DNA from: Lachnospiraceae bacterium
Lineage (GTDB): Bacteria > Bacillota > Clostridia > Lachnospirales > Lachnospiraceae
Direction of reading: 5' to 3'
Assembly: GCA_029006155.1 (NCBI GenBank)
Contig: JAQXGF010000143.1
Span: 1-38,292, forward strand
DNA length: 38,292 bases
Shown: one piece after another, positions 1-38,292 of the stretch
Position numbering within the stretch: the stretch's first letter is position 1
Layout: each line of letters opens with the position of its first letter
Notes under the pieces: generated by a model
Told to the model about the DNA's origin: nothing
Database searches by the model: none
The model's input: only the letters and a program-made list of their open reading frames with translations
Position numbers and translations under genes: made by a program

Positions 1-1
1 G

Positions 2-121
2 CAGATTCGGGCAGAAGTATTTTTTGCTGCTTTCGTACAAAACATCGAAAACAGTATAAAATCAAATGCTGTTGTAAAAGCCCTGAAGCGGCTTATTCAG
101 CAAAGGGGCACTCATTTATAA
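2..121 (+). CDS. 3' end of an unidentified gene (partial)
   Basis: An open frame enters from the left edge and ends at TAA 119-121, giving 39 residues. It contains a plausible amphipathic helical stretch (FFAAFVQNIENSIK) and a basic end (KALKRLIQQRG). The composition is protein-like, but the piece is too short to assign a family. It ends about 45 bases before the promoter of the radical SAM operon. It could be a chance open frame; the sequence to the left would settle this. Confidence 0.35.
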   Translation, partial: QIRAEVFFAAFVQNIENSIKSNAVVKALKRLIQQRGTHL

Positions 122-164
122 AAGTTGTAAACTGGTGTTACTGAAATAAATTTATGAAAAGCAC

Positions 165-193
165 TTGATTTTATCGAACATATGTACTATTAT
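165..193 (+). promoter_or_regulatory. Sigma-A promoter of the radical SAM operon
   Basis: TTGATT (165-170) and TATTAT (188-193) are separated by 17 bp. Transcription would start near 200. This rules out the TTG at 165 as a start codon and makes the ATG at 207 nearly leaderless, which favours translation from 237. A LexA-type palindrome lies between the two hexamers and another overlaps the likely start site. Confidence 0.7.
175..188. promoter_or_regulatory. LexA (SOS) box 1, imperfect
   Basis: CGAACATATGTACT matches the Gram-positive LexA/DinR consensus CGAACATATGTTCG at all but the last half-site bases. It fills the spacer between the -35 and -10 elements, so a bound repressor would occlude RNA polymerase. 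Confidence 0.6.
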
Positions 194-199
194 AAGGAA

Positions 200-213
200 A
201 GAACAAATGTTCG
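200..213. promoter_or_regulatory. LexA (SOS) box 2
   Basis: AGAACAAATGTTCG contains the full GAAC-N4-GTTC core of the Gram-positive LexA box. It lies at the predicted transcription start, 25 bp (centre to centre) downstream of box 1. Confidence 0.75.
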
Positions 214-236
214 GAAAAAGAAAGGAGTGCTCCGGC

Positions 237-1562
237 ATGCGCATTGACCAGCAGCGTACCCTCTATGAAAAGTTGAATATCCTCTCCGATGCGGCAAAGT
301 ACGATGTGGCCTGTACCTCAAGCGGGACAGATCGTGGTGGCAGCGGACAGGGCATGGGCAATTGCATTGCAGCCGGGATCTGCCATTCTTTTTCTGCAGA
401 CGGTCGTTGTATTTCCCTTTTGAAGATCCTCATGACGAACGATTGTGTATTTGACTGCCACTATTGTGTGAACCGCGTTTCGAATGACGTGGAGCGTGCG
501 ACCTTTACCCCAGATGAGATCTGCACGCTGACGATGGAGTTCTACCGGAGAAATTATATCGAGGGGCTTTTCTTAAGTTCTGGCGTACTTCGTACGCCGG
601 CCTATACGATGGAGCTTTTGTATGAGACACTGTTTCAGCTTCGTACTAGGCACCATTTTGAGGGCTATATTCATGTAAAGGTGATTCCGGGTGCGCCGCC
701 GGATCTGGTGGAACGGATCGGTTTTCTCGCAGACCGTGTCAGTGTGAATCTGGAGCTCCCTACCTCAGAGAGCCTCCGGCTGCTTGCACCTCACAAGACC
801 CGGAAGCGGATTCTCACCCCGATGCGGCAGGTGCAGGATACCCGTGCGCAGAATCAGCATGAGCTGGTGCAGTATCGCAGTGCGCCCCGCTTTGTCCCGG
901 CGGGTCAGAGCACGCAGATGATCATCGGCGCTACCCCGGAGAATGATCTTCAGATCATTTCTGTTGCGGAGTCTCTTTATCAGAAGTTTGCATTAAAGAG
1001 AGTCTTTTATTCGGCATTTGTTCAGGTAAATGAGGATCCGCTGCTGCCCGTACTCCCCGGCGGGCCGCCGCTTCTGCGTGAGCATCGACTGTATCAGGCG
1101 GACTGGCTGTTGCGTTTTTATGGTTTTTCTGCCTCGGAGCTTCTGAATGAGCGCCACCCGAATTTTAATGTCTTTCTCGATCCGAAGTGTGACTGGGCGC
1201 TTGCACATCTGGAGCAGTTTCCGGTGGAGGTATCCCGTGCCGATTATGCGACACTTCTGCGGGTGCCGGGGATTGGACCGAAGAGTGCGCAGCGGATCGT
1301 AAAAGCCCGCAGACAGGGGAAGCTCGATTTTACATCCCTGAAGCGCATGGGAGTCGTGCTGAAGCGGGCCGTTTATTTTATTACCTGCGAAGGACGACAG
1401 ATGTATCCGCTTCATATTGACGAGGACTTTATTTTGCACAACCTGCTTTCTTCGGAGAAGCGAGAACATACAACGGCTGGAGTCAGTTATCGACAGCTTT
1501 CGCTGTTTGATGATCAGGGATTTTCGGCAGAAGAAGCCGGGACAGTGCTGCACTTCGGATGA
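237..1562 (+). CDS. Putative DNA modification/repair radical SAM protein
   Basis: A 441-residue radical SAM enzyme of the family annotated as putative DNA modification/repair radical SAM protein. The cluster-binding motif C-x3-C-x2-C is at Cys70, Cys74 and Cys77 (NDCVFDCHYC). It follows a conserved N-terminal stretch (LNILSDAAKYDVAC) and a Gly-rich loop. A helix-hairpin-helix DNA-binding motif (LLRVPGIGPKSAQRI) lies at about residues 341-356. The ATG at 237 is chosen because AGGAG sits nine bases upstream and family members start shortly before the LxxLxDAAKYD motif; the earlier TTG 165 and ATG 207 lie in the promoter or operator. The next gene is this family's usual partner. The substrate and chemistry are not known to me. 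Two LexA boxes suggest induction by DNA damage. Confidence 0.88.
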   Translation: MRIDQQRTLYEKLNILSDAAKYDVACTSSGTDRGGSGQGMGNCIAAGICHSFSADGRCISLLKILMTNDCVFDCHYCVNRVSNDVERATFTPDEICTLTMEFYRRNYIEGLFLSSGVLRTPAYTMELLYETLFQLRTRHHFEGYIHVKVIPGAPPDLVERIGFLADRVSVNLELPTSESLRLLAPHKTRKRILTPMRQVQDTRAQNQHELVQYRSAPRFVPAGQSTQMIIGATPENDLQIISVAESLYQKFALKRVFYSAFVQVNEDPLLPVLPGGPPLLREHRLYQADWLLRFYGFSASELLNERHPNFNVFLDPKCDWALAHLEQFPVEVSRADYATLLRVPGIGPKSAQRIVKARRQGKLDFTSLKRMGVVLKRAVYFITCEGRQMYPLHIDEDFILHNLLSSEKREHTTAGVSYRQLSLFDDQGFSAEEAGTVLHFG

Positions 1563-1649
1563 GTCTGACCGCAGATATTAGCGAACGCAGATACGGATCA
1601 ATCCGGTAGCAGGTATTGGTAGGCAGGCATGAATGAGAAGGTGGGTACT

Positions 1650-2441
1650 ATGACAGTGTTTGAATGTGAAGATTCTTCGGACGGGATTTTTACCGGGATC
1701 TATGATGCGTGGGCCAGCCGCCTCGGCCATGCGAATGTCCGGTTGCAGTTGCAGGGCATGCATACGCTGGAGCTGTTTACGCAGTACCGGCAGGTGGTGC
1801 CGGATGCAGAAAAGGCGGAGAAGGTCGCACGCACGATCCGCCGGAAGATGGGAGAAGAGTCGTATCAGATCCTTTTTCGCGCGGCGATGGCGAAGTCCGA
1901 GGAGAAGGCAGACTGTATTTACCGCACGCTGGTTCAGGGACTGTCTTCGCGTATCAGCGAGAAGGAAGCAGCCGCAGTGCTGAATCAGCTGACAGATCCG
2001 GCGATCTGCAGGGTGTTTGAGCTCTCTCGCCGTGTCTGGCATGAGGCGCATCATTATATGGGATTTGTGCGTTTTGCCGAGTTGAAAACTGGCGTTTTGT
2101 TTTCTGAGATTGAGGCGGAGAATCAGGTGTTGCCGCTTCTGGCAGATCATTTTGCAGATCGGTTGCCGAATGAGGATTTTTTGATCTATGACCGGGCGCA
2201 TGACAGTTGCCTGTTGCATCGCCGACAGAGACCGTGCGTCCTTGTAAGAGATGCAGGACTGGATCGCGAGGACCGATCAGGTCTGTCCTTCTCTGAAAAA
2301 GAAGAGGAGATGCAGCAGCTCTGGCTTGGCTTTTGCCGCAGCATCTCGATCGAAGCGCGGGAGAATCCAGCCCTCCAGCAGCAGATGTTGCCGTTGCGCT
2401 TCCGGAAGTGGATGACGGAAGAGCGGAATTTTACTGCTTAG
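1650..2441 (+). CDS. Radical SAM-linked probable DNA metabolism protein (DUF4130 family)
   Basis: A 263-residue protein of the type that almost always follows the putative DNA-repair radical SAM protein (TIGR03915/DUF4130-like). Recognisable blocks are HHYMGFVRF, a following acidic segment (SEIEAENQVLPLL), HFADR and FLIYDRAHD, then a C-terminal block of the type W-x-F-x-x-x-I-x-I-x-x-R-x-N ending in MLPLRFRKWMTE. Its biochemical role is unknown; family association with radical SAM and uracil-DNA-glycosylase-like proteins points to nucleic acid repair or modification. It lies 87 bp after the radical SAM gene with no promoter visible between, so the two are probably cotranscribed under the LexA boxes. 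The ATG at 1650 is preferred over the in-frame ATG 1629 because GAAGGTGGG precedes it at a good distance. Confidence 0.85.
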   Translation: MTVFECEDSSDGIFTGIYDAWASRLGHANVRLQLQGMHTLELFTQYRQVVPDAEKAEKVARTIRRKMGEESYQILFRAAMAKSEEKADCIYRTLVQGLSSRISEKEAAAVLNQLTDPAICRVFELSRRVWHEAHHYMGFVRFAELKTGVLFSEIEAENQVLPLLADHFADRLPNEDFLIYDRAHDSCLLHRRQRPCVLVRDAGLDREDRSGLSFSEKEEEMQQLWLGFCRSISIEARENPALQQQMLPLRFRKWMTEERNFTA

Positions 2442-2746
2442 TGTACGGTATCATTTGCACTCAGAATGAATTTTTATTTCCGCGAGCAACGAGTCAAGTA
2501 GACCTGCCATCCCGCGGCTCATATCGTGATAAATGAGGATGCAGGAGAAGTGATTTTAAAATTTCTTTCAAACAGGCGAAATATCCGCGATAATTCCGGG
2601 ATTTCTGTGGAATCTGACGTTCACTCATTCGATTTTTTTAAGAAATAAATTTTTGGACTGGCAGCAAGAGCAAAAGAAAGGAAGCGAATTTAGATAATCT
2701 GACAAAAAATGCGGCAAATGTGTGAATTCCCTGAAAAATCCGTGAG
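2442..2746. other. Intergenic spacer without a recognised gene
   Basis: This is most of the 410 bp gap between the DUF4130-type gene and the HPr-like gene. It is A+T rich towards its end, including a T-tract near 2634-2640. I see no convincing coding frame, RNA gene or terminator. The promoter of the downstream gene starts at 2747. Confidence 0.6.
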
Positions 2747-2775
2747 TTGACGGATGCAAAGAGGTGTGAGATAAT
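2747..2775 (+). promoter_or_regulatory. Sigma-A promoter of the HPr-like gene
   Basis: TTGACG (2747-2752) and GATAAT (2770-2775) have a 17 bp spacer. The leader before the start codon at 2852 is about 70 bases. Confidence 0.75.
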
Positions 2776-2851
2776 ACGCGCGTCACAAGTAGGTCGGCTT
2801 TCTGACAGGGCATCGCAGAGAGTGCGGAGCATAATTGAAGGAGGATTTACT

Positions 2852-3103
2852 ATGTTAGAAAGAAAAATTCGCTTGAATGCTGTATCGGACGTGAAAGAGT
2901 TCGTAAAGGCAGCGGAGAAGTGCGAGTATGATGTGGATGTATTTTATAATCGGGTAGTGGTAGATGCAAAGTCTATTCTCGGTGTGATGAGTCTGGATCT
3001 TACGAAGCCACTCACGGTAAAATATTGTAAAGAAGATGGCGCGATCCTTGAGGAGACGCTGGATAAATTTGCAGATGTGCAGCCGAAGGGATCGGTAGCA
3101 TAA
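2852..3103 (+). CDS. HPr-like protein lacking the phosphocarrier histidine
   Basis: An 83-residue HPr-fold protein. The segment KSILGVMSLDL (residues 40-50) matches the KSIMGVMSL block of HPr, and Ser41 corresponds to the regulatory Ser46 phosphorylated by HPr kinase. The region that should carry the active-site His15 (around residues 9-16, NAVSDVKE) has no histidine, so it cannot act as a normal PTS phosphocarrier. This recalls Crh of Bacillus, which keeps Ser46 and lacks His15, and suggests a regulatory role in carbon catabolite control; that is inference. The start is set by GAAGGAGG seven bases upstream of the ATG. The gene is monocistronic, with its own promoter and terminator. Confidence 0.8.
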   Translation: MLERKIRLNAVSDVKEFVKAAEKCEYDVDVFYNRVVVDAKSILGVMSLDLTKPLTVKYCKEDGAILEETLDKFADVQPKGSVA

Positions 3104-3144
3104 GGATCCATTTGGAGCGTACAGGAGTTTAGAACAGCGAAGCG

Positions 3145-3216
3145 GGGCTGCGGTAGCCAAAGCATTCGGACGGAGTTTCAGATCCGTCCGGATCTTTGTA
3201 TACAGCAGCCCTTTTT
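3145..3216 (+). terminator. Rho-independent terminator after the HPr-like gene
   Basis: The outer stem GGGCTGC (3145-3151) / GCAGCCC (3205-3211) is followed by TTTTT (3212-3216). An inner stem CGGACGG (3167-3173) / CCGTCCG (3184-3190) stacks within it. Confidence 0.75.
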
Positions 3217-3268
3217 GTTTTACGGAAAAGCGGGATGGTATCCCTGCGTTTGTGGTCGGATGAGGCCA

Positions 3269-3298
3269 TTGCAGCGGATAAGCAAGGTATGTTATGAT
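3269..3298 (+). promoter_or_regulatory. Candidate promoter of the helicase gene
   Basis: TTGCAG (3269-3274) and TATGAT (3293-3298) have an 18 bp spacer. They lie just after the preceding terminator and about 50 bases before the start codon. Confidence 0.5.
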
Positions 3299-3348
3299 GA
3301 TACAAGGGTCAAAAGGCCATGCATAAGAAAAAAGAAAGCGGGGAGCGT

Positions 3349-5718
3349 ATGGGAGCGGAAGAAAAAGTCCTGAATATCAGAATTTCGGTGCGGGATCTGG
3401 TGGAGTTTATCCTGCGGTCCGGGGATATCGACAACCGCAAGGGTGGCGGGCTCGGTGAGAAAGAAGCCATGCAGGAGGGCGGCCGGATTCATCGGAAAAT
3501 TCAGGGCGGGATGGGCAGTGCCTACCGGGCAGAGGTTCCGCTTGGCATGACTCTTCTGGGTGATGGCTATACGCTGACCGTTGAGGGACGTGCAGACGGG
3601 ATTTTTACAGAATCAGAGGGCGTCTGGATCGATGAGATCAAGAGCATGTACCGGGATCTGGATACGTTAAAAGAAGCCATTCCGGTGCATCTGGCGCAGG
3701 CGAAATGCTATGCGTATATCTATGCGCTGCAGCACGATCTGGACGAGATCGGTGTACAGATGACTTACTGCAATCTGGAGACGGAGGATATCCGGCGCTT
3801 CCGGGAGCGGTTTTCGACCGGTGAGCTTTCGGCCTGGTTTCAGGAAGTGATAGATGCCTACCGGAAATGGGCGGAGTTTCAGCGGGACTGGAAGGAGATC
3901 CGAAGAGATTCGATTCGGGATCTGGCGTTTCCCTATCCGTGGCGGGATGGCCAGAAAAAGCTGGCGATGGATGTATATCGCACGATCCTCCGCAAAAAAA
4001 ATCTGTTTTTGCAGGCGCCGACCGGCACCGGAAAGACACTCTCGACGGTATATCCGTCGGTAAAAGCAGTCGGGGAAGGGCTGGCGGAGCGGATCTTTTA
4101 TGCGACGGCAAAGACGATCACCCGGACCGTAGCAGAAGAGGCGTTTTCGGTTCTGCGCGAACACGGGCTTCGCTTAAAGATACTGACCCTGACGGCGAAG
4201 GAAAAGGTCTGCCCGTGTGAGGAGACGGTGTGCAATCCGGATGCCTGCCCGCGGGCAAAGGGACATTTTGACCGGGTCAATGATGCGGTGTTTGAATTGT
4301 TGCAGGCGACGGATGCATTTGACCGGGATGTGATTTTGCAGCAGGCCGAAAAATGGGATGTCTGCCCGTTTGAGATGAGCCTGGATGTATCCTCATGGTG
4401 TGACGCGGTGATCTGTGACTATAATTATATTTTTGATCCGCGGGCAAAGCTGAAGCGTTTCTTTGCCGAGGGAAGGGGCGAGTATCTGTTTTTGATTGAT
4501 GAGGCGCACAATCTGGTCGACCGCGGGCGGGAAATGTTTTCCGCAACTCTATATAAGGAAGATTTTCTGGAAGCAAAGCGGGCAGTCAAGGAGCACAGCC
4601 GGAAGCTGACGCGTGCGCTGGAGCGCTGCAATGCTTGGCTTTTGGATCTGAAGCGGGACAGTCCGGAGATGAAGGTCCATGAGGATGTGGGGATCTTTCC
4701 GGTCTATCTGATGAATCTGTGCGGTGTGATCGAGGAAGTGCTGGAAAAGATCACAGATGCTGAGGCGGGCGAGCAGCTGCTCGACCTCTATTTTTCGGCG
4801 CGCAGTTTTTTAGAGGTCTGTGACAGGCTTGATGACAGCTACGTGATCTACTCGGAGCTGTGCGCAGATGGACGGTTTATGCTGAAGCTTTACTGTGTGG
4901 ACATCTCAGGAAATCTGCAGGAATGTATCAACAAAGGACGGAGCACGGTCTTTTTCTCTGCAACACTTCTGCCGGTGCAGTATTATAAATCGCTGCTGAG
5001 CACCGATCCGGAAAATTATGCGATCTGTGCGACCTCCACGTTTCGTCCGGAAAAGCGCCTGATCCTGCTCGGAACAGACACGAGCAGCCGGTACACCAGG
5101 CGCGGGGAGGAGGAATACCGGCGGATCGCGTCCTATATCAGCGAAGCGTTGCGGGCAAAGCGGGGGAATTATATGGTGTTCTTTTCTTCCTACCGGATGA
5201 TGGAGGAGACAGCGGAGGCGTTTACACAGCTTCTGGAGACGGAAGAAGTGCGTCCGCAGATGATTTTGCAGCAGCAGGGAATGACGGAGCAGGAGCGGGA
5301 GGCATTTCTCATTCGATTCGAGGAGACACCGCCGGAAGGGCTGATCGGCTTTTGCGTCATGGGAGGCATTTTCAGCGAGGGGATCGACCTGAAGGCAGAG
5401 CGGCTGATCGGTGCGATTGTGGTCGGACCGGGGCTCCCGCAGGTATGCCGGGAACGGGAACTTCTGAAGCATTTCTATGATGCGCGGGGCGAGGATGGAT
5501 TTTTCTATGCCTATCTCTGCCCTGGCATGAATAAAGTGCTGCAGTCGGCAGGGCGGGTGATCCGCACGGAGGAGGATGAGGGCGTCATTTTGCTGCTCGA
5601 TGAACGGTTTGCGGCCGCACGTTACCGGAACCTGTTTCCGGCAGAGTGGCAGGGAACCCAGACGTGTACTTTGCAGACGGTACAAAAGCGGTTGGCACAG
5701 TTCTGGAGTAAATCATGA
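3349..5718 (+). CDS. DinG/XPD-family iron-sulfur DNA helicase with N-terminal PD-(D/E)XK nuclease-like domain
   Basis: A 789-residue superfamily 2 helicase related to DinG and Rad3/XPD. Residues 1 to about 190 form a PD-(D/E)XK-type domain: VEGRAD near residue 80 and IDEIK near residues 94-98, with a later QAK motif. The helicase core has Walker A APTGTGKT (223-230), a four-cysteine 4Fe-4S module (Cys288, 290, 295 and 300, with Cys339 nearby), the DEAH box (384-387) and a C-terminal motif VI QSAGRVIRTEEDEG. Known relatives are 5'-3' DNA helicases in repair; the nuclease-like domain suggests end processing, which is inference. ATG 3349 is preferred over ATG 3319 because GGGGAG lies just upstream, though the spacing is short. 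The usual DinG exonuclease domain is absent. Confidence 0.88.
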   Translation: MGAEEKVLNIRISVRDLVEFILRSGDIDNRKGGGLGEKEAMQEGGRIHRKIQGGMGSAYRAEVPLGMTLLGDGYTLTVEGRADGIFTESEGVWIDEIKSMYRDLDTLKEAIPVHLAQAKCYAYIYALQHDLDEIGVQMTYCNLETEDIRRFRERFSTGELSAWFQEVIDAYRKWAEFQRDWKEIRRDSIRDLAFPYPWRDGQKKLAMDVYRTILRKKNLFLQAPTGTGKTLSTVYPSVKAVGEGLAERIFYATAKTITRTVAEEAFSVLREHGLRLKILTLTAKEKVCPCEETVCNPDACPRAKGHFDRVNDAVFELLQATDAFDRDVILQQAEKWDVCPFEMSLDVSSWCDAVICDYNYIFDPRAKLKRFFAEGRGEYLFLIDEAHNLVDRGREMFSATLYKEDFLEAKRAVKEHSRKLTRALERCNAWLLDLKRDSPEMKVHEDVGIFPVYLMNLCGVIEEVLEKITDAEAGEQLLDLYFSARSFLEVCDRLDDSYVIYSELCADGRFMLKLYCVDISGNLQECINKGRSTVFFSATLLPVQYYKSLLSTDPENYAICATSTFRPEKRLILLGTDTSSRYTRRGEEEYRRIASYISEALRAKRGNYMVFFSSYRMMEETAEAFTQLLETEEVRPQMILQQQGMTEQEREAFLIRFEETPPEGLIGFCVMGGIFSEGIDLKAERLIGAIVVGPGLPQVCRERELLKHFYDARGEDGFFYAYLCPGMNKVLQSAGRVIRTEEDEGVILLLDERFAAARYRNLFPAEWQGTQTCTLQTVQKRLAQFWSKS

Positions 5719-5734
5719 TTTCTCGAAGCGAAAC

Positions 5735-5763
5735 TTGTCAGATACGCGCGCTTGTGTTAAAAT
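5735..5763 (+). promoter_or_regulatory. Sigma-A promoter of purL
   Basis: TTGTCA (5735-5740) and TAAAAT (5758-5763) have a 17 bp spacer, followed by a leader of about 65 bases. No purine riboswitch was recognised in the leader. Confidence 0.7.
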
Positions 5764-5833
5764 TCGCATAGATGTCGGAAAACTGCCGAATCATTAAAAC
5801 AGAAGAATACAGGCGAAAGCCGGGAGGACTGGA

Positions 5834-8800
5834 ATGAGTAAAGTAAGAAGGGTTTATGTCGAGAAGAAAGAAGCGTTTGCAGTAGCAGCGAAAGGTCTTG
5901 CACATGAAATCAGTAGTTACCTTGGCGTGGAGGATGTGACGAACGTCCGTCAGCTGATCCGTTACGACGTAGAGAACATTTCCGATGAAGTCTACCAGAG
6001 AGCATGCAGTACTGTTTTTTCAGAGCCACCGGTAGACCTTCTTTATGAAGAGCAGTTTCCGATTGCAGAAGATGAGCGGGCATTTGCGGTCGAGTTCCTT
6101 CCGGGACAGTTTGACCAGAGAGCGGACTCTGCCGTACAGTGCGTGAAGTTTCTGAAGGAAGATGAGGAGCCGATCATCCGCTCGGCGACCGTTTATGTAG
6201 TACGCGGGCAGGTCTCTGACGAGGAATTTGAGGCAATCAAAAATCTCTGCATCAACCCGGTGGATTCCCGTGAGACCGGATTTACGAAGCCGGACACCCT
6301 CGTGACGGAGTTTGAGGAGCCGAAGGATGTCATTACATTCGATGGCTTTACCGATATGGACGAGCCGGCGTTAAAGACTCTTTACACTTCTTTGAATCTG
6401 GCGATGACCTTCCGGGATTTCCAGCACATTCAGCATTATTTCCAGAACGAAGAAAAACGCAATCCGACGATGACCGAGATCCGGGTGCTCGATACATACT
6501 GGTCAGACCACTGCCGTCATACGACCTTTTCCACGGAGCTGAAGGATATCATTTTTGATGAGGGCTACTATAAGACTCCGATCCAGGGTACTTACGAGAA
6601 ATATCTGGCTGCACATAAGGAGATTTTCAAAGGCCGTGACGATAAATTTGTCTGCCTGATGGATCTGGCCCTGATGGCGATGCGCAAATTAAAGCGGGAG
6701 GGCAAGCTGCAGGATCAGGAGGAGTCGGACGAGATCAATGCCTGCTCGATCGTCGTTCCGGTCGAGATCGACGGAAAGACCGAAGAGTGGCTTGTGAACT
6801 TTAAAAATGAGACACACAACCACCCGACGGAGATCGAGCCGTTCGGAGGCGCGGCGACCTGCCTTGGCGGCGCGATCCGTGATCCGCTCTCCGGACGTAC
6901 CTATGTCTATCAGGCGATGCGTGTGACCGGTGCGGCAGACCCGACGGTGTCTGTGAAGAAGACCTTGAAGGGCAAGCTTCCGCAGAAAAAGCTCGTGCGT
7001 GAGGCTGCGCATGGCTACAGTTCCTACGGCAACCAGATCGGACTGGCTACCGGCTATGTAAAAGAAATCTATCATCCGAACTATGTGGCGAAGCGTATGG
7101 AGATCGGTGCGGTCATGGCAGCGGCTCCGCGTTCCGCAGTGATCCGGGAAAATTCCGATCCGGGTGATATCATCATCCTGCTCGGCGGGCGGACCGGCCG
7201 TGATGGCATCGGTGGCGCGACCGGCTCTTCCAAAGTACATACCGAGGCATCCATCGAGGTGTGTGGCGCAGAGGTACAGAAGGGAAATGCGCCGACCGAG
7301 CGGAAGCTGCAGCGTCTTTTCCGCCGCCCGGAAGTCAGCCATCTGATTAAGAAGTGCAATGACTTTGGTGCAGGCGGTGTGTCGGTAGCGATTGGAGAGC
7401 TGGCGCCGGGCCTTCAGATTTATCTGGACAAGGTGCCGAAGAAGTATGCAGGACTGGACGGCACAGAGCTTGCGATTTCCGAGTCTCAGGAGCGTATGGC
7501 AGTCGTCGTGGATCCGAAGGATGTCGAGACGTTCCTCGCGTATGCGGATGAGGAGAACCTGGAGGCGGTCGAGGTGGCCGTCGTCACAGAGCAGCCGCGT
7601 CTGGTACTGATCTGGAGAGACAAGGAGATCGTAAACATTTCGAGAGCGTTCCTTGACACGAACGGTGCGCACCAGGAGACATCCGTAGAAGTGGAGATGC
7701 CGTCTGAGACGGACAAATATTTTAAGAGAGAAGAAGTCACAGATGTACGTGAAAAATGGCTGGCGACACTTGCAGACCTGAACTGCTGCTCGCAGAAGGG
7801 GCTTGTCGAGATGTTTGACGGCTCGATCGGTGCAGGCTCCGTATTTATGCCATACGGCGGAAAATATCAGCTGACGGAGACACAGGCAATGGTGGCAAAG
7901 CTTCCGGTGCTCAAGGGAAAATGTGATACCGTGACGATGATGAGCTATGGCTTTGACCCGTATCTGTCGAGCTGGAGCCCGTATCATGGTGCGGTCTATG
8001 CGGTGCTGGAGTCCATCGCACGTATTGTTGCAGCAGGCGGAGATTACAGCAAGATCCGCTTTACGTTCCAGGAGTATTTCCGCAGAATGACCGAGGATCC
8101 AAAGCGCTGGAGTCAGCCGTTTGCGGCACTGCTCGGTGCATACGAGGCACAGATGGGCTTTGGCCTGCCGTCGATCGGCGGAAAGGACAGTATGTCCGGC
8201 AGCTTCAATGAGATTGATGTACCGCCGACACTCGTGTCCTTTGCCGTCGATACCGCAAAGGCCGGTGATATCATCACACCGGAGCTGAAAAAGGCGGGCA
8301 GCACGCTCGTACTTCTGAAGATCGAAAAGGATGCTTACGATCTTCCGGTCTATGCACAGGTTATGGACCTGTACGCAAAGATCCGGGAAGACATTCAGGC
8401 AGGTCGAATCATTTCCGCCTATGCGCTGGATGGAAAGGGGCTTGTAGCTGCACTGTCGAAGATGGCATTCGGAAATGGTATGGGATTTGAAATTTCTCAT
8501 GATGTAGATGCACGTGATCTCTTTACCGCGGGATTTGGTGATATCGTAGCGGAGGTTCCGGACGGAATGCTTGGCAGTCTGGCATCTGCTTACACGGTAG
8601 TCGGAAAGACCGCAGATAACGGAACCTTCCAGTACCGTGAGGTAACGCTTCCGATGGATGAGGCGCTTGCGGCATGGAAGGGAACGCTGGAGCGCGTATT
8701 TAAGACCGAATCCGGACTTCCGACGATCGGCGGAGGTCTGGACCTCGATGGCAATCCGACCGATGGCCCGACGGCAGTGCTGATGACTGCAAAGGACGAT

Positions 8801-9673
8801 CCGAACCGGATTTCGACGACGGACGGCACTTACTGCACCGACAAGATTTATGTGTGCCGCCATAAAGTAGCACGTCCGCGCGTCTTCATTCCGGTATTCC
8901 CGGGCACGAACTGCGAGTATGACAGCGCGAAGGCATTTGAACGTGCAGGGGCAGATGTGGCGGTAAAGGTATTCCGCAACTTAACTGCCGAGGCGATCCG
9001 TGAGTCTGTGGATGCGTTTGAGGAGGCGATCAGCCAGGCTCAGATCATCATGTTCCCGGGCGGATTTTCCGCAGGCGATGAGCCGGATGGATCTGCAAAA
9101 TTCTTTGCGACGGCGTTCCGCAACGCGAAGCTGCAGGAGGCAGTCGAGAAGCTGCTGAATGAGCGCGACGGTCTGGCGCTTGGTATTTGCAACGGTTTCC
9201 AGGCACTGATCAAGCTCGGCCTCGTTCCAAATGGAACGATCACCGGGCAGAAGGCAGATTCCCCGACGCTGACATTTAATACGATTGGCCGCCACATCTC
9301 GAAAATGGTATACACGAAGGTCGTAAGCAACAAGTCTCCGTGGCTGGCACAGGCAAAGCTTGGCGGTGTGTATGTGAACCCGGCTTCGCACGGCGAGGGA
9401 CGGTTTGTCGCTGACCGCGCATGGCTGGAAACGTTGTTTGCGAACGGTCAGGTGGCAACACAGTACTGTGACCTGGATGGGGCGGTATGTGCAGGCGACG
9501 AGGAATGGAATGTCAATGGATCTTATCTGGCGATTGAGGGCATTACGAGTCCGGATGGCCGGGTATTCGGTAAGATGGCGCATTCAGAGCGTCGTGGAGA
9601 TTCGGTCGCGGTCAATATTTACGGCGAACAGGATCTGAAGATTTTTGAATCGGGAGTAGCATATTTTAAATAA
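5834..9673 (+). CDS. purL: Phosphoribosylformylglycinamidine synthase (single-chain, synthetase plus glutaminase)
   Basis: A 1279-residue FGAM synthase, which converts FGAR, ATP and glutamine to FGAM in de novo purine synthesis. This is the long single-chain form with fused glutaminase, of the clade II type seen in Clostridia. Synthetase motifs include DTYWSDHCRHTTF, KNETHNHPTEIEPFGGAAT and DFGAGGVSVAIGELAPG. The C-terminal class I glutaminase domain starts near RVFIPVFPGTNCEYD, has the nucleophile Cys1119 in GICNGFQ and the catalytic His/Glu in SHGEGRF. GGGAGG lies before the ATG. The stop codon overlaps the start of the next gene by one base (TAATG). No other pur genes are nearby, so purL is detached from a purine operon here. 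Confidence 0.96.
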   Translation: MSKVRRVYVEKKEAFAVAAKGLAHEISSYLGVEDVTNVRQLIRYDVENISDEVYQRACSTVFSEPPVDLLYEEQFPIAEDERAFAVEFLPGQFDQRADSAVQCVKFLKEDEEPIIRSATVYVVRGQVSDEEFEAIKNLCINPVDSRETGFTKPDTLVTEFEEPKDVITFDGFTDMDEPALKTLYTSLNLAMTFRDFQHIQHYFQNEEKRNPTMTEIRVLDTYWSDHCRHTTFSTELKDIIFDEGYYKTPIQGTYEKYLAAHKEIFKGRDDKFVCLMDLALMAMRKLKREGKLQDQEESDEINACSIVVPVEIDGKTEEWLVNFKNETHNHPTEIEPFGGAATCLGGAIRDPLSGRTYVYQAMRVTGAADPTVSVKKTLKGKLPQKKLVREAAHGYSSYGNQIGLATGYVKEIYHPNYVAKRMEIGAVMAAAPRSAVIRENSDPGDIIILLGGRTGRDGIGGATGSSKVHTEASIEVCGAEVQKGNAPTERKLQRLFRRPEVSHLIKKCNDFGAGGVSVAIGELAPGLQIYLDKVPKKYAGLDGTELAISESQERMAVVVDPKDVETFLAYADEENLEAVEVAVVTEQPRLVLIWRDKEIVNISRAFLDTNGAHQETSVEVEMPSETDKYFKREEVTDVREKWLATLADLNCCSQKGLVEMFDGSIGAGSVFMPYGGKYQLTETQAMVAKLPVLKGKCDTVTMMSYGFDPYLSSWSPYHGAVYAVLESIARIVAAGGDYSKIRFTFQEYFRRMTEDPKRWSQPFAALLGAYEAQMGFGLPSIGGKDSMSGSFNEIDVPPTLVSFAVDTAKAGDIITPELKKAGSTLVLLKIEKDAYDLPVYAQVMDLYAKIREDIQAGRIISAYALDGKGLVAALSKMAFGNGMGFEISHDVDARDLFTAGFGDIVAEVPDGMLGSLASAYTVVGKTADNGTFQYREVTLPMDEALAAWKGTLERVFKTESGLPTIGGGLDLDGNPTDGPTAVLMTAKDDPNRISTTDGTYCTDKIYVCRHKVARPRVFIPVFPGTNCEYDSAKAFERAGADVAVKVFRNLTAEAIRESVDAFEEAISQAQIIMFPGGFSAGDEPDGSAKFFATAFRNAKLQEAVEKLLNERDGLALGICNGFQALIKLGLVPNGTITGQKADSPTLTFNTIGRHISKMVYTKVVSNKSPWLAQAKLGGVYVNPASHGEGRFVADRAWLETLFANGQVATQYCDLDGAVCAGDEEWNVNGSYLAIEGITSPDGRVFGKMAHSERRGDSVAVNIYGEQDLKIFESGVAYFK

Positions 9674-12600
9674 TGAGACGGACAAAGATAAAGACGGATA
9701 ACGTCGAACAGTTAATGGAAATCGTGAGATCTCTTCAGCGTGGGGAGGAACCCACGCAGGAGAGTATCCGCAAAGAGGCGGAGCGTGTGTCAGAGACAGA
9801 CGCTCCGCTGTCTGATACGTCGGGGCATGACACCGGTTCTCGGACTTCAAAGGAGAAAGCGGGTCAGATACGCACAGGACGGACCGATACCGAAGCGGAT
9901 TGGGACGCAGAGGACGATGCGTTTGTCCAATCTCTGGAAGAGACCGACGCCCGCATCGGTGCGAGACGGGAGCGGCTTGCGGACGAGGAAGAGCAGGCGG
10001 GCGGCAGAGGACTTTCCGGCCTCTGGCAGAAGGCTGCCGGATATCTGGAAAGCCGGAGGGCGCAGCGGGAGTCTGAAGACGACGATTACGAAGACACCGA
10101 CGAAGAGGCAGCTCTTTCAGATGGGGAAGAAGCGCCGGAGACAGAGGCGGATCAGGAGTCGAAAGCAGAAGCTGACGATATGGAAATGCCGTTGGATTCA
10201 GAAGGGGAATCCGAAGGTATTTTCAAGTCGCTGGCAGCAGGCATAAAAAACAGAAAAAAACGGATTGGACGCAGACCGGAGAAGAGCGAGGTCGCGGATG
10301 ATGCAGACGATGAAATGGAAGAGGCACCGGCGGAGCAGAAGAAGCAGGCAGAGGACATGAAAGCAGAGACGGATGAAACCGCAGGCCGAAAAACAGAGCC
10401 GGCAGTATCCGAGTCCGGAGCGGAAGCAGCAAAAGAGGACGAGCCAGAGTCACAGCCTGAGACGACGCGCCCGGAAAGCTCCCGCCCGTGGAGGGGCATT
10501 CTCCCGAAAGGAAAAGGGACGCGCTATCCGGAGCATCTTTCCCATAGCACGGGATATGGGGAGTCGCGCAGTGGTCTGTTGCGACGGGATTCGATCTTAA
10601 GAGATCTGGATGATGATGACGAAGAGCCAAAGGAAGAACTGACCGTCGAGCCGGAGAGCCAGAATGTATTTGAACGGATCACCGGCAATGTCAAGGAGCT
10701 TTCGGAAGATGCAGACGCGGAGGCAACGGTATCGGAAGGGGATCAGGAAGCCTCGCAGCCTGTCATTGACGCGTCAGCAGAAGAGCCTGACAAAGAAGAC
10801 GGCGATACTTCGATTAAGATTACGAACGCGAAAAAGCGCCGGAGAAAGACGGCAGCAGAAAAAGAAGAAGAGATCCGCAAAGGCTTTGCACCGCAAAAAC
10901 GGACGGCGGCAGATGTGCTGCGGGCGGCGCGTGAGTATATGCAGGGCTGGCTGGAGGAATTAAAGGAGAAAGGGATTTCCAGACGGGAAATGGCAATGAT
11001 CGGAGCGGCAGCTTTGTTTGTCATCCTTCTGGTGGTTCTGATTTTCCGGACGGTGAGTGGCAGCATTGCCAGCCGGCGCAAGAGTGAGAATGTCACAGCC
11101 GACAGTGGGCTTCGCATTATGGTAGAGGATGAACCGGAAAACTGGTGCAGTTCCTATCCGGTGCAGATGAAACTCTCTGTGACGGATGCGACGTTGCAGT
11201 CCGTACAGGTCAATGGTGAGGACTATACGCCAGATGCGTCCGGGCTGATTACGGTTGAGGCGAATACCGATCTTCTGGAGGTAGAGGTGGCTACGGATCA
11301 GGGGACGCGCAGTGCGCGGGTCGAGATCCCGAAGTTGGACGGGGAGCCGCCGGTCGTACATGCGTCCCTTCAGAATGACCGGATTGAGCTGACCGCAGCA
11401 GATGCGCGCTCCAGCGTGCGTGCACTCTACTATGCTGTGAGCACAGAGGCAGAAGGGGATCTGGTGCCGCAGTACCAGAAATATACCGAGCCGATCAGTT
11501 ATACGGATGGTATGCTCTACCGCTTTTATGCAGAGGATGCGGCTGGCAACCGCAGCACGCCGGTCGTGACCAATATGAAGACGGCAGAGAGTCTTACGGT
11601 ATTACCGGAGACCCTTTCCCTGTATCCGGGCGAGACATCCGCGCTTACCGTAAAGGCGGAACCGGAATATGCGTTGCTGGAGAACCTGAGCTATGAGAGC
11701 CAGAATCCGGACCTGCTCTCCGTCAGTGATGGAGGAGTGGTCACGGCACTGGCAAATGGTACCGGAGCCATCCGAGTCACCGCAGACGGAGTATCTGCTG
11801 CAGTCTGCACGGTAGAGGTGGCGGATTCACAGACGGTCACGGTCAGCGCGGTCGGTGACTGTACGCTCGGGACAGATGAGAATTTTAATACGACCACGAG
11901 CTTTAACGCATATGAGGCGATGAATGGTACCTCCTACTTTTTCCAGAATGTCCGGTCGATCCTTGAGGCAGACGATGCGACCTTTGCAAACTTTGAGGGG
12001 ACGCTGACGACGGAGACCACGCGGGAATCAAAGGAATATGCATTCAAGGGGGATCCATCCTACACGCAGATTCTGACAGACGGATCCGTGGATGTCGTCA
12101 CACTGGCGAACAACCACAGCAGTGATTATGGCTCCAAGAGTCTGACTGATACGGAAGAGGCACTGGATGCGGCAGGGATTGACTACTGCATCGGAGATAA
12201 AATCGTAGTAAAAGAAGTAAACGGGATTCCGACTGCTTTTATTGGCATTTACGTTCTGAATGACGGGATGGCCCGGGAAGAGCAGGTAAAGCAGACCATT
12301 GCAGCGGCGAAGCAGCAGGGGGCAAAGTTGGTGATCATTGCGTTCCATTGGGGGACGGAAAAGGCAGCGGAGCCGGATGAGACACAGAAATCGCTGGCGC
12401 ATACGGCGATTGACTGCGGAGCGGACCTGGTTGTCGGACATCATCCGCACGTTTTACAGGCGATCGAGTACTATAAAGGGAAATACATCGCCTACAGCCT
12501 TGGCAATTTCTGCTTTGGCGGCAACAGTGCGCCGTCTGATATGGATACCATGATTTTTCAGCAGACCTTTACGATCGAAAAAGGCGAGGTGCAGTCGGAT

Positions 12601-12789
12601 GCTGCCGCGACGGTAGTGCCGTGCAGCATTTCTTCGACGGCAGGCTATAATGATTACCAGCCGACCCCGACGGAAGGGGAGGCCAGCACATCGATCATTG
12701 ACCGGCTCAATACGATGAGCGCAGACTATGGAGTGACCGTAAACAGCGACGGGACCGTGACGGCTTCCGGGACACAAGGAGAAGGATAA
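9673..12789 (+). CDS. Membrane-anchored CapA-family metallophosphatase with acidic cytoplasmic arm and Ig-like domains
   Basis: 1038 residues in four parts. Residues 1-435 are highly charged (Glu/Asp/Lys rich) and probably disordered. A single transmembrane helix spans about 440-460. Residues 475-720 are extracellular beta-rich modules, including a Big2-like repeat (641-718, SLYPGETSALTV to DGVSAAVCTVEV). The rest is a CapA/PgsA-type phosphoesterase domain with GDCTLG, ANFEGTL, LANNHSSDYG, AFHWGTE and GHHPHVLQ metal and active-site motifs. Related proteins act in poly-gamma-glutamate or cell-surface polymer export; the function here is not established. There is no own promoter; the start overlaps the purL stop, so translation is probably coupled. 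A terminator follows. The long acidic arm inside the cell is unusual for this family. Confidence 0.85.
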   Translation: MRRTKIKTDNVEQLMEIVRSLQRGEEPTQESIRKEAERVSETDAPLSDTSGHDTGSRTSKEKAGQIRTGRTDTEADWDAEDDAFVQSLEETDARIGARRERLADEEEQAGGRGLSGLWQKAAGYLESRRAQRESEDDDYEDTDEEAALSDGEEAPETEADQESKAEADDMEMPLDSEGESEGIFKSLAAGIKNRKKRIGRRPEKSEVADDADDEMEEAPAEQKKQAEDMKAETDETAGRKTEPAVSESGAEAAKEDEPESQPETTRPESSRPWRGILPKGKGTRYPEHLSHSTGYGESRSGLLRRDSILRDLDDDDEEPKEELTVEPESQNVFERITGNVKELSEDADAEATVSEGDQEASQPVIDASAEEPDKEDGDTSIKITNAKKRRRKTAAEKEEEIRKGFAPQKRTAADVLRAAREYMQGWLEELKEKGISRREMAMIGAAALFVILLVVLIFRTVSGSIASRRKSENVTADSGLRIMVEDEPENWCSSYPVQMKLSVTDATLQSVQVNGEDYTPDASGLITVEANTDLLEVEVATDQGTRSARVEIPKLDGEPPVVHASLQNDRIELTAADARSSVRALYYAVSTEAEGDLVPQYQKYTEPISYTDGMLYRFYAEDAAGNRSTPVVTNMKTAESLTVLPETLSLYPGETSALTVKAEPEYALLENLSYESQNPDLLSVSDGGVVTALANGTGAIRVTADGVSAAVCTVEVADSQTVTVSAVGDCTLGTDENFNTTTSFNAYEAMNGTSYFFQNVRSILEADDATFANFEGTLTTETTRESKEYAFKGDPSYTQILTDGSVDVVTLANNHSSDYGSKSLTDTEEALDAAGIDYCIGDKIVVKEVNGIPTAFIGIYVLNDGMAREEQVKQTIAAAKQQGAKLVIIAFHWGTEKAAEPDETQKSLAHTAIDCGADLVVGHHPHVLQAIEYYKGKYIAYSLGNFCFGGNSAPSDMDTMIFQQTFTIEKGEVQSDAAATVVPCSISSTAGYNDYQPTPTEGEASTSIIDRLNTMSADYGVTVNSDGTVTASGTQGEG

Positions 12790-12834
12790 CGGTTACGCGT
12801 GGCAGGAAGAAGTACCTGCGCGAATCAGCACGAT

Positions 12835-12880
12835 AAGAGACGAAATGTGACACAAATTGTCGCATTTTGTCTCTTTTTTT
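12835..12880 (+). terminator. Rho-independent terminator after the CapA-family gene
   Basis: A long stem runs from AAGAGAC at 12835 through GAAATGTGAC to its complement ending in GTCTCTT, with a short loop around 12853-12858, and is followed by a run of T to 12880. It ends the purL-capA transcript. Confidence 0.85.
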
Positions 12881-12939
12881 GGATCTGAAAGCGGTGCCAT
12901 TTCTGTAAAAAATAAAATGACACTTATTGAAACAATATG

Positions 12940-12968
12940 TTGAAAATGGTATGCATATGTGATACGAT
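12940..12968 (+). promoter_or_regulatory. Promoter of the transposase-derived gene
   Basis: TTGAAA (12940-12945) and TACGAT (12963-12968) have a 17 bp spacer, about 65 bases before the start codon. Confidence 0.6.
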
Positions 12969-13034
12969 AAGCGGGATGGGAAGAGACAGGCAGAACTGCC
13001 AAAGGAGGAGCTCTTCACCGGGAAGGGGAAAGGT

Positions 13035-13625
13035 ATGTCTGATATTTATTGTTATGGAATGAAGGGGAGTACGCTGCTGCTCGCAGATGAGCGCAATAAA
13101 AAGCACCTGCTGGATCTGCTTCTTAGTGCGCACAGAGCCTGCGGCTGCCCGGTATATGCGTTCTGTATTACCGATGATGCCGCATATTTTATTACAGAGG
13201 CGGAAGACATGTACACGCTGCAGCGCTTGCAGGAACATGTCATAGAGCGCTTCTGGAAGATCTATGAAGGCTTTCCGGATGCAGAAGGGACGCGGTGGCT
13301 GCATGTGCAGCGTATAGAGGCGGTCCGTTCCATGCCTGAATTTGCCAGAAGGTGCAGAGCCGTACACCGGCTTCCCTTAAGTCTTGGCTACGTCCGGCGG
13401 ATGGGAGATTACTGGTGGAGCAGCTATCAGAACTATCAGCAAGGATATCGCTGGGGTATGGTGGACTGCAGTGTGCTGCTGCAGTTTTTTTCTGCGGATC
13501 CGCAGGAGGCATTTCACCGGCTGCGGCTGCATCACGGAGTGAGAAAGATCCGGAAGAAACTTCCGTGGGAAGCATGCTCCTTTGAGGATCCTGTATATGA
13601 TAACGAAGTGCAGGCGGAGGCATGA
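13035..13625 (+). CDS. Degenerate Y1/REP-associated transposase-like protein
   Basis: A 196-residue protein whose order of motifs follows the Y1 (IS200/RAYT-like) transposase domain. The segment VYAFCITDDAAYFITEAED (residues 40-58) sits where RAYTs have the MPNHVHLLI HUH motif, but both metal-binding histidines are gone. The later segment AVHRLPLSLGYVRRMGDYWW followed by SSYQNY corresponds to the conserved YIHLNPVRAGLV...YPWSSY block. It therefore looks like a catalytically inactive, possibly domesticated derivative. I see no flanking inverted repeats or target duplication, and it has its own promoter and a good ribosome binding site (GGGAAGGGGAAAGG). What it does now is unknown; nucleic acid binding is a reasonable guess. 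The catalytic Tyr cannot be placed with confidence. Confidence 0.65.
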   Translation: MSDIYCYGMKGSTLLLADERNKKHLLDLLLSAHRACGCPVYAFCITDDAAYFITEAEDMYTLQRLQEHVIERFWKIYEGFPDAEGTRWLHVQRIEAVRSMPEFARRCRAVHRLPLSLGYVRRMGDYWWSSYQNYQQGYRWGMVDCSVLLQFFSADPQEAFHRLRLHHGVRKIRKKLPWEACSFEDPVYDNEVQAEA

Positions 13626-13662
13626 CGGAAGAACGCGTATTTCTTAAAAAACACGAAACTTT

Positions 13663-13691
13663 ATGACAAAGGAACCGAAACGTGTTAGAAT
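13663..13691 (+). promoter_or_regulatory. Promoter of the lipoprotein gene
   Basis: ATGACA (13663-13668) and TAGAAT (13686-13691) have a 17 bp spacer; the start codon is about 70 bases downstream. Confidence 0.55.
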
Positions 13692-13760
13692 AGCGGGGCA
13701 AGGAGAGAGACATGAGTAGTAAAGCGGATTTGTGACATCCGCTGGATGGAGGAGAGTGGC

Positions 13761-14396
13761 ATGATGAAGAAGAAAGTAGCTGCATTTGCGGCGCTGGCTC
13801 TTGCAGGTGTTATGATTCTTACCGCCTGCAGCTCGTCAGAGCAGGAGTCGGATCAGCAGTCCGCAGCCAAAAACGATACGATAAAAGAAGGCACAGAAGT
13901 ACAGACAGAAGAGCCGCTTCAGACCGTTTCCGGTACACAGAGCGTGAACGGTACGGCGATCAGTACGACGGATGGAAGCGGAAGCTCCTCGGATGCGACC
14001 GCTGCAGCACCTGCCCAGTCAGAGTCGGCGGCTACCGCAGCAGATGGGACACAGACGGCACAGACTTCCGGTGCGGCATCGAATACGTCGGCTACAGAAT
14101 CAGAGAGCGAGACGGAAGAAGATGACATCTGGAGTGGTACCTATGTCACAGACGACGAGACGCTGACGATTGCGATGACAGGGGATACCCAGATTTCCTT
14201 TGCTTTTGCAGAGGCCGGGATTTCCGGAGTTGCGGATGTGCGCGGCAGTCAGGCGGTATACAAAGGAGACGACCATTATGTGATCGTGTTCAATATCAAC
14301 GGGACACTCGTCGATGTATCTGTTTCGAGCGAGGAGGATTATGATGCGTCAGATTCTCCGCTGATCGGCACGTATGTAAAGGATACCGAAGAGTAG
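13761..14396 (+). CDS. Predicted lipoprotein of unknown function
   Basis: 211 residues with a classic lipoprotein signal peptide: MMKKK, a hydrophobic core, then the lipobox LTAC. The mature part begins with a long Ser/Thr/Ala/Gln/Glu-rich linker (about residues 25-120), typical of a flexible tether. A C-terminal domain of about 80 residues starts at DDIWSGTYV and ends at GTYVKDTEE; it looks like a small beta-sandwich or barrel that begins and ends with a GTYV strand. I do not recognise a family. GGAGGAG upstream supports ATG 13761 over the in-frame ATG 13746. It has its own promoter and no terminator before the next gene. Confidence 0.75.
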   Translation: MMKKKVAAFAALALAGVMILTACSSSEQESDQQSAAKNDTIKEGTEVQTEEPLQTVSGTQSVNGTAISTTDGSGSSSDATAAAPAQSESAATAADGTQTAQTSGAASNTSATESESETEEDDIWSGTYVTDDETLTIAMTGDTQISFAFAEAGISGVADVRGSQAVYKGDDHYVIVFNINGTLVDVSVSSEEDYDASDSPLIGTYVKDTEE

Positions 14397-14459
14397 TGGT
14401 CTTGTGATTTTTGAATGAAAAAAGTTTCAAATCCCTTCCGAATTTCAACGAAAATAGCG

Positions 14460-14488
14460 TTGCGCTGCGGATGGGAAAATGCTATGAT
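14460..14488 (+). promoter_or_regulatory. Candidate promoter of the PAP2-family gene
   Basis: TTGCGC (14460-14465) and TATGAT (14483-14488) have a 17 bp spacer, about 95 bases before the start codon. Confidence 0.5.
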
Positions 14489-14585
14489 GCCATGCGTGCT
14501 ATGAGCGAGTCGTGGAGCGGATCGGAAAGTCCGTTTGGAGTGCAGAAAATGCGTCCGGTGTATGGCGCTGCAATGAGGGGATAAT

Positions 14586-15275
14586 ATGAACGAGAGGATC
14601 GAGAAGATTAAAAATTGGTTTAAACGATATCCATATATGATCGCATTGCTGTATCTGGCTTTTTATCTTACGGTATTTGAGTGGCTGGAGCAGAATATCG
14701 TACCGAAGTATATTATTCATTGTAAGCTGGATGAGATGATTCCATTTTGCGAGGCGTTTATCATTCCATATGTATTCTGGTTCCCATATGTGGCAGGTAC
14801 TTTTATCTGGTTTAAACGCCGCGGATGGGAAGATTATAAGAAGCTTTGCCTGATGGTATTTTCGGGTCTCACAATCTGTCTGGTGATCTATTATGTATTT
14901 CCGACCGGACTGAATCTGCGGCTGTCGCAGAACCCGCATGAGACCGGAATTCTGTATAACATGGTCCGCTATCTGCGTGCCATCGACACACCGACGAATG
15001 TATGTCCGTCCATCCATGTGATGAATACGGTGATGATCTTCCAGGCTGTATGCAGCCTCGACCATCTGAAGCACCGGAAGCTGACGATCACTGTCCATTT
15101 TGTGATCATGGTTCTGATCTGCGCATCGACGGTACTGCTGGATCAGCACTCGGTGATCGATGTCGTCTGCGGAGCGATGATGAGCTTTGTACTGCACGGC
15201 CTCGTATATCGGGTAGAGTGGAAGGAAGCACTTGCGGCGAACCGGAAGCGCGGCGCGCAGTTCCGTCGGACGTGA
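14586..15275 (+). CDS. PAP2-superfamily membrane phosphatase/phosphotransferase
   Basis: A 229-residue integral membrane protein with about five or six hydrophobic segments. PAP2 motifs are visible: C2 as CPSIHV (residues 140-145) and C3 as LLDQHSVID (184-192), with His188 and Asp192 as the likely catalytic pair, plus a weak C1 region FPTGLNLR (105-112). The PSIH/LDQHSVID pattern is closer to the inositol-phosphorylceramide-synthase-like PAP2 subgroup than to BacA-type or PgpB enzymes. Its substrate (lipid phosphate, undecaprenyl pyrophosphate or a head-group transfer) cannot be told from sequence. AGGGGATAAT precedes the ATG at short distance. It seems to be transcribed alone, ahead of the tRNA operon. 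Confidence 0.82.
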   Translation: MNERIEKIKNWFKRYPYMIALLYLAFYLTVFEWLEQNIVPKYIIHCKLDEMIPFCEAFIIPYVFWFPYVAGTFIWFKRRGWEDYKKLCLMVFSGLTICLVIYYVFPTGLNLRLSQNPHETGILYNMVRYLRAIDTPTNVCPSIHVMNTVMIFQAVCSLDHLKHRKLTITVHFVIMVLICASTVLLDQHSVIDVVCGAMMSFVLHGLVYRVEWKEALAANRKRGAQFRRT

Positions 15276-15355
15276 GTGGCAGACCGTTTCCGGAAAGGCT
15301 TTTCAGACCGGAAAATGCCCGATAAAAAATTCTCGAAAAAATTTTCAAAATTTGC

Positions 15356-15385
15356 TTGACAATTCACTACAATTCATATTATAAT
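15356..15385 (+). promoter_or_regulatory. Strong promoter of the tRNA operon
   Basis: A consensus TTGACA (15356-15361) and a consensus TATAAT (15380-15385) have an 18 bp spacer, about 47 bases before the first tRNA. The A+T-rich sequence just upstream (15323-15352) could act as an UP element. Confidence 0.85.
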
Positions 15386-15432
15386 AGCGAAGCAAGTTGA
15401 GGAGCGGTAAAGCAAATCACACTTCGCTATAT

Positions 15433-15505
15433 GGGGTCTTAGCTCAGCTGGGAGAGCATCTGCCTTACAAGCAGAGGGTCATAGGTTCGAGCCCTATAGG
15501 CCCCA
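15433..15505 (+). tRNA. tRNA-Val (anticodon TAC)
   Basis: A 73-base cloverleaf. The acceptor stem GGGGTCT pairs with AGGCCCC, the D arm has AGCTCAGCTGGGAGAGC, the anticodon loop CTTACAA gives TAC, and the T arm has GGTTCGAGCC. The discriminator is A at 15505. CCA is not encoded. Confidence 0.95.
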
Positions 15506-15519
15506 TACCAATTAAATAT

Positions 15520-15593
15520 GGCGGAATAGCTCAGTTGGCTAGAGCATACGGTTCATACCCGTAGTGTCGAGAGTTCGAATCTCCCTTCCGCTA
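15520..15593 (+). tRNA. tRNA-Met (anticodon CAT), probably elongator
   Basis: A 74-base cloverleaf. The acceptor GGCGGAA pairs with TTCCGCT, the anticodon loop TTCATAC gives CAT, and the T arm has AGTTCGAATC. Overall resemblance is to clostridial elongator tRNA-Met; a tRNA-Ile2 that is later modified to lysidine also carries CAT and is not excluded. It lies 14 bases after tRNA-Val. CCA is not encoded. Confidence 0.9.
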
Positions 15594-15599
15594 CTGCAG

Positions 15600-15629
15600 A
15601 AGCCCGCAATTTCGATTGCGGGCTTTTTT
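15600..15629 (+). terminator. Rho-independent terminator of the tRNA operon
   Basis: The stem AAGCCCGCAAT (15600-15610) / ATTGCGGGCTT with a TTCG-type loop is followed by a T-run ending at 15629. Confidence 0.92.
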
Positions 15630-15745
15630 GGATTCTGTGGGTTTTACGGGCAACAGATACGCAGTCTGGATCATTTCTGCGTCTTTGCTGTGGGGGTGCC
15701 ACAGGGTGTAACGTTCAGGAATAGATATGGAGGAGGGAGATTTTT

Positions 15746-17494
15746 ATGAGTTGTCTGAAGAGTCAGAAGATGCGGGAACTGGCACCGGAGTTGGATCCGT
15801 TGCGGATCGGTACCGGCTGGAAGCCGGAGGATCTGTCGAAGCCACAGATTCTGGTAGAGAGCACCTATGGAGACAGTCATCCGGGAAGCGGGCATCTGAA
15901 TGTCCTTGTGGATGCAGTGCGGGAGGGCATTGCAGAAGCAGGGGGATTTGGTGCGCGCTATTATTGTACGGATATCTGCGATGGAGAGAGCCAGGGGACG
16001 GATGGTATTAATTTTTCACTGGCGAGCCGGGAGATGATCGCAAATATGATCGAGATCCACGGCAGTGCGACCGTATCAGATGCCGGGGTATTTCTGGCGA
16101 GCTGTGACAAGGGGATGCCGGCCAATCTGATGGGACTGTGTCGCCTGAACATTCCGTCGATTGTTGTTCCGGGCGGTACGATGAATGCGGGTCCGGAGAT
16201 GCTCACATTAGAACAGCTCGGTATGTACAGCGCGCAGTACCAGCGCGGGGAGATCGATGCGGCACGCCTTGCCTGGGCAAAAGAAAATGCCTGCCCGAGC
16301 TGTGGAGCCTGCTCGTTTATCGGGACGGCATCTACGATGCAGATCATGGCGGAGGCGCTCGGCCTGGCATTGCCGGGTTCGGCATTGATGCCGGCGACGA
16401 GCCCGGATCTGCTCGCATTTGCAAAGCAGGCGGGACGGCGTGCGGTCGAGATGGCACGCGAGGAAGGGATGCGCCCGTCTGACATCGTGACGATGGACGG
16501 CTTCGAGAATGCGATTCTCGTGCATGCGGCGATCTCCGGCAGCACGAACTGCCTGTTGCATCTTCCGGCGATCGCACATGAGCTGGGACTTGAGATCACC
16601 GGCGATACGTTTGACCGGCTGCACCGGGGAGCGCATTATCTGCTCGATGTACGGCCGGCAGGACGCTGGCCGGCAGAGTGTTTCTACTATGCGGGTGGCG
16701 TCCCGGCGATCATGGAAGAGATCCGGGAACATTTGCATCTGGATGCAAAGACCGTGACCGGTAAGACCGTCGGAGAGAATCTGGACGAGCTGAAGAAGAA
16801 TGGATTTTATGAGCGCTGTGCCGGATGGATGGAGCAGTTCAATGCGCGCTATGGATGCCATGTCACAAAGGAAGATGTGATCCGCCCATACGACAAAGCG
16901 CTCGGGGTGGACGGAAGCATCGCCGTACTGCGGGGCAATCTGGCTCCGGAAGGCGCGGTGATCAAGCATACGGCCTGCCCGAAGGAGATGTATCAGGCTG
17001 TATTGCGTGCGCGCCCATTTGACAGCGAGGAAGCATGCCTGGACGCAGTGCTTCATCATAAAGTAGAAAAGGGCGATGCGGTATTTATCCGTTATGAGGG
17101 GCCGAAGGGAAGCGGCATGCCGGAGATGTTCTATACATCGGAGGCGATCAGCAGCGACCCGGAGCTGGGGCGCAGCATTGCGCTCATTACAGACGGACGC
17201 TTTTCGGGCGCTTCGACCGGCCCGGTGATCGGACACTGCAGCCCGGAAGCGGCGGACGGCGGACCGATCGCGCTCGTAGAAGAAGGTGATCTGATCGAGA
17301 TCGATGTATTTGCACGAAAACTGAATATCATCGGCATCGCAGGTGAGCGGAAGACACCGGAGGAGATCGATGCGGTGCTGCAGAAGCGCCGCGCGGCATG
17401 GAAGCCGAAGGAGCAGAAGTACAAGCGCGGTGTGCTCCGGCTGTTCAGTGAGCATGCGACGTCACCGATGAAGGGTGCGTATCTGGATTTTTGA
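15746..17494 (+). CDS. IlvD/Edd-family dehydratase, probably acting on a sugar acid
   Basis: 582 residues of the iron-sulfur IlvD/Edd dehydratase family. Key blocks are TDICDGESQGTDG, the cysteine motif ASCDKGMPAN, ACPSCGACSFIGTA, SGSTNCLLHLPAIAHE, the C-terminal ITDGRFSGASTGPVIGH and PEAADGGPIALVEEGD. By name it would usually be called dihydroxy-acid dehydratase (ilvD). However, the next gene, 27 bases downstream, is a KDPG aldolase, no branched-chain amino acid genes are near, and segments such as the ARYYCTDICDG and AGGVPAIMEEI regions resemble sugar-acid dehydratases of the YjhG type. I therefore infer a dehydratase producing a 2-keto-3-deoxy sugar acid for the aldolase. GGAGGGAG precedes the ATG. 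I found no T-box, and no clear promoter, upstream. Confidence 0.85.
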   Translation: MSCLKSQKMRELAPELDPLRIGTGWKPEDLSKPQILVESTYGDSHPGSGHLNVLVDAVREGIAEAGGFGARYYCTDICDGESQGTDGINFSLASREMIANMIEIHGSATVSDAGVFLASCDKGMPANLMGLCRLNIPSIVVPGGTMNAGPEMLTLEQLGMYSAQYQRGEIDAARLAWAKENACPSCGACSFIGTASTMQIMAEALGLALPGSALMPATSPDLLAFAKQAGRRAVEMAREEGMRPSDIVTMDGFENAILVHAAISGSTNCLLHLPAIAHELGLEITGDTFDRLHRGAHYLLDVRPAGRWPAECFYYAGGVPAIMEEIREHLHLDAKTVTGKTVGENLDELKKNGFYERCAGWMEQFNARYGCHVTKEDVIRPYDKALGVDGSIAVLRGNLAPEGAVIKHTACPKEMYQAVLRARPFDSEEACLDAVLHHKVEKGDAVFIRYEGPKGSGMPEMFYTSEAISSDPELGRSIALITDGRFSGASTGPVIGHCSPEAADGGPIALVEEGDLIEIDVFARKLNIIGIAGERKTPEEIDAVLQKRRAAWKPKEQKYKRGVLRLFSEHATSPMKGAYLDF

Positions 17495-17521
17495 AATTGA
17501 CCATAAGAAAAGAGGGATAAA

Positions 17522-18172
17522 ATGCGGGAAAAGCAACATGCAGTGCAAGAACAGATCGCAGTACTTGGACTGGTGCCGGTCGTCGTGCTGGAAGATGCAA
17601 AGGATGCGGTACCGCTGGCAAAGGCGCTGACGGAAGGTGGTCTGCCGTGCGCAGAAGTGACGTTCCGGACGGCTGCGGCAAAAGAGAGTATCCGGCAGAT
17701 GACAGAAGCCTGCCCGGATATGCTGGTCGGGGCGGGGACCGTGCTTACGACCGGTCAGGTAGACGATGCCATACAGGCGGGTGCGAAATTTATCGTGAGC
17801 CCGGGCTTTGACGCGGAGGTCGTAGACTACTGTCTGGAGCGGGAGATTCCGGTATTTCCGGGCTGTGTGACCCCGTCCGAGGTCATACAGGCAGTAAAGC
17901 GCGGGCTGGATGTAGTCAAATTTTTCCCGGCGGTTCCGTTTGGCGGAGCAGCGACGGTCAAAGCACTCGCGGCACCATTTGTCGGACTGAAATTTATGCC
18001 GACTGGAGGCGTGAATGAAACGAATCTTGGCGAGTTCTTAAGCTGCAAGGCGGTCGTGGCCTGCGGTGGGAGCTGGATGGTAAAGGGCGACCTGATCCAG
18101 GCCGGCGAGTTTGAGAAGATCCGGGAGCTGACGGCGGAAGCGGTGAAGAAGATTCGGGAGCTGCGCGGGTAA
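17522..18172 (+). CDS. eda: 2-keto-3-deoxy-6-phosphogluconate (KDPG/KHG) aldolase
   Basis: A 216-residue class I aldolase. It cleaves 2-keto-3-deoxy-6-phosphogluconate (or 2-keto-4-hydroxyglutarate) to pyruvate and an aldehyde. The Schiff-base lysine is Lys133 in VVKFFPA, the general acid/base is Glu45 in AEVTFRT, and the phosphate-binding Gly/Ser region is FMPTGGVN followed by CGGSWMV. The length fits a single-domain Eda. It follows the IlvD/Edd-family dehydratase with a 27-base gap, consistent with an Entner-Doudoroff-like or hexuronate/sugar-acid module. The specific substrate is not defined by sequence; no transporter or regulator lies beside it. Confidence 0.92.
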   Translation: MREKQHAVQEQIAVLGLVPVVVLEDAKDAVPLAKALTEGGLPCAEVTFRTAAAKESIRQMTEACPDMLVGAGTVLTTGQVDDAIQAGAKFIVSPGFDAEVVDYCLEREIPVFPGCVTPSEVIQAVKRGLDVVKFFPAVPFGGAATVKALAAPFVGLKFMPTGGVNETNLGEFLSCKAVVACGGSWMVKGDLIQAGEFEKIRELTAEAVKKIRELRG

Positions 18173-18343
18173 GAAATGAATGATACGGAAGCAGCTTGCG
18201 AATGTCTGCTTTATGCATCCGGGGATCAGATACCGGGTATAAGGAATCAACGATGTGGATGTGACTTGTGGCAAATGAGGCTGTAAGGGCACATCCGAGC
18301 AGTCAACAGGCGGATCAGAATGTCCGCAGAATGAGGAGAAAAA

Positions 18344-18886
18344 ATGCGAATTGGAATGGGCTATGACGTACATCGCCTGGTAGAAGGAAGAAAACTGATT
18401 CTCTGTGGGGTGGAGATCCCGTATGAGAAAGGGATGCTCGGGCATTCGGATGCAGATGTGGCGCTGCATGCGATCATGGATGCACTGCTCGGAGCAGCGG
18501 CACTTGGGGATATCGGGAAGCATTTCCCGGATACCGACCCGAAGTATGAGGGGGCTTCGAGCGTGAAGCTTCTGGAGGCGGTCAAAGGGTTGCTGGATGC
18601 GAACTGCTTTGTGATCGAGAATATCGATGCGACGATCATCGCGCAGCGGCCAAAGCTGCTTCCTTATATGGAAGAAATGAAGAAAAATGTGGCCCGTGCA
18701 CTGGATCTTACGGAGGATCGGGTCAACATCAAGGCGACGACCGAGGAAGGACTTGGCTTTACCGGAAGTGGAGAAGGGATTTCCGCGCAGGCAGTGTGCC
18801 TGCTGCAGCCGCTGCTCGATGGTGTGGCAGATTCCAGGATGGTATCTTCTGGCTGTGCCGGCTGCGGCGGCTGTCAGCGAAACTGA
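18344..18886 (+). CDS. ispF: 2-C-methyl-D-erythritol 2,4-cyclodiphosphate synthase with Cys-rich tail
   Basis: A 180-residue MECDP synthase of the non-mevalonate isoprenoid pathway. It cyclises 4-diphosphocytidyl-methylerythritol 2-phosphate with release of CMP. Metal ligands are visible as Asp8 and His10 (GYDVHRL) and His42 (DVALHAI), with GHSDADV, the conserved [19 protein letters not shown] block near the C-terminus of the fold, and [15 protein letters not shown]. The usual protein is about 157-160 residues. This one adds about 20 residues ending in [13 protein letters not shown], with cysteines at 171, 174 and 177, a C-x2-C-x2-C pattern not part of the enzyme. AGGAG lies before the ATG. 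ispD is not adjacent. Confidence 0.94.
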
Positions 18887-18894
18887 GAAAAGAA

Positions 18895-18923
18895 TTGACA
18901 AAGCTGCACAAGTTGCTTAGACT
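18895..18923 (+). promoter_or_regulatory. Promoter of the cysS-mrnC-rlmB operon
   Basis: A consensus TTGACA (18895-18900) and TAGACT (18918-18923) have a 17 bp spacer, immediately after the ispF stop and about 54 bases before cysS. Confidence 0.75.
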
Positions 18924-18976
18924 AGGTTACAGGCAGGAAAAAGGGAATTCTGAATTCATAGGAAAGGGACAGCAAA

Positions 18977-20383
18977 ATGAGAATTTTTAATACAGAGACG
19001 AAGAGAAAAGAAGAGTTCGTTCCGCTCGAGCCGGGCAAGGTACGCATGTACGTGTGCGGACCGACCGTTTACAATTTTATTCATATCGGCAATGCACGCC
19101 CGATGATTGTCTTTGACACGGTGCGCCGCTACATGGAATACCGCGGGTACGAAGTAAATTACGTATCGAATTTCACCGATGTAGACGATAAAATTATCGC
19201 GAAGGCCAATGAAGAGGGCGTAAGTGCACAGGAGATATCCGAGCGCTACATCGCAGAGTGCAAAAAAGACATGGCTGGCATGAATGTGAAGCCGGCGACG
19301 ACGCATCCGCTCGCAACGCAGGAGATCGACGGCATGATCGACATGATCCAGACGCTGATCGACAAGGGTTATGCGTACAATGTGAATGGTACGGTCTACT
19401 TCCGTACCAGAAAGTTCAAGGACTACGGCAAGCTTTCGCATAAAAATCTGGATGACCTGCGCGCAGGCAACCGTTCCCTTCTCGTGACCGGTGAGGACCA
19501 GAAGGAGGATCCGCTGGATTTCGTTCTATGGAAGCCGAAAAAAGAAGGCGAGCCGTCCTGGCCGTCTCCGTGGAGCGATGGCCGTCCGGGCTGGCATATC
19601 GAGTGTTCCGTCATGTCGAAAAAGTACCTTGGCGAGCAGATCGACATCCATGCAGGCGGAGAGGATCTGATCTTCCCGCATCACGAAAATGAGATTGCGC
19701 AGAGTGAGTGCTGCAATGGCAAGATTTTTTCCAAGTACTGGATGCACAATGCATTCCTGAACATTGACAACCGCAAGATGTCCAAATCACTTGGAAACTT
19801 CTTTACCGTGCGCGAGATTTCCGAGAAGTACGATCTGCAGGTACTGCGTTTCTTCATGCTCAACGCACATTACAGAAGTCCGCTCAACTTCAGTGCGGAG
19901 CTGATGGAGTCTTCCAAGAATGCGCTGGAGCGTATCCGCAATGCCGTGGCGAATCTGAAATATACCGAAGAGCATGCTCAGGCAGAGGCGATGAGCGAGG
20001 CAGAGCAGCAGCTGGCAGCAGGCGTTCCGGAATACCGGAAAAAGTTCGAAGAGGCAATGGATGATGATTTCAATACGGCCGATGCACTTGCTGCGATCTT
20101 TGAACTCGTCAAATTTGCGAACAGCAATGTAAATGAGAGCAGTTCCCGTGCGTTTGCAAAGCTGCTCAGAGATGAGATTCTGCAGCTGATGGACGTCATG
20201 GGACTGATCGCAGAGCCGAAGGAAGAACTGCTGGATGCGGACATTGAAAAGCTGATCGAGGAGCGTCAGGCAGCGCGCAAGGAAAAGAATTTTGCACGTG
20301 CCGATGAGATCCGCAACGAGCTTCTGGAAAAAGGCATCACACTTCTCGATACGAGAGAAGGAGTAAAATGGAAAAGAGCATAA
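18977..20383 (+). CDS. cysS: Cysteinyl-tRNA synthetase
   Basis: A 468-residue class I aminoacyl-tRNA synthetase that charges tRNA-Cys. The HIGH signature appears as HIGN at residues 36-39 (YNFIHIGNARP), the zinc ligand Cys27 lies in MYVCGPTVYN, GWHIECSVMS and HAGGEDLIFPHHENE are diagnostic for CysRS, and KMSKSLGN starts at 267. The C-terminal helical anticodon-binding part ends in DTREGVKW. Length is normal. AGGAAAGG precedes the ATG. The stop codon overlaps the mrnC start by 16 bases, an arrangement common in Firmicutes. Confidence 0.97.
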   Translation: MRIFNTETKRKEEFVPLEPGKVRMYVCGPTVYNFIHIGNARPMIVFDTVRRYMEYRGYEVNYVSNFTDVDDKIIAKANEEGVSAQEISERYIAECKKDMAGMNVKPATTHPLATQEIDGMIDMIQTLIDKGYAYNVNGTVYFRTRKFKDYGKLSHKNLDDLRAGNRSLLVTGEDQKEDPLDFVLWKPKKEGEPSWPSPWSDGRPGWHIECSVMSKKYLGEQIDIHAGGEDLIFPHHENEIAQSECCNGKIFSKYWMHNAFLNIDNRKMSKSLGNFFTVREISEKYDLQVLRFFMLNAHYRSPLNFSAELMESSKNALERIRNAVANLKYTEEHAQAEAMSEAEQQLAAGVPEYRKKFEEAMDDDFNTADALAAIFELVKFANSNVNESSSRAFAKLLRDEILQLMDVMGLIAEPKEELLDADIEKLIEERQAARKEKNFARADEIRNELLEKGITLLDTREGVKWKRA

Positions 20384-20808
20384 TTTCTCTGGAGGACAGC
20401 CTGGATACCGTATTCGGGCTGTCCTCTAAAGACTGGAAGCTGTATTCCCCGCTGACACTGGCGTATCTGGGGGATGCAGTCTATGAAATGGTGATCCGTA
20501 CGATCTGCGTCAAGCGCACGAACATGCAGACGCAGAAGCTGCACCGCAAGGTGACGGGCTACGTCAGCGCAAAGGCACAGGCGAAGATGATGGATGCGCT
20601 TCTGAAAGAGCTGACCGAGGAAGAAGAGAGCATCTACCGCAGAGGCCGCAATTCCAAGCCGTACACGAAGGCGAAAAATGCGAGCATGGAGGAGTATCTG
20701 AAGGCGACCGGATTCGAGGCGCTGGTCGGATACCTGTATCTGCAAAAAGAGTATGAGAGAATGAACGCCCTGATCGCGCACGGCATCGAAGCGCTGCAGG
20801 CAAAGTAG
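20368..20808 (+). CDS. mrnC: Mini-ribonuclease 3
   Basis: 146 residues, an RNase III catalytic domain without the double-stranded RNA-binding domain. In Bacillus the homologue matures 23S rRNA ends. The signature LTLAYLGDAVYEM (residues 29-41) holds the catalytic Asp36 and Glu40, and FEALVGYLYL is the second conserved catalytic helix. Its start lies inside the cysS end (16-base overlap), and GAGAAGGAG six bases upstream supports ATG 20368. The context of cysS on one side and an rRNA methyltransferase on the other is the standard one. Confidence 0.95.
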   Translation: MEKSIISLEDSLDTVFGLSSKDWKLYSPLTLAYLGDAVYEMVIRTICVKRTNMQTQKLHRKVTGYVSAKAQAKMMDALLKELTEEEESIYRRGRNSKPYTKAKNASMEEYLKATGFEALVGYLYLQKEYERMNALIAHGIEALQAK

Positions 20809-20839
20809 AAATGAAAGTGCGCTCGTTTGGAGGGCACAG

Positions 20840-20884
20840 ATGGCAGCCGCGTGGAAAAGGCGGCAGAAAAGAGAGAAGATATGA
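20840..20884 (+). CDS. Possible 14-residue leader peptide overlapping the rlmB start
   Basis: ATG 20840 has a well placed GGAGGG five bases upstream and reads MAAAWKRRQKREKI before TGA 20882-20884, which overlaps the rlmB ATG at 20881 (ATGA). The geometry fits a translationally coupled basic mini-peptide. It may also be only a device that brings ribosomes to rlmB, or chance. Confidence 0.35.
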   Translation: MAAAWKRRQKREKI

Positions 20885-21903
20885 GAAAAACAGATCAGGA
20901 CAGAAGCCGACGCAGACCGGAGAAGCGGGATAGCGGCATGGGAAGAGCCGAGTCATACGGCGGAAGAAGGGACCGGGCAGAAACGCACGGCGGAAGAGGC
21001 CGGTCGGAAGGCTATGGCGCGAGAAAAGAACGTACCGGAAGCGACCGGATGGAGTCTTATGGAAGACATGGACAGGCAGCCGGGAAAGAGTTCCGGAAGC
21101 AGAAGTATGAGAGAAGCACTGAGTATCTGGCAACGGCAGATGCAGATGGCGTAGAGACTCCGGAAGACGGACGGATCATCGAGGGACGCAATGCCGTGCT
21201 CGAAGCGTTCCGCGCCGGTAAGACGATCGACCGTCTGATGATTCAGGACGGCTGTCAGGATGGCCCGATCCAGACGATCAAGCGTGAGGCAAAGCGTTGT
21301 GGGACGATCATGGACTTTGTGCCGCGGGAACGTCTCGACCAGATTTCCCAGACGGGCATTCATCAGGGCGTCATTGCTTATGTGGCGGCTTACGAGTATG
21401 CGGAAGTAGAGGATATTCTGGCAAAAGCGAAGGAAAAGGGCGAGGATCCGTTCATCATCCTGCTGGATGACATCGAGGATCCACACAACCTCGGTGCGAT
21501 CATCCGTACTGCGAATCTTGCGGGGGCACATGGTGTCATCATTCCAAAGCGCCGTGCAGTCGGCCTGACTGCGACGGTTGCACGCACATCCGCAGGTGCG
21601 CTGAACTACACGCCGGTAGCGCGTGTGACGAACCTTGGCGCGACGATCGATCAGCTCAAAAAAGAAGGTATCTGGTTTGTCTGCGCAGATATGGACGGAG
21701 AGGTCATGTATAAGCAGAACCTGACCGGGCCGATTGGACTGGTGATCGGCAATGAGGGCGACGGTGTGAGCCGCCTTGTAAAGGAAAAATGTGATTTCAC
21801 CGCGTCGATTCCGATGAAGGGAGATATCGATTCCTTAAATGCATCGGTGGCGACCGGCGTACTGGCATTTGAGATCGTGCGTCAGCGCGGAGTTGGGAAG
21901 TGA
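20881..21903 (+). CDS. rlmB: 23S rRNA (guanosine-2'-O)-methyltransferase, RlmB type, with Arg/Gly-rich N-terminal extension
   Basis: A 340-residue SpoU/TrmH-family (SPOUT) methyltransferase. The first 85 or so residues are a low-complexity, Arg/Gly/Ser/Tyr-rich extension with recurring ESYGGR, SEGYGAR and ESYGRHG units. An RNA-binding substrate domain follows from IIEGRNAVLEAF. The knotted catalytic part has motif 1 LDDIEDPHNLGAIIRTA, motif 2 IGLVIGNEGDGVSRLV and motif 3 IPMKGDIDSLNASVA. RlmB methylates G2251 of 23S rRNA; other TrmH-family targets are possible. ATG 20881 is preceded by GAGAGAAG; an in-frame TTG at 20827 with poor support would lengthen it by 18 residues. It is the last gene of the cysS operon. 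Confidence 0.92.
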   Translation: MRKTDQDRSRRRPEKRDSGMGRAESYGGRRDRAETHGGRGRSEGYGARKERTGSDRMESYGRHGQAAGKEFRKQKYERSTEYLATADADGVETPEDGRIIEGRNAVLEAFRAGKTIDRLMIQDGCQDGPIQTIKREAKRCGTIMDFVPRERLDQISQTGIHQGVIAYVAAYEYAEVEDILAKAKEKGEDPFIILLDDIEDPHNLGAIIRTANLAGAHGVIIPKRRAVGLTATVARTSAGALNYTPVARVTNLGATIDQLKKEGIWFVCADMDGEVMYKQNLTGPIGLVIGNEGDGVSRLVKEKCDFTASIPMKGDIDSLNASVATGVLAFEIVRQRGVGK

Positions 21904-22042
21904 GAAATGTTGACATTTCGTTATTTGCGGTGGAGTATTTGATTGTGTAAGACAATAAACGGTAAACAGGGATCAACGAAATCCGCAAAAAGGGAAAAAT
22001 AATTCAGGGCGAGCATGCAGTTTGCCTTGAGTCGAAGAAATC

Positions 22043-22081
22043 GGGCGGCAGGCTCACGGAAGGGATTGTGGGCTGCCGCCT
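22043..22081 (+). terminator. Strong stem-loop between rlmB and the potassium transporter gene
   Basis: GGCGGCAG (22044-22051) pairs with CTGCCGCC (22073-22080). The stem extends inwards through CTCAC/GTGGG with one bulged G. Only TGTTCT follows, so it is a weak terminator candidate for the cysS operon, or an RNA structure 20 bases ahead of the next start codon. Confidence 0.45.
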
Positions 22082-22100
22082 GTTCTGACATGGAGGGAAT

Positions 22101-23531
22101 ATGAAGAAGCGGGATGCATGGTGGATGGATCGCGTCCCCGGACGCATGAAACAGGTTTTTCAACGGATCGAAGCCCATATGACGGCATCGCAGATCATGG
22201 TGACGGGATTTGCACTGGCAATCCTCGCGGGAGGAATCCTTCTCTCGATGCCATTTTGCAATGCGGATGGACATTGGCTGCGCTTTATCGATGCGCTGTT
22301 TACCGCATGCTCGGCCGTGTGTGTGACCGGACTTGTGACGATCGTCCCTGCGACGCAGTTTACACTGCTTGGGAAGGTGATTTTGCTGATTCTCATTCAG
22401 CTTGGCGGGCTTGGCATCATCGCCTGTACGATGGGAGCATTTCTTATTTTAAAGAAACAGATCACGATCCGCAGTCGGGTCATGATTCAGGACAGCTATG
22501 ACCTGCACTCGATGACCGGGATCGTCGTATTGCTGCGCTATGTGATCCGCGGTACGTTTTTTGTAGAAGGCTGTGGGGCGGTACTCTATGCCGTGCGCTT
22601 TATCCCACAGTACGGTCTGCTGCGTGGCATCTGGTATGCCATCTTCCATGCCATCTCGGCCTTTTGCAATGCGGGTATCGATATTCTCGGTGAGACGAGC
22701 CTGCAGCAGTATGTCGCAGATCCATATATGAATGTAGTGACGATACTGATTATTCTTGTGAGTGGGCTTGGATTTCTGGTGTGGAGAGACCTGATGCTGG
22801 CGGCATCGCGTCTGTATCATCGGGAATATCCGCTCCGACGGGTGATCCAGAAGCTGAAGCTGCACACGAAGCTCGCGCTCGTGATGACGATTGCCCTGTT
22901 TACGGTCGGTACGGTCGGGATTTTCTGCATGGAATATTCGAATCCGGGGACTTTAGGCGCGATGCCGGTCGGAGAAAAATGGCTGGCGGCGATGTTCCAG
23001 TCGGTGACGACGCGGACGGCGGGATTTTTTACGGTTCCGCAGGATCGCTTCCTGCCACAGTCGCAGCTGCTCTCGTGTATTCTGATGTTTATCGGAGGGT
23101 GTCCGGGAGGAACCGCGGGTGGTGTCAAGACGACGACGGTCGCGATCCTGTATCTGACCTGCTGGTCGGTGCTCAAGGGTACGGAAGATACGGAATGCTT
23201 CCGGCGCAGGATGCCGGCGGCAAATGTGCGGACGGCATTTTCCGTGCTCACAGTCGCAGGGACTGCCGTGCTCACGGGGACGATGGCGATTCTCGTGCTG
23301 GAGCACACCAGTTTGATCACGGCACTCTATGAAGTCGTATCTGCAGTCGGAACGGTCGGATTGACCGCCGGACTGACGCCGGTGCTCACGACTGCCGGGA
23401 AATTCGTGATCATCGTGCTCATGTATATGGGACGCTTAAGCCCGGTGACGCTGGCGCTGCTCTTTGCATCCCGGTATAAGAAGCACGGGAGAGGCCGGAA
23501 GCTTCCGGAAGAGCGGATCATGGTTGGATAA
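22101..23531 (+). CDS. ktrB: TrkH/KtrB-family potassium transporter, membrane subunit
   Basis: A 476-residue membrane protein, the ion-translocating subunit of a Ktr/Trk system. Four repeated pore (M1-P-M2) units are recognisable by selectivity-filter segments: AVCVTGL (residues 72-78), AFCNAGI, TRTAGFF and VGTVGLT, each with the filter glycine. Basic residues and MTASQIM lie before the first helix. The second gene downstream of the start region encodes its RCK regulatory partner, 130 bases later. GGAGGG precedes the ATG. KtrB versus TrkH naming is not certain; the single-RCK partner favours Ktr. Confidence 0.9.
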   Translation: MKKRDAWWMDRVPGRMKQVFQRIEAHMTASQIMVTGFALAILAGGILLSMPFCNADGHWLRFIDALFTACSAVCVTGLVTIVPATQFTLLGKVILLILIQLGGLGIIACTMGAFLILKKQITIRSRVMIQDSYDLHSMTGIVVLLRYVIRGTFFVEGCGAVLYAVRFIPQYGLLRGIWYAIFHAISAFCNAGIDILGETSLQQYVADPYMNVVTILIILVSGLGFLVWRDLMLAASRLYHREYPLRRVIQKLKLHTKLALVMTIALFTVGTVGIFCMEYSNPGTLGAMPVGEKWLAAMFQSVTTRTAGFFTVPQDRFLPQSQLLSCILMFIGGCPGGTAGGVKTTTVAILYLTCWSVLKGTEDTECFRRRMPAANVRTAFSVLTVAGTAVLTGTMAILVLEHTSLITALYEVVSAVGTVGLTAGLTPVLTTAGKFVIIVLMYMGRLSPVTLALLFASRYKKHGRGRKLPEERIMVG

Positions 23532-23538
23532 TGAAATA

Positions 23539-23567
23539 TTCCACAGTGATACAAGCGCATGTATGAT
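23539..23567 (+). promoter_or_regulatory. Weak candidate promoter before ktrA
   Basis: TTCCAC (23539-23544) and TATGAT (23562-23567) have a 17 bp spacer. This could give extra expression of the regulatory subunit; read-through from ktrB is equally likely. Confidence 0.35.
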
Positions 23568-23661
23568 ATAGTTATGAGAAAATCGCGAAGCGACTCCGCA
23601 GGTAGAATTCTGCAGCAAAGTAGCATGGATGAGTCTATAGGGGCGCAGAACAGGAGGCAGC

Positions 23662-24309
23662 ATGAAAAAACAGTATGTAGTATTCGGCGCAGGCCGTTTT
23701 GGAAGAAGTATTGCAGTGACATTACAGAGCCGTGGCTGTGAGGTGATTGTCGTAGACCGGGATCCGGAGGTCATCGAAGATATTGCGGATGAGGTCAGCT
23801 ACGCCATCTGTGCAAATGTCGAGGATCCGGATATCTTCGAGGATCTCGGCATGAAAAATCTGGACGGGGCGATCGTGGCGGTCACCGACAGCCTGGAGGC
23901 GAGCATCGTGACTACGATGATGTGCCATGAGATGGGTATTCCTAAAATTATGGCAAAAGCCAAAAATGAGATGCATGAAAAGATTCTCCGAAAGGTCGGC
24001 GCGACCCGCGTCATGTACCCGGAGGTCGAGATGGGGCGGCGTGTCGCAAAGTATATCGTGGCAGATAATTTTGCAGACTGGATCGAGCTCTCTCCAAAGT
24101 ACAGCCTTGTGGAGATGGCGGTGCCGGCTGCCTGGTGCGGAAAGAGCGTCCGCGCGCTGGGGATCCGGGAAAAGTATCACCTCAACGTCGTCGGGATCAA
24201 GGACGGAGATGAGATGCGTGTCAGGATCGACCCGGATGCGCCGCTTCAGAAAAATGAAGTGCTGATCGTCGTCGGCGAGGATGCAGATCTGCAGCAATTT
24301 CAGAATTAG
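23662..24309 (+). CDS. ktrA: KtrA/TrkA-family potassium uptake regulatory subunit
   Basis: 215 residues. It is a cytoplasmic RCK protein that gates the adjacent membrane subunit in response to nucleotides. The RCK_N Rossmann fold begins with VFGAGRFGRSIA (residues 7-18), and an acidic ribose-binding residue follows strand 2 (VIVVDRDPE). The RCK_C domain is about residues 135-215 (LVEMAVPAAWCGKSVRALG to VLIVVGEDADL). The single RCK_N/RCK_C pair is the KtrA layout; TrkA has two. GGAGG lies before the ATG. In many Firmicutes RCK_C binds c-di-AMP; no evidence for this is visible here. Confidence 0.93.
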   Translation: MKKQYVVFGAGRFGRSIAVTLQSRGCEVIVVDRDPEVIEDIADEVSYAICANVEDPDIFEDLGMKNLDGAIVAVTDSLEASIVTTMMCHEMGIPKIMAKAKNEMHEKILRKVGATRVMYPEVEMGRRVAKYIVADNFADWIELSPKYSLVEMAVPAAWCGKSVRALGIREKYHLNVVGIKDGDEMRVRIDPDAPLQKNEVLIVVGEDADLQQFQN

Positions 24310-24322
24310 AAAGGAAGAAATT

Positions 24323-24979
24323 TTGAAAAAATATGGAAAAGATTACCGGAAGGCTGCGGGTGGTTATGAATATACCGGAAACTGGTATAAATCAACGCTG
24401 ACCGGAGATGATTTAAAGAGAGCGGCCCGTTTTTTTGGGATTTGCCTTGCTGTGATGTCGGTGCAGTTTGTGCTCGGCCTTTCCCTCAACAATGCCGGGA
24501 GCCGGATCCTCTGGATCCTGCTGCCGTTTGTGGCGCTGTTTCTTCCATTATTATATGGGTGGATGGGGAGTGTGAAGCTGTACCGGATCGGAAAGCGACT
24601 GGAGAAACCGCCCAGAACGGGAAATGTCTCCACAGATTCTGCTACCTCGAAAGATCCGCAGGTGCAGATTCCGGAAGCACACCGAAGCCACCTGCGCCGT
24701 TCAGAGTATGAGCAGTCGTTCCGCCGTCTGCTGCGCAGCTTTGTGGCCGGGGCGGTGCTGGCCAACGCGGTTTTCCTCGCGGATATTCTCGTACTGGTCG
24801 GTGGGGCCACGCCTGGTTCGGTGGCAAGTGAGGCTGTTTTTGCAGGAAATGCGGCGGTCCTGGCGGTTCTGAACCTGCTCTGCGCGGCAAAGAGCTGGAA
24901 GGTACATGCGTCTGTCCGCGAAGAAAAGGAAATGTCCGCAACAGAAGGACAAAACAAAGGGAAAGTTCCCAAAAGCTGA
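24323..24979 (+). CDS. Four-helix membrane protein of unknown function
   Basis: 218 residues read from TTG 24323, which has AAAGGAAG seven bases upstream; a start inside ktrA at 24281 is open but has no ribosome binding site. Four hydrophobic segments are visible: about 36-54 (FGICLAVMSVQFVLGL), 61-80 (LLPFVALFLPLLYGW), 133-155 (FVAGAVLANAVFLADILVL) and 165-190. Helices 2 and 3 are linked by a basic cytoplasmic loop, and the tail is charged (EEKEMSATEGQNKGK). The two-plus-two helix layout suggests an internal duplication. I know no family for it. It lies 13 bases after ktrA and may be cotranscribed; whether it serves potassium transport is unknown. Confidence 0.7.
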   Translation: MKKYGKDYRKAAGGYEYTGNWYKSTLTGDDLKRAARFFGICLAVMSVQFVLGLSLNNAGSRILWILLPFVALFLPLLYGWMGSVKLYRIGKRLEKPPRTGNVSTDSATSKDPQVQIPEAHRSHLRRSEYEQSFRRLLRSFVAGAVLANAVFLADILVLVGGATPGSVASEAVFAGNAAVLAVLNLLCAAKSWKVHASVREEKEMSATEGQNKGKVPKS

Positions 24980-25061
24980 CAAAAATGCTAAAAAAACGTT
25001 AAAAATGCAGGCAAAAATATACAAAAATTCCGTTTTCTTGACTTCCTGCATAGATTGTCCA

Positions 25062-25091
25062 TTGAAATATATTCAAAAAATGTTATAGTAT
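25062..25091 (+). promoter_or_regulatory. Promoter of the ABC importer operon
   Basis: TTGAAA (25062-25067) and TAGTAT (25086-25091) have an 18 bp spacer in A+T-rich surroundings, 62 bases before the binding-protein start. A second TTGACT lies at 25038-25043. Confidence 0.65.
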
Positions 25092-25153
25092 AAAGGTGCT
25101 TATTGTGAAGGAAAGGACGAAAAATAAGTCACAAAAAAGAAGGAGGACATGAT

Positions 25154-27466
25154 ATGAAAATGAAAAAGGTTCTGTCACTGATCATGGCGGGTGCGATGGT
25201 ACTTGGAATGAGCATGAGCGCATGCGCAGAAGAGACCGAAGCAGCCAGCGAAGTGACCACAGAGGCCGGCAGCGAAGCTGCGGCAGACACGACAGAGGGT
25301 GGCACTCCACTCGTAGTAGGGAGCCAGAACTTCTCCCAGAAGTTCAGTGCGTTCTTTGCGGAGGCAGTACCGGATCAGACCGTCGTGAATCTGACTGGTC
25401 TGTACCTGCTTGAGAATGACCGCGCAGGAAGCATCATTTACAATGGTGCGAATCCGGAGGGGGAGACGATCGCTTATAATGGTACCGATTACACCTACCA
25501 CACACTGGCGAATGTGACGGTTACTGAGAATGAGGATAATACGGTTTACGATTTCAAACTGCGTGACGACGTCGTATTTTCTGACGGCACACCGCTGACT
25601 GCAGACGATGTGATTTTCTCCATGTACGTTTACGCAGATATGGATTATGACGGATATACGACTTTCAGCGGAGTACCGATTAAGGGACTTCAGAATTACC
25701 GCCTGAACTCCACCGCGGCGGATTCCGTGACAGAAGATGATGTGACAGCAGCCCTGGCTGAGATGCCGGAGGAGCTGGCCACTCCTGTAAAGGATGCGAT
25801 GCGCGCACTGCTTGAATCTGAGTATGACTGGGCAGATGAAGTATGGGAAGACTATTCTGCAGACTACGGTGTCAACAGCGGTGCAGAGTTCTTCGGACTG
25901 CTTTACAGCCCGGACGAGAACTACAGTGTAGAAGGCAAGGACCGCGATACGATCATCAGCGAAGTGCTCGATGCTTACGGTACCGATTATGTCGCTCTGG
26001 CAACTGCATACGGCGATGAAGCGTACTTTGATGATACGGTAAAAGAGCTGGCACAGGAGTACCTCGTAGCGCAGAAGACCGCTGCAGGCGAGGGCGAAGA
26101 GGTAGCGAATATCGAGGGTATCAAGAAGCTCGGCGACTATGAGGTAGAGGTAACGACAGACGGATTCGATGCGACGACGATCTATACACTTGGCGTTATC
26201 GTATGCCCGCTGAACTACTACGGCGATCCGGCCTTGTACGATTACGACAACAATCAGTTCGGCTTTACGAGAGGCGACCTCTCCGCAGTGCGTGAGAAGA
26301 CGACAGAGCCGATGGGCGCAGGCGCATACAAGTTTGTAAAGTATGAGAACAAGACCGTTTACCTTGAGGCAAATGAGAATTACTTCAAGGGCGAGCCGAA
26401 GATCAAGAATATACAGCTGAGAGAGTCCGCAGATGCAGACTTTATCCCGGGCGTAGAGCAGGGTACGATCGACCTGGCAGATCCGAGCGGAAGCAAATCT
26501 GCATTTGAGCAGATCAAGAGCATCAACTCCAACGGTGAGCTGAACGGCGACCGCATCAACACCAGCCTGGTAGACAACCTCGGCTACGGCTACATCGGCA
26601 TCAATGCAGATACCGTAAATGTAGGCGGTGAGGCAGGCAGCGATGCTTCCAAGAACCTGAGAAAGGCACTTGCGACCGTACTGGCTGTATACCGTGATGT
26701 GACGATCGATTCTTATTATGGAGATGCAGCAGCAGTCATCAACTACCCGATCTCCAATACTTCCTGGGCAGCACCGCAGAAGTCTGACGCAGACTATGAG
26801 GTGGCCTACTCCAAGGATGTAGACGGTAATCCGATCTACACCGATGACATGACCGACGACGAGAAGTTCGCAGCAGCACTGGAAGCTTCCAAGGGCTTCT
26901 TCGAGGCAGCAGGCTACACCTTCGGGGATGACGGCAAGATGACCGCAGCTCCGGACGGCGCAAAGCTTTCTTATGAAGTAATGATCGGCGCAGACGGCAC
27001 CGGCGACCATCCGTCCTTCGCAATCCTGACGGATGCAAAGGCAGCGCTGGCGACCATCGGTTTCGACCTTGAGATCAACGATGTAACAGACGCAAATATT
27101 ATGTGGGATGCAAACAACGCAGGTACGAGTGAACTGTGGTGTGCAGCATGGCAGGCGACTCTGGATCCGGATATGGTTCAGATCTATCACAGCACACAGG
27201 GCACTTCCAACTACTATCACATCGCGGATGAGACACTCGATGCGGATATCATCGACGCAAGATCGACTTCGGATCAGGCGTACCGGAAGTCCGTATACAA
27301 GCAGTGCCTGGACATCATCCTTGACTGGGGTGTAGAGATTCCGGTATACCAGAGACAGAACTGTGTCATTTACAGCACAGAGCGTATCAATGCGGATACC
27401 TTCACTCCGGATGTAACGACCTACTACAACTGGTACGGCGATGTAGAAAATATGGAGATGAACTAA
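25154..27466 (+). CDS. ABC transporter substrate-binding protein, peptide type (SBP_bac_5), with large insertion
   Basis: A 770-residue extracytoplasmic solute-binding protein of the DppA/OppA type. The signal sequence (MKMKKVLSLIMAGAMVLGM) ends at SACAEE, a lipobox-like site with Cys24 as the probable lipid anchor, followed by a Glu/Ala/Thr-rich linker. Family blocks are FKLRDDVVFSDGTPLTADDVIFS (split here: FKLRDDVVFSDG, TPLTADDVIFS), GAGAYKFVKYENK and NENYFKGEPKIKNI. Usual length is about 520-560. The extra length is mainly an acidic helical insertion at about residues 183-320, and a shorter one in the C-terminal lobe. GAAGGAGG precedes the ATG. It heads the importer operon and, having its own downstream stem-loops, is probably made in excess of the permeases. 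The ligand is probably a peptide but is not proven. Confidence 0.9.
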   Translation: MKMKKVLSLIMAGAMVLGMSMSACAEETEAASEVTTEAGSEAAADTTEGGTPLVVGSQNFSQKFSAFFAEAVPDQTVVNLTGLYLLENDRAGSIIYNGANPEGETIAYNGTDYTYHTLANVTVTENEDNTVYDFKLRDDVVFSDGTPLTADDVIFSMYVYADMDYDGYTTFSGVPIKGLQNYRLNSTAADSVTEDDVTAALAEMPEELATPVKDAMRALLESEYDWADEVWEDYSADYGVNSGAEFFGLLYSPDENYSVEGKDRDTIISEVLDAYGTDYVALATAYGDEAYFDDTVKELAQEYLVAQKTAAGEGEEVANIEGIKKLGDYEVEVTTDGFDATTIYTLGVIVCPLNYYGDPALYDYDNNQFGFTRGDLSAVREKTTEPMGAGAYKFVKYENKTVYLEANENYFKGEPKIKNIQLRESADADFIPGVEQGTIDLADPSGSKSAFEQIKSINSNGELNGDRINTSLVDNLGYGYIGINADTVNVGGEAGSDASKNLRKALATVLAVYRDVTIDSYYGDAAAVINYPISNTSWAAPQKSDADYEVAYSKDVDGNPIYTDDMTDDEKFAAALEASKGFFEAAGYTFGDDGKMTAAPDGAKLSYEVMIGADGTGDHPSFAILTDAKAALATIGFDLEINDVTDANIMWDANNAGTSELWCAAWQATLDPDMVQIYHSTQGTSNYYHIADETLDADIIDARSTSDQAYRKSVYKQCLDIILDWGVEIPVYQRQNCVIYSTERINADTFTPDVTTYYNWYGDVENMEMN

Positions 27467-27542
27467 CTGACGGAAACGGCAGCAGACAGCAGGACTGCGC
27501 ACAGGTTTTACGCAGAACAGGCTGTCACATAAAAAGGGACGG

Positions 27543-27564
27543 CAGCCCACCATATGGTGGGCTG
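27543..27564 (+). repeat. Perfect 22-base palindrome (stem-loop 1 after the binding-protein gene)
   Basis: CAGCCCACCAT at 27543-27553 is followed directly by its exact complement ATGGTGGGCTG. In RNA it folds to a very stable hairpin, about 75 bases after the binding-protein stop. No T-run follows directly. Confidence 0.85.
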
Positions 27565-27586
27565 TTGTACGCTATATCGCGTACAA
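27565..27586 (+). repeat. Stem-loop 2, directly abutting stem-loop 1
   Basis: TTGTACGC (27565-27572) pairs with GCGTACAA (27579-27586) around a TATATC loop. It starts at the base after palindrome 1 ends. Confidence 0.85.
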
Positions 27587-27616
27587 CAGAATCCTCCCTG
27601 AATTGAGCGTCTGTGG

Positions 27617-27667
27617 TCGGAATACCTCAGCGAGCCAACCAGATTTCGGTGCGCTGAGGCATTCCGA
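27617..27667 (+). repeat. Stem-loop 3 ahead of the first permease gene
   Basis: TCGGAAT (27617-27623) pairs with ATTCCGA (27661-27667). One mismatch apart, CCTCAGCG pairs with CGCTGAGG, with a 20-base loop. It ends 37 bases before the permease start codon. Confidence 0.8.
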
Positions 27668-27704
27668 TCAGCGACAGAAAAGACCGGAAAGGAGAAGCGA
27701 TTGC

Positions 27705-28691
27705 ATGAAAAAATTTGTAATACGGCGTGTGCTGCTTGGCGTAGTGATTCTGTTTTTTGTATCACTGATCATTTACTCGATCGAGCGCAGCCTGCCGACT
27801 TCTTATGTAAAAGGAAAGGCGATGGCGATGTCCCAGAAGCAGGGGGCAAAGCCATATGAGGAACTTCTGGCAGATCTGAATGCCTCTTACGGACTGGACA
27901 AACCGGTATTACAGGGCTATTTTGTATGGCTGGGGGATGCCATCCACGGCGATTTTGGTGAGTCCTGGGTATGGACGCAGCCGGTGACGGAGAAATTTGC
28001 AAATGTCATCTGGTATTCGTTTGCATTAAGTGCGGTGGCATTTGTTCTGGAGATACTGATTGCGATTCCGCTCGGTATCATTTCCGCGACGAAGCAGTAC
28101 AGCAAGGCGGACTATGCGGTGACGGTATTCGCGCTGATCGGGATCTCTCTGCCGACGTTTTTTTTCGCGACGATCCTGAAATGGATCTTCTCGATCAACC
28201 TCGGCTGGTTCGACCTGTACGGCATCGTCGGGCGTATGCATGAGACTTATGGAAGTGTCGGCAAGGTACTCGATATGGCGAAGCATATGGTACTTCCGAT
28301 CGTGACCCTGACGATTGTCAGCGTCGGTTCCCTGATGCGTTACACCCGCACGAATATGCTCGAAGTGCTCAATGCCGACTACATCCGTACCGCGCGGGCG
28401 AAGGGACTGCCGGAGAAGAAGGTCATCTACCACCATGCGTTCCGCAATACGCTGATCCCGATCATCACGATCCTTGGAAGTTCCCTTCCGGGACTGTTCG
28501 GCGGTGCAATGATCACGGAGACACTGTTCCAGATTCCGGGTATCGGCTACACATCCTACCAGTGCCTGGTACAGGGAGACATTCCGTTTACGATGTTTTA
28601 CATGACGTTTCTTGCTGTGCTGACACTGCTTGGCAACCTGCTCGCGGATATCCTGTATGCAGTGGCTGACCCGCGTGTCAGAATCAACTAG
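27705..28691 (+). CDS. ABC transporter permease, DppB/OppB type
   Basis: A 328-residue permease with an N-terminal helix (VIRRVLLGVVILFFVSLIIY) and five further membrane segments. The ATPase-contacting EAA loop is YIRTARAKGLPEKKVIYHHA followed by FRNTLIPIITILG. The conserved end GGAMITETLFQIPGIG leads to ADPRVRIN. An extra charged loop after helix 1 (YVKGKAMAMSQKQGAKPYEE) is seen in clostridial homologues of this branch. AAAGGAG supports ATG 27705; longer in-frame starts would lie inside stem-loop 3. It is the second gene of the operon, separated from the binding protein by three stem-loops. Confidence 0.93.
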   Translation: MKKFVIRRVLLGVVILFFVSLIIYSIERSLPTSYVKGKAMAMSQKQGAKPYEELLADLNASYGLDKPVLQGYFVWLGDAIHGDFGESWVWTQPVTEKFANVIWYSFALSAVAFVLEILIAIPLGIISATKQYSKADYAVTVFALIGISLPTFFFATILKWIFSINLGWFDLYGIVGRMHETYGSVGKVLDMAKHMVLPIVTLTIVSVGSLMRYTRTNMLEVLNADYIRTARAKGLPEKKVIYHHAFRNTLIPIITILGSSLPGLFGGAMITETLFQIPGIGYTSYQCLVQGDIPFTMFYMTFLAVLTLLGNLLADILYAVADPRVRIN

Positions 28692-28705
28692 AAAGGAGAG
28701 AGCAG

Positions 28706-30421
28706 ATGAGCGACAATAAAAATACAGCGACCGCGCTGGATGACGAACGCCGGGTAAAGGTACTCTCTCCGGGACAGCTGGTAGCAAAGCGGTTCTTCCG
28801 CAACCGTCTGGCAATGGTCGGACTGATTATTCTGATTATAATGTTTCTTTTCTCCTTCATCGGAGGAATGGTGAGCCCATACGGCGAGAGTGAGGTCTTC
28901 CGTAAGACGGAGGCGACGTGGAAGGACTACGCCGGAGCAGGCTACAACAGCAATTTCATTTTCCGCCCGGCAGACGGACAGGATTTTCCGGCTGCGGCGC
29001 AGCAGAAATTTATTCTGGCGGTCAATAAGTCACAGGAGAGCTTCGAGGCAGGCGGTGTGACCTACATGCTGGAAAATTGCGGAGAAGATTTTTACACCGT
29101 TTCCGCGCAGACGCCGATCGCGACCGTGCTGACCCTGAAAGGCAAATCTTCTTTTAAGGAGATCGGGGATGCGAAAGTGACGGATGCGATCAAGAAAGCC
29201 TACGAGGAGGCATCCAAAAAAGAGGAGACGACCTTCGAGGCAGATGGCGCGACGTATTTTATCAGCAAATCCGGAAGAGAAGAGACGATCTCCGGAGGCG
29301 GAGAGATCGCGCTGGCGACCAAGAAAGTATTCAATGCGGCGAAGGAAGATGCTGAAAATGGATACGCGTTTGAAAAGGAAGCACTGCTGGCGAGTGAAGC
29401 GGGCGAGACCTCCTTTACGTGTGAGGGTGCGACGTATGAGATGAACACGTTGGAAAACGGTGCTGTGGAGATCACAAAGGACGGCGAGGTCTATGCGACG
29501 ATTTCCGATCTGCTCGTATCGCCGCAGACGACCGGGAGCTTTCTGACACTGGACTTTAAAGAGGCAGTGGAGCAGGCGATTCTGGCAAAGGCAGATACGT
29601 TTACTGCGGTGGATGAGTCTGGTGAGGAGGTGACCTACCAGCTTCAGAATAAGAATCAGCAGTATGTCATCCGTGTACAGAAGGAGACGACCGTAAACGA
29701 CACCTATCACAAGCCGTCGACGGCGCACTGGCTCGGAACGGATGGCAACGGCATGGATATGCTGACCCGTCTGATGTATGGCGGACGCATTTCTCTGATG
29801 ATCGGCTTTGTCGTCATCATCATCGAGATCGTGCTCGGTATCGTGATCGGCGGCTGCTCGGGATACTTTGGCGGCTGGGTCGATACGCTGCTCATGCGTG
29901 TCGTAGACGTCGTGATCTGTATTCCGGCAATGCCGCTTTACATCATCATCGGTTCGATCATGGATTATTATAAAATCGACCCACGGCTTCGTATTTATGC
30001 CCTGTGTGTCATCCTCGGACTGGTCGGATGGCCGGGCATTGCGCGTATGGTGCGTGGACAGATCCTCTCCTTGCGTGAGCAGGAGTTTATGATCGCGACC
30101 GAGGCGACCGGTGTGCGTGTATCCCGCAGAATTTTCCGCCACCTGATCCCGAATGTCATCCCACAGCTGATCGTCATCGCGACGATGGGACTCGGTGATG
30201 TCATCCTGATGGAGGCGACCCTGAGCTTTTTGGGACTGGGTGTCAAATTCCCGTATGCGTCCTGGGGTAATATCGTAAACGCAGTAAATGATGTCTATGT
30301 ACTGACGAACTTCTGGTTCGTATGGATTCCGGCCGGTTTCCTGATTCTGATTACCGTGCTTGGATTTAATTTCGTGGGCGATGGCTTAAGAGATGCCTTT
30401 GACCCGAAGATGAAACGGTAG
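28706..30421 (+). CDS. ABC transporter permease, DppC/OppC type, with repeat-containing extracytoplasmic insertion
   Basis: 571 residues, against about 290-320 for the family. The first helix is at about 36-55. The usual short periplasm-side loop is replaced by about 275 residues (60-335). The normal permease then resumes with HWLGTDGNGMDMLTRLMYGGR, split as HWLGTDGNGM and DMLTRLMYGG, the EAA loop EFMIATEATGVRVSRR / FRHLIPNVIPQLI and the end DGLRDAFDPKMKR. The insertion holds about four units, each an amphipathic helix followed by F-x4-G-x-x-Y: FEAGGVTYML (113-122), FEADGATYFI (177-186), FTCEGATYEM (237-246) and a longer variant at 299-313. It should face outside the membrane, next to the binding protein. 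GAAAGGAGAG precedes the ATG. Confidence 0.92.
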   Translation: MSDNKNTATALDDERRVKVLSPGQLVAKRFFRNRLAMVGLIILIIMFLFSFIGGMVSPYGESEVFRKTEATWKDYAGAGYNSNFIFRPADGQDFPAAAQQKFILAVNKSQESFEAGGVTYMLENCGEDFYTVSAQTPIATVLTLKGKSSFKEIGDAKVTDAIKKAYEEASKKEETTFEADGATYFISKSGREETISGGGEIALATKKVFNAAKEDAENGYAFEKEALLASEAGETSFTCEGATYEMNTLENGAVEITKDGEVYATISDLLVSPQTTGSFLTLDFKEAVEQAILAKADTFTAVDESGEEVTYQLQNKNQQYVIRVQKETTVNDTYHKPSTAHWLGTDGNGMDMLTRLMYGGRISLMIGFVVIIIEIVLGIVIGGCSGYFGGWVDTLLMRVVDVVICIPAMPLYIIIGSIMDYYKIDPRLRIYALCVILGLVGWPGIARMVRGQILSLREQEFMIATEATGVRVSRRIFRHLIPNVIPQLIVIATMGLGDVILMEATLSFLGLGVKFPYASWGNIVNAVNDVYVLTNFWFVWIPAGFLILITVLGFNFVGDGLRDAFDPKMKR

Positions 30422-30429
30422 GTGCGATT

Positions 30430-31626
30430 ATGGGACTGTTTGGAAAGAAAAATGAGAATTATATTTCCTCGAAGGAGACGAAGCGTATCTCCAAGGAGAA
30501 CCGCCGGATCACCGGAGAGATCGAGAAAAAGCGGAACCGGAAGAACATACCGGAGTCCGAGTATCTGACCCAGATGAAGAATCCGGACAACGTCGTCGAG
30601 TTCGACAATGTCCACACGTACTTCTTCACCGATATCGGAACGGTCAAGGCTGTGGACGGTGTCTCCTTTGAGGTACCGCAGGGCAAGACCGTCGGAATCG
30701 TCGGAGAGAGCGGCTGTGGCAAGTCCGTCACGAGCCTGTCTCTGATGCAGCTCGTACAGCGTCCGCAGGGACAGACGGTCGAGGGCGAGATCCGCTTCAA
30801 CAGCGGCGAGAAGGTCTACAACATCGTCAACACACCGATCTCAGAGATGCAGAAGCTGCGCGGCAATGCGATGTCCATGATTTTCCAGGAGCCGATGACG
30901 TCCCTGAACCCGGTATTCCGGATCGGGGAGCAGGTAAATGAGATCGTGGCATTGCACAATCCATCGATGTCCAAGGAGGAAGTCAAGGCGCGCACGATCG
31001 AGATGCTGAAGCTCGTCGGCATCGCGAACAGTGAGGGTGTCTACAAAATGTATCCGCATGAGCTTTCCGGTGGTATGCGGCAGCGTATCTGCATCGCGAT
31101 CGGTCTGGCGTGCAATCCGCGTCTGATCATTGCAGACGAACCGACGACGGCACTCGATGTGACGATTCAGGCACAGATTCTGGATCTGATGCGCAACCTG
31201 AAGGACAAGATCAATTCCTCGATCATGCTGATCACCCATGACCTCGGCGTCATCGCGGAGATGGCGGACTATGTCGTCGTCATGTACGCGGGACGTGTCG
31301 TAGAAAAAGGAACGGCGCGGGAAATTTTCAAGACCCCGTCGCATCCGTACACGATCGGACTGATGCGCTCGAAGCCGGTCGTCGGCAAGCAGGTCGAGAA
31401 GCTCTACAGCATTCCGGGCAAGGTGCCGAACCCGATCAACATGCCGGACTACTGTTACTTTAAGGATCGCTGCGAGCTCTGCTGTGACAAGTGCTCAGGC
31501 AGCTATCCGGGTGTGATCAAGCTCAGCCCGACCCATGAGGTCAGCTGCTACCGGTACGCAGACCGTCCGGAGGCCGGCTGGCTGATGGACGAACATCTCG
31601 GAAAGGAGGGCGCTTCCGAACGGTAG
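30430..31626 (+). CDS. ABC transporter ATPase, DppD/OppD type
   Basis: A 398-residue ATPase subunit. A basic, charged N-terminal extension of about 55 residues precedes the ABC domain. Walker A is GESGCGKS (92-99), the Q-loop is IFQEPMTSLNP, the signature is LSGGMRQR, Walker B is LIIADEPTTALD and the switch His is in LITHDLG. The C-terminal oligopeptide-transporter region is Cys-rich (CYFKDRCELCCDKC, then VSCYR); related DppD proteins bind an iron-sulfur cluster there, so this is possible here. It starts eight bases after the second permease. The paired ATPase follows 19 bases later. Confidence 0.95.
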   Translation: MGLFGKKNENYISSKETKRISKENRRITGEIEKKRNRKNIPESEYLTQMKNPDNVVEFDNVHTYFFTDIGTVKAVDGVSFEVPQGKTVGIVGESGCGKSVTSLSLMQLVQRPQGQTVEGEIRFNSGEKVYNIVNTPISEMQKLRGNAMSMIFQEPMTSLNPVFRIGEQVNEIVALHNPSMSKEEVKARTIEMLKLVGIANSEGVYKMYPHELSGGMRQRICIAIGLACNPRLIIADEPTTALDVTIQAQILDLMRNLKDKINSSIMLITHDLGVIAEMADYVVVMYAGRVVEKGTAREIFKTPSHPYTIGLMRSKPVVGKQVEKLYSIPGKVPNPINMPDYCYFKDRCELCCDKCSGSYPGVIKLSPTHEVSCYRYADRPEAGWLMDEHLGKEGASER

Positions 31627-31645
31627 AATCGGAAGAAAATTGAGT

Positions 31646-32644
31646 ATGGCAGAAAATAAGAATACAAAAATGCAGGAAGCGGACAACATCCTCGAGGTGT
31701 CCCACCTGAAAAAATATTTTCCAATTAAAGGCGGCATGTTTGGCCGTCAGGTCGGAGCGGTAAAGGCCGTGGACGACGTGTCCTTTACCTTAAAGCGCGG
31801 TACGACGATGGGACTGGTCGGAGAGAGTGGCTGCGGCAAGTCGACGACCGGACGCACGATCCTGCGCCTGATCGAGAAGACCGACGGACAGGTATTGTTC
31901 AACGGAAAAGATGTATATGGCCTGTCTCACAAAGAGATGCGCGACATGCGCACGAAGATGCAGATCATCTTTCAGGACCCGTACTCTTCCTTATCTCCGC
32001 GTCTCCCGGTCGGCGAGATCATCGGCGAGGCCGTAAAAGAGCACAATCTGGTACCGAAGAGCGAGTATCAGGACTATATCACAAAGATCATGAACGACTG
32101 CGGACTGCAGAGCTATCACAAGGATCGTTACCCGCATGAGTTTTCCGGTGGACAGCGGCAGCGTATCTGTATCGCACGTGCCCTGGCCCTGAATCCGGAA
32201 TTCGTCGTCTGCGACGAGCCGGTATCTGCCTTAGACGTATCCGTGCAGGCGCAGATCATTAATCTGCTGAAGACCCTGCAGGAAGAGCGGAACCTGACCT
32301 ACCTCTTCATCTCCCACGACCTCTCCGTCGTCGAGCACATCTCCGATTCGATCGGTGTCATGTATCTCGGTGGTCTTGTGGAGACCGGAGCGACCGAGGA
32401 CATCTTCGCAAATCCGCTGCACCCGTACACGCAGGCCCTCTTCTCCGCGATCCCGATGCCGGATCCGGACCTGAAGCGGAACCGCATCATTCTGGAAGGA
32501 AGCATCCCATCCCCGGCGAACCCGCCGAAGGGCTGCAAATTCCACACCCGCTGCAGCCGCTGCATGGAGTGCTGCAAGACCGAAGAGCCGAAGGCGAAGG
32601 ATATGGGGAACGGGCATGTTGTGAAGTGCCATCTGTATGACTGA
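31646..32644 (+). CDS. ABC transporter ATPase, DppF/OppF type
   Basis: A 332-residue partner ATPase. Walker A is GESGCGKST, the Q-loop is IFQDPYSSLSPR, the signature is FSGGQRQRICIARAL, Walker B is FVVCDEPVSALD and the switch His is in FISHDLSVVEHI. The C-terminal segment GCKFHTRCSRCMECC resembles the Cys-rich end of its partner. The start may be TTG 31640 or ATG 31646; the distance from GGAAG (four versus ten bases) favours the ATG. The stop codon lies inside a perfect palindrome CTGAGCATGCTCAG (32641-32654). It completes a five-gene importer. Confidence 0.95.
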   Translation: MAENKNTKMQEADNILEVSHLKKYFPIKGGMFGRQVGAVKAVDDVSFTLKRGTTMGLVGESGCGKSTTGRTILRLIEKTDGQVLFNGKDVYGLSHKEMRDMRTKMQIIFQDPYSSLSPRLPVGEIIGEAVKEHNLVPKSEYQDYITKIMNDCGLQSYHKDRYPHEFSGGQRQRICIARALALNPEFVVCDEPVSALDVSVQAQIINLLKTLQEERNLTYLFISHDLSVVEHISDSIGVMYLGGLVETGATEDIFANPLHPYTQALFSAIPMPDPDLKRNRIILEGSIPSPANPPKGCKFHTRCSRCMECCKTEEPKAKDMGNGHVVKCHLYD

Positions 32645-32720
32645 GCATGCTCAGGAGAAGATGAGCAGGTAAAGCTGCCTGAATTAACAATTTAGCCCAC
32701 ATGAGTTTACTTGTGATTCA

Positions 32721-32753
32721 ACTGCCAGTTTTCTGTGATGGAGGACTGGCAGT
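32721..32753 (+). repeat. Inverted repeat upstream of the small membrane protein gene
   Basis: ACTGCCAGT (32721-32729) and ACTGGCAGT (32745-32753) form a 9 bp perfect stem with a 15-base loop. No T-run follows. A TATAAT lies at 32761-32766 without a clear -35 element, so the repeat could be an operator or a weak transcript end. Confidence 0.5.
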
Positions 32754-32781
32754 GATTGTATATAATGATAGGAAAGATAAA

Positions 32782-33168
32782 ATGAAAGATAAAAAGAAAA
32801 AACAGCGCCAGGACGATCTCCCCGACTACACGGTCGCGCACATGGATGTCGACGGGATGCCGTGGAATTCAAAACGTCCGTGGCAGATATTACCGGGAGA
32901 TCCGGACAGAGAGAGTCGGAAAAAGAGGAGCCTTCAGTATGCAGAACCGGTCGAAGCAGATCGCCTGCAGGATGGAGAGGGACACTCTGGTGCAGATGCA
33001 GATGACCTCCATGCCTTTCTCACAGAACAAAAACAGGACGAGCTGACGGGAGAGGAGCGTCGCTCCCTTGTCTGGCTCGCCTTGAAAGCGTCCCTGACAG
33101 TCGGCGGCGTATTTGTGCTGGCTGCGTTTTTGTTTATTTTGTTTTGTGTGAAGATATGGTTAAGATGA
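32782..33168 (+). CDS. Small tail-anchored protein of unknown function
   Basis: 128 residues read from ATG 32782, which has AGGAAAG five bases upstream; an in-frame ATG at 32701 lies in the inverted-repeat region and lacks a site. The protein is strongly charged: a Lys-rich start (MKDKKKKQRQ), an acidic middle (DGEGHSGADADD) and a single C-terminal hydrophobic helix (VGGVFVLAAFLFILFCVKIW), giving a cytoplasmic domain held by a C-terminal anchor. No family is recognised. A phrase HMDVDGMPWN near residue 21 looks conserved-like but I cannot name it. It follows the importer genes by 137 bases and ends at a convergent terminator. Confidence 0.65.
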   Translation: MKDKKKKQRQDDLPDYTVAHMDVDGMPWNSKRPWQILPGDPDRESRKKRSLQYAEPVEADRLQDGEGHSGADADDLHAFLTEQKQDELTGEERRSLVWLALKASLTVGGVFVLAAFLFILFCVKIWLR

Positions 33169-33257
33169 AAAGTTACCCATGAAAATTAAAGTAATGAAGA
33201 AGTGACCATGTTTATATGATAATTTTATGGTTCACCGACTCTATTATTATGGATATG

Positions 33258-33308
33258 AAAAAGGTATCTATATGAACTGATATAGCCCATAGAGATACCC
33301 TTTGTTTT
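33258..33308. terminator. Bidirectional terminator between convergent genes
   Basis: GGTATCT (33263-33269) pairs with AGATACC (33293-33299), flanked by AAAAA on the left and CTTTGTTTT on the right, so it can end transcripts from both strands. Confidence 0.7.
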
Positions 33309-33395
33309 ATATGTTCTGTTAATTTAGTCAAGCGGATATTTGTCTTCTCAGGGTAATATGAGGATGCTGGGAAAATTTATGTTATCCGGTATCGT

Positions 33396-34037
33396 TTAGT
33401 CTGCATGTGGATCAATTAAGAAGCACGGCTCTGCCTCCGTCCGCTCCATGATCACCGCCTCGCGCAGTGCCGGGTCGCCCATCTCATAATAATCAGAGCC
33501 AGTGCGGTTCAGCCGTTCGATGGAGACGCTGCGGTTCGCGCGCTTTGGCATGTCATAAAGGAAGTGGATCTCGTCCGTGCGGTATTCCTCGTCGAATTCC
33601 GGGTCGTCTTCCTCTTCATAATACGGGTCGAAGAGCAGCGCCCGCCCGTCATCGGTCAGTCCGGTCAGCAGGACGTAGTGCGGGCATTCCAGAATCAGGC
33701 GGATCTGAACAGCCGCGCCTCTTTTGAGCGCCTCGTACACCGGGGACCCCGGAGCGAGCGTCACCACATCGCCGGAGAGAAATTCACAGTGGATCGGAAA
33801 GTTGCGTGTCTCTGCAAAATGATTCATCCAGTTGGTGAGATAGTGCATCGCCGCTGCCGAAGTGCCGCGCCGACACAGCTCTCCCTTCGTATTATACGTG
33901 TCCATCGTATAGAGCATAATAAATTTGACAATATCCGGAAAGATCTCCTCCCGGTCAAAAAGATAGCGGACGCCGTTCAGAAACGAAACCGGTCCGCAGT
34001 CATACTCGCTGGTCTGGTAATTTAAAACATTTTTCAT
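33396..34037 (-). CDS. Stand-alone C39-like cysteine peptidase family protein
   Basis: 213 residues. The start NYQTSEYDCGPVSFLNGVRY is typical of the papain-like C39 peptidase fold: Gln8 (oxyanion), nucleophile Cys14, then His120 in CPHYVLLTG and Asp137 in LFDPYY as the likely triad. Unlike bacteriocin exporters, there is no ABC transporter or membrane segment attached, and no signal peptide, so it would act in the cytoplasm. An acidic run EEEDDPEFDEEY follows the Asp. The substrate is unknown; processing of a small peptide or a conjugate is a guess. It has its own promoter at 34080-34108 and GGCGGGATG before the start. It is G+C rich like the main chromosome, unlike the genes further right. 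Confidence 0.75.
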   Translation of the reverse strand: MKNVLNYQTSEYDCGPVSFLNGVRYLFDREEIFPDIVKFIMLYTMDTYNTKGELCRRGTSAAAMHYLTNWMNHFAETRNFPIHCEFLSGDVVTLAPGSPVYEALKRGAAVQIRLILECPHYVLLTGLTDDGRALLFDPYYEEEDDPEFDEEYRTDEIHFLYDMPKRANRSVSIERLNRTGSDYYEMGDPALREAVIMERTEAEPCFLIDPHAD

Positions 34038-34079
34038 AGGTTCATCCCGCCTGTTTTCTCATAAGAATTATTCTCAACT

Positions 34080-34108
34080 ACTGTATCGCCAGTGGGAGGA
34101 TTTGTCAA
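34080..34108 (-). promoter_or_regulatory. Promoter of the C39-like peptidase gene
   Basis: On the minus strand TTGACA (34108-34103) and TACAGT (34085-34080) have a 17 bp spacer, about 43 bases before the start codon. Confidence 0.7.
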
Positions 34109-34130
34109 GATTTTATCAGAATTCTAACTT

Positions 34131-34502
34131 TTAACTTTTATGATATTGTCTGGAGAATTCAGCAAAAAATAAAACGATACTTCGGCGGATGAAACTAAAA
34201 ACAAGATAAAAGACAAAAGTAAAAAGGAAGAAATACTGAGGCAGCCAGTCAATCTCCTTATTTGGCTGACACAGGCAGTCAATAAAATTCAGATGAAGCA
34301 GATTCGTATTCAGGTAAATGCGAATACAGGGGATAAAGAAACCATAATCATACGCATATAATTGCGTACCACTGGCGATCCCAGAAGCCTCCTGCCCCAA
34401 AAGAAGGCAGAAGAAGAAAACACATACCAGGGCATATTCCTTCCATGAAAGCTTTAATGTATTGGAGAATGCAAGAAAAATTTTTTTGAACGTGTAATTC
34501 AT
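34131..34502 (-). CDS. Small membrane protein of unknown function
   Basis: 123 residues. A short basic, amphipathic start (MNYTFKKIFLAFSNTLKLSW) leads into a first membrane helix (YALVCVFFFCLLLG), then a loop of about 50 residues with CLCQP, and a second helix (YFFLFTFVFYLVFSFI) followed by a basic end. The shape recalls the first part of small ABC-2 type permeases, but the rest is missing and I cannot assign it. GGAGGG seven bases upstream supports ATG 34502. It lies behind a strong terminator-like stem (34540-34582), so it is read through weakly or has a promoter I did not find. The DNA is A+T rich. Confidence 0.6.
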   Translation of the reverse strand: MNYTFKKIFLAFSNTLKLSWKEYALVCVFFFCLLLGQEASGIASGTQLYAYDYGFFIPCIRIYLNTNLLHLNFIDCLCQPNKEIDWLPQYFFLFTFVFYLVFSFIRRSIVLFFAEFSRQYHKS

Positions 34503-34539
34503 AAATGAACCCTCCTGCAGCATGAGATAACTCGAATGA

Positions 34540-34582
34540 GAAAATAAGGCTGAGTATTTGAAAAAATTTCAGCCTTATTTTC
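34540..34582 (-). terminator. Stem-loop terminator after the exported-protein gene
   Basis: A 14 bp perfect stem, GAAAATAAGGCTGA (34540-34553) and TCAGCCTTATTTTC (34569-34582). Read on the minus strand, the 3' arm is itself U-rich (TTATTTT). It starts nine bases after the stop of the gene at 34591-35226. Confidence 0.65.
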
Positions 34583-34590
34583 AAGTTTAT

Positions 34591-35226
34591 TTAAGATTTA
34601 AGATAGAAATTAAAAGAATAAGTTCTGTTTTGCGATAAGATTTTGCCTATGCCATTTACAATGATATAGGTATCTAAAACTCCCGTTAATGTAATCGTTA
34701 GATGCCTTCTTGTTGAAGTAAATGATTTGCTTGCACGTCGCTGCTTCCACGAAAAGTTTACAGGAAAACGGATTCCAGTAAGCCAAGACTTAATATTGGA
34801 AACATTTTTGAAAAAGTAATAGCCGACTTGAGCTTTGTTTTTGGTATATGTAAATTCGCAGTTAATATAAACTGGCGGCACCGGAATAGGATTTACTCCT
34901 ATCGTCTTCTTTGAACTCATTGTTGCACGGGTGGATGGAGTAGGAATGTCTTCAATACAATCAGTTAAATCGGTTGTTCCGGCATCAAAATTTTTTAAGT
35001 ATTCGTCAAGATCATTTACAACAACAGGTTGAATATCTCCGGAACTGATTTTTTCTTGCTCTTCGGCAGTTAATTCATGAATAATCGGTGCTTCGCAAGT
35101 GACAGAAGCTTTGCCGCATATGATGTCAGAAGATTCATCTTTCGCCATCGAAGTAATTGCAGGAGAAAAGCTTGTTAAAACTGTAATACACGCGAGGATA
35201 AAAGCAGTTATTTTATGTCTTCTCAT
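34591..35226 (-). CDS. Exported protein of unknown function
   Basis: 211 residues with an N-terminal signal peptide: MRRHK, hydrophobic ITAFILACITVLTSF, then a likely cleavage region around SPAITSMAKD. The mature part starts with an acidic segment containing a repeated-looking SSDIICGKASVTCEAP and IHELTAEEQEKISSGD, followed by a basic, beta-rich C-terminal half with a KQRRASKSFTSTRRH stretch. No transmembrane helix other than the signal is seen. I recognise no family. GAAAGGAAATTAAT precedes the ATG. It lies 35 bases after the frameshifted exported-protein gene and ahead of a terminator, so it is probably the last gene of that operon. Confidence 0.7.
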   Translation of the reverse strand: MRRHKITAFILACITVLTSFSPAITSMAKDESSDIICGKASVTCEAPIIHELTAEEQEKISSGDIQPVVVNDLDEYLKNFDAGTTDLTDCIEDIPTPSTRATMSSKKTIGVNPIPVPPVYINCEFTYTKNKAQVGYYFFKNVSNIKSWLTGIRFPVNFSWKQRRASKSFTSTRRHLTITLTGVLDTYIIVNGIGKILSQNRTYSFNFYLKS

Positions 35227-35261
35227 ATTAATTTCCTTTCAGATTTGAGCCATTATTATAA

Positions 35262-35712
35262 TTAGGAAATTTTATTTACATAGCCACATCTGGAACAGGT
35301 TTTGCTACCCTTTTTATAAGTATGTTTATATTTGTTTAAGACAGTTCTTTCATAAAAATTAGTTTTGCCACACTTAGTACATTTTTTTTGCTGCACACGT
35401 GCAGTTTCATAACAATAAGTATATGTTCCTATATTGCGAATGGCAGTTTTTGGCTTACCGTAATTAACCAGCAAATGAACAGAACAGGTTTTTCCAAATA
35501 ACTGCATCTCGTCAGAAAGAATTTCTACAGTATAGGTGAAATCATTTTCGACGGATATTACTTTGGCTTTTGAGCCATCTTCTTCAATGAAAATATCCCC
35601 GACTTTTGGAGTGGAGAGTGAGTCCTCTTCAGTGGCGGCATATACATTTGATGTGGAAATAAAGCAAAGAATTGTGAGCAGGTAGCAGAGATGTTTAACG
35701 ATTTTTTTTCAT
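35262..35712 (-). pseudogene. Exported zinc-ribbon protein gene with a +1 shift in an A8 tract after the start codon
   Basis: AGGAGG lies eight bases before ATG (35712-35710), which is followed by eight A (35709-35702). As written, the ATG frame stops after five codons. With seven A, the frame would read MKKIVKHLCYLLTILCFIS and a cleavage site NVYAATEED, a textbook signal peptide, then run 149 residues to TAA at 35264-35262. The mature protein has a domain starting PKVGDIFIEEDG and a four-cysteine zinc ribbon (CTKCG and CSRCG) at its end. No other good start exists in the long frame before ATG 35507. It may be phase variable, use transcriptional slippage, be a decaying gene, or reflect a sequencing error in the homopolymer. 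Confidence 0.7.
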
Positions 35713-35735
35713 GATAGAATCCTCCTGTTATGTGG

Positions 35736-36254
35736 TTAGTTAAAAAAATCTGGATTTTCGATTTGCATCCGTTGAGTAATAAAACTTCCATATTCATTAA
35801 CTGCAATGACTTCCTCAACGTCGAAAATAATACTTTGATCATTTGGATTTAAAGGATGAATTTGAACAATATCTCCGATTTCAATATTTGAATACCAGGA
35901 TTTTAATTGCTCTTTAGTAAAATCAGTAGTTTCTTTTGGCTCCCAAGTAGTGAGAAGAAGATCGTCTGCATTTTTGTAATTAGATAGTACATATAGATCG
36001 TTTTTCTGAAACCATTCGCCAAGTGGTAAAACATCAAAAGTATTATCAAAATTTAAATTTAAAATGATGTCTTTTTCTTCCATGTTAAGATAAACAGAAG
36101 ATGTGTAAATATCATAGACATTTAGATTATCTAAGATATTTACTTTTTTGCTGTTTTCAATAGAATCTGCTTCTCTGGCAGCGCAGGATGGAAAGGTTGC
36201 TGCGCCCATTAGAGATAGAACTGTAAAAACAGTAAGGATCGCTTTTTGGGCCAT
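35736..36254 (-). CDS. Exported protein of unknown function
   Basis: 172 residues with a signal peptide (MAQKAILTVFTVLSLMGAATF) ending near PSCAAREAD; the Cys could be a lipidation site, but the preceding residues fit a lipobox poorly, so signal peptidase I cleavage after SCAA is equally likely. The mature part has a segment GDIVQIHPLN followed by IIFDVEEVIAVNEYGSF, which resembles the GDIFIEEDG...KVISVENDFTYTV segment of the next gene, so the two may share a domain. ATG 36254 is preferred; an in-frame GTG at 36263 is possible. Neither has a strong ribosome binding site, although an unused AGGAGGG lies about 45 bases upstream. Confidence 0.65.
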   Translation of the reverse strand: MAQKAILTVFTVLSLMGAATFPSCAAREADSIENSKKVNILDNLNVYDIYTSSVYLNMEEKDIILNLNFDNTFDVLPLGEWFQKNDLYVLSNYKNADDLLLTTWEPKETTDFTKEQLKSWYSNIEIGDIVQIHPLNPNDQSIIFDVEEVIAVNEYGSFITQRMQIENPDFFN

Positions 36255-36323
36255 TTTATTCACCAGCTTTCTATTTTGTTAATGACTAAAAGTGCGTCGC
36301 CCCTCCTTTCATCTGTATGTTTA

Positions 36324-36383
36324 ATTTTAATATAATTGCAAGTTCTTAAAATTTTTGCTATATGATTCTTAACAGTTCTTAAC
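36324..36383 (-). promoter_or_regulatory. Promoter region with three TTCTTAA direct repeats (probable response-regulator sites)
   Basis: On the plus strand, GATTCTTAAC (36364-36373) is followed directly by AGTTCTTAAC (36374-36383), a 10 bp period, and AGTTCTTAAA (36341-36350) lies 23 bp away. On the minus strand a -10-like TAAAAT is at 36329-36324, and its -35 position overlaps the third repeat. Direct repeats of about one helical turn just upstream of a weak promoter are typical for OmpR-family activators, and such a regulator is encoded next door. Confidence 0.5.
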
Positions 36384-36421
36384 AAAAAAATATCTGATGA
36401 AATCAAGTGTTCGAAGAAGAT

Positions 36422-37738
36422 TTAGACTGGCTGGCTTATGGGTGTTTTTGGGAAAAAGAGACGAAGAGAAAAGGATTGTTCCTGATTTATAATTTCGATT
36501 TTTCCATTCATTTTTTTCATCATATTTTTTACACTAATAAGGCCAGTTTTTGAGCTGGAAATAAATGTAGAAGGCAATTTTTTTGTGTTTGTAAAGGATA
36601 ATATTTCGTAGGTATCGTCGTAAGATGTTGTAACATAAATATTTTGCTCTGAAGAGGCATACTTGGTAATATTCGAAGCAATATTATCGAATATGCGAAC
36701 AAGATAATCGTAATTTATACAAACTGTTGATTCATCCCATTTAAAATGCAGATTTGTCCGAAAACCATTTTGCGTTAGATATTCTGATAAAGAAGACAAA
36801 AAATCATAAATTGCTTCTTTGAAAAATTCAGGGGAATCTAAGGATGACGTTAGTTCTCGGTTGATTAAAGAATATTCAAATATATGATTGGCCTGTTGCT
36901 TTAATTGATGAAGTTTGAGATCAATTTTTTCAATATAATTTCGGGCTTCCGTATTACATTCAGGGCAAATATCGTAAAGAAATTTTGTATATAAGAGCAA
37001 AGAAGTTAAAGGTGTACGAAGGTCATGAGACATTTCACGGATCATTCGTTGATTTTCCTGAACAGCAAGGGCTTCCTTTTGGGCCTGATCTTTTAATGCT
37101 TTTCGCATATTATCAAGGCTGTTGGCCAATGTGCCAAGTTCATCTGTGCCTTTTACTGAAATGCAATAATCTAAATCTCCACTTTCCAGTATTTGAATTT
37201 CATGATTCAGAATGAGGATATATTTTATCTTTGACTTGATAAAAATAAGAAGAGCGCAAATGAAAATTAAAAAACACAGTACTAAAATGATAAATTTTAT
37301 TCCTGCATAAAGTTTCCAGACATTTGCACCGGCAATATATACTTCAACATTGATATCAGCGAAAGATAAGAAAAAGCTGTCGCGCCATACAGAAAAATAG
37401 GACGATTCCTTTTCGGTATCATTATCACCGAAATTATCCCACTCATATAAAAGCTTTTCGCCATCGTAAAGCTGAAGAAGGGTGATCTGAGAAGAGTTTA
37501 AATATGGGGTGAGGGCAGTAAGATCAGTTGTAGACAAATGTTTATCGGTGACAAATTTCTGCAGACGTTCTATCTGCACAGAACGCCAGAGATGATCATA
37601 GTCTGTTTTCTTCAGATAGGTACTAAGGCTATGATCACAGATGGCAGACAGAAAGAAAAACAGAAATAATGAAAATGTAGCAGAAAAAATGATATGCTTT
37701 ATAAGTTGGCCATATAGAGAATTACTGATTTTCTTCAT
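36422..37738 (-). CDS. Sensor histidine kinase with atypical ATP lid
   Basis: 438 residues. TM1 is about 14-34 and TM2 about 146-168, enclosing an extracytoplasmic sensor of about 110 residues. A HAMP region (170-225) leads to the H-box MSHDLRTPLT with phospho-acceptor His238. The N-box is FDNIASNITKYA (350-361). The usual G1 box D-x-G-x-G is replaced by SFTNTKKLP, and the lid continues to a G2-like SSSKTGLISVKNMMKKMNGK. This N-containing lid is known in some Firmicutes kinases linked to peptide sensing. The start overlaps the response regulator end by 17 bases, so the pair is cotranscribed, regulator first. The signal is unknown. Confidence 0.9.
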   Translation of the reverse strand: MKKISNSLYGQLIKHIIFSATFSLFLFFFLSAICDHSLSTYLKKTDYDHLWRSVQIERLQKFVTDKHLSTTDLTALTPYLNSSQITLLQLYDGEKLLYEWDNFGDNDTEKESSYFSVWRDSFFLSFADINVEVYIAGANVWKLYAGIKFIILVLCFLIFICALLIFIKSKIKYILILNHEIQILESGDLDYCISVKGTDELGTLANSLDNMRKALKDQAQKEALAVQENQRMIREMSHDLRTPLTSLLLYTKFLYDICPECNTEARNYIEKIDLKLHQLKQQANHIFEYSLINRELTSSLDSPEFFKEAIYDFLSSLSEYLTQNGFRTNLHFKWDESTVCINYDYLVRIFDNIASNITKYASSEQNIYVTTSYDDTYEILSFTNTKKLPSTFISSSKTGLISVKNMMKKMNGKIEIINQEQSFSLRLFFPKTPISQPV

Positions 37739-38171
37739 GAAATTTGTATCCTTTCCCCCATACTGTCTGAATTAAACAGGGATTGCTTGGTGTTTCTTCA
37801 ATTTTTTTACGTAATTTGCGTATATGTACCATCACTGTACCATTACATGAGTAAAAATAGGGTTCGTTCCATATTTGTTCATATAAGACCTGTGTAGAGT
37901 AAATTCGACCGGGATGTTTGATAAAAAGTAATAATAATTGAAATTCGATACTTGTTAGATTTATTTCTTTTCCATTGATGGATACGGTATCATTTTCCTC
38001 ATTTACCAGAATGTTACCAGAATGAATGATATGGGACTCATTTGAGGGATATTTCTGGGCTTCGTTATATTTTCGGTATCTGCGAATAAGCGCTTTTATT
38101 CTTCCTAATAGTTCTGCACATGAAAACGGTTTTGTAAGATAATCATCCCCCCCGCAGCCTGTCCGAAAACC
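37722..38171 (-). pseudogene. OmpR-family response regulator, truncated within the receiver domain
   Basis: 149 residues of open frame. It begins with GFRTGCGGDDYLTKPF, the end of a receiver domain containing the conserved Lys of the TKP motif, then a linker and a complete winged-helix DNA-binding domain (INLTSIEFQLLLLFIKHPGR to QTVWGKGYKF). The phospho-acceptor Asp and about the first 95 residues are absent. A stop codon (TAA 38174-38172) lies just upstream in this frame and the sequence beyond it is not receiver-like. The break has the look of an insertion. It ends inside the kinase gene (TAA 37724-37722). The rest of the gene may lie beyond the window, on the other side of an inserted element. 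Confidence 0.75.
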
Positions 38172-38292
38172 TTATTTTTAGGCATAAATTTAGCCCCTTT
38201 CCTTCATCTGTGACATTGAAAACTGAATAAAATACACAGGATGAAGAAAGAGGCTTATGCCTGTTCCATCAATTCCATCATTTTTTGAAATC
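38172..38292 (-). mobile_element. Probable end of an insertion sequence interrupting the response regulator
   Basis: Sequence from about 38172 to the right edge does not continue the receiver domain. On the minus strand a frame ending FQKMMELMEQA followed by TAA (38257-38255) could be the last residues of a transposase, leaving about 80 bases to the junction. The family cannot be told from so little, and the exact boundary lies somewhere in 38154-38174. The other end and any target duplication are outside the window. Confidence 0.4.

Follow-up and report, generated by a model that had tools for sequence, protein, structure and literature searches.

Putative operator, promoter and genes of the locus

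The window that we analysed (the whole 38,292-nucleotide stretch of Lachnospiraceae bacterium contig JAQXGF010000143.1, assembly GCA_029006155.1) carries near its beginning two LexA-type boxes, 25 bp apart, in front of a gene for a TIGR03916 radical-SAM protein and a gene for a TIGR03915/DUF4130 protein. The features are as follows:

165–170, + strand: −35 element TTGATT (promoter scan; 17-bp spacer, 9 of 12 matches)
175–188, + strand: LexA-type box 1, CGAACATATGTACT, within the promoter spacer
188–193, + strand: −10 element TATTAT (promoter scan)
200–213, + strand: LexA-type box 2, AGAACAAATGTTCG, at the expected transcription start; exact GAACN4GTTC
221–227, + strand: ribosome-binding site AAAGGAG, read from the sequence
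237–1562, + strand: TIGR03916 radical-SAM protein with a helix-hairpin-helix (HhH) domain, 441 aa (profile score)
312–410, + strand: stretch with the codons of the conserved N-terminal Cys26 (312–314), Cys49 (381–383) and Cys58 (408–410) (alignment)
444–467, + strand: CX3CX2C radical-SAM cluster motif (Cys70, Cys74, Cys77), in 190 of 190 aligned rows
1224–1349, + strand: HhH DNA-binding domain (PF12836 at residues 330–371)
1494–1508, + strand: QLSLF, predicted beta-clamp (DnaN) binding motif, residues 420–424 (sequence conservation)
1650–2441, + strand: TIGR03915/DUF4130 protein, 263 aa (alternative start 1629; profile scores)

The first-pass annotation had placed one palindrome in the spacer and a second, with a full GAAC-N4-GTTC core, in the start region, and the motif and promoter scans bear out both placements as well as the exact core. 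Box 1 (core GAACATATGTAC, 176–187, one mismatch to the palindrome) falls inside the spacer because the −35 hexamer at 165–170 is followed, after 17 bp, by the −10 hexamer at 188–193; box 2 begins 7 bp past the end of the −10, and its core (GAACAAATGTTC, 201–212) is an exact palindrome. Boxes of the GAAC-N4-GTTC type thus overlap the promoter, a feature of the LexA regulons of Gram-positive bacteria (the promoter scan called 5 promoter-like sites over 2.9 kb, where shuffles gave 2.4). The listed open reading frame of the radical-SAM gene starts mechanically at a TTG at 165 that lies in the −35 element and was therefore not taken as the gene start; the likely start is the ATG at 237. The bare motif is unremarkable, with 9 matches at up to one mismatch in the whole window against 14.4 expected, and 22 exact GAACN4GTTC sites genome-wide, where the reversed pattern used as a control has 33. 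It is position and conservation that carry the case for real boxes.

Conservation of the boxes and prior predictions of SOS control

Upstream of orthologous pairs the boxes are kept. In the family sample a box is present in 65 of 67 upstream regions, where 5.75 were expected from shuffles, and at least two in 55 of 67, against 0.25 expected (a few of these are overlapping pairs; related sequences are not independent, and the shuffle expectations are uncorrected for kinship). Of 120 genomes, 70 gave a match, and these supplied the 67 regions, among them the window's own and two from a single genome; three fragments (G063, G025 and G031:C8) and weak matches to HhH alone were left out. Class and phylum samples gave a box in 43 of 58 loci against 3.8 expected, these being the best-scoring loci of searches in which 67 of 196 and 65 of 299 genomes exceeded the cut-off (L176 is partly masked). 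A further set of named loci, the best 80 of at least 585 confirmed stretches, some of which may repeat species of the other samples, has a box in 64, compared with 133 of 2,009 control windows.

At the threshold of one mismatch no box appears at 16 of the 80 named loci, nor at 15 of the 58 from the class and phylum samples; lexA is present in 13 of the latter 15 genomes. Inspection of these 13 by eye found two-mismatch boxes in place in G122, G260, G431, G581, G404 and G262, doubtful cases in G540 and G511, a masked region in G601 and no box in G401, G123, G267 and G363. The alphaproteobacterial LexA motif is GAACN7GAAC and the betaproteobacterial one CTGTN8ACAG; the former occurs exactly in 7 of 7 alphaproteobacterial orthologues examined, and the latter in 2 of 2 betaproteobacterial ones. 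A Caulobacter genome included as a control also matched TIGR03916. At the Gemmatirosa, Fusobacterium and Acinetobacter loci all three box types are missing. With a DUF4130 neighbour, 11 of 13 loci have a box at up to one mismatch, as against 1 of 6 without such a neighbour (the neighbours of these 6 were taken from the ORF list, partly scanned, and L192 lies outside the test).

The operon's boxes also agree with the SOS boxes of their own genome. The pattern RAACATWTGTWY fits 9 distinct sites over 3.3 Mb. Two of them belong to lexA, two to this operon and one lies upstream of uvrB, although the raw counts of the pattern (5 forward, 6 reverse) are hardly higher than those of the control (4 and 5). 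The lexA box, AAACATATGTAC, has the core of box 1 except for the first base, and the recA promoter carries CGAACGTAAGTTCG. The boxes are accordingly neither absent before orthologues nor unlike the host's LexA motif, outcomes that the first-pass annotation had jointly named as counting against its proposal, and as far as sequence can tell LexA control of the operon is very probable.

SOS control of the pair is thus supported by matching and conserved boxes, but its prediction is not new. We take COG4277 to be the TIGR03916 protein. Such control was predicted for two-gene UDG-COG4277 (COG1573-COG4277) operons in Bacteroidetes in the accessible part of PMC8565304, which also cites it, second-hand, for Verrucomicrobia and Alphaproteobacteria; the partner there is a UDG-family protein, whereas the window's DUF4130 partner is without a UDG domain. 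For CAC3343-CAC3344 of Clostridium acetobutylicum, a pair that we liken by annotation and not by direct sequence comparison, LexA control was predicted in 2013 (PMC3828012); this report covers one species, and the portion available holds no mention of a double operator, a clamp motif, a second cysteine set or the partner's fold. Spore photoproduct lyase (SplB) is a radical-SAM DNA repair enzyme described, again in the accessible part of PMC8565304, as SOS-regulated in several species; compared with it (not by direct alignment), the window pair has an HhH domain, a clamp motif, N-terminal cysteines and a DUF4130 partner. LexA-controlled 'radical SAM protein' genes, family unstated, appear for Gram-positive bacteria and Streptomyces in the available sections of PMC7739468 and PMC9380542, and the words 'radical SAM' do not occur in PMC4234289, on the LexA genes of C. 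difficile. Our literature search found no activity for the TIGR03916/DUF4130 pair, and nothing on TIGR03916 by name, on radical SAM together with uracil-DNA glycosylase and LexA in clostridia, on radical SAM with a clamp-binding motif, on UdgX with radical SAM or on a C-terminal beta-clamp motif in such radical-SAM proteins.

The radical-SAM protein, its C-terminal motif and its partner

Both families named at first pass, as putative DNA modification/repair and DNA metabolism, were recovered above their cut-offs. The upstream protein scores 688.9 bits against the TIGR03916 (rSAM_link_UDG) cut-off of 343.5, over positions 2–415 of the 415-position profile, with matches to PF04055 and PF12836 barely above cut-offs. 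It combines the CX3CX2C motif with the barrel fold of the radical-SAM superfamily, and its AF2 model (mean pLDDT 82.2) appears nearest to lipoyl synthase among the matches listed; SplB is not among the 50 fold matches listed. In an alignment of 190 rows (189 distinct; L188, L189, L192 and L193 left out), Cys26, Cys49 and Cys58 are each kept in 189. They lie in a low-confidence region of the model and, judging from their conservation, possibly form a second metal or Fe-S site; the Gemmatirosa protein is without them. The N-terminal auxiliary-cluster motif of lipoyl synthase is CX4CX5C, whereas the window protein has C26-X22-C49-X8-C58, and we reject its identification as a lipoyl synthase on this spacing. 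The HhH domain matches the solved ComEA-related structure 2duy (E 1.2e-6, profile A1).

The C-terminal tail (residues 407–441) has pLDDT below 50, is predicted to be disordered and contains the pentapeptide QLSLF, whose Gln420 is invariant in all 190 aligned sequences. A clamp-type motif occurs in 166 of 179 TIGR03916 tails, against 9.0 expected (the 179 are the 190 minus 11 missed by the HhH pattern, whose tails show the motif on reading); the 13 that miss it mostly have near forms, with none recognisable in L143 and L252. Among the frames of the 80 named loci that survived an overlap filter, the motif is found in 73 of 77 radical-SAM frames against 9 of 221 others, and in its strict form in 63 of 77 against 0 of 221; another set gave the strict form in 93 of 102, with the window protein counted twice and 7 loci without a frame. 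Clamp motifs are short as a class. Beta-clamp clients bear a motif of the QL[S/D]LF type in a flexible, exposed segment, as this protein does in its predicted disordered tail; PMC12309361 gives the consensus and the clamp motif of PolC, which is the same pentapeptide. The motif is not specific to the pair, because TIGR03916-like proteins without a DUF4130 neighbour also bear it or near forms. On this conservation, tethering of the radical-SAM enzyme to the clamp is probable.

The downstream protein scores 231.6 bits for TIGR03915 (cut-off 112.25) and 161.5 bits for PF13566 (cut-off 27; E 1.8e-47), and its AF2 model (pLDDT 92.5) seems nearest to the DHH phosphoesterases (RecJ/Cdc45). DHH/DHHA1 phosphoesterases carry DHH and GGGH metal/substrate motifs. 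DUF4130 may share a fold with these proteins (RecJ, NrnA/PAP phosphatase, Cdc45) but not their motifs: a DHH-like triplet occurs in 1 of 67 members and GGGH/GGGR in 0 of 67. Alignment with hhalign gave no profile-profile support (NrnA E 0.074, RecJ-type frames E 0.42, against 0.24 for an unrelated control), and with the catalytic motifs absent and these values near control level we reject a DHH phosphoesterase; no solved structure matched by sequence at E ≤1.

Of the 80 named loci, 77 have a DUF4130 frame, and in 72 it follows downstream within 300 bp. The two proteobacterial fusions that were scanned (from alpha- and betaproteobacterial loci) both join DUF4130 to a UDG domain, UdgX-like, and the radical-SAM/UdgX pairing appears in 6 annotated plasmid loci among the matches listed (158 plasmid records matched, and 12 of the 30 listed were examined; in the phage collection, 1 of 10 was examined). 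Relatives adjoin restriction-modification genes (TdeIII endonuclease, N6/N4 methylase).

Possible roles of the pair in the DNA-damage response

The best reading of these observations, and one that we consider likely, is that the radical-SAM protein is a repair enzyme induced by SOS and tethered to the clamp, with DUF4130 as its partner. During normal growth LexA would sit on both boxes and block the promoter of the two-gene operon; upon DNA damage LexA would be removed and the pair made. The radical-SAM enzyme would grip DNA through its HhH domain, and its C-terminal QLSLF would bind the DnaN sliding clamp, bringing it to replication sites, where a damaged base may be repaired or rendered harmless by a 5'-deoxyadenosyl radical. 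The regular partner of this enzyme, the DUF4130 protein, may handle the strand or the product. Since the radical-SAM protein bears a PolC-type clamp tag, its role is probably DNA repair at the replication fork; as to direct radical chemistry on DNA we lean towards it, and the enzyme could act on protein or RNA instead. A bolder version is speculative: an unrecognised SOS repair machine at the clamp, in which a two-metal-site, lipoyl-synthase-like radical-SAM enzyme with a second Fe-S cluster on Cys26/Cys49/Cys58 and a PolC-type DnaN tether would reverse a base lesion at the fork, while a catalytically degenerate RecJ/Cdc45-like DUF4130 protein (with a UdgX domain in alpha- and betaproteobacteria) would bind the strand, several clades having recruited the pair to their SOS regulons, each via its own LexA motif.

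Rather than repairing lesions, the radical-SAM enzyme might modify or mark bases near the fork during SOS, with DUF4130/UdgX reading or removing them. The NCBIfam name 'DNA modification/repair', the restriction-modification neighbours of relatives and the suggestion, in the accessible part of PMC3765255, where DUF4130 is connected with SplB-like radical-SAM proteins and with uracil DNA glycosylases, that these might modify thymines all speak for this. SOS control across clades with different LexA motifs is nevertheless more in keeping with an emergency function than with marking as a routine, and the two restriction-linked relatives tested (L188 and L193) are without boxes, so that we regard marking as unlikely. 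Lipoyl synthase modifies a protein-bound group, and the likeness of the radical-SAM fold to it among the matches listed, together with a clamp motif identical to PolC's, would suit a role in the damage response in which the enzyme's target is the replisome or another protein (a polymerase or the clamp, for example) rather than DNA, and in which the HhH domain and the clamp motif serve solely to position it; the HhH DNA-binding domain and the partner-UDG fusion point instead to DNA and make this distinctly improbable. Boxes that arose by chance or serve another regulator, with no SOS control, would match the absence of motif excess in the window and genome, but are rejected as very improbable on conservation (65 of 67 family regions, 64 of 80 named loci) and on agreement with the lexA, recA and uvrB boxes.

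For the favoured reading of an SOS-induced, clamp-tethered repair enzyme, SOS control predicted across clades whose LexA motifs differ implies that the pair matters under DNA damage, while the clamp motif indicates where the radical-SAM enzyme would act; together they make the question of TIGR03916/DUF4130 function directly testable. The pair is widespread, with the radical-SAM gene above cut-off in 67 of 120 genomes sampled in the family, and a clamp-tethered radical-SAM repair enzyme, if real, would link the replication fork with a radical chemistry that is sensitive to oxygen.

The operon promoter and the genome's own SOS genes

The radical-SAM gene and its DUF4130 partner lie downstream of a single promoter (window 165-227) that carries two LexA-type boxes of the Gram-positive GAAC-N4-GTTC form, arranged on the plus strand as follows:

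165-170, +, -35 hexamer TTGATT (promoter scan)
175-188, +, LexA-type box 1, CGAACATATGTACT, inside the 17-bp promoter spacer
188-193, +, -10 hexamer TATTAT (promoter scan)
200-213, +, LexA-type box 2, AGAACAAATGTTCG, at the expected transcription start
3' of box 2, +, AAAGGAG, then ATG at 237
237-1562, +, TIGR03916 radical-SAM/helix-hairpin-helix protein, 441 aa
1650-2441, +, TIGR03915/DUF4130 protein, 263 aa

The nearest named records by the radical-SAM protein come mostly from Lachnospiraceae or other Clostridia. Behind the operon (3319-5718) lies a DinG/Rad3-like helicase that scores under the curated cut-offs of named NCBIfam helicase families, and the motif scan of the window found no LexA box near it.

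The bare motif is not above chance, and its setting is what counts: when one mismatch is allowed, the window yields 9 matches where 14.4 are expected, and in the source genome (3.32 Mb, 150 contigs) the 22 exact sites are outnumbered by the 33 of the reversed control pattern. The form RAACATWTGTWY, derived from the boxes seen in this analysis, barely exceeds its control in raw count and occurs at nine distinct places in the genome (two at lexA, two here, one upstream of uvrB, one in a cluster of boxes on contig C133 and three others). The first-pass annotation, which proposed direct SOS control through the two palindromes, called for comparison with the genome's lexA and recA promoters, and LexA-type boxes are indeed present at both, as well as at uvrB (identified by its UvrB_inter domain): lexA has AAACATTTGTTT and AAACATATGTACG, spaced 44 bp, around its -10, and recA has CGAACGTAAGTTCG immediately 3' of its -10.

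On C133, three one-mismatch boxes (~41683-41790; L080, L356) precede a 141-aa minus-strand ORF, a putative SOS gene and perhaps a division inhibitor, whose sole Pfam match falls below its cut-off. More boxes lie at C65:33200 (L354), C25:65351 (L353) and C145:43938 (L359); the 467-aa frame next to the L354 box has no Pfam match.

Boxes ahead of orthologous pairs

Among 120 genomes sampled from the source's bacterial family, 67 carry the radical-SAM gene over the TIGR03916 cut-off. The boxes proved to be kept upstream of orthologues in the family, as the proposal of SOS control had anticipated. Of 67 upstream regions covered, 65 contain a box with no more than one mismatch, where dinucleotide shuffles lead one to expect 5.75; exact boxes occur in 33 (0.25 expected) and two or more boxes in 55 (0.25 expected). 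In the best 58 loci of the class- and phylum-wide samples, a box is found in 43 (3.8 expected) and two boxes in only 9 (0.15 expected); the double operator is mainly a trait of the source's family. Boxes were also present in 64 of 80 named loci (the best 80 of at least 585), compared with 133 of 2,009 control windows from the same loci, and in 11 of 13 of a more distant group of pairs.

The 15 class and phylum loci without a one-mismatch box comprise two genomes that lack lexA and 13 that have it; on inspection by eye, six of the latter have correctly placed boxes with two mismatches, two are doubtful and one is masked. The other four of the 13, genomes G401, G123, G267 and G363, show no box before the radical-SAM gene. 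Since lexA itself is without a one-mismatch box in G401, G267, G511 and G262, other boxes may operate there. The two genes are not always contiguous: a PIN-domain gene separates them in L180 (1737-2147, -), and they lie ~0.9-1.2 kb apart in L200, L253 and L272.

To cover other clades, 12 of 158 plasmid-collection and 1 of 10 phage-collection records were examined. Exact GAAC-N7-GAAC, the alphaproteobacterial LexA motif, lies directly 5' of the gene in 7/7 alphaproteobacterial loci, although for each of them only 0 to 1% of shuffles contain it. Exact CTGT-N8-ACAG, the betaproteobacterial LexA motif, is present in 2/2 betaproteobacterial loci; a gut contig has two Gram-positive-type boxes. All three box types are missing from the loci of Gemmatirosa, Fusobacterium and Acinetobacter. 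For lexA, the roughly chromosome-sized Fusobacterium record gave no match, and all five matches in the Acinetobacter record fall below the cut-off; the Gemmatirosa record, a plasmid, is uninformative. Six annotated proteobacterial loci label the partner "UdgX family uracil-DNA binding protein", and the two of these partners that were scanned combine DUF4130 and UDG domains; the Acinetobacter, Fusobacterium and window partners have DUF4130 alone. Ten phage-labelled records with the radical-SAM gene are probably bacterial DNA in phage bins; one, MT835514.1 (L289), has the gene with two boxes, followed by what by eye is a DUF4130-like frame.

TIGR03916-like enzymes also occur within restriction-modification loci:

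L193, 2399-4367, -, 311.9 bits (below the 343.5 cut-off), beside a TdeIII-type restriction endonuclease (PF09520, E 2.3e-98)
L192, 1063-3032, -, adjoining a TdeIII-type endonuclease (PF09520, E 3.2e-98)
L188, 5-2017, +, after an N6/N4 DNA methylase

No SOS box lies upstream of the radical-SAM gene in L193 or L188.

As judged from these motifs, SOS control of the pair appears widespread but perhaps not universal. Given earlier predictions, this regulatory claim confirms and extends what had already been proposed. CAC3343-CAC3344 of C. acetobutylicum, likewise a radical-SAM repair gene with a second gene, of unknown function, was predicted to be under LexA control in 2013 (PMC3828012), and SOS control of UDG-COG4277 operons was predicted in Bacteroidetes, with Verrucomicrobia and Alphaproteobacteria cited (PMC8565304). 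One paper counts DUF4130 among predicted enzymes of mutagenesis and links it to SplB-like radical-SAM proteins and UDGs (PMC3765255), and the lists of PMC7739468 and PMC9380542 include a LexA-controlled radical SAM protein, its family not stated.

A clamp-type tail and a proposed mechanism

A 14-member alignment shows no substitution at Gln420 of the radical-SAM protein, which belongs to a C-terminal QLSLF-like stretch; the linker before this stretch differs among members in both length and sequence. Gln420 is conserved in 190/190 aligned rows, Proteobacteria included, where endings include QLSLF, QLALF, QLSLL and QLSLGF. The pattern Q[LMIV]x[LMIFV][FWLMYI] matches 166 of 179 unique tails tested (9.0 in shuffled tails). 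Within the last 60 residues, the clamp-type motif occurs in 73/77 radical-SAM frames versus 9/221 of the remaining frames in those loci; its strict form occurs in 63/77 versus 0/221. In the predicted model the tail (residues 407-441) has a pLDDT below 50. The clamp-motif consensus is QL[S/D]LF, and the C-terminal QLSLF of Bacillus subtilis PolC, identical in all five residues to that of the radical-SAM protein, binds DnaN with micromolar affinity (PMC12309361). Our literature searches found no paper joining "radical SAM" with "clamp-binding motif", nor any published account of this clamp motif, of the second set of cysteines (Cys26, Cys49 and Cys58) or of the DUF4130 fold.

Rival readings are that the enzyme modifies bases instead of repairing lesions, or that it acts on a replisome protein. 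In the favoured reading, LexA would repress the operon until DNA damage lifts repression. For the steps beyond transcription we infer that the radical-SAM enzyme would be brought to DnaN-loaded DNA through its tail, hold the DNA by its HhH and use the 5'-deoxyadenosyl radical on a damaged base, and that DUF4130, together with UdgX where fused, would deal with the strand or product.
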